46,020 nt of DNA from Acidobacteriota bacterium (GTDB lineage: Bacteria; Acidobacteriota; Thermoanaerobaculia; Thermoanaerobaculales; Sulfomarinibacteraceae). The stretch's first letter is position 1. Each line of letters begins with the position of its first letter. Shown in pieces: positions 1 through 46,020 of the stretch. A program made the translations under genes and the position numbers. Where the stretch lies: positions 1 to 46,020 of the forward strand of contig JAJDNM010000002.1 of assembly GCA_022340665.1 (NCBI GenBank), written 5' to 3'. The notes below the pieces were generated by a model, which was given only the letters and a program-made list of their open reading frames with translations, searched no databases and had not been told where the DNA came from.

Positions 1-1257
1 CGTATGCATGTGCAGATCGGCGATGAGGTGAGGCGCGGTCAACTGTTGTTCGAGGACCGCAAAACCGCGGGTGTGCGGTTCACCTCGCCGGGTGCGGGAA
101 CAGTCGCTGCGATCAACCGTGGTGCGCGTCGCTCCCTGGAATCCGTGGTGGTGGAATTGACACCGGGGGAACGACGGGGGAGCCCCGCCGAAAGCGATTT
201 TCGCACTTTTCGCGCGTTCACCGGCCGGGATGTGCAGTCCCTCCGTGGGGAGGAACTGAGAGAGCTTCTGGCGGAGTCTGGCCTGTGGACGGCCATTCGG
301 CAGAGGCCTTTCTCAAAGGTGCCGTCCCCGAGCTCCAGCTGTCACTCGATCTTCGTCACCGCGATGGACACGAACCCGCTTGCGCCGAACCCCGAGGTCG
401 TTCTCGAGGGACAGATGAAAGATTTCCAGCGAGGCCTTCAGGCGCTCTGCAGCTTGACCGAGGGAATCGTCTATCTGTGTCGAGCGCCGGGTGCAAGGAT
501 CGAACCTGGCCCCGCAGAACGGGTTCGGGTGGAGGAATTCGACGGTGAGCACCCGGCCGGGCTCGCCGGGACGCACATCCACTTCCTGGATCCAGTTCAT
601 CGCGAAAAAGTTGTCTGGTACGTCGGTTACCAGGACGTAGCCGCAATCGGACGGTTGATTGAAACCGGGAAGCTGCCAGTCGAGCGTACCGTTGCCCTCT
701 GTGGTCCGATCGTTATTCGTCCTCGGTTGCTGACCACCCGGCTCGGAGCCGAGGTCGAGCCGTTGATCGACGAGCAGCTTTTTTTCGGTGAGGCACGGGT
801 CGTTTCCGGATCGGTGCTTTTTGGCCACCGGGCAAGGGGAACGAAATTCGGCTATCTCGGACGTTACGCAAACCAGATCTCGTGCATCGCCGAGGATCAC
901 CGTCGGCGATTCCTGGGCCTGATGACGCCGGGATGGGACCTCTTTTCGACCACCCGCGCATATCTTTCCGGTTTCCGCAGTCGCACGACGAAGTACGATT
1001 TCACGACCTCCGCCCGGGGCAGCCGTCGTGCGATGGTGCCGATCGGTCTCTTCGAGAACGTCATGCCGCTCGACATCATGCCGACGTTTCTCCTCCGCGC
1101 TCTTCTGATGGATGATCTCGAGCGCGCTGAGGCCCTCGGCTGTCTCGAGCTCGATGAAGAGGATCTCGCACTCTGCTCCTTTGTCAGCCCGGGTAAGGAA
1201 GACTTCGCACCTCACCTTCGCCGCAACCTGTTCGAGATCTGGAAGGAGGAGTCATGA
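1..1257 (+). CDS. nqrA: Na+-translocating NADH:quinone reductase subunit A (5' end outside window)
   Basis: This is the cytoplasm-facing, quinone-associated subunit of the sodium-pumping NADH:ubiquinone reductase. The visible protein opens inside the N-terminal lipoyl-like region: HVQIGDEV, then LLFEDRK and FTSPGAG, which matches the family. By comparison with Vibrio NqrA I estimate that about 40 residues are missing before the window edge, so the ATG at position 4 is an internal methionine. The reading frame is open back to position 1. The stop overlaps the nqrB start in an ATGA arrangement, which indicates translational coupling. Identity is firm because the whole nqrABCDEF order follows. 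Confidence 0.96.
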   Translation, partial: RMHVQIGDEVRRGQLLFEDRKTAGVRFTSPGAGTVAAINRGARRSLESVVVELTPGERRGSPAESDFRTFRAFTGRDVQSLRGEELRELLAESGLWTAIRQRPFSKVPSPSSSCHSIFVTAMDTNPLAPNPEVVLEGQMKDFQRGLQALCSLTEGIVYLCRAPGARIEPGPAERVRVEEFDGEHPAGLAGTHIHFLDPVHREKVVWYVGYQDVAAIGRLIETGKLPVERTVALCGPIVIRPRLLTTRLGAEVEPLIDEQLFFGEARVVSGSVLFGHRARGTKFGYLGRYANQISCIAEDHRRRFLGLMTPGWDLFSTTRAYLSGFRSRTTKYDFTTSARGSRRAMVPIGLFENVMPLDIMPTFLLRALLMDDLERAEALGCLELDEEDLALCSFVSPGKEDFAPHLRRNLFEIWKEES

Positions 1258-2486
1258 GCACCCTCCGTCGGTTCCTCGATGATCTGGGTGACCGGCTCCA
1301 ATCAGGGGGCAGACTCGATCGCCTATACCCGCTGTACGAAGCCATCGATACATTCCTCTACACGCCGGACGCTGTCACAACCGGCACCACCCACGTTCGT
1401 GACGCGCTCGATCTGAAGCGCATGATGTCGGTGGTTATGGCCGCCCTTTCTCCGATCGTCATATTCGCGATGTACAACACCGGGCTTCAGGCCCACCGAG
1501 CGATCATGGCCGGAGCTCAGCCTCTCGATACCTGGCAGACGCAGGTCTTCTCGGCCTTCGGCGGCAGCTTCACAACCGATGTCTGGGCGTGCCTGTTCCA
1601 CGGAGGGCTCTATTTCCTGCCAATTTACATCGTCGGATTTGCGGCCGGCATCACGGTCGAGCTGATCTTTGCCAGTGTGCGGGGCCACGAGGTCAACGAG
1701 GGGTTTTTCGTTACCGGTTTGCTGCTTCCTCTGACCCTGCCGCCGACCATTCCCCTCTGGCAGGTGGCCACGGGGGCGATCTTCGGAGTGCTCATTGGCA
1801 AGGAGATCTTCGGCGGCACGGGAATGAACATCCTCAATCCGGCATTGACGGCCCGCGCCTTTCTGTTCTTCGCGTATCCGGCGGAGATTTCCGGAGATAA
1901 GCCCTGGATCGCCGCGAATTTCGTGGGCGTCGACGGTTTCTCCGGCGCGACCTGGCTTTCACGGGCCACAGTCGAGGGTGTCGCAGCCCTCGGAGAAGTC
2001 GGGAATGACCTCTGGTGGGAGGCGTTCTTCGGTTTCATCCCTGGATCGATGGGCGAAACATCGGCGGCACTCTGTCTCCTCGGTGCACTGGTTTTGGTGG
2101 TCACCCGAATCGGTTCGTGGAGAACCATGGCCAGCGTAACCGTCGGTACGATTGCCATGGCGTCGGTGCTCAACCTTGTCGGTTCCGATACCAACGCCTT
2201 CTTTGGCGTGCCTTTCTGGTGGCATCTGGTGCTTGGTGGCTGGGCCTTCGGCACCGTCTTCATGGCAACTGATCCGGTTTCGTCTGCCTTCACCAATCCC
2301 GGCAGATGGATCTACGGTTTCGGCATTGGCGTTATGGTGATTCTGGTGAGAGTCGTCAACCCGGCCTATCCGGAAGGGATGATGTTGGCAATTCTGTTCA
2401 TGAATATGTTCGCACCGTTCATCGATCATTTCTTCGTGCAGGCGAACATCAAACGGAGGTTGGCGCGTCATGCGGCAGGACAGTAA
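1254..2486 (+). CDS. nqrB: Na+-NQR subunit B
   Basis: This 410-residue integral membrane subunit carries one covalent FMN and part of the Na+/electron path. The sequence is mostly hydrophobic helices (roughly residues 55-75, 120-145, 155-180, 275-300, 320-345 and 355-400). The flavinylation motif D-G-F-S-G-A-T is visible, placing the FMN-accepting threonine at about residue 233. The start overlaps the nqrA stop by four bases, and the 3' end overlaps nqrC by 17 bases. The apbE gene downstream would supply the flavin transferase that modifies this residue. Confidence 0.97.
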   Translation: MSTLRRFLDDLGDRLQSGGRLDRLYPLYEAIDTFLYTPDAVTTGTTHVRDALDLKRMMSVVMAALSPIVIFAMYNTGLQAHRAIMAGAQPLDTWQTQVFSAFGGSFTTDVWACLFHGGLYFLPIYIVGFAAGITVELIFASVRGHEVNEGFFVTGLLLPLTLPPTIPLWQVATGAIFGVLIGKEIFGGTGMNILNPALTARAFLFFAYPAEISGDKPWIAANFVGVDGFSGATWLSRATVEGVAALGEVGNDLWWEAFFGFIPGSMGETSAALCLLGALVLVVTRIGSWRTMASVTVGTIAMASVLNLVGSDTNAFFGVPFWWHLVLGGWAFGTVFMATDPVSSAFTNPGRWIYGFGIGVMVILVRVVNPAYPEGMMLAILFMNMFAPFIDHFFVQANIKRRLARHAAGQ

Positions 2487-3255
2487 CCTCTACATAATTG
2501 GCTTCGCGACGGCCGTCTGCCTGGTATGTTCGATCGTCGTCTCGACCTCTGCAGTAGCCCTGCGGGATCGTCAGGACCGCAACAAGGTGCTCGACCGCCA
2601 GACCAAGGTGCTGGTGGTCGCCGGAGTGATGGAAGAGGGCCAAGCGGCTACTCCAGAGGAAGTCGAGCGGCTTTTCGAGTCTCACATCGAGACGCGGATC
2701 ATCGATCTCGAGAGCGGCGAATACGACGAAACGATCGATCCCGAAACCTACGACCAGCGAAAGGCGACGCGCGAACCCGACCGGAGTTCGGTGGCGCCAC
2801 CGAATAACGCGGGACTCACACGCCTGCCGGAAAAGGCGATTGTCTACCGTCGCGTCGAAGGCGGCGAGGTTCAATCCCTTATTCTGCCAATTGAAGGGAA
2901 GGGTCTGTGGTCGACGTTGTACGGATTCATCGCCCTTGCACCTGACACGACAACCGTGCAAGGGATTACCTTCTACGAACACGGGGAGACACCGGGACTC
3001 GGCGGCGAAGTCGACAACCCGAATTGGAAGGCGCTGTGGGTCGGCCGTCAGGCGTACGATTCGGAGTGGCAGCCCGCGATCGAGGTCATCAAGGGTGTTG
3101 CTGGGCCGGTGGCGGAAGATCCTCACAGCGTCGATGGACTTTCAGGATCGACCCTGACTTCTCGAGGCGTCACCAACCTCGTGCAGTTCTGGCTCGGTGA
3201 GAACGGCTTCGATCCCTATCTCGAGCGGGTCCGTAATCAGGGGAACGCATCATGA
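2470..3255 (+). CDS. nqrC: Na+-NQR subunit C
   Basis: This 261-residue subunit has one N-terminal membrane helix (about residues 6-28) and a periplasmic FMN-binding domain. The covalent flavin site reads [10 protein letters not shown], with the expected acceptor threonine near residue 228. The more usual SGAT is SGST here, a mild variant. A GGAGG lies about nine bases before the ATG, inside the end of nqrB. The 3' end overlaps nqrD in an ATGA arrangement. Confidence 0.96.
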
Positions 3256-3872
3256 ACGCGAATCAGAAGAACGCGCTTCTCAATCCCCTTTTCAACGACA
3301 ACCCGATTGCCGCTCAGGTGCTCGGCATCTGCTCGGCGTTGGCGGTCACTACAAAACTCGAAACCTCAGTGGTGATGTCGATTGCGGTGATCGCGGTGCT
3401 GTCGATTTCGAACCTATCGGTGTCGTTGATCCGCAACCTGATTCCGTCTTCGATCCGCATCATCGTCCAGTTGACGATCATCGCTTCATTGGTCATCGTC
3501 ACCGATCAGGTATTGCAGGCCTTCTTCTTTGACATTTCGAAGCAGCTGTCAGTCTTTGTCGGGCTGATCATCACCAACTGCATCGTCATGGGTCGCGCCG
3601 AGGCCTTTGCCATGCAGAACCCGCCTTTCGAAAGCCTGCTCGATGGTCTCGGCAACGGTTTCGGATACAGCCTGATTCTGATCATGGTCGGCTTCTTCCG
3701 CGAGCTGATCGGCGCCGGCAAGCTCTTCGGTTATCAGGTTCTGCCACTGGTCACGGAGGGAGGTTGGTACCAGCCGAATGGTCTCTTCGTGCTGGCTCCA
3801 GGTGCTTTCTTCATCATCGGGATTCTGATTTGGTTGCTCCGCACCTGGAAGCCTGAGCTGCAGGAGGACTGA
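3252..3872 (+). CDS. nqrD: Na+-NQR subunit D
   Basis: This 206-residue, six-helix membrane protein is homologous to RnfE/NqrE-type subunits. With NqrE it forms the membrane core that holds the intramembrane iron-sulfur cluster. The start shows the family pattern [22 protein letters not shown]. Its cysteine lies in the first helix (GICSA), and a second ([14 protein letters not shown]) lies in the loop-helix that pairs with NqrE. Length is typical of the family. It is coupled to nqrC and followed after one base by nqrE. Confidence 0.97.
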
Positions 3873-3873
3873 G

Positions 3874-4491
3874 ATGTTGGAACACTACCTCAGCCTGGCC
3901 GTCAAAGCGATCTTCGTCGAGAACATGGCGCTCGCTTTCTTTCTTGGCATGTGCTCCTTCCTCGCGGTTTCGAAGAAGGTCGACACATCGCTCGGCCTGG
4001 GTGCCGCAGTCACCTTCGTGTTGACCGTGACCACACCGTTGAACAATCTCGTGTACAACTACCTGCTGAAAGAGGGCGCGCTGACCTGGCTGAACCCGGC
4101 ATGGTCCACCGTCGATCTCAGCTTCGTCCGATTCCTCGCCTTCATCGGCTCCATAGCTGCCTCGGTGCAGGTCGTGGAGATGGCCCTCGATCGCTACGCT
4201 CCCAAGCTCTATGCGGCGCTCGGTGTATTTCTCCCGTTGATCGCCGTCAATTGCGCCATCCTCGGCGGCTCCTTGTTCATGGTCGAGCGCGATTACACGC
4301 TCGCCGAGAGCGCAGTCTTCGGGTTTGGTTCCGGCTTCGGTTTTCTTCTCGCGATCGTCGCCCTGGCCGCGATCCGCGAAAAGATGGTCTACTCCGATGT
4401 TCCGGCTCCGCTGCGCGGGCTGGGAATCACCTTTCTTGTCACGGGACTGATGGCGATCGGCTTCATGGCGTTTGCCGGGATCCAGTTGTAG
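3874..4491 (+). CDS. nqrE: Na+-NQR subunit E
   Basis: This 205-residue six-helix membrane subunit is the partner of NqrD. It contains the family signatures [19 protein letters not shown] near the N terminus and AVNCAILGG in the middle. Both contain cysteines that, with those of NqrD, are known to hold the intramembrane iron-sulfur centre. It follows nqrD directly and precedes nqrF by about ten bases. Confidence 0.97.
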
Positions 4492-4503
4492 GCAGGTGGC
4501 TTG

Positions 4504-5730
4504 ATGCTGACTATCATCCTCGGAGTTGCGGTGTTCGTTCTGGTGATCGTCGCCTTGGTGGTGGTTTTGATGGTGGCCAAATCGAAGCTGGTGGCGGCGG
4601 GCGAAGTCACCATCACTGTCAACGAAGACCCGGACAAGGCGATCAGCACGAATGCCGGAGACACGCTGCTCAACACCCTCGCGGCGCAGAAGATCTACAT
4701 TCCGTCGGCCTGCGGGGGAAAAGGAACCTGCGGAGTGTGCAAGGTCTCGGTATTGGACGGCGGGGGTGCGCTGCTGCCAACTGAAACCTCCCATGTCAGT
4801 CGTGGAGAGGCCCGCGAAGGGGTGCGGCTTTCCTGCCAGGTCAAGGTCAAGCAGGACATGAAGATCGAGGTCGAACCGGAGATCTTCGATGTCCGAAAGT
4901 GGCAATGTCGAGTTCGATCGAACAGAAATGTCGCGACCTTCATCAAGGAGATCGTGCTCGAGCTTCCAGAGGGAGAGGAAGTGCCCTTCCGCGCCGGCGG
5001 ATACATCCAGATTGAATGTCCCCCGCACGTCGTCAAGTACGCCGATTTCGAGATTGAAGACGAGTACCGCGGCGACTGGGACAAGTACGACATGTGGCAG
5101 TTCGTGTCCAAGGTAGAAGAAGATGTGACCCGTGCGTATTCGATGGCCAACTACCCGGGCGAGGAGGGCATCATCATGCTCAACGTGCGGATCGCCTCGC
5201 CGCCGCCGAACATGCCGAAGGTTCCGCCGGGCAAGATGTCGTCATTCATCTTCAACCTCGAGCCGGGCGACGAAGTCACCATTTCGGGTCCCTTCGGGGA
5301 GTTTTTTGCCAGGGAAACAGACAATGAAATGGTGTTCATCGGCGGGGGAGCCGGCATGGCGCCAATGCGCTCCCACATTTTCGACCAGTTCAAGAGGATC
5401 CGGACTGACCGCAAGGTGTCTTTCTGGTACGGAGCGAGAAGTCTCCGAGAGGCCTTTTACCAGGACGACTTCGACGAGATCGCGGCTGAAAACGACAATT
5501 TCGAGTGGCACCTCGCGCTTTCGGATCCGTTGCCCGAAGACGACTGGGATGGCGATACCGGGTTCATTCACCAGGTCGTGTACGAGAAGTACCTCAAGAA
5601 CCACCCGGCCCCGGAAGACGTTGAATACTATATGTGTGGACCGCCGATGATGAATCAGGCGTGCATCAACATGCTGCTCGATCTCGGGGTCGAGCCTGAG
5701 AACATCATGCTCGACGACTTCGGCGAGTAA
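4504..5730 (+). CDS. nqrF: Na+-NQR subunit F (NADH dehydrogenase subunit)
   Basis: This subunit is the electron entry point. It oxidises NADH and passes electrons through FAD to a 2Fe-2S cluster. The protein has an N-terminal membrane anchor (about residues 2-22) and a plant-type ferredoxin domain with [10 protein letters not shown] and a later cysteine (LSCQV). A ferredoxin-reductase-like domain follows, with the FAD motif RAYSMANYP and the NAD motif [12 protein letters not shown]. The C terminus (YMCGPPMM...DDFGE) is typical. I chose the ATG at 4504 rather than the TTG just before it because homologues begin right at the anchor helix. Confidence 0.97.
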
Positions 5731-5744
5731 CAGCGGGGGAAGAG

Positions 5745-6821
5745 TTGTCTCGAACGAGCGGCATCCCACCTCTCCGCCGCTTCATTGTTCCGGCACTCTT
5801 TGTGGCCGGTCTGTTCGTGGTCACCATTTTTCGTCGAGACCCTTCGCCCGTCGTCCCCTCACGCGAGATGGAGCTCACGGGGCCCACCATGGGGACCACG
5901 TTCACCATCAAGGTTGTCACCGACGAGTTGACTGACGAGGATCGTGTACGCATCGAGAGAGCCGTGCGGCGGGTGATGGACCAGATTGATGAAACCATGT
6001 CCACCTACCGTCCGGAGTCCGAAATCGAGGCGTTCAACCGCAGTGGAACGGAGCTGTTTCAGGCGTCCCCCGGATTTCTCGAGGTGGTCACAGAGGCGCA
6101 ACGCATTTCTCGGCTCACGGGAGGCGCGTTCGATATCACCGTCGGTGCGCTGGTGGACATCTGGGGATTCGGGCCCTCCGGCGCGGCCGACCCCCCGAGC
6201 GACGAGAAGCTCCAGGAACTGGTGGCGATCACCGGCTACGAACAGCTTGAGGTCGATACGGAAGGTGGGACGCTACGAAAGGCCAGGGTCGACTGTCGCA
6301 TCGATCTCTCCGCGATTGCCAAGGGATATGCCGCCGATAGGGTTTCGGCCACCCTCGTGCAGCAGGGACTGCCCGATCACATGGTGGAAATCGGCGGCGA
6401 GGTGTGCGCACGAGGTCGGAATGGCAACGGGGAAGCGTGGAAGATCGGAATCGAACGGCCATCCGCCGGTGGTAGGGCTGTGCATCTGGCCGTCAACCTC
6501 GCCGACCTATCGCTGGCGACGTCGGGCGATTACCGCAACTACTACGAGCGCGACGGGGTCCGCATTTCTCACACCATTGATCCGCGCACAGGTCGGCCAA
6601 TAACCCACAATTTGGCGTCGGTCTCAGTGATCAATTCGAGCTGCATGACCGCTGACGCGTTAGCGACGGCGCTCGGCGTGCTCGGGCCTTACCAGGGCTT
6701 TGAACTTGCTGAGCGGCACGACATTCCGGCGCTGTTCTTGATTCGGGTCGGTGACGGCGTCTTCGAGGAGAGGCAGACACGTGTGTGGTCTGCCTTGACC
6801 AAGAATGTTCAGGGCTCCTGA
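5745..6821 (+). CDS. apbE: FAD:protein FMN transferase (ApbE), membrane-anchored
   Basis: ApbE transfers FMN from FAD to threonines of NqrB and NqrC, so its place directly after nqrF fits its substrates. The 358-residue protein starts with TTG after a GGGGGAAGAG Shine-Dalgarno. It has a single hydrophobic anchor at about residues 12-30, without a lipobox cysteine. The domain shows the family motifs TGPTMGTTF, GAFDITVG, DLSAIAKGYAAD, the H-T-I-D-P-R-T-G-R-P flavin-binding segment and the metal-site segment TADALATALGVLG. Confidence 0.95.
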   Translation: MSRTSGIPPLRRFIVPALFVAGLFVVTIFRRDPSPVVPSREMELTGPTMGTTFTIKVVTDELTDEDRVRIERAVRRVMDQIDETMSTYRPESEIEAFNRSGTELFQASPGFLEVVTEAQRISRLTGGAFDITVGALVDIWGFGPSGAADPPSDEKLQELVAITGYEQLEVDTEGGTLRKARVDCRIDLSAIAKGYAADRVSATLVQQGLPDHMVEIGGEVCARGRNGNGEAWKIGIERPSAGGRAVHLAVNLADLSLATSGDYRNYYERDGVRISHTIDPRTGRPITHNLASVSVINSSCMTADALATALGVLGPYQGFELAERHDIPALFLIRVGDGVFEERQTRVWSALTKNVQGS

Positions 6822-6842
6822 ATTGTTGATGCAGAGGAAACG

Positions 6843-7037
6843 ATGCAGACTCTTGTACTGACCTTCGTCTTCTTTACGATTGCGGTTCTCCTGATGACCG
6901 CCGTTGTGCTGATCAGCGGTCGTCGCCTCAAGGGATCTTGCGGTGGCCCGAGTTGTCAATGCACGAACGAGGGCAAGGATATTGGGAGCTGCGAAACCGA
7001 TGGATCGGTTCTGCCCACCCACCCATCCCAGTTCTGA
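6843..7037 (+). CDS. nqrM: Na+-NQR maturation factor NqrM
   Basis: This short protein (64 residues) has one N-terminal membrane helix (about residues 4-24) followed by a cysteine-rich tail, C-G-G-P-S-C-Q-C...SCE. That is the layout of NqrM (DUF539), which is needed for insertion of the NqrD/E iron-sulfur centre. An AGAGGAAACG precedes the ATG. It closes the NQR operon, about 20 bases after apbE. Confidence 0.88.
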   Translation: MQTLVLTFVFFTIAVLLMTAVVLISGRRLKGSCGGPSCQCTNEGKDIGSCETDGSVLPTHPSQF

Positions 7038-7042
7038 GTGTC

Positions 7043-7135
7043 GAGTTATGAGTTTTGAGTTACCGCCCACCCTGCCCGGTGAACCGTGGGGAGGCGGGGG
7101 ATAACTCAAAACTCAAAACTGAAAACTCAAAACTC
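7043..7135. repeat. Word-array palindromic intergenic repeat, element 1 (AACTCAA word)
   Basis: The left arm (7043-7062) reads GAGTTATGAGTTTTGAGTTA. The right arm (7102-7135) contains the reverse-complement word AACTCAA or AACTCAAA in about four tandem copies. Between the arms is a GC-rich core with CGCCCACCC on one side and GTGGGGAGGCGGGGG on the other. The element fills the gap between two convergent genes (nqrM and dus). It is one of at least six elements in the window with this architecture. Confidence 0.85.
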
Positions 7136-7146
7136 TGACGCGGCCC

Positions 7147-8268
7147 TCAGCCGCCGGAGACTACGTCTTCGGCGTCAGGAGGGGAAGGATCGTCGAGATC
7201 GTCCCAGAATCCTTCCGGGAGAATGACCTTCTGGGTTCCACTGCGTTTGCCGCGGCGAACGAGATGGCCCTTTTCGGTAAAAGGTTCGTTGCGATCGATG
7301 GTGGCCAACACCCCTTTCAGCTCGGAGACGCTCGTGACTCGCATCAACCGATCCCGGAGGCGCGCGCTCGACCGGAAACCCCTGGTATACCAACCGCCGT
7401 GCTTGCGGAAAGAGAGCATGGCCTGGTGTTCGCCAAAACAGTCAACCAGCATTCGAGCGTGCTCGACCATGACGTCTGCCACCTCGCCAAAGGTCGGCGG
7501 TGAATGCGGCTCACGGCCGGCGAAGGCGTCGGCGAGTTCGCGGAATAACCATGGCCGCCCGAGACATCCGCGGCCGACCGCGACGCCGTCACAGCCGGTT
7601 TCACGCACCATACGCAGGGCGTCATCCGCCACCCAGATGTCGCCGTTTCCAAAGACGGGTATTGACGACAGGCTTCGCTTGAGTTCGCCGATGGCTTCCC
7701 AACGCGCGTGGCCGTCGTAGAGCTGCGCAGCGGTTCGCGCGTGCAAGGTGACTCCGGCGCAACCCTCTGCCTCAGCGATTCGGCCGGATTCGAGAAAATC
7801 GAGATGCTGGTCGTCGATTCCCAATCTGAACTTGATTGTGACCGGGATTTCGCCGGCCGCCTGCACCGCTGCTCGGACGATGGAAGCCAGGAGCCGCGGT
7901 TTGGCCGGAATGGCTGCCCCGCCGCCCTTGCGGGTCACCTTTCGCACCGGACAGCCGAAATTGAGATCGAGGTGGTCGACCCGTCCCTCGCCGACGAGGC
8001 GCAGCACCGCCTCGCCGACGTATTTGGGATCGACCCCGTAAAGTTGGAGGCTCCGGGGGCTTTCATCGGGACCGAAATCAGCCAGCTTGAGAGTCTTCTC
8101 TCTTCCCTCGACGAGCGGTCTCGCGGTGATCATTTCGCTGATGCAGAGGCCCGCCCCGAACCGTCTGCAAAGTGCCCGAAACGGGAAATTCGTGACCCCG
8201 GCCATTGGCGCCAGGACGACGGGAGGGGTGACCTCGATCGGGCCGATGTGGACCGTGGGGATCGGCAT
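7147..8268 (-). CDS. dusB: tRNA-dihydrouridine synthase (DusB-like)
   Basis: This flavoenzyme reduces uridine to dihydrouridine in tRNA. The TIM-barrel N terminus has the family pattern LAPMAGVTNFPFR. The catalytic cysteine lies in N-F-G-C-P-V-R-K-V-T-R-K-G-G-G. FMN-contacting segments follow: VTIKFRLG, LHARTAAQLYDG, GNGDIW and GVAVGRGCLGRPW. The helical C-terminal domain is present (KHGGWYTRGF). I chose the start MPIPTVHIGP at 8268, not the upstream ATG at 8280, because a TATGCT box ends seven bases before it. The exact Dus subtype is inferred. Confidence 0.92.
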   Translation of the reverse strand: MPIPTVHIGPIEVTPPVVLAPMAGVTNFPFRALCRRFGAGLCISEMITARPLVEGREKTLKLADFGPDESPRSLQLYGVDPKYVGEAVLRLVGEGRVDHLDLNFGCPVRKVTRKGGGAAIPAKPRLLASIVRAAVQAAGEIPVTIKFRLGIDDQHLDFLESGRIAEAEGCAGVTLHARTAAQLYDGHARWEAIGELKRSLSSIPVFGNGDIWVADDALRMVRETGCDGVAVGRGCLGRPWLFRELADAFAGREPHSPPTFGEVADVMVEHARMLVDCFGEHQAMLSFRKHGGWYTRGFRSSARLRDRLMRVTSVSELKGVLATIDRNEPFTEKGHLVRRGKRSGTQKVILPEGFWDDLDDPSPPDAEDVVSGG

Positions 8269-8275
8269 AGAACAG

Positions 8276-8281
8276 AGCATA
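8276..8281 (-). promoter_or_regulatory. -10 box for dus, leaderless-type spacing
   Basis: TATGCT on the minus strand is followed by CTGTTCT (7 nt) and then the ATG at 8268. There is no Shine-Dalgarno sequence. The spacing puts the transcription start at or next to the start codon. Confidence 0.5.
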
Positions 8282-8285
8282 AATG

Positions 8286-8313
8286 AAAAACGCCGCGAAG
8301 CGCGCGGCGTTTT
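8286..8313 (-). terminator. Rho-independent terminator after pepA
   Basis: A perfect inverted repeat, AAAACGCCGCG / CGCGGCGTTTT with a five-base loop, lies just beyond the pepA stop on the minus strand. It ends in a run of T on that strand. The symmetric A/T flanks could also let it work on the plus strand, but no plus-strand gene ends here. Confidence 0.85.
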
Positions 8314-8334
8314 GGTTTCGGTCGTCCCGAAGGA

Positions 8335-9825
8335 CTATTTCAACAGATTCTCGAGGAATGTGGCTGCGAGCACGACTCCGAAGCCGGACGCCCCTTTTGG
8401 CAGACCATTGTGTTCCTTCTCGTTGTAAGCGACGCCCGCGATATCGAGGTGTGCCCAGCTCACCTTTTCGGGGACCCACTGCTTGAGGAAGGTGCCGGCG
8501 GTGACCGGCCCACCCCAGCGTCCGCCGACATTCTTGATGTCTGCCCACTCGCTCTTCAGGTAGGTGACGTACTCATCGTAAAGAGGCATCGGCCACACTC
8601 GCTCGCCGACCTGCTCGCCGAGCTTGCGAAGCTCAGCGAGGAGATCCTCGTCGTTGCCCATCATGCCGGCGGCTTCGTGGCCGAGCGCCACGACACAAGC
8701 TCCGGTAAGGGTGGCAAAGTCGATCACGATGTCAGGATTGAATCGCGCCGAGTAGTGCAGCGCGTCAGCCAGGATCAGCCGGCCCTCGGCGTCGGTGTTG
8801 TCTACCTCGACCGTCTTTCCGCTCGAGGTCGTGAGGACGTCTCCTGGTCTGATCGCGGTTCCCGACGGCATGTTTTCGACCGCAGGAATCAGACCGACGA
8901 CCTTGATTGGCAGGTCGAGATCGGCGACTGCACGCATGGTGCCCATGACGGTGGCGGCGCCGCACATGTCGTACTTCATCCAGCCCATCCCGGCGGCAGG
9001 CTTGAGTGAGATGCCGCCGGCGTCGAATGTCACGCCCTTACCGACCAGCACCACGGATTTCTTCGGTTTCTTCGGCCGGTGCTCGATGACGATCATCCGC
9101 GGCTCCTGCTCGGATCCCTGGCAGACACCGAGGATGCCGCCCATCTTCTCTTTCTGGAGCTCTTTCAAACCGAGAATCGTGACCCGTAGCCCCTTGATGT
9201 TTTCGGCCATTTCCTTGGCCGCCTGGGCAAAGCTCTCGGGGTTGAGATCATTGGACGGTCGGTTACCGAGATCCCTCGCGATTTGCTGGGATGTTCTCAA
9301 GAGGCGGACCTTTTTCAGGCACTCTTCGAGATCTTCCTCGGACTCCTTGACGAGAGGAAGAATGTGAAGGCCATCGATCTTCTCAAACTCGTTCTTCTTG
9401 GATTTGAACTGGTCGTAGGTGTAATCGGAGATCGCGGCCTCGCGGAGCGCGAAGAGACGCGATTCGGCCGCTGTGAGGCCGTGGACCTTGACCGGAACGC
9501 CGATTGCGATCTGATACTCGCGGTTTTTTGTTGCCTGACGCATGACCCGGTTGAGGGTTTCACGCATCTTCGCGTGCGTGATCTCCTGTTCCTTGCCGAT
9601 GCCAACGAAGGTGACCCGATGAGCGAGATCGAGCGGACACTCGCCCGAAATCATTTCCCCCTCTTCTCCGCGCGGATTGAGGGCCTTTGCCTTGGCCCTC
9701 AAGGACTTCCGTTCCTTGGCCGAGAAATCCAGCCCGCTGAGGGGATCGCTTTCGGTGCTCTGGAAGATGTAAATGCAATCGAGGGGTTCTTCGGGGGTTT
9801 CGCGAAACTGATGAAGATCTGCCAT
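8335..9825 (-). CDS. pepA: Leucyl aminopeptidase (M17 family)
   Basis: This cytosolic dimetallo-aminopeptidase removes N-terminal residues from peptides. The C-terminal catalytic domain shows the metal and substrate ligands in GKGVTFDAGGISLKP, MKYDMCGAA and the M17 signature N-T-D-A-E-G-R-L. The N-terminal macro-like M17 domain is present and divergent. I set the start at MADLHQF (9825). An AAGGAGG lies 13-14 bases upstream, which is long but usable, and the extra 16 residues of the longer frame are not family-like. About 496 residues, a normal length. Confidence 0.93.
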   Translation of the reverse strand: MADLHQFRETPEEPLDCIYIFQSTESDPLSGLDFSAKERKSLRAKAKALNPRGEEGEMISGECPLDLAHRVTFVGIGKEQEITHAKMRETLNRVMRQATKNREYQIAIGVPVKVHGLTAAESRLFALREAAISDYTYDQFKSKKNEFEKIDGLHILPLVKESEEDLEECLKKVRLLRTSQQIARDLGNRPSNDLNPESFAQAAKEMAENIKGLRVTILGLKELQKEKMGGILGVCQGSEQEPRMIVIEHRPKKPKKSVVLVGKGVTFDAGGISLKPAAGMGWMKYDMCGAATVMGTMRAVADLDLPIKVVGLIPAVENMPSGTAIRPGDVLTTSSGKTVEVDNTDAEGRLILADALHYSARFNPDIVIDFATLTGACVVALGHEAAGMMGNDEDLLAELRKLGEQVGERVWPMPLYDEYVTYLKSEWADIKNVGGRWGGPVTAGTFLKQWVPEKVSWAHLDIAGVAYNEKEHNGLPKGASGFGVVLAATFLENLLK

Positions 9826-9873
9826 GGGATGAGGTGGACCCTCCTTAGATAAGTCATCAATACGGCCGCGCAT

Positions 9874-9957
9874 TGTAGCATATCTCTGTCAAGTTCATTT
9901 AAGATATTGTTATTCAGTATTTTATGCTTCACGGATGGGCTGAAATCCTGCCTGAAA
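9874..9957. other. AT-rich gap upstream of pepA
   Basis: This short AT-rich gap lies between the macro-domain gene and pepA. On the minus strand it contains TTGACA and TACAAT, but only nine bases apart, so they are not a standard sigma-70 pair. Probably one of them belongs to the pepA promoter; I cannot say which. Confidence 0.3.
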
Positions 9958-10524
9958 TCACGATTCGGGCATGAAGGTTGCTAGGGCGCGGACTGCAGCC
10001 GTGAAATGATCGGCAGTCGGTTCGTCGAAGGCGGTGAATCGTACCAGTCGAAGGGTCGATTCCGGATGATCGGTGAGCCAGGTTCGGACGGTCTCGACGA
10101 TCAGCGAGGTGCCTTCCTTCTTCGGGTAGCCGAAAATGCCGGTGGAGATCGCCGGAAAGCTGATCGAAGTAACCCCCAGCTCCGCCGCTCTCTCGAGGCT
10201 CGCGACCACCGCGGATTCGAGGAGATCGTGCTCGTTTCCCTGGCCCCATATCGGGCCGACAGCGTGGATGACCCAACGGCTCGGGAGGGTGCCGGCGCCG
10301 GTGACTGCAGCGCCACCGGTGTCGATCGGTGCGAGCCGGTCCGACTCTTCCTGGATTGCGGCGCCGCCGCGGGCGACGATGCCTCCGGCGAGTCCCCCGC
10401 CGTGAGCGAGGTGGCTGTTCGCAGCGTTGACGATCGCGTCCACCCGTTCGGCAGTCACGTCTCCGAGAACGGCTTGAAAAACGAAGCCAGCTTCGTGATG
10501 CTCAGCCATGACCCTGGATTCCAT
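9958..10524 (-). CDS. Macro-domain protein (ADP-ribose / O-acetyl-ADP-ribose hydrolase type)
   Basis: Macro domains bind ADP-ribose, and the MacroD-type ones remove it from proteins or from O-acetyl-ADP-ribose. The hallmarks are AIVNAANS, the glycine loop GGGLAGGI, H-A-V-G-P and SFPAISTGIFGYP near the C terminus, so the fold and binding loops look intact. I chose the ATG at 10524 (MESRVMAEHH) because a TAGAAT box ends six bases upstream; a further ATG eighteen bases in is possible. The gene is divergent from the crotonase-like gene. There is no sirtuin or ART gene nearby to suggest a toxin system. Confidence 0.88.
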   Translation of the reverse strand: MESRVMAEHHEAGFVFQAVLGDVTAERVDAIVNAANSHLAHGGGLAGGIVARGGAAIQEESDRLAPIDTGGAAVTGAGTLPSRWVIHAVGPIWGQGNEHDLLESAVVASLERAAELGVTSISFPAISTGIFGYPKKEGTSLIVETVRTWLTDHPESTLRLVRFTAFDEPTADHFTAAVRALATFMPES

Positions 10525-10530
10525 GGCCAC

Positions 10531-10536
10531 ATTCTA
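10531..10536 (-). promoter_or_regulatory. -10 box for macro-domain gene, leaderless-type spacing
   Basis: TAGAAT on the minus strand is followed by GTGGCC (6 nt) and the ATG at 10524. No Shine-Dalgarno sequence is present. Confidence 0.5.
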
Positions 10537-10580
10537 GCCCGCATTGCTGATGAAGTCCCCATTGTGGACAGTGGTGCGGG

Positions 10581-10586
10581 TAGACT
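10581..10586 (+). promoter_or_regulatory. -10 box for crotonase-like gene, leaderless-type spacing
   Basis: TAGACT is followed by CTGTGC (6 nt) and the ATG at 10593. It sits 44 bases from the opposing -10 box of the macro-domain gene, so the two divergent promoters must share upstream DNA. Confidence 0.5.
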
Positions 10587-10592
10587 CTGTGC

Positions 10593-11204
10593 ATGAGGAG
10601 ATTTCGGTGGGACCACAACCGGGATGCACTGGAACAGATTGACAATCTCCATTCGTCGGCACGGGAGATCGGGTATCTGAGAGTCGAGTTTCCGGCGGGT
10701 GGTGACGGAAGCCGGATACCGTGGTTGTCTCTCGAGCCGTGGACTAGGAGCCGGGCGGTCACTGTAGCTGTCGTCGAAAGCGGAGAGATTGTGTCGCCGG
10801 CATTGGATGTCGCCCTGTGCTCCGACCTCGTCTATCTGTGCCCGAAGGTTGTGCTTCGGCTCTCCACATCCACCGCGCCACCGTCGGATGGCGTGATCTG
10901 GGCTCTTGGCCGATCGGGCCGTGCGGCCCTCGCCCGTGGGTTGTTGGAAACCCGAGATCTCAATCCGACCGAGGCCGTGGTGCTTGGTCTCGCGACGGCA
11001 GAGGTCGCTGAGGACTGCCCTCTGCCGATTCCGGATGACGCCTCGGTGGCTTCGTTGACCGCGGCCCGAGACCTGATGCGGGCGTCGGCGCGCGGGAGCT
11101 CCGGCCTCGCCCTCGAGTTGGCGAGCTTTCGCCTTCTGTTTGCCGCCGGCGATCCCGAGGAGGGTGCGCGGGCGTTCCTCGAGAAGCGCGATCCGAAGTT
11201 TTGA
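10593..11204 (+). CDS. Divergent, short crotonase-fold protein
   Basis: The last 50 residues look like the C-terminal helices of enoyl-CoA hydratase/isomerase proteins (ALELASFRLLFAAGDPEEGARAFLEKRDPKF in outline, with the typical F-L-E-K-R-x-P-x-F ending). The first 150 residues keep the sheet-helix rhythm (VSPALDVALCSDLVYLCP, resembling the A-x-D segment). I cannot see the usual GGG oxyanion loop or the catalytic glutamates. At 203 residues it is shorter than the usual 255-265. It may be a non-catalytic relative or an enzyme with altered chemistry. The role is unknown. Confidence 0.6.
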   Translation: MRRFRWDHNRDALEQIDNLHSSAREIGYLRVEFPAGGDGSRIPWLSLEPWTRSRAVTVAVVESGEIVSPALDVALCSDLVYLCPKVVLRLSTSTAPPSDGVIWALGRSGRAALARGLLETRDLNPTEAVVLGLATAEVAEDCPLPIPDDASVASLTAARDLMRASARGSSGLALELASFRLLFAAGDPEEGARAFLEKRDPKF

Positions 11205-11386
11205 CGGCGCATCGATACCTGGCTCCGTCCACAACAATCAGCAACGAAAAAGTAAGTGGTCTTCGGGTCCACGCACTTCCCGGTGGAGAGAAAATCGAAC
11301 CGATCACGGGTGCATCCCTAGCTGACGACTCCGGCCAGTCCGGGTTCCAGCCGCCAGCACTATCCCGCCTCTGCTAACCTCCGGCC
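11205..11386. other. Intergenic gap before ABC exporter
   Basis: This 182-base gap contains no reading frame I can support and no clear hairpin. Its last 12 bases hold the presumed ABC-exporter -10 box. Confidence 0.3.
11375..11380 (+). promoter_or_regulatory. -10 box for ABC exporter, leaderless-type spacing
   Basis: TAACCT is followed by CCGGCC (6 nt) and the ATG at 11387. There is no Shine-Dalgarno sequence. The hexamer itself is a weak match, so support comes mainly from the shared spacing. Confidence 0.35.
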
Positions 11387-13204
11387 ATGGGCGATTTTCT
11401 GCGTGTCCTGAGGCTCGCAAAGAAACATGGTATGTGGATCCTACTTGCCGCCGTGAGCATGATTGCGGTGGCCGGAACGACCGTGTTTGCCGTCAATCTC
11501 GTTCGTCCAATCATCGATCAACTGCTCGGACCGGCCGTTCCGTTCGAACCGGGGCTCGAGCTGCGGCCAGGCGGGCTGGTGGCAGTTCTCGACGATCTGG
11601 TGGTTCGAGCGGAGAACGGGATGCAGGGTTGGCTCGGCGGTGAAAAATTGGCAATCGTGATCTTGGCCCTTGTCGCAATTGTGATCAAGAGCGCCTCTTC
11701 CTTCCTCGCGCGATATGCCTCGGCCCGGTTCGGCCTGGCGACGATTCGTGATCTGCGCGAAAGGCTATTTCGTTCAATGCTCGCGCAGAGCCCCGCCTTC
11801 TACCACGATCGCTCGACCGCAGGTCTGGTGTCGCGGGCGACCAACGATCTCCAGTTGCTGCGCGAAGCTTTGGCTGAGCGGTTTGGTGATGTCGCTCAGG
11901 ATCTCGTTACGGTTCCGGCAATCTCGATTTACCTCCTGTCCCTGGACGTTCGGCTTACATTGGTGACGGCCATCGCGACACCACTGTTCTTCGCGCCGGT
12001 CGTGCACCTCAGCCGCAGGCTGCGGGTACGCGCCCGTCAAGCTCAGGAACGCACCGAAGAGGTGGCGGTGGTGGTGGACGAAACAACGCGCGGAATTCGT
12101 GTCGTCCAGAACTTCGGCATGGTCCACCCGATGATGGATCGCTTTCGCCTTGCAAACCAGGAGCAATATGCTGCCAGCCTCGGAGCTCGCGCAATCCATG
12201 CCGCCAATGCGCCGGTCATGGAGGTTGTGGGTGCTGTTGCGGCACTGGGCTTGGCCGTATACGCGGGACTGCAAATCACGGCTGGCACGATGACCCCGGG
12301 AGACTTTTCGGCCTTCGTGCTCGGAGCCTACGCGCTGTACAACCCGCTCAAGAGACTCAACAAATTCAATTTCAGTCTGCAACAGGCGGCTGTGGCTTCT
12401 TCCAGGGTCTTTGAGGTCATCGATGCAGTTCCGGCGGTGAGCAGTTGCCCAGGTGCGAGGCCCGTCGAACGACTCGATAGCGGAGTTCATTTTTCAGGAG
12501 TAGGTTTTTCGTATCCGTTCCGGTGCCGCGTCCTGGACGCGCTCGACCTCTCAATTCCATTTCGATCGACGGTGGCGCTCGTCGGGCCCTCGGGGGCAGG
12601 CAAAAGCACGGTTGCCCAGTTGATCCCCAGGTTCATCGATGTCGGAGAGGGAGCTGTGAAGGTCGGGCAACACGACGTCAGGGATCTCGACCTTGAAAAT
12701 CTGCGCTCGAGGATCGGTTTCGTGACCCAGGAGACCTTCCTCTTCAACGACAGTGTTCGAGCCAATGTCGTCTGTGGACGCACCTGGGTCGGCGATGAAG
12801 CTGTAGAAAGGGCCGTCAGGCTCTCCGGGGCCGACGCCTACATCGCGAATCTACCGAAAGGACTCGACACGCTGGTGGGTGAAGGCGGCGCGAAACTGTC
12901 GGGAGGACAGCGTCAAAGATTAGCGATTGCCCGTGCGGTCCTCTCGGACCCTGATCTTCTGATACTCGATGAGGCGACCTCCGAGCTCGACGCCGAGTCG
13001 GAGGCCAAAATCATGGAAGCTCTCGCCGGGAACGGTCACGACTGTACAATCCTGGTCATTACCCACCGGTTGGCAGCCATACGTCGAGCGGACCATATCG
13101 CCGTCCTTGCAGATGGGAGAATCGCTGAGCTCGGAACTCACGAAGAGCTGATGGCTGCCAATGGTCGATATCGCCAGATGGTGGAACGACTGGAAATCAC
13201 CTAG
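11387..13204 (+). CDS. ABC exporter, fused membrane and ATPase domains (MsbA-like)
   Basis: This is a 605-residue half-transporter of the lipid A/multidrug exporter class. An N-terminal six-helix domain (helices at about 16-40, 85-105, 175-215 and 275-310) is followed by the nucleotide-binding domain. Visible motifs are Walker A G-P-S-G-A-G-K-S-T (about residue 400), Q-loop FVTQE, signature L-S-G-G-Q-R-Q-R (about 504), Walker B LLILDEATSELD and the H-loop ITHRLAAI. The substrate cannot be read from sequence; lipid A flipping is the likeliest inference for a stand-alone gene of this type. Confidence 0.9.
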   Translation: MGDFLRVLRLAKKHGMWILLAAVSMIAVAGTTVFAVNLVRPIIDQLLGPAVPFEPGLELRPGGLVAVLDDLVVRAENGMQGWLGGEKLAIVILALVAIVIKSASSFLARYASARFGLATIRDLRERLFRSMLAQSPAFYHDRSTAGLVSRATNDLQLLREALAERFGDVAQDLVTVPAISIYLLSLDVRLTLVTAIATPLFFAPVVHLSRRLRVRARQAQERTEEVAVVVDETTRGIRVVQNFGMVHPMMDRFRLANQEQYAASLGARAIHAANAPVMEVVGAVAALGLAVYAGLQITAGTMTPGDFSAFVLGAYALYNPLKRLNKFNFSLQQAAVASSRVFEVIDAVPAVSSCPGARPVERLDSGVHFSGVGFSYPFRCRVLDALDLSIPFRSTVALVGPSGAGKSTVAQLIPRFIDVGEGAVKVGQHDVRDLDLENLRSRIGFVTQETFLFNDSVRANVVCGRTWVGDEAVERAVRLSGADAYIANLPKGLDTLVGEGGAKLSGGQRQRLAIARAVLSDPDLLILDEATSELDAESEAKIMEALAGNGHDCTILVITHRLAAIRRADHIAVLADGRIAELGTHEELMAANGRYRQMVERLEIT

Positions 13205-13284
13205 GCTAAATATCGAATGTTCAGACGTTTGTTTTTGGAGCGGGAGCGGGTAATCTGGGAGTTCGGGTAGGCTGGAGTGCGGAT

Positions 13285-14181
13285 ATGACCCTCATGAGTA
13301 TGACTGGGTTTGGCCGAGCGCGGGCAGAGCTGTCGGATCGATTTGCGGCATCCGTAGTGGTGCGTTCAGTCAATCACCGATATCTCGACATTCAGGTGCG
13401 GACCAACACCCGCGAAGAAACGCCTGAGATCGATGCAGTTGCTCGTGCGGGCGTTTCGGAGCATTTTCGCCGCGGTCGAGTCACGGCGCAGATCAATCTC
13501 GAGCGGAAAACCTCTGCTGATGTCGATGTTGTGGTCAATACCGAGGCCGTGCAGGCGGTGCTCGACCAGCTTGCCCGAGTCTCTTCGGGTCGAGAAATCG
13601 GCGGGTCGGTGAGAATCGGGGACATTCTGTCAGTTCCCGGATTGATTACTGTTGCGTCGCCGGACACGATCCTCGACCAGGGGGAGCTGGATGCTCTTCG
13701 ATCCGCGGTCAACGAAGCGGCTGCGGAGGTTGTGGCAATGCGGCGCGACGAGGCTGCTCGTCTCGTACAACAGATCGAGTCAGAGTTGAGTGAGCTTGCC
13801 TCTTTTGTCGATTGGTTCGAGCCGCAGATGTCGGATCTCAGAAAGCGGATTTTCGAACGAACCCAGGAACGGATCGATGGCCTCCTCGGTCCGGAGATAA
13901 ACGTCGATTCAGAGCGTGTACTGCAGGAGGCTGCGATACTCGCCGACCGGGCAGATGTCGCTGAGGAGGTGGTTCGTCTTCGCTCTCACATGGAGAATTT
14001 CAGAGAGCGCCTCGAATCCGGAGGGGTCGTCGGGCGTTCTCTGGACTTCCTGTGCCAGGAGATTCACCGAGAGCTCAACACACTGGGATCGAAATGTCGT
14101 GAGTTCGGAGTCGTGGATCGCCTGGTGGATGCCAAGTCCTCTGCCGAACGAATTCGGGAGCAGGTCCAGAACCTGGAGTAA
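13285..14181 (+). CDS. yicC: YicC-family endoribonuclease
   Basis: This 298-residue protein has the family's N-terminal SMTGFGRA motif, the SVNHRYLDIQ motif and the C-terminal Q-E-I-H-R-E-L-N-T-L-G-S-K block that carries the conserved polar residues. YicC/YloC proteins are hexameric RNases linked to small-RNA decay and stationary-phase survival. The ATG at 13285 is preceded by GGAG at seven bases. A histidine kinase operon follows after 50 bases. Confidence 0.92.
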   Translation: MTLMSMTGFGRARAELSDRFAASVVVRSVNHRYLDIQVRTNTREETPEIDAVARAGVSEHFRRGRVTAQINLERKTSADVDVVVNTEAVQAVLDQLARVSSGREIGGSVRIGDILSVPGLITVASPDTILDQGELDALRSAVNEAAAEVVAMRRDEAARLVQQIESELSELASFVDWFEPQMSDLRKRIFERTQERIDGLLGPEINVDSERVLQEAAILADRADVAEEVVRLRSHMENFRERLESGGVVGRSLDFLCQEIHRELNTLGSKCREFGVVDRLVDAKSSAERIREQVQNLE

Positions 14182-14192
14182 GCGGCGCGCGA

Positions 14193-14198
14193 TATTAT
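14193..14198 (+). promoter_or_regulatory. -10 box upstream of histidine kinase
   Basis: TATTAT lies 33 bases before the GTG start of the kinase. A GGGAGG sits between them, so this transcript would have a short leader with a Shine-Dalgarno sequence. No convincing -35 box is seen. Confidence 0.45.
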
Positions 14199-14231
14199 CG
14201 GAGGGCAGATGGATGGGAGGGCTGCGGACTT

Positions 14232-15827
14232 GTGACTCGGCGGCGCATCTTGTTGCAGACGAGAATCGCGCGTCACATCACATTCACGGTGGTGGTGAGT
14301 CTCGTAATCAGTGCGCTGGTGCTCGTCGTATTCCGTCACCAGTTCGTACGCCGGAACATGGAGCGTTCTGCGCGCACGTACGCGTCGCTGATCAGTGAGC
14401 CTCTGACACACCTCGTGCAATTTCTCGGCTCATCGGGCAAGGGCTTGCTCGATCAACAAGTTGCACAGCTTCGAATGATGAACGACGATATCGAACGCCT
14501 CGAGATTGTTGATGTTCGAGGCCAGGTCGTGCTCCGCGCCGAGGGTGACAGCGTTGTTCTATTCGGTGACGGCGTCGAGGCTCCGGTGATCAACGATCGA
14601 GAGCTCCTTCGAGCCATTTCTGGACTCGAACCGACTGCGAGACAAGTCACCGAACCGGATGGGAGCGATGCATACCAGGTGGTGGCTCCAGTCGTGAAGC
14701 AATGGGGAGAGCACGTTTACTCCCTGGTTGGGACCTTCACCTACGCCAATGTCGATCGGCAGCTCCGCTCTTCGCTGTGGTTGTCCGCTTTGATTCTGGC
14801 GATCGGTCTGGTGCTGGCGCATCGGGTGTCGGTGATGCTGGCCGGCGGCATCACTCTCGATCTCGATCGTCTGCGGGCAGGTGTGACGAGAATTCAGGAA
14901 GGTCGGCTCGAGGAACGAGTCTCGATCAACTCCCGTGATGAGATCGAGGAGCTTGCCAACGCGTTCAACCTGATGGCGGATGAGTTGGTCGCTACAATTC
15001 GCCAGCTTCGCGAGGCCAACCGGGAGCTCGAAACCCTTGACCAGACCAAAGCCGACCTGGTGGCAAACGTGTCGCACGAGCTCAAGACGCCATTGACAGC
15101 GTTGCGCGGCTACCTCGAATTGATATCGGACGGTGGGCTGGGGACCGTATCGGAGCAAGCGACAGAAGCGGTCATGGTGTGCAGGAAAAACGTCCAGCGA
15201 CTCTCGCTGAGAGTTGAAGAGCTCGTTCAACTTGCTCATATCGATCGGTTTACCGCCCTCGATGCTGCGCGCGAGGAAATCGATCTCCGGCCGATCTTGG
15301 ACGGAGTCATCGACACCATTCGTCCGCGCATCGAAGGCAGAGGGGTCAAATTCGTCCTGCAAGTGCAGCCGGACCTCACGACCTTGGAGGCCAATCCGGA
15401 GCAGATCGAACGGGTATTCCTCAACCTGCTGGACAATGCCGCCAAATTCACCCCGGAGGGTGGCTCGATCGTCATCATCGCGGAGGCTTCTCGGCATGAA
15501 GGTCGCGAAGGGGCCCTGATTCGAATTCAGGACAGCGGTGTTGGCATTCCGACTACCGAGTTGGTCCGGATATTTGATCGCTTCTATCAGGTCGATCCGA
15601 GCTCACGCCGGCGGTTTGGTGGGATGGGCCTCGGCCTGTCACTCGTGCGCAGCATCGTCGAGGCTCACCGTGGAGCGGTCTGGGCGGAGAGCGAAGAGGG
15701 GATTGGATCTACGTTCTTCGTCTGGCTGCCATTCAAGGAGGTCGAGGAGGACTCTGCAGCGGAGGACGATCAGTCTGTTAGACTCGAAGGTGCTGGCTTG
15801 AGTCCTTCTACGATTGGGGAGGTTTGA
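14232..15827 (+). CDS. Membrane sensor histidine kinase
   Basis: This 531-residue two-component kinase has a first membrane helix at about 17-37, an extracytoplasmic sensor of about 140 residues, a second helix near 180-200 and a HAMP domain to about 255. The phospho-acceptor domain has V-S-H-E-L-K-T-P-L-T, with the histidine at about residue 282. The HATPase domain has N-box NLLDNAAKF, G1 DSGVGIP and G2 GMGLGLSL. Start is GTG after GGGAGG. The stop overlaps the ATG of the receiver gene (TGATG), so the two are translated together. The signal is unknown; the sensor region matches no domain I can name. Confidence 0.93.
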   Translation: MTRRRILLQTRIARHITFTVVVSLVISALVLVVFRHQFVRRNMERSARTYASLISEPLTHLVQFLGSSGKGLLDQQVAQLRMMNDDIERLEIVDVRGQVVLRAEGDSVVLFGDGVEAPVINDRELLRAISGLEPTARQVTEPDGSDAYQVVAPVVKQWGEHVYSLVGTFTYANVDRQLRSSLWLSALILAIGLVLAHRVSVMLAGGITLDLDRLRAGVTRIQEGRLEERVSINSRDEIEELANAFNLMADELVATIRQLREANRELETLDQTKADLVANVSHELKTPLTALRGYLELISDGGLGTVSEQATEAVMVCRKNVQRLSLRVEELVQLAHIDRFTALDAAREEIDLRPILDGVIDTIRPRIEGRGVKFVLQVQPDLTTLEANPEQIERVFLNLLDNAAKFTPEGGSIVIIAEASRHEGREGALIRIQDSGVGIPTTELVRIFDRFYQVDPSSRRRFGGMGLGLSLVRSIVEAHRGAVWAESEEGIGSTFFVWLPFKEVEEDSAAEDDQSVRLEGAGLSPSTIGEV

Positions 15828-16216
15828 TGGCTCGGGTTTTCGTTGTCGATGATGAGCCGGATATGGTGGATCTCCTTGCGACGATTCTCAAATCCGACGG
15901 TCTTGAGGTCGAGACCGATACTGATGGGCGCTCAGCTCTCGCGCGGCTCCTGGCCGACCCCCCCGATCTCGTGTTGCTCGATCTCATGATGCCCGATCTC
16001 GATGGAATGGAGCTGCTCAAGCTGCTGCGGCTCGACGCCAACGGAGCAGGGGTCCCGGTGCTCGTGGTCAGTGCCAGGAGCGGCCATCAGGATCAGCTCG
16101 GCACGTTGCAGTTGGGAGCGAACGCATACATCTGCAAGCCATTTTCTCCGCGCGAGCTTGTGCGACAGGTGCGCCAGCTTCTCGATGAGGCCTCGCAAGG
16201 CGAGACGAGCGCCTGA
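15827..16216 (+). CDS. Single-domain response regulator (CheY-like)
   Basis: This 129-residue stand-alone receiver domain has the acidic pocket VDDEPD near residues 7-12, the phospho-acceptor D in LLDLMMPD (about residue 52), the S/T switch (VVSAR) and the lysine in CKPFSP. It has no output domain, so it must act by protein contact. The likely partners are the kinase upstream, the EAL protein five bases downstream, or the pilus motor beyond it. The start is the ATG at 15827, with GGGGAGG upstream. Confidence 0.93.
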   Translation: MARVFVVDDEPDMVDLLATILKSDGLEVETDTDGRSALARLLADPPDLVLLDLMMPDLDGMELLKLLRLDANGAGVPVLVVSARSGHQDQLGTLQLGANAYICKPFSPRELVRQVRQLLDEASQGETSA

Positions 16217-16221
16217 CACGA

Positions 16222-17487
16222 ATGTCTTCCGAAGAATATGCCTCCTCAGATCCCGTCGAACTGAAGACGAGGATTCTGCAATACCGGGCGAGTCTTTTCG
16301 ACCCTGTCACGAAGCTACCCACCCTGCCCGTGGTTATCGACCGGATTCGGAGAATGCTCGACGAACGTGGAACATTGCAGGTGCTCCTGGTTCGCATCGA
16401 GCATGAGCAGAACCTCGAGCGCATTGTTGGGTGGGAGCGGTACGACGCTGTTCTTTCCAGCGTCGCGGTCCATCTCGGTGGTCTGCTCGAAGAAACTGCG
16501 GGTTCGGGAAGCCTGTTGTGCCAGGAGCACGTTCGGGGTGACATTTTCCTGGTCGTTCTCGCCGATCACTTCGAAGCGGGAAGACTCCACGATTCGTTCG
16601 TCGACGGAATCACCATTACACACGAAACCGGGGAAAGCGAAAACATCGCTGTGCGGGTGGGCCAAGGTGTGATCAAGATGCGGCCGGCTCTTCGGGTCGA
16701 AAGGACGATCTACAACGGCATTCTCGAAGCACGCCAGGATTTTCATCGCCGCGGAGAGGCGCTGGATCAGGCGCGGCTGGACGAGGTTCGTCGAATTCTG
16801 CGCGAGGGAGAAGTCCGCACGCTGTTTCAACCGATCGTCAAGGCGCCGAGTCGGGAGATCGTCGGATTCGAGGCGCTCAGCCGTGGACCCGAGGGGAGCT
16901 ACTTGGAAACCGCTGACAATCTCTTCGGTTTCACCGAAAGGGCCGGGATGCTCGGGGAGGTGGAGTTACTGTGCCTGGATCAGGCGCTCGAAAACGCGAA
17001 GGCGCTTCCCGGAGGTGCCATCCTCTTCCTGAACCTTTCGATGCTCGGTCTCGAGTACATCGAGTCCGAGGGATTGGGTTTGATCGGTCGGATCAAGGAA
17101 TCCGGCCGCTCTCCGAGCGAGTGCGTCCTCGAAATCACCGAACGAACCTACGCCGAGAGTGCGAGCAGACTGAGAGAAAGAGTTTCCGAGCTCCGAAAGC
17201 ATGGATTTCGAATCGCCATCGACGACATGGGAACCGGGTACAGTGCCCTCCACGTCCTTGCCGAACTGCAACCGGACTTCATCAAGCTCGACAAGATGTT
17301 GGTGCGTGACCTGCCTGAGGAACCGATCAAACGCAATCTGGTGTCTGCGATCATCGGATTCGCGCGTGACAGCCAGTCGGTCATCATTGCCGAAGGCGTC
17401 GAGACCGAAGACGAGGTGGAGACTCTGAAGATCCTGGGAGTCGAACTCCAACAGGGATTCTTCTTCGGCTATCCCAAATCCCACTAG
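16222..17487 (+). CDS. Degenerate GGDEF plus EAL-domain protein (c-di-GMP phosphodiesterase candidate)
   Basis: The N-terminal 190 residues resemble a GGDEF domain (FDPVTKLPTLPVVIDRI) whose active motif has decayed to R-G-D-I-F, so it should not make c-di-GMP. The C-terminal EAL domain keeps every catalytic position I can check: F-E-A-L, F-L-N-L-S, E-I-T-E-R, A-I-D-D-M-G-T-G, F-I-K-L-D-K, A-E-G-V-E-T and Q-Q-G-F-F-F-G-Y-P. It is therefore a plausible active phosphodiesterase. It sits in the same operon as a kinase and receiver and faces pilT, which suggests c-di-GMP control of pilus-driven motility. Confidence 0.9.
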   Translation: MSSEEYASSDPVELKTRILQYRASLFDPVTKLPTLPVVIDRIRRMLDERGTLQVLLVRIEHEQNLERIVGWERYDAVLSSVAVHLGGLLEETAGSGSLLCQEHVRGDIFLVVLADHFEAGRLHDSFVDGITITHETGESENIAVRVGQGVIKMRPALRVERTIYNGILEARQDFHRRGEALDQARLDEVRRILREGEVRTLFQPIVKAPSREIVGFEALSRGPEGSYLETADNLFGFTERAGMLGEVELLCLDQALENAKALPGGAILFLNLSMLGLEYIESEGLGLIGRIKESGRSPSECVLEITERTYAESASRLRERVSELRKHGFRIAIDDMGTGYSALHVLAELQPDFIKLDKMLVRDLPEEPIKRNLVSAIIGFARDSQSVIIAEGVETEDEVETLKILGVELQQGFFFGYPKSH

Positions 17488-17553
17488 CGACATTGCCAAA
17501 AATGAATCGATGGAATGCCGTCGAGCCGACAATCCGGGCGGGTTGAGCCGGTG

Positions 17554-18990
17554 CTACCGCTTGAAGAAGCCTGACGAGCTCTTTCCGCCATTGCCCTGAA
17601 TCTGCTGGTTGAGCTCCCTGATCCGCTCGTTCAGTGCATTGATCTTCTGTTGGGACTCTTCCCTGGCTCGCTGGACCTCTGAGCGGGCTATCTCGGCTTC
17701 GCGACGCAGCTCGTCGGTGCTGCCGGATGTTTCTTCGATCTGTTGCCTGAGGGCAGTGAGATCCGCCTCGAGGGCCTCGATCTGCTCGTCCTTTTCCTCG
17801 ATCTTTGCCCGGTGGCGTTCTTCCATTTCTTCATAGAGACGCTTGGTCTCCAGCAGCTCGGTGATCTGAGAAAAATCTGCGGGCGACGGTGCCATTTCAC
17901 CCTCCCTGAAGCGCTCTTCGATGGACGGGAACATCTCGCGCAGCTTGAGCGAGAGCTCATCCGGCTCGGCCGACGCATCGATCGCTTGCTCATAGGTGAT
18001 CTTGTTGTGCGCGAGGAGAGAGATCAACGACTGATTCATGCTCTGCATGTGATAGAAGTTGACCGAGTTCTCCATCTCCTCGAGGATTTCCTTGATTTCG
18101 CCATTATCGATGTGCTTTGAGATCTTGGGCGAGTTGACCAGGATTTCAAGTGCCGGGAGGCGTTCCTTGCCTTCGGCATCCTCCAGGAGCTGCATCGATA
18201 CTATCGCTCTGAGGACGAGTGCGAGCTGGCTCCGTACCTGATTCTGCTGATCGACCGGGTAGGAGTCGATGATGCGATCGACAGTCTGGGCGGCGTTGTT
18301 CGTATGCAGGGTCGAAAAGACAAGGTGCCCAGTTTCGGCAGCTGTGATTGCCGTCGACATCGTCTCGAGGTCACGCATTTCACCGACCATGATGACGTCG
18401 GGATCCTGACGCATACAGTTCCTGAGTGCTTCGTGGAAGTTTGGAGTGTCGGTGCCGACCTCGCGTTGCGAGAGGGTTGCCTTGTCGTCCTGGAAGAGAA
18501 ACTCGATCGGGTCCTCAATCGTGACGACGTGGCATGGACGTGCCTTCGAGATCATATCGATCATCGATGCCAAAGTCGTCGATTTTCCGGATCCGGTAGG
18601 ACCCGTGATCAGAACCAATCCCCCGGGATACCGGGTGAAAGTCCCGATGACATCCGGAAGGTTCAATTCTTCGACGCTTTGAATGTCAAACGGCACCCGC
18701 CGAAAGACGCCCGCCATCGTGCCCCTCTGCATGTAGATGTTGCACCTGAAACGGGCGATACCGGGCACCCCGTAGCCCATGTCCACGGCCTGTTCCTTCT
18801 CGAATCGGGCGCGTTGGCCGGGTTTCATGATGTCGCCCAGCATTTGCTCCACTTCGTCCGGCTGCAAGGGGTTCGCCTTGATCGGAATCAACCGTCCCTG
18901 GATTCGCAGGAGCGGTGGCCGCATGGGCTTGATATGGAGGTCTGATGCCCCCTTCTTCGTCATGAACATGAGAAGTTCGTTGAGCTCCAC
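17554..18990 (-). CDS. pilT: Type IV pilus retraction ATPase PilT with coiled-coil C-terminal extension
   Basis: PilT powers pilus retraction. The N-terminal part is canonical: E-L-N-E-L-L, KGASDLHIK, Walker A G-P-T-G-S-G-K-S-T, the Asp box IEDPIEF, Walker B region M-V-G-E-M-R-D-L-E-T and the His box FSTLHTNNA. From about residue 375 the usual end is replaced by some 100 residues of charged heptads (EEMEERHRAKIEEKDEQIEAL in outline) and a tail N-G-G-K-S-S-S-G-F-F-K-R, giving 478 residues against the usual 345-380. I chose GTG at 18990 because AGGAG lies five bases before it; the TTG at 18993 is too close to that site. Confidence 0.93.
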   Translation of the reverse strand: MELNELLMFMTKKGASDLHIKPMRPPLLRIQGRLIPIKANPLQPDEVEQMLGDIMKPGQRARFEKEQAVDMGYGVPGIARFRCNIYMQRGTMAGVFRRVPFDIQSVEELNLPDVIGTFTRYPGGLVLITGPTGSGKSTTLASMIDMISKARPCHVVTIEDPIEFLFQDDKATLSQREVGTDTPNFHEALRNCMRQDPDVIMVGEMRDLETMSTAITAAETGHLVFSTLHTNNAAQTVDRIIDSYPVDQQNQVRSQLALVLRAIVSMQLLEDAEGKERLPALEILVNSPKISKHIDNGEIKEILEEMENSVNFYHMQSMNQSLISLLAHNKITYEQAIDASAEPDELSLKLREMFPSIEERFREGEMAPSPADFSQITELLETKRLYEEMEERHRAKIEEKDEQIEALEADLTALRQQIEETSGSTDELRREAEIARSEVQRAREESQQKINALNERIRELNQQIQGNGGKSSSGFFKR

Positions 18991-19075
18991 CAACCCTCCT
19001 CGGGGCCTCGATATCCACCTTCGAGATTAACATATGGGGTTGCGACCTTTTGTGATCCCGATGCATCTTGTAAGG

Positions 19076-19690
19076 ATGATGAGCACAGGGAAAGGGTTCT
19101 TTGCAGAGGTCGATGACGTGACGCTGGCAAGGGCGAGGCGCGGGGACATCGACGCTCTCGAGGGTTTGTACCGGGTCTTTTCGTTGCCTGTTCACACCAT
19201 TGCGACACGGATCTGCAGATCTCGTGATGAAGCTGAAGAAGTTCTTCAGGAGACCTTCCTCGAGGTTTCACGCAGCATTGGCACTTTTCGAGGTGAGGGG
19301 GCCCTTGGAGCCTGGGTGCGCCGCATCGCAGTCTCCAAGGCATTGACATCCATGCGTCGCCGGCGCCGCGAAACAGCGGCCGGGTTTTCCAAAGGCGATG
19401 TCGACCACCTCGCGAAGGGGCCTGCCTGCGATGGGACGGTCGGCTGGAAGAGAATCGATCTCGAAAGGGCACTGGCACGTCTGCCGGATGTGGCGAGGGC
19501 GGTTGTCTGGCTCCATGACGTCGAGGGTTTCACTCATGCCGAGATCGCCGGCTTCTTTGGCCGTTCAGAGAGTTTTTCGAAATCGCAGCTTTCCCGCGCG
19601 CACGAGAAATTGAGATCGTGGCTCGGGTTGGCTGGAGGTACTTCATATGCATCCGACAACGGAAGAACTGCTGGTATTGCGCGACGGTGA
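19076..19690 (+). CDS. ECF-type RNA polymerase sigma factor
   Basis: This sigma-70 family regulator has region 2 (LYRVFSLPVHTIATRICRSRDEAEEVLQETFLEV in outline) and region 4 (LPDVARAVVWLHDVEGFTHAEIAGFFGRSESFSKSQLSRA in outline, a helix-turn-helix). No other domain is present. The likely start is ATG 19076 or the next ATG at 19079, preceded by AAGG. The gene overlaps the downstream anti-sigma gene by 44 bases, so their products are probably made together. It is divergent from pilT; its target promoters are unknown. Confidence 0.92.
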   Translation: MMSTGKGFFAEVDDVTLARARRGDIDALEGLYRVFSLPVHTIATRICRSRDEAEEVLQETFLEVSRSIGTFRGEGALGAWVRRIAVSKALTSMRRRRRETAAGFSKGDVDHLAKGPACDGTVGWKRIDLERALARLPDVARAVVWLHDVEGFTHAEIAGFFGRSESFSKSQLSRAHEKLRSWLGLAGGTSYASDNGRTAGIARR

Positions 19691-20273
19691 GGACGCCGAA
19701 GAGACGGCGCGTCACCTCGAGGAGTGTGACGAGTGCCGCAATCGGCTGGAGGAGCTTCGAGCTGTTTCGAGCGCGCTCAAGGAACTGGCTCAGGTCCCAC
19801 CGCCAGAGGACTCGTGGACGGAGATCCGAAAGAGGGCGATTGGCAAGAGGCGGAGGCCGGTTGGCCTCCAGGTGGGTGTCGCCGCGGCGGTCCTGCTGGC
19901 AGTTGCTGTGGCGGCGATGGTCGGGCATTTCGGGGGAGAGAACGGATTCCCCGAAAGAGCTGAATCTGCCGGAACCCGTGAGGCCATCGAGCAGCTGTCG
20001 AGTGCATCTCGGGAGCTCGAGCTTCTGTTGAGGGATTCCTCGCTTCAGTCACCGGTCCTGAGCACCCAGAGGGCCGCGATGATCGTGGAGCTCGAGGATC
20101 GGATCGCAGTCGTCGACCTGATCCTGGCCCAGAGCTCCTTTGAACAGGATGAACGCACCGTCGTGCTGTGGAGCGATCGCGTCGAGCTTCTGGACGCACT
20201 GGTCGCCGCCCGCAGCGGGCAGATCCCCATTGGCGGGATCGTCCATGCAGTCAATGAAGGGAGTCAACGATGA
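19647..20273 (+). CDS. Zinc-finger anti-sigma factor, single-pass membrane protein
   Basis: The N-terminal 60 residues carry H-L-E-E-C-D-E-C, the H-x3-C-x2-C motif of zinc-binding anti-sigma domains, with the upstream histidine/acidic residues usual for the fold. A membrane helix follows at about residues 74-92. The remaining 115 residues would lie outside the membrane and include helical stretches. A GGAGG is eight bases before the ATG. It overlaps the sigma gene upstream and the PDZ gene downstream, which argues that it holds the sigma factor inactive at the membrane. Confidence 0.88.
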   Translation: MHPTTEELLVLRDGEDAEETARHLEECDECRNRLEELRAVSSALKELAQVPPPEDSWTEIRKRAIGKRRRPVGLQVGVAAAVLLAVAVAAMVGHFGGENGFPERAESAGTREAIEQLSSASRELELLLRDSSLQSPVLSTQRAAMIVELEDRIAVVDLILAQSSFEQDERTVVLWSDRVELLDALVAARSGQIPIGGIVHAVNEGSQR

Positions 20274-21220
20274 AGAATATTCTGATCGGGGTGTTTTTGA
20301 TTCTTGTTGCGGGAGCGCTACCGGCTGTGGCAGTTTCCGACGGCGTTCAGGAAGACCGGACCGATTCCAGAAACCCGCACAGGGAGCTGCGCGAGGCGGT
20401 AGCCGAGATCCGTTCGCAATACGCAACCGGCGACAGATCGTTCACTGCCCCCAGGATCGCGGGCATGAGCTCGAACATGCGGCTCGGCATTATCCTCGGC
20501 GGGAGCTGGCATCAGGCCCGCGAAGAGGCGGCGGGAGCCGCGATCATGGCGGTGACTCCTGGGAGCCCGGCAGAAGAAGCCGGTTTGATGGCAGGCGATG
20601 TTGTGATCAGCTTCAACGGAGAGCCGCTGTTTGAACAAGGTCTTGAGCTGCCAGTGGCGTCGATGAAGGCATCGCAGCGCCTGGTGGAGCTTGCCCGTGA
20701 CCTCGAGAATGGCGATGCCGTGGTCCTCGAATACATCCGAGATGGCTCCACGCACCAGGCCGACCTGGTGGCGCGCGAAATTGACTTCGGTCCAATGCTC
20801 GGCAAGCTGCCCGACCACGAGGATCTGGCGGGACTCTACCGTGGCCAGCTGGCCTTCGCCCACCCGGGCGACGGCAAATGGTTCCTTCCACGGACGTGGC
20901 TCGACATGGAGCTGGTTGCCCTCAACCCCGGGCTTGGCGAGTATTTCGGGGTGGACAGCGGAGTCCTGGTGGTGCGGGGCCCGGATGACGGGGATACACT
21001 TGCCCTCGAGAGCGGTGATGTCATCTTGGGGATCGGTGGTCGCCAAGTGCGTAGCCCTGAACACGCGATGCGCATCTTGCGCTCCTACGAACCGGACGAG
21101 GAGCTCACCGTCGAGATCATTCGCCACGGTCGATCGGAGACTCTGACCGGCACGGTCCCGAGTGTGCCGATCCAATTCGACTTCGAATTTCGGGACGCGG
21201 GGATACCTGCCGACCACTGA
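20270..21220 (+). CDS. Exported protein with two PDZ domains
   Basis: This 316-residue protein starts with a signal peptide (about residues 1-21, AVA cleavage pattern). Two PDZ domains follow: one at about 90-165 (MAVTPGSPAEEAGLMAGDVVISFNG in outline) and one at about 235-305 (SGDVILGIGGRQV). I see no protease domain. Overlapping the anti-sigma gene by four bases, it is the third member of a three-gene unit. It could be an envelope sensor or a scaffold that presents misfolded proteins to a protease which acts on the anti-sigma factor; that role is inference. Confidence 0.82.
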   Translation: MKNILIGVFLILVAGALPAVAVSDGVQEDRTDSRNPHRELREAVAEIRSQYATGDRSFTAPRIAGMSSNMRLGIILGGSWHQAREEAAGAAIMAVTPGSPAEEAGLMAGDVVISFNGEPLFEQGLELPVASMKASQRLVELARDLENGDAVVLEYIRDGSTHQADLVAREIDFGPMLGKLPDHEDLAGLYRGQLAFAHPGDGKWFLPRTWLDMELVALNPGLGEYFGVDSGVLVVRGPDDGDTLALESGDVILGIGGRQVRSPEHAMRILRSYEPDEELTVEIIRHGRSETLTGTVPSVPIQFDFEFRDAGIPADH

Positions 21221-21310
21221 TCGTCAGATTCTGCCGCGAGGATGCGTGCTGTCGGTCGGCGATGTCAGTTCTGTCGGCCGATGGAAGTGGCCCGTCGAAC
21301 GAGAAGTCGG

Positions 21311-21316
21311 TACAAT
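21311..21316 (+). promoter_or_regulatory. -10 box for cobalamin adenosyltransferase, leaderless-type spacing
   Basis: TACAAT is followed by GCCCGG (6 nt) and the ATG at 21323. This is one of the cleanest examples in the window. No Shine-Dalgarno sequence is present. Confidence 0.6.
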
Positions 21317-21322
21317 GCCCGG

Positions 21323-21880
21323 ATGAAGGTCTACACGAGAAAAGGAGACGCGGGAGAAACCTCTCTTCTTTCGGGCGAGCGCGTCCGCAAGGAAAATCCC
21401 CGCGTGGAGGCGTACGGTGCGGTCGACGAGCTGTGCTCGCTAGTTGGTCTGCTCCGGAGCGAGTTGCTGCCCGAAGATCTCGATAAGCGGCTGATGGCGG
21501 TCCAGGAGGTCCTCTTCGAAATCGGTGCCACGTTGGCCGATCCCGAGGACCATATGGACCACGATTCACGGTCATGGGATGCGGCGCCGATCGAGGAGTG
21601 GATCGACCTCATGGATCGGGAGCTCGATCCGCTGAGATCCTTTATTCTCCCCGGGGGCAGCAGGGCCTCCTCGATCGCGCATCTCGCCCGCGTTGTGTGT
21701 CGACGCGCTGAGAGGCGGGTTGTCGCCCTGGACGGAACTGGAAGCGCGGTGCCGCAGGGTGTTCTGGCATATCTCAACCGGCTGTCTGACGCCTTGTTTA
21801 CGCTGGCTCGCGTGATCAATGCTCGGGCCGGTATTCCGGAGACCGAGTGGCGTTCTGACGGCTTGACGGACCCTCCCTGA
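21323..21880 (+). CDS. Cob(I)yrinic acid a,c-diamide adenosyltransferase (PduO type)
   Basis: The enzyme attaches the adenosyl group of ATP to reduced corrinoid to make adenosylcobalamin. The N terminus K-V-Y-T-R-K-G-D-A-G-E-T-S-L and the next block R-V-E-A-Y-G-A-V-D-E-L form the PduO-type ATP-binding site. R-R-A-E-R-R-V and Y-L-N-R-L-S-D-A-L-F close the four-helix bundle. About 185 residues, normal for the family. I chose MKVYTRK at 21323 over an upstream in-frame start because the motif begins there and the TACAAT box abuts it. No cobalamin riboswitch is seen. Confidence 0.93.
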   Translation: MKVYTRKGDAGETSLLSGERVRKENPRVEAYGAVDELCSLVGLLRSELLPEDLDKRLMAVQEVLFEIGATLADPEDHMDHDSRSWDAAPIEEWIDLMDRELDPLRSFILPGGSRASSIAHLARVVCRRAERRVVALDGTGSAVPQGVLAYLNRLSDALFTLARVINARAGIPETEWRSDGLTDPP

Positions 21881-22040
21881 TACAATCGCGAACTTGTGGA
21901 GGGGAAGAGTTCGGCCGATTGCCGGTTGTGTCGTCGGCAGACGCGAATCAGTGGAACACTCGGATCCTCGGAGATACCAGATTTCGACCTTGCGAGCCGT
22001 GCCGCCTTCTGAAGGGATGGCGGTGAGGAGTAACGCTTAG
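21881..22040 (+). other. Leader of the phoH operon with a possible short reading frame
   Basis: A TACAAT box (21881-21886) starts this 160-base gap. Seven bases later a TTG (21894) opens a 48-codon frame that stops directly before the phoH ATG. A GTG at 21896 opens a 39-codon frame with C-R-L-C, and a third frame ends in C-E-P-C. None can be supported as a real protein by sequence alone. AGGAG lies about ten bases before the phoH ATG. The gap may simply be a 5' leader. Confidence 0.35.
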
Positions 22041-23012
22041 ATGCAACACGTGACCCTCAGCGAGGGCCATCTCGAACAGCTTTTCGGCACCCGTGATGAG
22101 AACCTGCGATACCTCGAAGAACGCCTCGGGGTTACGGTTGCTGCCCGGGGGCCCGAGGTCCAGGTGACCGGGAGTAAAGAATCAGAGATGATCGCCAGCA
22201 GGATTCTTGAATCCTTCGACCGCATGCTGGCCTCCGGTGGAGCGGTCACGAAGGAGGAATATCGGACCGGCGTGCGTGTGCTCGAAGAAGACGCGGGCGT
22301 TGACCTGGTGGATTTCTTCCTCGACGCGTCGATCGCGACTTCTCTCCGGCGTTACGTGACTCCGAGGAACCTCAACCAACGGCTCTTCATCCGCTCGGTG
22401 GCCTCCCATGATTACGTCTTTGTCACCGGCCCCGCGGGGACCGGTAAGACCTACCTCGCGGTGGCCTTGGCTGCGGCCGCGCTGATGGACAAGCAGGTGC
22501 GGCGCATCGTATTGGTCCGACCTGCTGTGGAGGCCGGGGAGCGGCTCGGCTTCCTGCCAGGTGACCTCGTCGAGAAGATCAATCCCTACCTGCGCCCGGT
22601 CTACGACGCACTCTACGACATCCTCGGTTATGAAAAGGTCTCCAAACTCCTCGATCGCCAGGTCATCGAGATAGCCCCGCTAGCGTTCATGCGAGGGAGA
22701 ACCCTCAACGACGCGTTCATCATTCTTGACGAGGCTCAGAACACCACCCACGAGCAGATGAAGATGTTCCTCACGCGCATGGGATTCCACTCCAAGACGG
22801 TCATAACGGGCGACATCACACAAATCGATCTGCCAGGTGCCCGTTCGTCGGGTCTTGTCGAAGCTCTCGAGATCTTCGATGGTGTCGAGGGTTTTGCGTT
22901 TATCCGTTTCACACATCGAGACGTCGTGCGCCATCCCCTGGTGCAGGATGTCGTCGATCGTTACTCGCGGTGGGAAAAGAAGACGCGAGAAACAAACGGT
23001 GAGCGCTCATGA
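22041..23012 (+). CDS. phoH: PhoH-family ATPase (YbeZ)
   Basis: This 323-residue P-loop ATPase is associated with RNA metabolism and with YbeY. The N-terminal 90 residues resemble a KH-like region (LFGTRDENLRYLEERLGV). The ATPase core has Walker A G-P-A-G-T-G-K-T, VLVRPAVEAGERLGFLPG, Walker B F-I-I-L-D-E-A-Q-N-T and V-I-T-G-D-I-T-Q-I-D-L-P, all standard. It starts the block phoH-pgpH-ybeY-corC-era, each gene overlapping or nearly touching the next. Confidence 0.95.
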   Translation: MQHVTLSEGHLEQLFGTRDENLRYLEERLGVTVAARGPEVQVTGSKESEMIASRILESFDRMLASGGAVTKEEYRTGVRVLEEDAGVDLVDFFLDASIATSLRRYVTPRNLNQRLFIRSVASHDYVFVTGPAGTGKTYLAVALAAAALMDKQVRRIVLVRPAVEAGERLGFLPGDLVEKINPYLRPVYDALYDILGYEKVSKLLDRQVIEIAPLAFMRGRTLNDAFIILDEAQNTTHEQMKMFLTRMGFHSKTVITGDITQIDLPGARSSGLVEALEIFDGVEGFAFIRFTHRDVVRHPLVQDVVDRYSRWEKKTRETNGERS

Positions 23013-25333
23013 AAAACAACGGCAACAATCAGGCTGAGGGCAGGAGGTCGAACACGCGCATCAAGCGTGGCCTTGAGGAGGGTGCGAGTTGGTGGGATCG
23101 TGTGCTCAACCTTCCGGTTCTCTGGGCTGTCATCGCCATCATCGGTTGCACGTGGCTGGTGAATCCGCGAGTTGGCAGTGGCCCGCCGGATTGGCAGCCC
23201 GGCGAAGTTGCCAGTTTCGATCTCGTTATCCCGGTTGACATCACGCTACCGGACGAGGCGGCAACCAGAGCTGCCCGGGAAGAAGCAACTGCTTCGGTAC
23301 TTCCCGTTTACGATCTCGAGCCGAGACTGAAGATCGAGCTGCAAAACGAGCTTCATATTCTGTTCGAGGGGTGTCGGGCGAGGCAGGACGGCGGAGACGA
23401 AATCGTCAATCTGGGATCGATCACCGACCTTCGTGCCACTGAAGAGTTGTTACGGATTCTGGATTCGTCTTCGTGTTCTGAATCTCTCGAGAATGCCCTG
23501 GTCAGTGTGGTCGGCCAGACGTACCGTGACCATATTGTCGACGATCGAAGGGGCCTGGAACGACGTGGTTCGAAAGGTGTGGCCATCAGGAATCTCGCCT
23601 CGGGAGGCGATCGAGCTTCTACGCTCGACGAGCTGTCGGCGGCGGTTGATGTTCGCACTGGACTGGGACAGGTGCTGCACGCGCGTCTCCTCGAACAGCC
23701 CGCCGTGGCCCGCAGGTGGATCAAGCCGATCGCTGTGTTTCTCGAGGCCAACATCGCCCCCGACCTGGTGTTCAACAGAGCCGAAACTGCCCAGCGCGGC
23801 CGCGCAGCGGCGGCAGCCGTCTTGCCCCGCTCGCGAGAGCTTCGCCGCGGGCAGGTTCTCGTCAGGCGAGGAGATACGGTAACCGAAGAAATGGCGGACA
23901 CTCTGTTGGTCCTGCAAAGCCAGAGTCGGGATGCGACGACATCCGCCCAGGCCGCGGGGATCGGCCTCCTGATTGCCCTGATGGTGATCGGTTGGTGGCC
24001 AGTGATGGGGCGGTCTGGCAGCCCACCGGAGGTTCGGCGTCGCCTGTCGAGCATCTTCATCCTGGTATTGGTTTTCGCGGCCGTGATTCGGCTCGGTCTG
24101 TTCCTGGCAAACTCGGTCGCCTTCAACGCTCAGGGTGAGGCACTGTCAACGGCGGAGGCTTACCTCTGGGGGCTTCCTTTCGCCGCCGGCCCGGTAACGG
24201 TTCTCGTCCTTTTCGGACTGCAACCTGCGCTGCTCTTTGCTCTCTGCGGAGCCGGACTCGCCGGCGTGATGCTCGGCGGTGATTTTTCGGCCGCAGTCTT
24301 CGCCCTGACCTCTGGAGCTGTGGGCGCCTTTGCCGCGCAGAGATCCGGAGATCGTGCATCTCTGAGCCGTGTCGGTGCGTTCATCGGTCTCGCCAACGTC
24401 GTCCTGGTGTTGGTTCTCGAGCTGTACCGAGGTTTGCAGAGCTCACCCGCAGCCGTCAGCCTGTCGGTGCTGAGCGCCTTTGCAGGGGGGCTGCTCTCGG
24501 TCGGAATCGTGTCTTTTCTGCTCCCGGTCCTCGAAGGGGCGTTCGGGATTACCACGAATACCCGTCTCCTCGAGCTCTCGAATCAGAACCTGCCGCTCTT
24601 GAAGCGCTTGTCACTCGAGGCGCCGGGTACTTATCAGCATTCACTGGCCGTGAGCAATCTGGCGGAAGCCGGCGCCGATGCTGTAGGTGCAAATGCCTTG
24701 CTTCTTCGAGTGTGTGCCTACTATCACGACGTTGGCAAGCTGGTGAAACCCGATTACTTCGTCGAGAATCAGCGCAACGGCAATCCGCACGACGCTCTGT
24801 TGCCGTCGATGTCGGCCCTCGTCATTCAGAGTCACGTCAAGGAGGGGTTGGAAATCGCCCGAGAAGCGAAGCTTCCGCTCCCGGTTCGCCAGGGCATCGC
24901 AACCCACCACGGCACCAAGCTGATTCGGTACTTTTACAACCGCGCCCAGGAACGCCGGGCCGACGACAAGACCGAGGTCCGAGAGAGTGACTACCGCTAT
25001 CCGGGGCCCAAGCCGCACACCAAAGAGCTGGGAATACTGCTTCTCGCAGATGCGGTCGAAGCGGCTGCACGGACCCTGGAAAGCCCGACTCCGGCAAAAA
25101 TCCAGGCGATGATCGACAAGATCTTCGGCAACGCACTCGAGGATGATCAGCTTGACGACTGCGACCTCACGTTCTCGGAGCTCGACAAAATCGCTTCGGC
25201 CTTCCTCTGGGTGCTCACGAACATGTACCACCACCGGATCGACTATCCGGGATTCGACTTCAACAGGAGGCAACGTGCTGGTGGCTCGGGTCCACATCAG
25301 GTGGGAGCGGAGGCCGTCCAAACCCGCGGCTGA
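23009..25333 (+). CDS. pgpH: PgpH-type HD phosphodiesterase with 7TM-HD architecture (cyclic di-AMP hydrolase candidate)
   Basis: This 774-residue membrane enzyme has an N-terminal membrane helix at about 33-52 and a 7TMR-HD extracellular domain to about 300. A helix bundle follows from roughly 310 to 515, then the cytosolic HD domain. The HD metal motif Y-H-D-V-G-K is near residue 571, preceded by P-G-T-Y-Q-H-S and followed by NPHDALLP and the second histidine motif T-H-H-G-T. Family members cleave cyclic di-AMP. Whether this organism makes cyclic di-AMP cannot be seen here. The 3' end overlaps ybeY by 59 bases. Confidence 0.92.
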   Translation: MKNNGNNQAEGRRSNTRIKRGLEEGASWWDRVLNLPVLWAVIAIIGCTWLVNPRVGSGPPDWQPGEVASFDLVIPVDITLPDEAATRAAREEATASVLPVYDLEPRLKIELQNELHILFEGCRARQDGGDEIVNLGSITDLRATEELLRILDSSSCSESLENALVSVVGQTYRDHIVDDRRGLERRGSKGVAIRNLASGGDRASTLDELSAAVDVRTGLGQVLHARLLEQPAVARRWIKPIAVFLEANIAPDLVFNRAETAQRGRAAAAAVLPRSRELRRGQVLVRRGDTVTEEMADTLLVLQSQSRDATTSAQAAGIGLLIALMVIGWWPVMGRSGSPPEVRRRLSSIFILVLVFAAVIRLGLFLANSVAFNAQGEALSTAEAYLWGLPFAAGPVTVLVLFGLQPALLFALCGAGLAGVMLGGDFSAAVFALTSGAVGAFAAQRSGDRASLSRVGAFIGLANVVLVLVLELYRGLQSSPAAVSLSVLSAFAGGLLSVGIVSFLLPVLEGAFGITTNTRLLELSNQNLPLLKRLSLEAPGTYQHSLAVSNLAEAGADAVGANALLLRVCAYYHDVGKLVKPDYFVENQRNGNPHDALLPSMSALVIQSHVKEGLEIAREAKLPLPVRQGIATHHGTKLIRYFYNRAQERRADDKTEVRESDYRYPGPKPHTKELGILLLADAVEAAARTLESPTPAKIQAMIDKIFGNALEDDQLDDCDLTFSELDKIASAFLWVLTNMYHHRIDYPGFDFNRRQRAGGSGPHQVGAEAVQTRG

Positions 25334-25706
25334 GCAGCTGCGGGCTGTGATCGCCGGATGCGTGGGTCGACTCGGGGTTCGAGGGGCTGAGGTGCACCTG
25401 GTTCTCACCGACGACCGGACAATACAAGAACTGAATATGCGGTATCGGGGGATAGACCGTCCGACCGATGTTCTCTCCTTTCCCGACGGCGATGAACTCC
25501 CATCGGGGAGGCATTTTCTAGGCGAAATCATGATCTCCCTCGACAGCGCGCGGCGGCAGGCGAGTGAGCTCGGACATGACGAAGTTCGCGAGCTCTGCGA
25601 ACTCGCCCTGCACGGAACCCTGCACTTGTTGGGCTATGATCATGTACGAGACCATGGAGAAATGAACGAAATCGAATTGAATCTGAGACGGGAACTTCTG
25701 CCATGA
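25275..25706 (+). CDS. ybeY: Endoribonuclease / 16S rRNA maturation factor YbeY
   Basis: YbeY processes the 16S rRNA 3' end and takes part in ribosome quality control. The zinc motif H-G-T-L-H-L-L-G-Y-D-H is fully canonical, and the upstream block R-P-T-D-V-L-S-F-P is present. I set the start at GTG 25275 because AGGAGG lies five bases before it and the protein then has about 143 residues, the normal size. The start lies inside the 3' end of pgpH. Confidence 0.94.
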   Translation: MLVARVHIRWERRPSKPAAEQLRAVIAGCVGRLGVRGAEVHLVLTDDRTIQELNMRYRGIDRPTDVLSFPDGDELPSGRHFLGEIMISLDSARRQASELGHDEVRELCELALHGTLHLLGYDHVRDHGEMNEIELNLRRELLP

Positions 25707-26971
25707 GCGCTGGTTTGGCCTCTTGGCTGGGCCATCCTGTGACGATCACGCTCGTCCTCGCGGTCCTGACCATCCTGGTTGCAACCTCTGAATTGCTTCT
25801 GAGGTCGCTCACCGGGCTCGGAAACGTCCGCTTTCAGGGAATTTTGGAGGAAAACCCTGGCCTCTTCGGGGGCAGGGACCGCGTCACTCTCTCACATGTC
25901 GTGGATGTCGGACGTTGGCTCCAAATTGTCCTCGTCGGTGTTGTGTGGTTAGTTGTGGCGCGGGTGTTTGTTCTCAGTGATGGCTGGAAAGTGGCATTGG
26001 TAGTGTGCTTGCCGTTGTTGTCGATCGGGGTGGCACATTTCCTCCTGCGACCACTGTCGGAGGACAGGATTGCCGTTCTGCTGCGTCTGGTGGGTCCGTT
26101 CGCAACCCCGCTGATAGCCGTGCTCGCCAGCCGCGATCCGTCTGCAGCGACGCCTCCGGTTGAAGACGAAGAGGAGGAGGCCAGCGAGGCGGAGATACAG
26201 GCCTATCTCGAGGCCGGGGAGAAAGCGGGCATTTTCGAGAGTGAAGAGGGAGAGATCGTCGAGTCGCTCGTCGACTTCTTCGACACGGTGGTCCGAGAGG
26301 TCATGACCCCCCGAACCGAAATGGTGACGGTCTCCGACGAGGTCGGGTTCGACGAGTTGCTGCGGGTGTTTGCCGAGAGCCACAAGAGCAGGATCCCCGT
26401 GTATCAAGAAACGATCGATCGAATCGTCGGCGTGATCCACGTCAAGAATCTGGTCGAGCAACAATTCGAAGAGACCGAACCCTCGGTGAAGGAGCTCTGG
26501 CGAGAATGCCTCGTAGTGCCGGAGACCAAGCCGCTCGGGGAGCTGTTGCGCGATTTTCAGCGCGAATACCAGCAGATGGCGATCGTCGTCGATGAATACG
26601 GTGGCACGTCCGGGCTCGTGACGTTGGAGGATATTCTCGAGGAAATCGTCGGCGAAATCGAGGACGAGCACGATTCGAAATCGCCGCCGGATTGGCAGGA
26701 GCTGCAGCCCGGTGTCTATCGTTTACAGGGTCGCGCCTCGCTCGAGGTGCTTCAGGAACTGCTCGGCGTCGAAGTAGGCGACGAAGACATTGACACCGTC
26801 GGTGGCCTCGTTTTCTCGATGCACGGCACCGTGCCCGAGCCGGGCACACGCGTCGTGGACGAGGATAACGGTCTGCTGTTCGTTGTCGAGGAAATGGACG
26901 AACGCCGGATTGTGAGTGTAACGGCGAGGCGAGCCGATCCAGCCGAAGGTGCCGTGGCGGAAAAAGACTGA
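25703..26971 (+). CDS. CNNM/CorC-family transporter with CBS pair (Mg2+/Co2+ efflux type)
   Basis: This 422-residue protein has three to four N-terminal membrane helices (about 10-30, 70-90, 92-115 and 125-145), an acidic linker and two CBS domains (about 200-325: [58 protein letters not shown] in outline). A C-terminal CorC/HlyC domain ends it. Family members bind ATP-Mg in the CBS pair and are implicated in divalent cation export. The N-terminal CNNM domain is short and divergent. It overlaps ybeY by four bases. Confidence 0.88.
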
Positions 26972-26973
26972 CG

Positions 26974-27963
26974 ATGACTGAATCGGGAACCGGCACCGGA
27001 TCGTTCGCAACGTCGGCCGGTGATCGCCCCGAGATATCCCGCGCTGGAACCGTGGCACTTGTCGGGCGCCCGAACGCCGGCAAGAGCACGCTGCTCAACG
27101 CGTTGATCGGTGACAAGGTGGCGATCGTCTCGGACAAGCCGCAGACCACTCGCAATCGAATCATCGGCATCCTTTCCGAAGAACGCGGCCAGGCGGTGTT
27201 CTTCGACCTACCCGGGGTTCACAAGCCTCTGCACAAGATGAATTCACGGATGATGCAGGAGGTCCGTTCAGCCCTGGAAGAGGTGGATGTTGTCGTGCAC
27301 CTGGTGGATTCCACGGTCTCCTGGGGCGGTGGTGAGGCCTATCTGTTCGAGCTGCTCGACTCGATTCGCCCGCCGGTAATAGGAGTGCTGACGAAGATCG
27401 ACCTCCTTCCCTCGAAGACGGACCTGCTGCCGCTGATCGAGCGCTACGGCGAGAGGCGAGGGGATTCGACCATAATTCCCATCTCCGCCCTCCAGGGGGA
27501 TGGGCTCGATGAGCTGCTCGACGAGCTCTTCGATGCGTTGCCGGAAGGGAAGCCGATCTATCCGACTGACCTCACGTCCACCCAGACGGAACGGTTTTTC
27601 GTCGCTGAGGTGATACGAGAGAAGCTCCTCGAACGGACGCGTAACGAGCTGCCGTACACGACTGGCGTGATCGTCGATCTCTTCGACGAGAGCGGCCGTG
27701 TTCTGCATATCGAAGCGGTGGTCTACGTCGAACGCAAGAGCCAGAAGGGCATAGTCATCGGAAAGGGCGGCCGAATGATCCGGGCCATCGGCCAGGCGGC
27801 CCGAGAAGAGCTCGAACGCGTGCTCGGTGCAGATATCTACCTCGGCCTCCGGGTCAAGGTCCATTCGCGTTGGCGGGACGACCCCCGCGTTCTCCGTGAG
27901 ATGGAGCCGGGTGCCGCTGATCTGTCGGAATTCGTCGACGATCTGCCCGAGACAGACCGATGA
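26974..27963 (+). CDS. era: GTPase Era
   Basis: Era is a GTPase that assists 30S subunit assembly. G1 is G-R-P-N-A-G-K-S-T, G2 KPQTTRNRI, G3 D-L-P-G-V-H, G4 T-K-I-D and G5 SALQGDGLDEL. The C-terminal KH domain is clear: ERKSQKGIVIGKGGRMIRAIG in outline, with the G-K-G-G loop. About 329 residues, with an N-terminal extension of some 20 residues before the G domain. It ends the phoH operon, and a word-array repeat follows within a few bases. Confidence 0.97.
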   Translation: MTESGTGTGSFATSAGDRPEISRAGTVALVGRPNAGKSTLLNALIGDKVAIVSDKPQTTRNRIIGILSEERGQAVFFDLPGVHKPLHKMNSRMMQEVRSALEEVDVVVHLVDSTVSWGGGEAYLFELLDSIRPPVIGVLTKIDLLPSKTDLLPLIERYGERRGDSTIIPISALQGDGLDELLDELFDALPEGKPIYPTDLTSTQTERFFVAEVIREKLLERTRNELPYTTGVIVDLFDESGRVLHIEAVVYVERKSQKGIVIGKGGRMIRAIGQAAREELERVLGADIYLGLRVKVHSRWRDDPRVLREMEPGAADLSEFVDDLPETDR

Positions 27964-28055
27964 AATTTCGAATTTCGAATTTCGAATTTTCCACCCACCC
28001 AGTAACGTGTCGGGGGGGTGGCAGGGAGTTCTGAATTCCGAATTCCGAGTTCGAG
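27964..28055. repeat. Word-array palindromic intergenic repeat, element 2 (ATTTCGA word)
   Basis: The left arm (27964-27990) is the word AATTTCG repeated about four times. The core has CCACCCACCC on one side and GGGGGGGTGG on the other. The right arm (28028-28055) repeats GAATTCCGAATTCCGAG, whose reverse complement resembles the left arm. The element spans the gap between era and the glutaredoxin-like gene, and its end abuts the latter's start. Confidence 0.85.
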
Positions 28056-28057
28056 AG

Positions 28058-28315
28058 GTGGCTAGCGAAGTGGCGCTCGACACGATTCTCGTCTTCACCG
28101 CCGACGGGTGCCCGCACTGCCGGGCGCTATGCGCCGATTTTGATCGGCGGGGGGTCGTGTACCGGGAGATCAACGTGAGCCAAGAGCCCGGCCAAATGAC
28201 CCGCCTTCGCGACCTCGTCTGGGAGCATCGTCTTCCGGTCGTGGCGGATCACGAGCGCGTTTCCATCGGCTTTCGCGGCCAATCGTCGACATTCGCCGAC
28301 CTCGGCCTCGAGTAA
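28058..28315 (+). CDS. Glutaredoxin-like protein with CPHC motif
   Basis: This protein of about 85 residues has a thioredoxin fold start: T-I-L-V-F-T-A-D-G-C-P-H-C-R-A-L-C, then DFDRRGVVYREINV and LPVVADHERVSIGF, which contains the cis-proline region. That is the layout of glutaredoxin/NrdH-type proteins. Two GTG codons (28058 and 28070) are possible starts; neither has a well-spaced Shine-Dalgarno sequence. Redox partner unknown. Confidence 0.75.
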   Translation: MASEVALDTILVFTADGCPHCRALCADFDRRGVVYREINVSQEPGQMTRLRDLVWEHRLPVVADHERVSIGFRGQSSTFADLGLE

Positions 28316-28325
28316 TCGAGTTTTT
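28307..28325 (+). terminator. Small hairpin with T-run at the end of the glutaredoxin-like gene
   Basis: CTCGA-GTAA-TCGAG followed by TTTTT overlaps the stop codon of the gene. The five-base-pair stem is short, so this is a weak candidate. It lies before the convergent arfB gene. Confidence 0.4.
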
Positions 28326-28334
28326 CTGCCGAAC

Positions 28335-28757
28335 TCAGTCGTCGAGCTTGGGCCGCGCCCGCATCGCTTTTTTTCGTGAGCGCCGCCGTTTCGACTCCAG
28401 ACGACGCTTCTTGATCGCCCTCGGGACTTTTGTTGGCACCCGTGGATCTTCTTCGGCGAGCGCTTCGCCGAGTAATTCCTTGAATCGATCCACGGCTGCT
28501 TTGCGGTTCGCTTCGCGGGTGCGGTGACGCTGAGATGAAACCTGAAGGACGCCGTCCTTGTTGATCCTGGTCGCCAAACCCTCCTCGATTCGCATCCGCT
28601 GCTCGGGGCTCAGAGATCGTGATTCTGGAAGGCTGAAGAGAAGGCGCACCTTGGTCTCGACCTTGTTGACGTTCTGTCCCCCGGGGCCCGAGCTGCGCGC
28701 GAACTCGAATCGGAGCTCATCCTCGTCGATCGAGAGGTCGTCGTTGATGTGAATCAT
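28335..28757 (-). CDS. arfB: Peptidyl-tRNA hydrolase ArfB-like ribosome rescue factor
   Basis: This 140-residue protein has the release-factor catalytic motif S-S-G-P-G-G-Q-N-V-N-K and a lysine/arginine-rich C-terminal tail (RAIKKRRLESKRRRSRKKAM in outline) that in ArfB (YaeJ) enters the empty mRNA channel. There is no codon-recognition domain. It releases peptides from stalled ribosomes. A CATACT box ends six bases before the ATG. Confidence 0.92.
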   Translation of the reverse strand: MIHINDDLSIDEDELRFEFARSSGPGGQNVNKVETKVRLLFSLPESRSLSPEQRMRIEEGLATRINKDGVLQVSSQRHRTREANRKAAVDRFKELLGEALAEEDPRVPTKVPRAIKKRRLESKRRRSRKKAMRARPKLDD

Positions 28758-28763
28758 GAGACG

Positions 28764-28769
28764 AGTATG
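28764..28769 (-). promoter_or_regulatory. -10 box for arfB, leaderless-type spacing
   Basis: CATACT on the minus strand is followed by CGTCTC (6 nt) and the ATG at 28757. The hexamer departs from TANNNT at its first base, so this is a weaker case. Confidence 0.35.
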
Positions 28770-28859
28770 AACGACGCTTGCTCAGCTGTCACCGGACGGC
28801 CGCGAGCTCAGGATACTGATCCGGTGGCTGCCCGACCCACGACCCCAGATTCGCAGATG

Positions 28860-28889
28860 AAAAAACCCCCGCCCGGGAAGGGGTGGGGG
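28860..28889 (-). terminator. Terminator of the selenoprotein gene, formed by a repeat core
   Basis: Read on the minus strand, CCCCCACCC and GGGCGGGGG form a nine-base stem with one mismatch and a six-base loop, followed by TTTTTT. It lies about 30 bases beyond the stop of the selenoprotein gene. The same GC-rich segment is the core of word-array element 3. Confidence 0.7.
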
Positions 28890-28917
28890 AAAATTCGAAA
28901 TCCGAAATTCGAAATCT
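28864..28917. repeat. Word-array palindromic intergenic repeat, element 3 (ATTTCGA word, one good arm)
   Basis: The GC-rich core (28866-28889) is followed by an arm (28890-28917) made of AAATTCGAAATCCG-type repeats. The reverse complement of this arm matches the word of element 2. The other arm is degenerate (CAGATTCGCAGATG). The arm runs up to the stop codon of the minus-strand gene. Confidence 0.7.
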
Positions 28918-28918
28918 G

Positions 28919-30250
28919 TTACAGCAGGCTCTTGATTTCCTCTTCGATGTGCTTTTCATCACCAGCCTCGAACCCGAGGTGGTAATACATGATCTTGCCG
29001 TTGCGGTCGATCAGGAAGGACGAGGGGTGGTAGATCACGTTGAACGTGTTGTTGGCCACCTCCGTGTCTCCCTCGCCGTTCTCGAGCATCGTGTATGTGA
29101 GCCCGTTCTTCTCGATGAACGTGGTCGCACGCTCGGTTTGTCGTTTGGTCTCGACGGCGATGACCTCGAATCCCTGGTCCTTGTATTGCTCATACAACGG
29201 CTGCAGGCGTGGCAACTCCACGCGGCATCCGCCTCACGTGGGGAACCAGAAGGCGAGCAGCGTGACCTTGTCGGTGCTGATGTCTGCCAGGCTGACCGGA
29301 TTGCCTTCGTAATCGAGGAGCGTGAAGTCGTCGACCTTTTTGGCGAGCTCATTGCGGGTTGCCCACAGGAACTCGTCGAAACCCTCGTCGTTGCCGTTCA
29401 TGGCAGCGTAGGCCTCGCGAAGGTAGGACTCGGAGCTCGAGCTGTCTTGTCCAAAGAGAGTCTGAGCGCCGAGGAGTTCGACGGCCTTGTCGATGTTCCC
29501 CTCGGCCAGGGCCGCCCGGCCCCAAAACGTGTAGAGCGGGTTGTTGGGTACGCCGAGGTAGGTCACACTTCCGATCGCGTCGGCTTCTGCAAAACGGTTG
29601 AAGGCGGGCTGGGTGTTGCCCTGGTTGTAGAGTGCCCAGGCTTCATAGGCGAGGCTCTGCCCCTTGCGGAGTCGGACCATCGACGCCACCTTTTCGTCGG
29701 TGAATTCACGGTCCGGATATTCGGCGCGAAAGCTCTCCGGTGTCGCCAGTTGAAATGCTGCATGCGCGTGCTGGCGTGCCTGCTCCCACTCTTCGAGATC
29801 GGTCGCGATTTCGTATATCCACTGATGCTCGTCGTAGCCGAGCGGTCGCACGGCTTCAAGAGCACTCGCGACCTCAGCGACGTCGAGTGGGACCTCCACC
29901 GAATCGGCCAGGTCGAACAGACTCATGCTGGCTACGAAACGCTGTTCCGGGTCTTCGATCTGGTCGACGGTGGCATAAACGGCGTCGAAGGCCCCTTCAG
30001 GATCTCCCATCTCGTGCCCGCGGTAATAGACGACACGGCGAGCCAACAGGCCACTGTGCTCGGTGTTCGGAAACTCCGCCAGGTATTCCTCGGCGAGCCG
30101 TGCCTTGTCCGCTGCCGTTTCCAAACCGCTCCAAGCTTCGTTGAACTCGGACCAGGCCTCCTCGGCAGGTTTGATTCCTTCCTGTTTCGTGCACGAGCCG
30201 ACGACGCCGACGAGCACGATCAGAATCAGGACCGTTGTTTTTTGATTCAT
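28919..30250 (-). CDS. TlpA-like thioredoxin-fold lipoprotein, probable selenoprotein (in-frame TGA at the UxxC site)
   Basis: This is a 443-residue protein if the TGA at 29234-29236 is read as selenocysteine. It starts with a lipoprotein signal (lipobox V-V-G-S-C, cysteine at about residue 20) after AAGGAGGG. About 290 helical, TPR-like residues follow, then a redoxin domain: FTLLDYEGNPVSLADI, then L-L-A-F-W-F-P-T-[TGA]-G-G-C-R-V-E-L-P. After the TGA the same frame continues for 100 residues with a normal thioredoxin end, including the cis-proline region Y-H-P-S-S-F-L-I-D-R-N-G. The TGA stands exactly at the first redox cysteine. The likely role is thiol redox work in the periplasm. The alternative is a recent nonsense mutation or a sequencing error. 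Confidence 0.82.
29207..29223 (-). promoter_or_regulatory. Candidate bacterial SECIS hairpin
   Basis: On the minus strand GCGTGG-AGTTG-CCACGC forms a six-base-pair hairpin. Its loop begins 16 nt after the TGA and has a G among its first two bases. Bacterial SECIS elements lie immediately after the UGA, within the coding sequence, and this distance is at the short edge of the known range. A weaker lower stem (CGG/CCG) is possible. Confidence 0.55.
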
Positions 30251-30300
30251 GAACCCTCCTTCCGTGAGCGCGCGCCATTTTCTTAGTTGCGCGTCTGTGC

Positions 30301-30306
30301 AGTATA
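30301..30306 (-). promoter_or_regulatory. -10 box for selenoprotein gene
   Basis: TATACT on the minus strand lies 50 bases before the ATG at 30250. The transcript would have a leader with the AAGGAGGG site. No clear -35 box is seen. Confidence 0.4.
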
Positions 30307-30339
30307 CGCGCACCGGATGATGCATCGGTCATACGGCTT

Positions 30340-30360
30340 CCACCACCCACCCGCCCACGG
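30340..30360. repeat. C-rich segment resembling the word-array core
   Basis: CCACCACCCACCCGCCC resembles one half of the core of the word-array elements but lacks flanking arms. It sits between the divergent selenoprotein gene and mtnA. It may be a remnant. The rest of this 212-base gap holds only the two promoters. Confidence 0.35.
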
Positions 30361-30449
30361 CTATTCGACACCTCGCCTTGACCATGCGATCGCCAAGATC
30401 GATTGATTCGTCTTAGAGCCGTAGAGCCGTCGAACCGCAAGGCTTCGTA

Positions 30450-30455
30450 TATAGT
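30450..30455 (+). promoter_or_regulatory. -10 box for mtnA, leaderless-type spacing
   Basis: TATAGT (within TATATAGT) is followed by CCTTTTC (7 nt) and the ATG at 30463. No Shine-Dalgarno sequence is present. Confidence 0.55.
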
Positions 30456-30462
30456 CCTTTTC

Positions 30463-31554
30463 ATGCGAATCGGCGATCAGTGGTACCGGACGATCTGGCC
30501 GTCCGATGACGGATCGGCGGTCGAGATCATCGACCAGACCCTCCTCCCCCATACCTTCGAGTTACGGAGCTTGAGGACCGTCGAGGATGCTGCGGAGGCC
30601 GTCAGCTCGATGAGGGTTCGGGGCGCACCCCTGATCGGGGCGACGGCGGCCTATGGCTTGGCCCTGGCTCTCCGCAGCGACAGTTCGGACGGCGCACTCG
30701 AAAGCGCCGCTCATGCGCTGGCCGAGACTCGGCCGACCGCGGTCAATCTGCGCTGGGCCCTGGAAAAAGTAAAAAGAGCGGTTGGGCCCTTGTCTCCACA
30801 GGACCGGGCCGACGAGGCTTGGGCCTGCGCTGCACTGATCTGTGACGAAGACGTCGAGATCTGCCGCCGGATCGGTGCGCACGGCCTGGCCAGATTGCGC
30901 GAGGTCGCTCACCGGAAAGAAGGAGCGACGGTCAATATTCTGACGCACTGCAACGCCGGCTGGCTCGCCACCGTCGACTGGGGGACAGCACTGGCGCCAA
31001 TCTACATGGCGCATGATGCGGGAATAGCAGTTCACGTCTGGGTCGACGAAACCCGGCCCAGGAATCAGGGCGCTGCCCTCACCTCGTACGAGCTGGCAGA
31101 GCATGGGGTTCCCCATACCCTGATCGTCGACAATGCGGGTGGCCACCTGATGCAACACGGCATGGTGGACCTGTGCATCGTGGGCACCGACCGAACCACC
31201 GCTGCGGGCGATGTCGCCAACAAGATCGGGACCTATCTCAAGGCACTCGCCGCCCACGACAACGGTGTGGCCTTCTATGTCGCTTTGCCGTCCACGACCA
31301 TCGACTGGACTCTCCGCGATGGGCTCGCGGAGATTCCCATCGAAGAACGAGCCCCGGAGGAGGTAACTGTCATCGCAGGCCGCACCGAAAACGGCGAGGT
31401 CACGAAGGTCGAGATCGCGCCGTCAGGATGTCGGGCCGGGAACTGGGCCTTCGACGTGACGCCGGCTCGACTCGTGACCGGACTGATCACAGAATGCGGT
31501 GTGTGCGATGCCTCGATCGAGGGCCTTGTCGGGCTTTTCCCGGAGCGAGGATGA
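30463..31554 (+). CDS. mtnA: S-methyl-5-thioribose-1-phosphate isomerase
   Basis: This methionine-salvage enzyme converts methylthioribose-1-phosphate to methylthioribulose-1-phosphate. Visible family blocks are [27 protein letters not shown] with the catalytic cysteine, [16 protein letters not shown] with the catalytic aspartate, and N-K-I-G-T-Y. About 363 residues, normal length. The start at 30463 is chosen from the TATAGT box and the family N terminus. No other salvage gene is adjacent. Confidence 0.94.
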
Positions 31555-32552
31555 TGAGACGCCTGATTATCGGTTTACTGTTGGTTGTGTTGGCCATGTC
31601 GCTTCAGATGGGCTGCCGATCGACAGCTGCACCCGAACCGGCATCGGCTTGGGACATCGAACGGGCGGAGGTCATCGAGTGGAGTGCCGACCATCCTTCG
31701 TTCGAACAGCACTTCGCACTCGAGGCATCCGGACTTGCCGCTTCTCAGGGACTGTTGATCGTTCCGTCAGAAAAGTACGGACGTTTGCTGATAATAGACA
31801 TTACCGGGGAGGCCCGAGCCAGGACCGTTCGAGTCGGGGTGCCACCTCATGCGGAGCTCGAGGGTTCCGCAATCACTGCAAATGCGATGGTTCTCTGTGA
31901 CGAAGCGCATGCGGCGGTCTACGAAATACAGATCGGAGATCTCCGAAAGATCTTCGAAAGAGGAGTGGAATCGCCCTTGCGGGCTCTCACGCTCAACCTC
32001 GAGGGTGTTGATGCCCTCGGAGGGAAGATTGGCTTCGAAGGGATAGAGGTCGATCGGAAGGACGGAACCATTTACCTCTTGCTCGAACGTGACGGGACGG
32101 AATCGACCGGTTGCGTATCCCGGATCTGGAATCTCAAACGCTACGGGAACTCGCTGCGATCAGAACGAGAACCGATCGAAATCGGGCTCGAGGATTGCGC
32201 CTGGCGTCTGACCGGTCTCGCGTGGTGGAACGGTCATCTGATCGCACTCAAGACGCAGTATCCGGGGGAACGCTACGAAGTGGTGACGGTGGACGTTGTG
32301 ACGGGCGGCATCGAGGTGGTGAGTGACCTGACCGGGTTGTTGAGATCTCTCGCCTCACGAGGTTGGTCGAACAACGTTGAAGGCATCGAAGTGGGACCGG
32401 ACGGATCACTCTGGCTGGTGGCTGATAATGCGGTGACAGGGGTGATTGACAATCCGTTGCCGCCACCTGGCGAGAGCCAAACCCTTCTGCTGCGTATTCC
32501 GCCAAAGCGGACCGACGGGATCGTGCCGGGGAAACGAACCACTCACCCTTGA
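31551..32552 (+). CDS. Exported lipoprotein, esterase-like / beta-propeller family
   Basis: This 333-residue protein has an N-terminal signal with the cysteine at about residue 22 (L-Q-M-G-C, an imperfect lipobox). The rest alternates strands with motifs such as G-F-E-G-I-E-V-D and [20 protein letters not shown], which resemble the esterase-like phytase/SdiA-regulated beta-propeller proteins. No catalytic residues can be assigned. The ATG overlaps the mtnA stop, so it is translationally coupled to mtnA. Confidence 0.7.
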
Positions 32553-32784
32553 GTGTCTCGGCCAGAGATTCAAATCCGGGAGGTCTCGACGATGCCTCTG
32601 ATGAGCCGCATTTCGAGAAGTGCGAGGTGTGGGCGCCAGCCGGACATGACCGACGGCACGGGCCGCGATTTGCGGTGGGATTTCATGTTTGGAATAGATG
32701 TACAATTGAATGGGTAACCGTTTCGACCGTTTCGGGCTCGGAGAGTCCAGCAGGGCTCTCGGAATCCGTTTTGGAGGTACGTGT
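32553..32784. other. Intergenic and leader region before the diguanylate cyclase
   Basis: This gap of about 230 bases contains no supported gene. It holds the TACAAT box at 32701 and a 5' leader with a short direct repeat of GACCGTTTCG-like sequence (32717-32740). A GGAGG sits seven bases before the TTG start at 32785. Confidence 0.35.
32701..32706 (+). promoter_or_regulatory. -10 box for diguanylate cyclase
   Basis: TACAAT is positioned for a transcript with a leader of about 70 bases. Unlike the leaderless-type genes, this one has a strong Shine-Dalgarno sequence at its start. Confidence 0.45.
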
Positions 32785-34032
32785 TTGACTGATCTTACCC
32801 AATGGTCGCCGATCGTGCTCGCTGCGATGGCACTCGGACTGGCACTCGTCATTCTTCTGATTGCGGTCCTCCGTGCTTTGCGTCGCGAGAAGAGTGCGCG
32901 CCAGGCGTCCGAGGGGAAAATTAGGGAAGTCGCCGAGGAGGCGAGCCGAAAGTACCGGCGACTCGAGCAGGACCACCAATTCCTGGTCGATTTTTTCCGC
33001 ATGTTTTCGCGCCTTGTCGGAGAGCTTCATGCCGAGCGGCAGGTGAGGATGATTCCCAACGCCCTTCTGAGCGCGATGGTTCAGATCTTTCGACCGGAGG
33101 TCGCCGCGGTGTTGGTGAAGCGAGGCACGCAGAAATCCGATCCCTCGGTGAAGGACCGTCTCTCGATTGCCGCCTTGCATGCGATTCGCGGCGCCCTCAA
33201 GCCGGGAATGGAGTTCGATTTCGGCGAGGGTCAGGCGGGAATCGCTGCCGAACGCGGCCACGTCATGATCAGGAAGGATTTCGAAGAAGACCAGGTGGCT
33301 GCGTATCAGAGATCAACGGTTACGGTCGAGCCCAAGTACGACATCGTCGCACCGATGGTCGCGGGGGGCGAGACGCTGGGGGTGCTGGCGGTGTCGCGTC
33401 CGGAGCGGCATCACGACAACGAACGAGATGTGCTGGAGATGATCGCCCGCGTTGGCGCGTTGACCTGGAAGAACGTGCAGGCCTATCGCGACAAAGAAGT
33501 CGAAGCAGAGGTTGACAAGCTGACCAGGATATTCAACAAGGGCGCCCTGCTCCGCCGGCTGGGTTTCGCCCTCCATGAAGCACGCAACAGCGGCAGCAAA
33601 GTTGCTGTGTTCATTTTCGACCTCGACAATTTCAAGGTATTCAACGACACCAACGGCCACCTGGCAGGCGACAGGCTGCTCGCGAAGTTGGCGCAGTTGG
33701 TGAAGGACACAGTACGCGCAGACGACATCTTCGGCCGTTTCGGTGGCGAGGAGTTCCTCCTGGTGATGCCCGACCGAACGGGAGCGCAGGCGATGACGGC
33801 CGCGTCGATGGTCCGAAAGCGGATCGAGGAGTACGCGTTCGAAGGCGAATCCACGCAGCCGCTCGGAAAAGTGACGATTTCGGGAGGCGTGGCGGTCTTT
33901 CCGGATGATGCATCGGAGCAGGTCGAGTTGATGCAGGTGGCTGACAGGGCGCTGTATCGCGCGAAGCAGAGTGGGCGCAACCAGGTCTTTCGCGCCGAAG
34001 AGCCCGGCCTCAATCCGGTCGATACGCGCTGA
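32785..34032 (+). CDS. GAF-GGDEF diguanylate cyclase
   Basis: This 415-residue enzyme makes c-di-GMP. It has a membrane helix at about residues 10-32, a coiled stretch, a GAF-like sensory domain (about 85-235) and a GGDEF domain. The active motif is R-F-G-G-E-E-F at about residue 320. The inhibitory I-site R-A-D-D sits five residues before it, so product inhibition is likely. I chose TTG 32785 because GGAGG lies seven bases upstream; an ATG at 32710 is in frame but lacks a ribosome site. Confidence 0.92.
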   Translation: MTDLTQWSPIVLAAMALGLALVILLIAVLRALRREKSARQASEGKIREVAEEASRKYRRLEQDHQFLVDFFRMFSRLVGELHAERQVRMIPNALLSAMVQIFRPEVAAVLVKRGTQKSDPSVKDRLSIAALHAIRGALKPGMEFDFGEGQAGIAAERGHVMIRKDFEEDQVAAYQRSTVTVEPKYDIVAPMVAGGETLGVLAVSRPERHHDNERDVLEMIARVGALTWKNVQAYRDKEVEAEVDKLTRIFNKGALLRRLGFALHEARNSGSKVAVFIFDLDNFKVFNDTNGHLAGDRLLAKLAQLVKDTVRADDIFGRFGGEEFLLVMPDRTGAQAMTAASMVRKRIEEYAFEGESTQPLGKVTISGGVAVFPDDASEQVELMQVADRALYRAKQSGRNQVFRAEEPGLNPVDTR

Positions 34033-34044
34033 GGCCTCGCCCGT

Positions 34045-34174
34045 CCGCCCACCCGATGCTGGATCCTAGATACTCGATCCGCCCACCCACCCCTCGACGA
34101 GTCAGCGAGACGATTCATTGATTCGATGCATCCAGCATCCAGCATCCAGCATCGAGCTTCCGCCGCGTGGGTGG
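34045..34174. repeat. Word-array palindromic intergenic repeat, element 4 (ATCCAGC word)
   Basis: The region opens with CCGCCCACCC and closes with CGTGGGTGG. Inside, the left arm reads GATGCTGGATCC (34055-34066). The right arm (34125-34157) holds CATCCAG in about three tandem copies, the reverse complement of the left arm. A second CGCCCACCCACCCC lies at 34080. The right end abuts the STAS-gene promoter. Confidence 0.85.
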
Positions 34175-34180
34175 TAAGAT
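34175..34180 (+). promoter_or_regulatory. -10 box for STAS gene, leaderless-type spacing
   Basis: TAAGAT is followed by GCCGGCC (7 nt) and the ATG at 34188. The same TAAGAT plus 7 nt arrangement occurs before cstA. It directly follows the GTGGGTGG edge of repeat element 4. Confidence 0.6.
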
Positions 34181-34187
34181 GCCGGCC

Positions 34188-34532
34188 ATGAAAGTCGATG
34201 TTCGGCATGTGGGTGATGTCATCATTGTGGATCTCGAGGGACGGCTCGTAATGGGAGTCGGTGATGAGCTCCTGCGCGACGTCATGAACGAGCTGATTGC
34301 CGAGGATTGGAAAAAGATTGTCCTCAACCTGCGCAAGGTATCGATCATTGACAGTTCGGGTATCGGCGAGGTCGTATCCGGCTGGAAGCTCGGGCGGCGG
34401 TTTGGCGCTTCAGTCAAGCTCTTGCGTCCGGCGCCGCAGATTCAGAGGACCCTGCGGCTGACACAACTCCTGCCGTTGCTCGAGGTCTTCGATGAAGAGG
34501 ACGAAGCCGTGGCGAGCTTTCAGACCGACTGA
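34188..34532 (+). CDS. STAS-domain protein (anti-sigma factor antagonist type)
   Basis: This 114-residue single STAS domain resembles SpoIIAA/RsbV. The phosphorylatable serine lies in I-D-S-S-G-I-G-E. Such proteins switch partner by phosphorylation, freeing a sigma factor or other target from a kinase. No RsbW-type kinase gene is in the window. The diguanylate cyclase lies upstream on the same strand, but a repeat and a promoter lie between them. Confidence 0.88.
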
Positions 34533-34621
34533 TTCGGGCGCGAGGTAGGGCTGCTCGGCGCCTTCGCTCGTGGGGGTTGGAGAGGGATCATCGCAACAAC
34601 CGAAGGGGGAGGGGGTCGCCG

Positions 34622-35806
34622 ATGTTCGACAGCTTTCGTGAGGGTTTCAAAAACGAACTGGACAGCATTCGTGAGGCAGGTACCTACAAAGAAGAACGAG
34701 TGATCTCGTCTCCCCAGAGCGCGGCCATCAGTGTGCCCCAGGGTGAAGTCATCAACTTCTGCGCCAATAACTACCTGGGCCTTGCAGACAACCCGGATAT
34801 CATCGCTCGCGCGAAGCAGGCGCTCGACGAGCGTGGCTTCGGTATGGCTTCAGTGCGGTTCATCTGCGGCACTCAGGACCTCCACAAGGAGCTCGAAAAC
34901 ACGATCAGCAGCTTCAACGGAACCGACGACACGATTCTCTACTCCTCGTGCTTCGACGCCAACGCGGGGCTCTTCGAGACGATCCTCGGACCCGACGACG
35001 CGATCATCTCCGACCAACTCAACCACGCTTCAATCATCGATGGAGTGCGGCTCTGCAAGGCGGAGCGATTCCGGTTCGCGAACTCGGACATGGAGGAACT
35101 GAAGAAGATCCTCGCGCAAACCCAAGGCCACCGTCGTCGCCTGATCGCGACGGACGGCGTGTTCTCGATGGACGGCTACCTGGTCAAGCTCGATCGGATA
35201 TGTGATCTCGCGGATCGCTTCGATGCGATGGTGATGGTGGACGACTCACACGCCACCGGCTACATCGGCAAGACCGGGCGCGGGACTCCGGAGCATTGCG
35301 GTGTGCAGGGTCGGGTCGATGTCATAACGTCCACCCTCGGCAAGGCCCTCGGCGGTGCTTCCGGCGGTTACACGACGGGTCGCCAAGAGATCATCGACAT
35401 GTTGCGCCAGCGTTCGAGGCCCTACCTCTTCTCCAACACGCTCACGCCGGCCCTGGCGGCTGCCGGAATCGAGGTCTTCCGAATGCTCTCCGAGACCACC
35501 GCACTGCGTGAGAAGCTGATGGACAACACGCGCTATTTCCGCGACAAGCTGTCGAAGGTCGGGTTCGACCTGCTCGACGGCGAGACGGCGATTGTGCCGG
35601 TGATGCTGTACGACGCCAAGCTCGCAACCGATGTCGCAGACGCGATGCTGGAGGAAGGGATATACGTTATCGGCTTTTCCTACCCGGTTGTGCCGCAGGG
35701 CCAGGCTCGAATCAGGGTCCAGATCTCGGCCGCGCACGAGCGCGACCATCTCGACCGAGCGGTGGCTGCGTTCGAGACCGTGGGCAAACGACTCGGCGTG
35801 ATCTGA
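34622..35806 (+). CDS. kbl: Glycine C-acetyltransferase (2-amino-3-ketobutyrate CoA ligase)
   Basis: This PLP enzyme of the alpha-oxoamine synthase family cleaves 2-amino-3-ketobutyrate with CoA into glycine and acetyl-CoA during threonine breakdown. The visible motifs are [27 protein letters not shown] and the PLP lysine in S-T-L-G-K-A-L-G-G. About 394 residues. The ATG at 34622 follows a GGGGGAGGGGG. No threonine dehydrogenase gene is adjacent. Confidence 0.93.
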
Positions 35807-35828
35807 GGGCTGGCCGTCAGGAGTCTCC

Positions 35829-36551
35829 ATGAGCGCGACCAGCCAGGCAGAGGAGTTGGAATCCGCTCTTCGAGCTTTCGGCGACACTGATCGTGCCGTT
35901 GGCGCAAAGGCCTATCTGAAGAGCGATCTCGAGTTCATCGGAGTGGCGGCCAAACCGCTCCGGGCAGTTGCGCACACATTTCTGGCAGATCATCCCGGGT
36001 TCGACCGCGCATCGTTACTCGACCTCGTACAAGTGCTCTGGAAGCGACCTGTGTTCGAACTCAAGGGGGTAGCGGTGGCGCTTCTCGAACGCCGGACGAT
36101 TGATCTCGTCCCGGGGGATCTCGATCTCATCGAAGATCTTTTGCGTCGTTCGCACACCTGGGCGTTGGTCGACTGGCTCTGCACCAAGGTGGCGGCGCCG
36201 CTCGTCGAGCGCGATCCCCGCATGACTGCGATCGTGCTCGAACGCTGGTCCAGGGATGAAGATTTCTGGGTCCGGCGAGCCTCGATGCTCGCCCAGTTGC
36301 CAGCCCTTCGAGCCGGTGGCGGTGACTTCGAACTCTTCGCCTCATTTGCATCGACCATGGTTGGCGAGAAAGAGTTCTTCATTCGCAAGGCGATCGGCTG
36401 GGTGCTTCGGGACGTGAGCAAGAAACGTCCGGAACTGGCGTTCAGCTTCTTGTTGGAGCATATCCGCGAGGTCTCCGCGCTGACCCTCCGAGAGGGATCC
36501 AAGTATCTACTGGACGGGCAAAGAGAGACTCTGAACCGGGCGTGTGGTTGA
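35829..36551 (+). CDS. DNA alkylation repair protein, AlkD-like HEAT-repeat family
   Basis: This 240-residue all-helical protein matches the AlkD family, bacterial DNA glycosylases that remove bulky or positively charged alkylated bases. The recognisable segments are YLKSDLEFIGV, TWALVDWLCTKV (tryptophan/aspartate pair), DFWVRRASMLA and FFIRKAIGWVLRD. AGGAG lies about six bases before the ATG, 22 bases after kbl. Confidence 0.86.
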   Translation: MSATSQAEELESALRAFGDTDRAVGAKAYLKSDLEFIGVAAKPLRAVAHTFLADHPGFDRASLLDLVQVLWKRPVFELKGVAVALLERRTIDLVPGDLDLIEDLLRRSHTWALVDWLCTKVAAPLVERDPRMTAIVLERWSRDEDFWVRRASMLAQLPALRAGGGDFELFASFASTMVGEKEFFIRKAIGWVLRDVSKKRPELAFSFLLEHIREVSALTLREGSKYLLDGQRETLNRACG

Positions 36552-36584
36552 CACGAACGACCGGACCGAGAATTGGGAAACCAA

Positions 36585-37349
36585 TCAGCGTCTTCGCGCC
36601 GCGAAGAGGAGCCCGACTCCCCAGGGGACACCGTCGAAGAGTCGGTCGAAATCGAATGCGGTCCGGATTGTGGCGACCAGCCACCGGGTTCTGCCAAGGG
36701 CCGAGATTGTGCTCAGCCCTCGGTCGCCTTCAACCGTTCCCTGGTGGTGGAGCCGTCGGCGGTTGACCCGCTTGAGAAACCAATCATCATAAAGTCTCAG
36801 CAGCGGCCAACCCCATGCTACGACCATCGCTTCCATGCCGACGGCGTCGAAAAGTCTCTCCAGATCCGACCTCGAATACCTTCGCAGGTGCCCCGCCCAA
36901 TCGTCCCAATCCGACCATTGATCCGGTCCCGCCGGAACCGTGCCGACGAGCCAGCCGGCCGGTCCGAGCACCCGCCCGAACTCGGCGACCGCGACCTCCT
37001 GGTCGGGGATGTGTTCCAGAGTCTCGGCGGTGGTTGCGCTGATGAAGGTACCGTCCGCGAACGGCAAGTTCGTGACATCGGCGACCACCGGCAGGACACG
37101 TGCCGCGACACCGGCATCGGCGGCGCGCGTTGCGAGGACGCGCATCGATCGTAACGAGAGGTCCGCCGAAATGACGGTGTGTCCCGATCGAGCCAGGGCA
37201 AATGAAAGTGACCCGACACCGGCAGCGCACTCGAGATGGATGCCCGGCGCTGGCACCAGCCGTCGTAGCTGTCGAGTGATTCGCCGTTCCCGATGCGCGT
37301 GCCTCGGTCCGAAGAACTCCGGATCGACTCCCCACTCCGCCTTGCCCAT
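36585..37349 (-). CDS. Class I SAM-dependent methyltransferase
   Basis: This protein of about 254 residues has the Rossmann methyltransferase core: motif I L-E-C-A-A-G-V-G-S-L-S-F (first glycine of GxGxG replaced by alanine), SADLSLRSM, ADVTNLPFADGTF and ETLEHIPDQEVAVAEFGRVL. This is a Methyltransf_11 layout. The substrate is unknown. The start at 37349 is set by a TATTCT box six bases upstream. It is convergent with the AlkD-like gene and divergent from the RNase D gene. Confidence 0.85.
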   Translation of the reverse strand: MGKAEWGVDPEFFGPRHAHRERRITRQLRRLVPAPGIHLECAAGVGSLSFALARSGHTVISADLSLRSMRVLATRAADAGVAARVLPVVADVTNLPFADGTFISATTAETLEHIPDQEVAVAEFGRVLGPAGWLVGTVPAGPDQWSDWDDWAGHLRRYSRSDLERLFDAVGMEAMVVAWGWPLLRLYDDWFLKRVNRRRLHHQGTVEGDRGLSTISALGRTRWLVATIRTAFDFDRLFDGVPWGVGLLFAARRR

Positions 37350-37355
37350 GGAGGG

Positions 37356-37361
37356 AGAATA
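37356..37361 (-). promoter_or_regulatory. -10 box for methyltransferase, leaderless-type spacing
   Basis: TATTCT on the minus strand is followed by CCCTCC (6 nt) and the ATG at 37349. No Shine-Dalgarno sequence is present. Confidence 0.55.
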
Positions 37362-37370
37362 ACAACATTC

Positions 37371-37507
37371 GAATTGGGATTTAAGAGTGAGGAATGAGGA
37401 ATGTCGCCCACCAGACCACGAATTTCGGATTTCGGATTCCCCCCGCCCCACCGGAGAACGGGGGGTGGGTGGGAATGCAAAATTCCGAATTCCTCATTCA
37501 GAATTCT
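37371..37507. repeat. Word-array palindromic intergenic repeat, element 5 (GAGGAATG and CGGATTT words)
   Basis: Left arm: GAGGAATGAGGAATG (37390-37404) and CGAATTTCGGATTTCGG (37419-37435). The core has CCCCGCCCC and then GGGGGGTGGGTGGG. Right arm: AAATTCCGAATTCCTCATTC (37479-37498), complementary to the left arm in nested order. It sits between two divergent promoters, so it is not a terminator here. Confidence 0.85.
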
Positions 37508-37515
37508 CGCTCTGC

Positions 37516-37521
37516 TACCAT
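37516..37521 (+). promoter_or_regulatory. -10 box for RNase D gene, leaderless-type spacing
   Basis: TACCAT is followed by CCCCACCC (8 nt) and the ATG at 37530. No Shine-Dalgarno sequence is present. Confidence 0.45.
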
Positions 37522-37529
37522 CCCCACCC

Positions 37530-38663
37530 ATGTCCGAGGACCTGAACCCCCTCTGGATCGACACCCCCGAAGGCCTGCGGGATGCCGCCTCTGTGTTTTC
37601 GAGTGCGCAGAGGATTGCACTCGACACCGAGGCCGACTCGATGCATTCGTACTTCCACAAGGTGTGCCTCATTCAGGTCAGCGCCAATGCGCACCACATG
37701 GTGATCGATCCCCTGGCGATCGGGCCTGACGATCTTGCGTTGCTGTGGAAGATGGTTGGCGACCCCGAGATTCCGATCCTGATGCACGGCGCCGACTACG
37801 ACATCCGGATTCTGGATCGCGATTACGGCGTGCGAGTTGCCGGGCTCCAGGACAGCCAGATCATGGCCCAGTTGTTGGGCGAGGAGAAAACCGGACTCGC
37901 CGCGCTGCTCGAGAAAGAGCTCGGAATTCACCTCGACAAGAAGTTTCAACGAGCTGATTGGGGGCGACGCCCACTCAGGGACGATCAACTCGCGTATGCG
38001 GCGGCAGACACCGCCTACCTGGGCGATCTTGTGGATCTGCTGAGGTACCGTCTCGAGGATTTGGACCGATGGAGCTGGGCGGAAGAGGAGTTCCAAAAGC
38101 TCGAGATGGTTCGCCACAATCCCGTCGAACCGAATCCGCTCGCCTTCGAGAAGCTCAAGGGAGCGCGCTCGCTGCGCGGTGACGCACGGGACCGTCTCTT
38201 CTCTCTCTATCAGTGGCGGGATCGGCAGGCACGCTCACGAGATGTTCCACCCTTCAAGATCCTGGGCAACAAATCGTTGCTGGTGATGGCAATGGATCCT
38301 CCCTCGGATCTTGAAGCAATGGGTGGGGTGGACGGTGTGGGACCGCGCGCCGTTCGCCGTTGGGGCCGTTCATTGCTGCGTGTGGTGGCCACTCCCCGGC
38401 GAGCCCCGGCGCGGGTTCGCCGGCCGAGGCAGATATCGCCCGATGCCGCCGAGCGAAGACGGCTGAAGAGCTTGCTCGCAGTACGTGACGAGAAAGCCGG
38501 GGAGCTCGGCATCCAGGCCAGTTTGCTCTGCTCGCGTGGTCTGGCAGAATCGGTGTCCTCGTACCAACCGCCATGTTCATCACACGAGGATCTCGCCCGA
38601 GCCGGTCTCGACGGATGGCGGCTCGAGGTCCTCGGCGACGATTTCCTCGGTGCGATTCCCTAG
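37530..38663 (+). CDS. rnd: RNase D-type 3'-5' exonuclease with HRDC domain
   Basis: RNase D trims RNA 3' ends, including tRNA precursors. The DEDDy active site is visible: [15 protein letters not shown] and Y-A-A-A-D-T-A-Y. An HRDC domain (about 210-290) and a second helical region follow. About 377 residues. The start at 37530 gives the normal N terminus (LWIDTPEGL). Its TAG stop and the murA stop on the other strand share the bases CTAG. Confidence 0.9.
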
Positions 38664-39970
38664 CTTTTGATCCGCTGGATATCAGCGCCGAGTTCTTCGA
38701 GCCGGGTATGGAGGTTCTGATATCCCCGTTCGACCTGACGGATGTTGTGGATCACGCTCTCACCCTCGGCGGCGAGTGCCGCGATGACGAGAGCCATGCC
38801 GGCGCGAATGTCCGGGCTGGCCAGGACCTGCCCGTGGAGCTTCGAGGGCCCGACAACCACGGCGCGGTGAGGGTCGCAGAGCACGATCCGTGCGCCCATC
38901 GCGATCAGGCGGTCGACCCAAAACAGCCGGCTCTCGAACATCTTCTCGTGGATCAGGATGGTGCCGCGCGCCTGGGTGGCCAGGACGACCGAAATCGAGG
39001 TGAGATCGGCCGGAAAGGCCGGCCAGGGGCCGTCATCGATTTTGGGAATCGCGCCGTGAATGTCCTCCTGGATCACCAAATCCTGACCTGAGGGCACGAT
39101 GATGTCGTGTCCCTCGACCCGCCAGGTGATGCCGAGCCTTCCGAAACAGAGCTCGGTCATTCGGTGGTGCTTCTCTGGCTCTGCGCCAACGATTCGCAAC
39201 TCACCGCCGGTGACGGCCGCGAGACCTATGAAGCTCCCCACCTCGAGGGGGTCGGGTCCGATGGTCGCTGCGGCACCGCCTAGGGTGGGGCGGCCTTCCA
39301 CCTCGAGTGTGTTCGTACCGATGCCCGAGATCGAGCCTCCCATCGAGTTGACCAAGTGGCACAACTCCTGGACGTGCGGCTCTGAAGCGGCGTTGCGGAT
39401 GGTGGTCTTGCCGTCCGCCAGAGAGGCCGCCATGACCGCGTTCTCGGTCGCCATCACACTCATCTCGTGCAGGAAAACGTCTGACCCGATGAGGCCGTTG
39501 GGAGCCCTCAGGTGGTAGCGATCCGAAGCGATCTCGACCACCGCACCGAGCGCCTGAAACGCGTGGAGATGGGCGTCGAGCGGTCGCCGACCAATGCGGT
39601 CGCCACCCGGGCGTGGCAGCTTGGCGCTTCCGAATCGGGCCAGAAGAGGACCGGCGAGCAGGAAGGACGCCCTGATCTCGCAGGCCAACAGCTCCGGGAC
39701 CGGTCGTGCCTCCACCAATGAGCTGTCGATGAGCCACGAATTCGGCCCTTTCTGCTCGACGTTGGAACCGAGCTCGGACAGTAGTTCCAACATTACTGCC
39801 GCGTCGCGAATCTGCGGCACGTTTGCGAGCTCCACTGTTCCTTCCGAGAGCAGAGTGGCGGCGAGCATTGGCAGGGCAGCGTTTTTGTTGCCGCCCGGCA
39901 CCAAAGTGCCGTGGATCGGACGGCCACCACGGATCACGTATGCGAATTGGGCGTCATCGAGGATTCTCAT
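38660..39970 (-). CDS. murA: UDP-N-acetylglucosamine 1-carboxyvinyltransferase with Asp in place of the fosfomycin-target Cys
   Basis: MurA makes the first committed peptidoglycan precursor from UDP-GlcNAc and PEP. The catalytic lysine block [10 protein letters not shown] and the conserved FPADLTS segment are present. In the PEP-binding loop the sequence is [12 protein letters not shown], so the usual cysteine (Cys115 in E. coli) is aspartate, at about residue 124. Cys-to-Asp MurA enzymes are known to resist fosfomycin. About 436 residues. The start at 39970 follows a TACTTT box by six bases. Confidence 0.95.
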
Positions 39971-39976
39971 GGATTC

Positions 39977-39982
39977 AAAGTA
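39977..39982 (-). promoter_or_regulatory. -10 box for murA, leaderless-type spacing
   Basis: TACTTT on the minus strand is followed by GAATCC (6 nt) and the ATG at 39970. No Shine-Dalgarno sequence is present. Confidence 0.5.
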
Positions 39983-40126
39983 ACAGGGCCTGATGACGAA
40001 GGCGTGCACGCTTCGTGGCAATTCAGTGGCGACAAGCAGGTACCGGCTATTAGCCGTGAGCGGCTCGCCGTGGTTGATGAAATGTGGGTGCGGGACCTGA
40101 GTGATCATTGCTCGGAGCCGATCGGT

Positions 40127-40132
40127 TAGAAT
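40127..40132 (+). promoter_or_regulatory. -10 box for HolC-like gene, leaderless-type spacing
   Basis: TAGAAT is followed by TGCCCTCG (8 nt) and the ATG at 40141. No Shine-Dalgarno sequence is present. The remaining gap towards murA shows nothing I can name. Confidence 0.5.
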
Positions 40133-40140
40133 TGCCCTCG

Positions 40141-40566
40141 ATGGCCCGTTTGGAACTCCACGAACTCAAGACTGACAAACGAGCCGGTGAGCTGGCCGCC
40201 CTGCTATCGCGACTCCATGCATCGCGCGAGAGGCTGGTGGTGTGGGTGGCTGATGAGGGCCGCCGCCAGATTCTCGATGACTACCTGTGGACCTTCCAGA
40301 AGCTCGCATTTCTGCCTCACGCACTTTGGGCCCCGGAGCTGGGCGAGGTCGAGGAACCGGTTGTCCTGGTCGGTGAACCGATGAATCCCAACGGTGCCTC
40401 GATTCTCGTGGTCGGCGATGACCCGCCGCCCGGGGCATGGGCGGCGACCTTCGACGAGGTTCACGACCTGATCCCTCCGGGGGAGGCCGGTGAGCGGCGA
40501 ACGGAGTTTTGGGAAAGGTGGAAGGCGGATCCGGAGACAGACGGCGAGATGTACGAACGCGAGTAG
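40141..40566 (+). CDS. holC: DNA polymerase III chi subunit-like protein
   Basis: This protein of about 141 residues resembles HolC (chi), which links the clamp loader to single-strand binding protein. The family pattern is [29 protein letters not shown] in outline: a helical region, an L-W-T-F block and F-L-P-H. It also has a later G-A-S-I-L-V-V-G-D segment. Chi is mainly known from Proteobacteria, so the call is moderate. Confidence 0.7.
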
Positions 40567-40625
40567 AGACTGCCTCTCCGGCACACAATCAATATTGAGA
40601 TCAAAACGCAGGCATGGCGATGACC

Positions 40626-40642
40626 GGTGGTAGAATTCCACC
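40626..40642 (+). promoter_or_regulatory. Palindrome spanning a -10-like box before the chimeric gene remnant
   Basis: GGTGG-TAGAATT-CCACC is a five-base inverted repeat that encloses a TAGAAT box. A TTG start (40696) with AGGGGGAG lies downstream. It could be an operator for the ancestral gene or chance. Confidence 0.3.
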
Positions 40643-40695
40643 TGTCATGACCCCGCAGTAGGCACCCGGTGAGTCAGTGTTCAAAAGGGGGAGCC

Positions 40696-40800
40696 TTGAG
40701 AAGCAACAAGGTCGGCATCGTCGGTCTCGGTCCTGTGGGTTCGATCCTCGGCGCGTACCTGGTGCGCAGCGGTATGAGGGTGTACGGCGTCGAGCAGGCC
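40696..40800 (+). pseudogene. N-terminal fragment of a Rossmann-fold dehydrogenase (ketopantoate reductase type)
   Basis: The fragment reads K-V-G-I-V-G-L-G-P-V-G-S-I-L-G-A-Y-L-V and ends at about V-Y-G-V-E, an NAD(P)-binding N terminus. At about 40800 the dehydrogenase homology stops abruptly. The frame then runs through unrelated sequence. Confidence 0.65.
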
Positions 40801-40967
40801 GCGGCCGCTACGGCGCCAAGGAGGTCGGGGAGGGTTCGATGGTGCCGGTGCTCGGCTCGATCGCCAGCGCCATCTACGACGCGATCGGTGTGCGCATGAC
40901 CGAGCTGCCCATCACGCCACAGAAGATCCTCGATGCGTTCAAGGAACAGCGCGGAAGCGGGGAGTAG
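40801..40967 (+). pseudogene. C-terminal fragment of a molybdenum hydroxylase large subunit
   Basis: In a second frame the sequence reads Y-G-A-K-E-V-G-E-G, then IASAIYDAIGVRMTELPITP and KIL, typical of the C terminus of xanthine dehydrogenase / 4-hydroxybenzoyl-CoA reductase molybdopterin subunits. The other 700 or so residues are missing. It is fused in a different frame to the dehydrogenase fragment. A GCGGCCGC octamer lies exactly at the junction. The stop is followed at once by the hydrolase start. Confidence 0.75.
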
Positions 40968-41852
40968 GTGGGGCCCGATCGTGTTGCGGCGCCCTCGTTG
41001 GCGCAAGCCGATGACATCGAGAGTGAGAACTGGCACGATTGGGGCGGCACCGGGCCGACGCTTCACTTCGCCCACGCCAACGGCTTTCCCCCCGGCACCT
41101 ACCGCAAGCTTCTTGAAGAGCTGGCTGTTGGTCACCACGTGGTTGCCATGGCAGCGAGGCCGCTATGGCGGGATGCGAGACCCCGGCCTCTCCGGAACTG
41201 GTCGGCCTTTGCCGAGGACCTGCGGACGGAGCTCGGGCGCCGCGACCTGCGCGGCATCGTTGGCGTCGGCCACAGTCTGGGCGCGGTCATCTCGCTGCTG
41301 GCCGCGGCCGGCGACCCGGGGCTGTTCTCGGCCGTGGTCGCGATCGACCCCCTCATCCTCACCGGCGTTCGTTCGATCTACTGGGGGGCCGTGAAGGCTC
41401 TCGGCCTGAGTGGGAGAATTGGCATCGTGCGCGGCGCCCGACGCCGGCGCGAGATGTGGTCGAACCGCACCGAGGTGCGGTCCAGCTACGCGAGCAAGAG
41501 GATCTTCGCTGGCTGGGAATCAGAGGTGCTCGATGACTATGTTGATGTGGGGATGGTTGAAGTGCCGCAGGGCGGGGTGCGCCTTCGTTTTCCGAAGGAG
41601 TGCGAGGCGAGGACCTTCTCGGCCGCGCCCCACAACCTGTGGCCGGAGCTCCGCAGAATTTCCGTGCCCACCCTCTTCGTGCAAGGTGAGCACAGCGACA
41701 CCTTTGTCGACGCCGCGCGGACCAGGGTGGAGCGGGAGGTACCAGGATCCCGCACGACGGTTGTTCCAGACAGCTCGCACTTCGTGCCGATGGAGCGACC
41801 CGCAGAGTTGGCCCGCGTGATCAATGAATTCCTCGAAGAGGCAGCGCTATGA
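40968..41852 (+). CDS. Alpha/beta hydrolase
   Basis: This 294-residue hydrolase-fold protein starts with GTG immediately after the stop of the Mo-hydroxylase fragment, so it was probably the next gene of that operon. Motifs: the oxyanion region F-A-H-A-N-G-F-P-P-G, the nucleophile elbow G-H-S-L-G, an acid in V-Q-G-E-H-S-D and the catalytic histidine in S-S-H-F-V-P-M-E-R-P. It looks intact. The substrate is unknown; thioester or ring-cleavage ester hydrolysis would fit an aromatic-degradation operon. Confidence 0.85.
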   Translation: MGPDRVAAPSLAQADDIESENWHDWGGTGPTLHFAHANGFPPGTYRKLLEELAVGHHVVAMAARPLWRDARPRPLRNWSAFAEDLRTELGRRDLRGIVGVGHSLGAVISLLAAAGDPGLFSAVVAIDPLILTGVRSIYWGAVKALGLSGRIGIVRGARRRREMWSNRTEVRSSYASKRIFAGWESEVLDDYVDVGMVEVPQGGVRLRFPKECEARTFSAAPHNLWPELRRISVPTLFVQGEHSDTFVDAARTRVEREVPGSRTTVVPDSSHFVPMERPAELARVINEFLEEAAL

Positions 41853-41858
41853 TGACTT

Positions 41859-41898
41859 AACGTTCTAACGTTCAAACGTTTCAACGTTCAAACGTTTC
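41859..41898. repeat. Word-array intergenic repeat, element 6 (AACGTTC word)
   Basis: AACGTT recurs about five times (AACGTTCTAACGTTCAAACG and onward), so the array is self-palindromic. A CGCCATCCGCCCC follows, but there is no matching G-rich half. It lies between the hydrolase and the SDR pseudogene. Confidence 0.75.
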
Positions 41899-41942
41899 GC
41901 CATCCGCCCCGAATGTGGCTGGGAACAGGTGGGAGGCCCAAG

Positions 41943-42440
41943 GTGAAGCTGGACCTTGAAGACGAAGGAGCGATCTTAACCGGTGGAAGCCTCGGCAATG
42001 GGCGGGCGGTCGCGCTCGAGCCGGCGCACGAGGGCGCAAATGTGGCCGTCAACTACCGGCGTCACCACGACGAGGCGATGGCCCTTGTGGCGGAGATCGA
42101 GGGAATGGACCGCAAGGGCCTCGCGGTCAAGGCCGACGTCTCGAGTTACTCCGACTCGGAGGCGATGGTGGCGAACCTGGTGGAGGCCTTTGGCCGCTAA
42201 GACATCTTGGTATGCAAAGCCGGCATCACCTGGGACGGCGTCATATGGAAGATGACCGAGTAACAGTGGGACGCGGTCATCGACGTCAACCTCAAGGGCT
42301 ACTTCAACCACAACAAGACGGCGGCGCTTCACTTCAAGGACCGGAAGTACGGCAAGATCGTCAATATCTCCTCGATCAACGGCATCCGCGTCTATTACAC
42401 CGTCGAGCAACCAGGCACCTCGTGGGGAAAGGCGCCCTGA
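41943..42440 (+). pseudogene. Decayed short-chain dehydrogenase (acetoacetyl-CoA / 3-oxoacyl reductase type)
   Basis: One frame holds the SDR blocks L-T-G-G-S-L-G-N-G-R-A-V, V-K-A-D-V-S, D-I-L-V-C-K-A-G-I-T, D-V-N-L-K-G-Y-F-N and G-K-I-V-N-I-S-S-I-N-G. It is broken by TAA at 42198 and TAA at 42261. The N-N-A-G motif has become C-K-A-G. After SSING the catalytic Y-x3-K region is scrambled and the C-terminal 80 or so residues are absent. The original was probably a PhaB/FabG-like reductase. Confidence 0.88.
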
Positions 42441-42445
42441 GACCT

Positions 42446-43630
42446 TCACTCCGCCGGCGAGGGATCGAATGAACGCATTCCGGTGAGGTAGGCCCCGACC
42501 GCCAGGGTGTGCATGTCGTGGGTGCCCTCGTAGGTGTAGACTGACTCGATGTTCATCAGGTGGCGCATGATCGGGTATTCGTTGACGATGCCGTTGGCGC
42601 CGTGGATCTCCCGCGCCAGCTTGGCGCACTCGCGGGCGACCCAGCAGTTGTTACGCTTGGCCAACGAGACCGCCTCGTGACTCATGGTTCCGTTGTCTTT
42701 CATCCGGCCGAGCTGGAGTACGAGGAGCTGTCCTTTGACGATCTCGTTGAACATCCAGACCAGCCGCTGCTGGATGATCTGCTGCGCCGCGATCGGCCGA
42801 CCGCCGAACTGAATGCGGTTCTTCGCATAGTCGAGCGCCGCCGTGAAGGTGGCCATCGCCGAGCCGATGACTCCCCACGCGATGCCGTAACGCGCCTGGG
42901 TGAGGCACATCAGCGGGTTCTTGAGGCCGGTGGTGCCAGGCATCAGGCTGTCGGCGGGCAGCCGACAGTCCTCGAACACCAGCTGCGAGGTCACCGAAGC
43001 TCGGAGGGAGTACTTGCCCTTGTGCTCGACCGTCGAAAAACCGGGGGTGCCCCGTTCGACCAGGAAGCCGCGGATGCCGTCGTCGGTGCGCGCCCAGACG
43101 ACTGCGATATCGGCAATGCCACCGTTGGTGATCCAGGCCTTCTCGCCGTTGAGGATCCAATCGTCGCCGTCACGCTTGGCGCGGGTCCGCATGGCGCCCG
43201 GATTCGATCCGAAGTCGGGCTCGGTGAGACCGAAGCAGCCGACGGCCTTGCCCCTGCCGAGCAGCGGGATCCATCGGTCCTTCTGATCCTGGCTGCCCCA
43301 CGAGAGGATGGGATACATCACCAGCGCCGATTGCACCGACATGAAGGATCGCAGTCCCGAGTCGCCGAACTCGAGCTCCTGGTTGATGAGGCCGTAGGAG
43401 ACGCTATTGAGGCCCGGCAGGTCGTACTCGTCGAAGCTCGCGCCAAGAAGGTCGAGGTCGGCCATTTCGCCGACCAGGTGGCGTGGGAATTCACCCTCCC
43501 AAGCCCACTCCTCGATTTCGGGCATGACGCGGTCGCGCACCCACGCGTGCACTGAATCTCTGACCATCCGCTCCTCCTCGCTGAGGAGGTGATCGATGTG
43601 GTACAGATCGAGGTCCTCGAATCGGGTCAT
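42446..43630 (-). CDS. gcdH: Acyl-CoA dehydrogenase, glutaryl-CoA dehydrogenase type
   Basis: This 394-residue flavoenzyme would oxidise and decarboxylate glutaryl-CoA to crotonyl-CoA in lysine, tryptophan or aromatic degradation. The key segments are C-F-G-L-T-E-P-D-F-G-S-N-P-G, W-I-L-N-G-E-K-A-W-I-T-N-G, Q-F-G-R-P-like FGGRPIAAQQIIQ, and the catalytic glutamate in T-Y-E-G-T-H-D-M-H-T-L. This last block and the overall pattern favour GcdH over other acyl-CoA dehydrogenases. GGGAGG lies six to seven bases before the ATG. Confidence 0.87.
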   Translation of the reverse strand: MTRFEDLDLYHIDHLLSEEERMVRDSVHAWVRDRVMPEIEEWAWEGEFPRHLVGEMADLDLLGASFDEYDLPGLNSVSYGLINQELEFGDSGLRSFMSVQSALVMYPILSWGSQDQKDRWIPLLGRGKAVGCFGLTEPDFGSNPGAMRTRAKRDGDDWILNGEKAWITNGGIADIAVVWARTDDGIRGFLVERGTPGFSTVEHKGKYSLRASVTSQLVFEDCRLPADSLMPGTTGLKNPLMCLTQARYGIAWGVIGSAMATFTAALDYAKNRIQFGGRPIAAQQIIQQRLVWMFNEIVKGQLLVLQLGRMKDNGTMSHEAVSLAKRNNCWVARECAKLAREIHGANGIVNEYPIMRHLMNIESVYTYEGTHDMHTLAVGAYLTGMRSFDPSPAE

Positions 43631-43654
43631 GGTGGGCCTCCCGTGTGCTCGGTG

Positions 43655-43660
43655 ATTATA
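43655..43660 (-). promoter_or_regulatory. -10 box for gcdH
   Basis: A perfect TATAAT on the minus strand lies 24 bases before the ATG. It gives a short leader with a GGAGG site. It sits between the end of cstA and gcdH, so gcdH has its own promoter although both genes run the same way. Confidence 0.6.
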
Positions 43661-43680
43661 CCCGCGGATACAGAGGCGGA

Positions 43681-45369
43681 TTATTCTTCCGGAAGCGCGA
43701 TGTCGAGCGCCTCAACCGCTGCGGTACGGGTGAAACGCCTCACGGCAAGTACCGCCTCGACCACCAGCCACAGCGCGATGAACGTGATCGCGCCGCCGAC
43801 GAAGAGAAGCGTGTGGTTCCCGTCGCGCCAGAAGGAGAGAAGCTTCGTGGCCATGGCGATGAGGGTCGTGACCATCATGAAGACCATCGGCACCAGATAT
43901 GGAAGGGCGAATCTCCGCCGCTGCAGCAGATAGAGGGAAACCGTCAGCAGAGCGAGACCGGCGAGGAGCTGGTTAGTCGAGCCGAAGAGCTGCCAAAGGA
44001 CGAGACCTGCCGACCGTCCTTCGATGCGGTAAAAGGCAAAAAAGGAGATGGCGATCACTGCCAACGTCGACGAGAGGTAGCGGTTTCCGAGCGGCGCGAA
44101 ACGGATCGAGGTCCCGATCTCCTCGATGTTGTAGCGCAGGAGCCTGGTGGCCGAGTCGAGAGTCGTGAGGGCGAAGCTCACGACGACAACCGCGATCAGA
44201 GTGCGGGCTGTCTGCTCGGGCAGCCCGACCGTTGAAACGAAGCGGGTCGAACCCTCGATGAATGCACTCATGCTGGAACCGAGCCCCTGGATCGAGTCCC
44301 AATTGGCGTAGTGGTGTCGCCAGGCGGTTGGTGACACGAAACCGGCTGTGCAGGCGAGGACTGCAGCGAGCCCAAGTAATGATTCGCCGATCATTGCGCC
44401 GTAGCCGATGGGACGGGCGTCTGGTTCGCGGTCGAGTTGCTTGGCAGTGGTGCCCGATGACACCAACGAGTGGAAGCCGGACGCCGCGCCACAGGCGATG
44501 ACGATGAAGACGAACGGGTAGAGCGGTGGTGCGCCGACCGGGTGGGCATCGACCACGGGAGCGGCAAACTCCGGACGGAGGATAAAGAACCCGATGTAGG
44601 TCAAGCCGAGACCGACGTAGAGCAGGAGCGAATTGAGGAAATCGCGGGGTTGCAGCAGCGACCACACCGGAAGCACAGATGCGAGCCAGGCGTAGGCGAG
44701 GAGGATCCAGGTCCAGCCTTCCGAAGAAGCCCAGCGCACCGGCAGAGCGGGCGAGGCGATGACGACGACGAGGATCAAGACGAATGCCACCGTGATGAGG
44801 GGCATAAGCGCGAACCCGCGGCGGCGCACCGACCATCCGATAAGAACGGCGGCAACGAGGATCGCCGCCGAGGGCACCACCGATTCCGGGTAGTAGTCGG
44901 CCGAGAAAAGTAGACCAACAACGTAGGCGAAGACTCCCATCGCGAGGGCGATGGCAAAGAAGATGATAGCGTGCATCAGCGACATTGCACGCGGCCCCAT
45001 CAAGTTTTCGGCGATAGAACCGATTGAGAGACCCTTCGCCCGTACCGAGATAACGAGGGCGCCGAAGTCGTGGACGCAGCCGATCAGGATCGAGCCGAGG
45101 ACCACCCACAACATTGCGGGCAGCCAGCCCCACACCACCGCGATTGCCGGACCGAGCATCGGAGAGAGGCCCGTGATCGACGCGTAATGGTGGCCAAAAA
45201 GCACGATTGGGCGGGTCGGGACGTAGTCTATTCCGTCCTGCAGCGAGTGTGATGGGGTGACCGCATCCGCGCGCAAGGCGAAGATTTGTTGCGCCAGGAA
45301 CCGCGAGTAGAGAAGATACCCTGCGAAATACAAAGCGAAACAGATCAGGACTACGAGGATCGATGTCAT
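43681..45369 (-). CDS. cstA: CstA-family carbon starvation protein (peptide/pyruvate transporter type)
   Basis: This protein of about 562 residues has some fifteen hydrophobic helices. The N-terminal blocks are family-typical: L-Y-S-R-F-L-A-Q-Q-I-F, then GHHYASITGLSPMLGPAIAV and GCVHDFGALVISVR in outline. CstA and BtsT relatives import pyruvate or small peptides under carbon limitation. The frame is open 120 codons further upstream, but I chose ATG 45369 because homologues start there and a TAAGAT box lies seven bases before it. An ATG at 45378 overlaps that box. Confidence 0.9.
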   Translation of the reverse strand: MTSILVVLICFALYFAGYLLYSRFLAQQIFALRADAVTPSHSLQDGIDYVPTRPIVLFGHHYASITGLSPMLGPAIAVVWGWLPAMLWVVLGSILIGCVHDFGALVISVRAKGLSIGSIAENLMGPRAMSLMHAIIFFAIALAMGVFAYVVGLLFSADYYPESVVPSAAILVAAVLIGWSVRRRGFALMPLITVAFVLILVVVIASPALPVRWASSEGWTWILLAYAWLASVLPVWSLLQPRDFLNSLLLYVGLGLTYIGFFILRPEFAAPVVDAHPVGAPPLYPFVFIVIACGAASGFHSLVSSGTTAKQLDREPDARPIGYGAMIGESLLGLAAVLACTAGFVSPTAWRHHYANWDSIQGLGSSMSAFIEGSTRFVSTVGLPEQTARTLIAVVVVSFALTTLDSATRLLRYNIEEIGTSIRFAPLGNRYLSSTLAVIAISFFAFYRIEGRSAGLVLWQLFGSTNQLLAGLALLTVSLYLLQRRRFALPYLVPMVFMMVTTLIAMATKLLSFWRDGNHTLLFVGGAITFIALWLVVEAVLAVRRFTRTAAVEALDIALPEE

Positions 45370-45376
45370 GCGCGCC

Positions 45377-45382
45377 ATCTTA
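45377..45382 (-). promoter_or_regulatory. -10 box for cstA, leaderless-type spacing
   Basis: TAAGAT on the minus strand is followed by GGCGCGC (7 nt) and the ATG at 45369. This is the same hexamer and spacing as before the STAS gene. Confidence 0.55.
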
Positions 45383-45386
45383 CCCG

Positions 45387-45430
45387 CGTTTCTGTCCCGA
45401 GCCCGTCTTCGTATCCGCGCCCGTACCCGA
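45387..45430. repeat. Degenerate CCCG-type short repeat upstream of cstA
   Basis: The plus strand has TCCCGAGCCCG, then CCGCGCCCGTACCCG, an irregular series of CCCG units about 6 bases apart. A similar G-strand series (GGAGCGGGAGCGGG...TTCGGG) lies at 13236-13267 before yicC. These may be worn arrays of the same class as the word-array elements. Confidence 0.35.
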
Positions 45431-45474
45431 AAGAACGACGCCCAGTCTCGATCTTCGGCCGCCGACGGATGCCA

Positions 45475-45480
45475 TATCAT
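45475..45480 (+). promoter_or_regulatory. -10-like box for VOC gene
   Basis: TATCAT lies 33 bases before the ATG at 45514, and GAGGAG lies between them. It is divergent from the cstA promoter. Confidence 0.3.
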
Positions 45481-45513
45481 CGGGCGAAGATAGTGACGAG
45501 GAGTGGCCTGACG

Positions 45514-45882
45514 ATGAATCGTCGTAAAGAACACGAACCTCCGGCTGCCATCGCCGAGTGGGGTTGGCGTTATCACCACATGGGGATCCCCACGACCGAA
45601 CGGCGTGCCGGGGAGGTGTTTCTCGAAGAGCTGCGGATGTACGTCTCCGGCTTCGACACCAGTCCGTTCGGCGTGGAATGGATGCGATTCGAACCCGGGA
45701 GTCCGGTCTCTGAGATTGTCCGCACAGTGCCCCACATCGCGTTCGAGGTCGATGACCTCGGTCGTGCGCTCGAAGGGAAAGAGTTGATTGGCGTCCCGTC
45801 ATCGCCGATGGCGGGCGTCAGAGTCGCGATGATCCTCCACAACGGTATGCCGGTGGAGCTGATGGAGTTTGAACGGGCGTAG
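45514..45882 (+). CDS. VOC-superfamily (glyoxalase-like) protein
   Basis: This protein of about 122 residues has the VOC fold pattern: an opening strand with histidine (W-R-Y-H-H-M-G-I-P-T), P-H-I-A-F-E-V-D-D-L in the middle and a closing strand M-P-V-E-L-M-E-F with the typical acidic metal ligand. The enzyme activity cannot be told; members include glyoxalases, dioxygenases and antibiotic-binding proteins. GAGGAG lies ten bases before the ATG. Confidence 0.75.
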   Translation: MNRRKEHEPPAAIAEWGWRYHHMGIPTTERRAGEVFLEELRMYVSGFDTSPFGVEWMRFEPGSPVSEIVRTVPHIAFEVDDLGRALEGKELIGVPSSPMAGVRVAMILHNGMPVELMEFERA

Positions 45883-45910
45883 ATCTATGCCTGATCGTAT
45901 CCTGTGCCGG

Positions 45911-46020
45911 TCATTCTTCCTCGGTGGGCAGATTCCGTAACCATCGCCTGGCTCCTGCTTCCGACCTCACCGCCCCCGCGACCTGTGCTGCGGTGAGCGC
46001 GTTGACTGCCCGGCCGAGCT
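45911..46020 (-). CDS. 3' end of an unidentified gene
   Basis: An open frame enters from the right edge and ends with TGA after 35 residues: L-G-R-A-V-N-A-L-T-A-A-Q-V-A-G-A-V, then RWLRNLPTEEE. It has a natural helix-rich composition and an acidic end. It would be convergent with the VOC gene. I do not recognise the family. Confidence 0.4.
   Translation of the reverse strand, partial: LGRAVNALTAAQVAGAVRSEAGARRWLRNLPTEEE

Follow-up and report, generated by a model that had tools for sequence, protein, structure and literature searches.

A probable selenoprotein family of Acidobacteriota with a TPR-like lipoprotein domain and a UxxC redoxin

Introduction

The locus described here raises the question of whether one in-frame TGA ends a gene or is read as an amino acid. 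It lies in the window, by which we mean the whole 46,020-nucleotide stretch of acidobacterial DNA that was analysed. A minus-strand frame of 443 residues (translation) is broken by a single TGA at 29234-29236 (-), at residue 339 within the motif LAFWFPT-U-GGC-RVELP, and this TGA stands where a ResA/TlpA-type CxxC has its first redox residue. A first-pass annotation of the DNA had placed the break at exactly this codon, and we find that the translation agrees and that its coordinates are right. The features of the locus are as follows.

28919-30250 (-), complete predicted selenoprotein coding sequence, 443 residues with TGA read as selenocysteine (Sec) and a TAA stop; from full-length homologues
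30255-30260 (-), ribosome-binding site AGGAGG (Shine-Dalgarno), 4 nt 5' of the ATG at 30250; from sequence, with similar sites preceding the start codons of homologues
30191-30250 (-), predicted lipoprotein signal peptide with lipobox V-G-S-C20; from sequence, by eye, with Cys20 nearly invariant in 17 homologues
29345-30181 (-), N-terminal helical TPR-like domain, residues 24-302; from an AlphaFold model, PDB matches and Pfam TPR matches in 5 of 17 members
28922-29341 (-), C-terminal ResA/TlpA-like redoxin domain, residues 304-443; from Pfam PF00578 (1.5e-20) and PDB entries 3gl3 and 1st9
29234-29236 (-), TGA predicted to be decoded as selenocysteine, residue 339, first in U-G-G-C; TGA in 30 of 30 homologues, Cys in distant ones
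29225-29227 (-), resolving cysteine Cys342, invariant in 30
29216-29218 (-), Glu345, at Cys342 +3, equivalent of ResA Glu80, invariant in 30
29024-29026 (-), Pro409, the thioredoxin-fold cis-proline, invariant in the 17-member alignment
29207-29223 (-), predicted bacterial SECIS core hairpin GCGUGG-AGUUG-CCACGC; from covariation, a synonymous-recoding test, the PMC13188914 model and a covariance model
29202-29227 (-), predicted extended SECIS, a lower three-pair stem (U-A, G-C, C-G) under a small internal loop; from pairing over 17 sequences
28865-28884 (-), likely intrinsic terminator 3' of the stop codon; consensus match only

Results and discussion

The interrupted frame is predicted to fold as one protein

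Read through the TGA, the frame encodes a protein whose only cysteines are lipobox Cys20 and Cys342. The first-pass annotation expected ordinary gene calling to split this gene, and the open reading frame listing does give 29234-30325 and 28919-29221 separately. It also described a lipoprotein signal, a strong ribosome site and a long helical stretch upstream of the TGA, which we recover as VGS-C20, AGGAGG and about 280 helical residues, respectively. A 467-codon open frame runs antisense to the gene (window 28883-30286 (+)); such frames are typical of GC-rich DNA, and it is probably not a gene.

Over residues 304-436 the protein matches the Pfam families AhpC-TSA (PF00578; 73.8 bits of 26, 1.5e-20) and Redoxin (PF08534; 65 bits of 26.6, 8.7e-18). 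A complete redoxin fold is predicted across the TGA position, and the model of this domain is closest in the PDB to 3gl3, a DsbE-like protein (Z 22.6), and to ResA 1st9 (Z 21.9), with an rmsd of 1.5-1.6 A. The domain match, the unbroken fold and the invariance of Pro409 in 17 proteins bear out the earlier description of a normal redoxin end 3' of the TGA.

The N-terminal domain, modelled alone with AlphaFold, is all helical with a pLDDT of 80. Its best PDB matches are TPR domains, with Z of 13-15 over 120-160 residues, a range that helical repeats easily reach; a fold search with the same model brings up nothing in the PDB at E 0.001 or below, its top entries being TPR superhelices with low TM-scores. 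Pfam TPR repeats match weakly in 5 of the 17 members of the close set and do not match the window protein, and a PHROGs search with the N-terminal part gives no match. The helical-repeat model and these weak matches support a TPR-like, all-helical domain, and thus the combination of TPR-like and Sec-redoxin parts in one lipoprotein that the first-pass annotation had proposed.

The same TGA is conserved in thirty homologues

A close search of 100 related genomes yields 17 full-protein homologues, the window gene included and one truncated by a contig end, with 36-63% identity to the window protein. Each has exactly one internal stop, TGA every time and at the identical column. Extending the search by profile to a phylum-wide sample of 396 genomes adds 13 homologues with the TGA, several of which diverge in their N-terminal part, and brings the total to 30, again counting the window gene; the genomes of the homologue search include Holophagales bacterium UBA2201, and this assigns the group to Acidobacteriota. 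All 30 of these Acidobacteriota genes have TGA at the identical column; none has a further in-frame stop, and none has Cys there. These 30 come from many genera and families of this one phylum.

Cysteine occupies the column in distant homologues, namely L101 (CPPC), L102-L106 (CGPC) and L107 (FWFPS-CAPC), and in the redoxins of other phyla that were retrieved with the window protein. The column thus holds TGA at close and middle distance and Cys further out, a pattern that the first-pass annotation had linked to selenocysteine. In a maximum-likelihood tree of the redoxin domain, a branch with support of 96/93 separates all 30 Sec forms, together with a single Cys form (L107), from the other sequences. 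L107 (genome G296; FWFPS-CAPC-RAEFP) neighbours the Sec form L097, both on long branches; from its sequence and position it may represent a Sec-to-Cys change, or reversion. We found no relatives in viral contigs. In genome G058, contig C36:22924-23274, a TlpA-like match of the same class has one in-frame TGA and is a possible further Sec redoxin.

A covarying hairpin follows the TGA

In 29 of the 30 genes, a hairpin of six pairs begins 10 nt past the TGA and has GU in its loop; in the one exception, L100, the outermost pair is broken. The window element has its apical loop from 17 nt past the UGA (16 nt spacing), a 6-bp stem and a 5-nt loop, AGUUG, with G at loop position 2 followed by U, and it satisfies the bacterial SECIS constraints published in PMC13188914, which supplies the bacterial SECIS model and criteria. 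A SECIS covariance model finds this site, 29207-29223, as its sole match in the window (76 bits), and an Rfam search of the window gives no match.

Taken singly, the fold of the window gene is unremarkable: the MFE is -19.9 for the 42 nt past the TGA, and 11% of synonymous recodings are equally stable, so that the case for the hairpin rests on comparison between homologues. All six pairs form in 29 of 30 genes, where synonymous recoding with each gene's own codon usage leads us to expect 0.63 of 30; these genes are related and hence are not independent trials. The stronger part of the evidence is the double changes between clades, as read from the aligned sequences. The window gene has GCGUGG-AGUUG-CCACGC, a second clade GUGAGG-AGUUU-CCUCAC and L097 GUGUGG-AGUAU-CCACAC, and pairing is kept in 99.4% of cells over 29 distinct sequences. 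Two pairs covary, one as C-G (17) and U-A (12), the other as U-A (16), A-U (8) and C-G (5). Double-changed cells number 25, a count reached in 0 of 500 shuffles, and slid controls are far worse.

Constraint also extends to the unpaired bases and to codon choice. AGU is invariant in the loop (A-G-U-N-N); all 21 members with Leu in the loop encode it by TTG or TTA, compared with 12% in the rest of these genes, and the Glu codon in the hairpin region is GAG in 30 of 30. The extended lower stem is paired in 97.4% of cells over 17 sequences, and some distant homologues lack it.

The genome encodes selenocysteine machinery

The first-pass annotation had tied its reading to selA, selB, selC and selD in the same genome. 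SelA (495 bits), SelB (335 bits, cut-off 242) and a tRNA-Sec with a UCA anticodon (72.7 bits; ARAGORN concurs) are all present there, but SelD is not found above cut-off in the source assembly, which is 96.9% complete, MAG-like and in 153 contigs. Since 18 of the 19 relatives covered by this search have SelD above cut-off, including three members of its own genus, an assembly gap is the likely reason for its absence here. The best SelD match in the source genome (L082) is AIR-synthase-like, in a frame running on into HAD-phosphatase-like sequence, and is not a canonical SelD. SelD of seven genomes of the same order (G021-G027) has one in-frame TGA and is probably itself a selenoprotein.

A second TGA gene in the source genome encodes a Bcp-like peroxiredoxin (contig C94, L003 1663-1665 (-)) with the motif TPG-U-T and its own stable downstream hairpin. 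This is a known selenoprotein type, and a second selenoprotein in the genome suggests that the Sec system is in use. Co-occurrence with SelB is uninformative among close relatives, because 89 of 100 have SelB above cut-off. Across the phylum sample, SelB is found in 15 of the 17 Sec-form genomes vs 254 of 396 overall, and in 0 of 5 Cys-form genomes of genus g149, a distribution that is only suggestive; the two Sec-form genomes with no SelB above threshold (G173 and G316) are both fragmented.

Known families share the redoxin part of the protein

The nearest described proteins are those of the ResA/TlpA/CcmG (DsbE) group (PRK03147, TIGR00385, NF047696), with which the window protein shares the redoxin fold, a two-residue redox pair opening the first helix, a Glu three residues past the resolving Cys, the cis-Pro and membrane anchoring outside the cytoplasm. 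It differs from them in its predicted Sec for the first Cys and in carrying about 280 additional N-terminal residues that are predicted to form a TPR-like domain, and it scores far below the curated cut-offs of the ResA model (NF002854/PRK03147; 73.7 bits, cut-off 170) and the DsbE/CcmG model (TIGR00385; 41.5 bits, cut-off 123). The surface lipoproteins Etrx1 and Etrx2 (PMC3914529) are likewise lipid-anchored ResA-like redoxins, fed by CcdA/DsbD-type donors, and are among the structural matches of the redoxin model (Z 16.9 and 18.0, respectively), but they are Cys-based and have no TPR-like domain.

Two curated selenoprotein models are the nearest, but the scores fall far short of both cut-offs. 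NF041054 (WAxxUGC_long) describes a ResA-like selenoprotein longer than one redoxin, but its motif is U-G-C where the window protein has U-x-x-C (UGGC), and the match covers the redoxin part only (45.1 bits vs a cut-off of 300). NF053656 (redoxin_TUGYCR) is in the same register, T-U-G-Y-C-R against T-U-G-G-C-R, but scores 13.4 bits for the window protein and 22 bits for L097 vs a cut-off of 100. No model in NCBIfam (June 2026) or Pfam covers the whole window protein, and in our literature search no paper tied a protein of this kind to Acidobacteriota or Thermoanaerobaculia.

UxxC redoxins and Prx-like thiol:disulfide oxidoreductases are broad classes in a 2026 catalogue of prokaryotic selenoproteins (PMC13188914). 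The window protein resembles these entries (PF08534, PF00578; Table 1 of that paper) in having a redoxin domain with U-x-x-C, and under the catalogue's domain-plus-motif scheme it would fall in the broad UxxC redoxin/Prx-like class; for none of them did we find a description with a TPR-like lipoprotein domain. It is possible that a relative of the redoxin domain is already catalogued, for example under the "Redoxin family protein" entry (HEU0032618.1, MBA3499694.1) of PMC13188914 and PMC9312934. The first-pass annotation had called this a probable new selenoprotein, and "new" holds for family and architecture, while the chemistry of UxxC redoxin selenoproteins was already known. As a family, with an architecture of its own and no Cys form seen so far, the protein appears to be undescribed, the catalogue representatives having been compared by description only.

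One selenoprotein gene with a probable reductase role

From these comparisons we conclude, with a probability of roughly 95%, that the interrupted gene is one intact selenoprotein gene whose UGA is read as selenocysteine. The TGA in 30 of 30 genes, the covariation of the hairpin and the presence of SelA, SelB and tRNA-Sec side with the earlier judgement that selenocysteine is likelier than a nonsense mutation. We infer Sec insertion at residue 339 itself from the sequence.

Under the mechanism that we propose, ribosomes would read the UGA at 29234-29236 as selenocysteine, with the hairpin at 29207-29223 acting as a bacterial SECIS bound by SelB carrying Sec-tRNA-Sec. The product would be exported and then lipidated on Cys20; the TPR-like helical domain that follows the anchor probably holds a partner or substrate, and the C-terminal ResA/TlpA-like redoxin would bear the Sec339-Gly-Gly-Cys342 redox pair. 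The Sec339 selenolate would attack a substrate disulfide or oxidised thiol, Cys342 would resolve the resulting mixed selenide-sulfide, and re-reduction of the pair would come from a membrane protein of the DsbD type.

A ResA-like role, that of an extracytoplasmic thiol-disulfide reductase, seems to us the probable one. The Glu at the resolving Cys +3 is kept in 30 of 30 proteins, and the corresponding position, ResA Glu80, is important to the way ResA and StoA interact with substrate (PMC5909903). The same genome encodes a full DsbD with a CAPC thioredoxin domain. The ResA/DsbE-like model, the conserved Glu and cis-Pro and this DsbD together lead us to propose a lipid-anchored extracytoplasmic reductase; the reductase direction, DsbD as the donor and the role of the TPR-like domain are inferences.

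The alternative that survives best accepts the selenoprotein and assigns it a different activity, as a peroxidase or as an isomerase or oxidase. AhpC-TSA is the best Pfam match and Sec is common in peroxidases (PMC13188914); however, the fold is nearest ResA/DsbE, the UxxC pair, the ResA-type Glu at Cys +3 and the cis-Pro are all present, and the TPGU motif of Prx-like peroxidases, found for example in the genome's own Bcp-like protein, is absent here. We regard these other activities as unlikely, although they are by far the most credible of the competing accounts.

The remaining alternatives dispute the reading of the TGA itself. Two adjacent genes, a TPR-like lipoprotein ending at the TGA and a separate redoxin starting from GTG 29221, would correspond to the two frames of the listing, and gene callers would annotate them in this way. 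Such a split, however, cuts the thioredoxin fold past its first strand and parts W-F-P-T from G-G-C; the frame from GTG 29221 would be without both redox residues, the two parts join in exact frame in all 30 genes and the hairpin is left unexplained. We consider two genes very improbable. No better placed is a UGA read as Trp, Cys or Arg through a code change or a leaky stop. Plain read-through would likewise account for conservation of the frame. A code change is ruled out, however, as TGA serves as the stop codon of 17 out of 28 likely genes of the window; homologues have the redox Cys at the aligned position, and the genome has SelA, SelB and tRNA-Sec, with a SECIS-type hairpin in the gene. 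Least credible of all is a nonsense mutation or sequencing error in an ordinary Cys redoxin, a pseudogene to which the single in-frame TGA and a metagenome-type assembly in 153 contigs might point, since 30 independent genomes share the identical TGA and have no second stop in the frame, since the protein is strongly conserved to either side of it, and since the hairpin and its covariation would then be without reason. The recurrence in independent assemblies rules out both a decayed gene and a read error. We accordingly rejected pseudogene, sequencing error, split genes and code reassignment, given the conservation, the covarying hairpin and the use of TGA as a stop.

On the selenoprotein reading, a well-supported family with a new domain architecture is added to a phylum with few descriptions of its selenoproteome in the literature searched, and standard annotation would cut every one of its members into two hypothetical proteins; the alignment and SECIS model would permit its automatic annotation. 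With Cys redoxins of this fold so widespread and no Cys form found in 30 members, the family offers a good test of the benefit of selenium in an extracytoplasmic thiol-disulfide enzyme. More tentatively, these might be lipid-anchored extracytoplasmic TPR-redoxins with obligate Sec, which is never swapped for Cys in the 30 orthologues sampled, and with their own substrate or electron route, so that these Acidobacteriota would depend on selenium for a redox pathway of the envelope.

Genomic context

We find no conserved operon partner beyond close relatives. The neighbours, encoding an Era-like GTPase, a CBS/CorC protein, an RF-1-domain protein and an IF-2B-like protein, are common to only four close genomes, and since none is shared further out, the gene stands alone and its context does not indicate a substrate. 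The next gene on the same strand, at window 28335-28757 (-), encodes the RF-1-domain protein (ArfB/YaeJ-like peptidyl-tRNA hydrolase, Pfam); its adjacency to the selenoprotein gene, seen in close relatives only, is probably coincidental.
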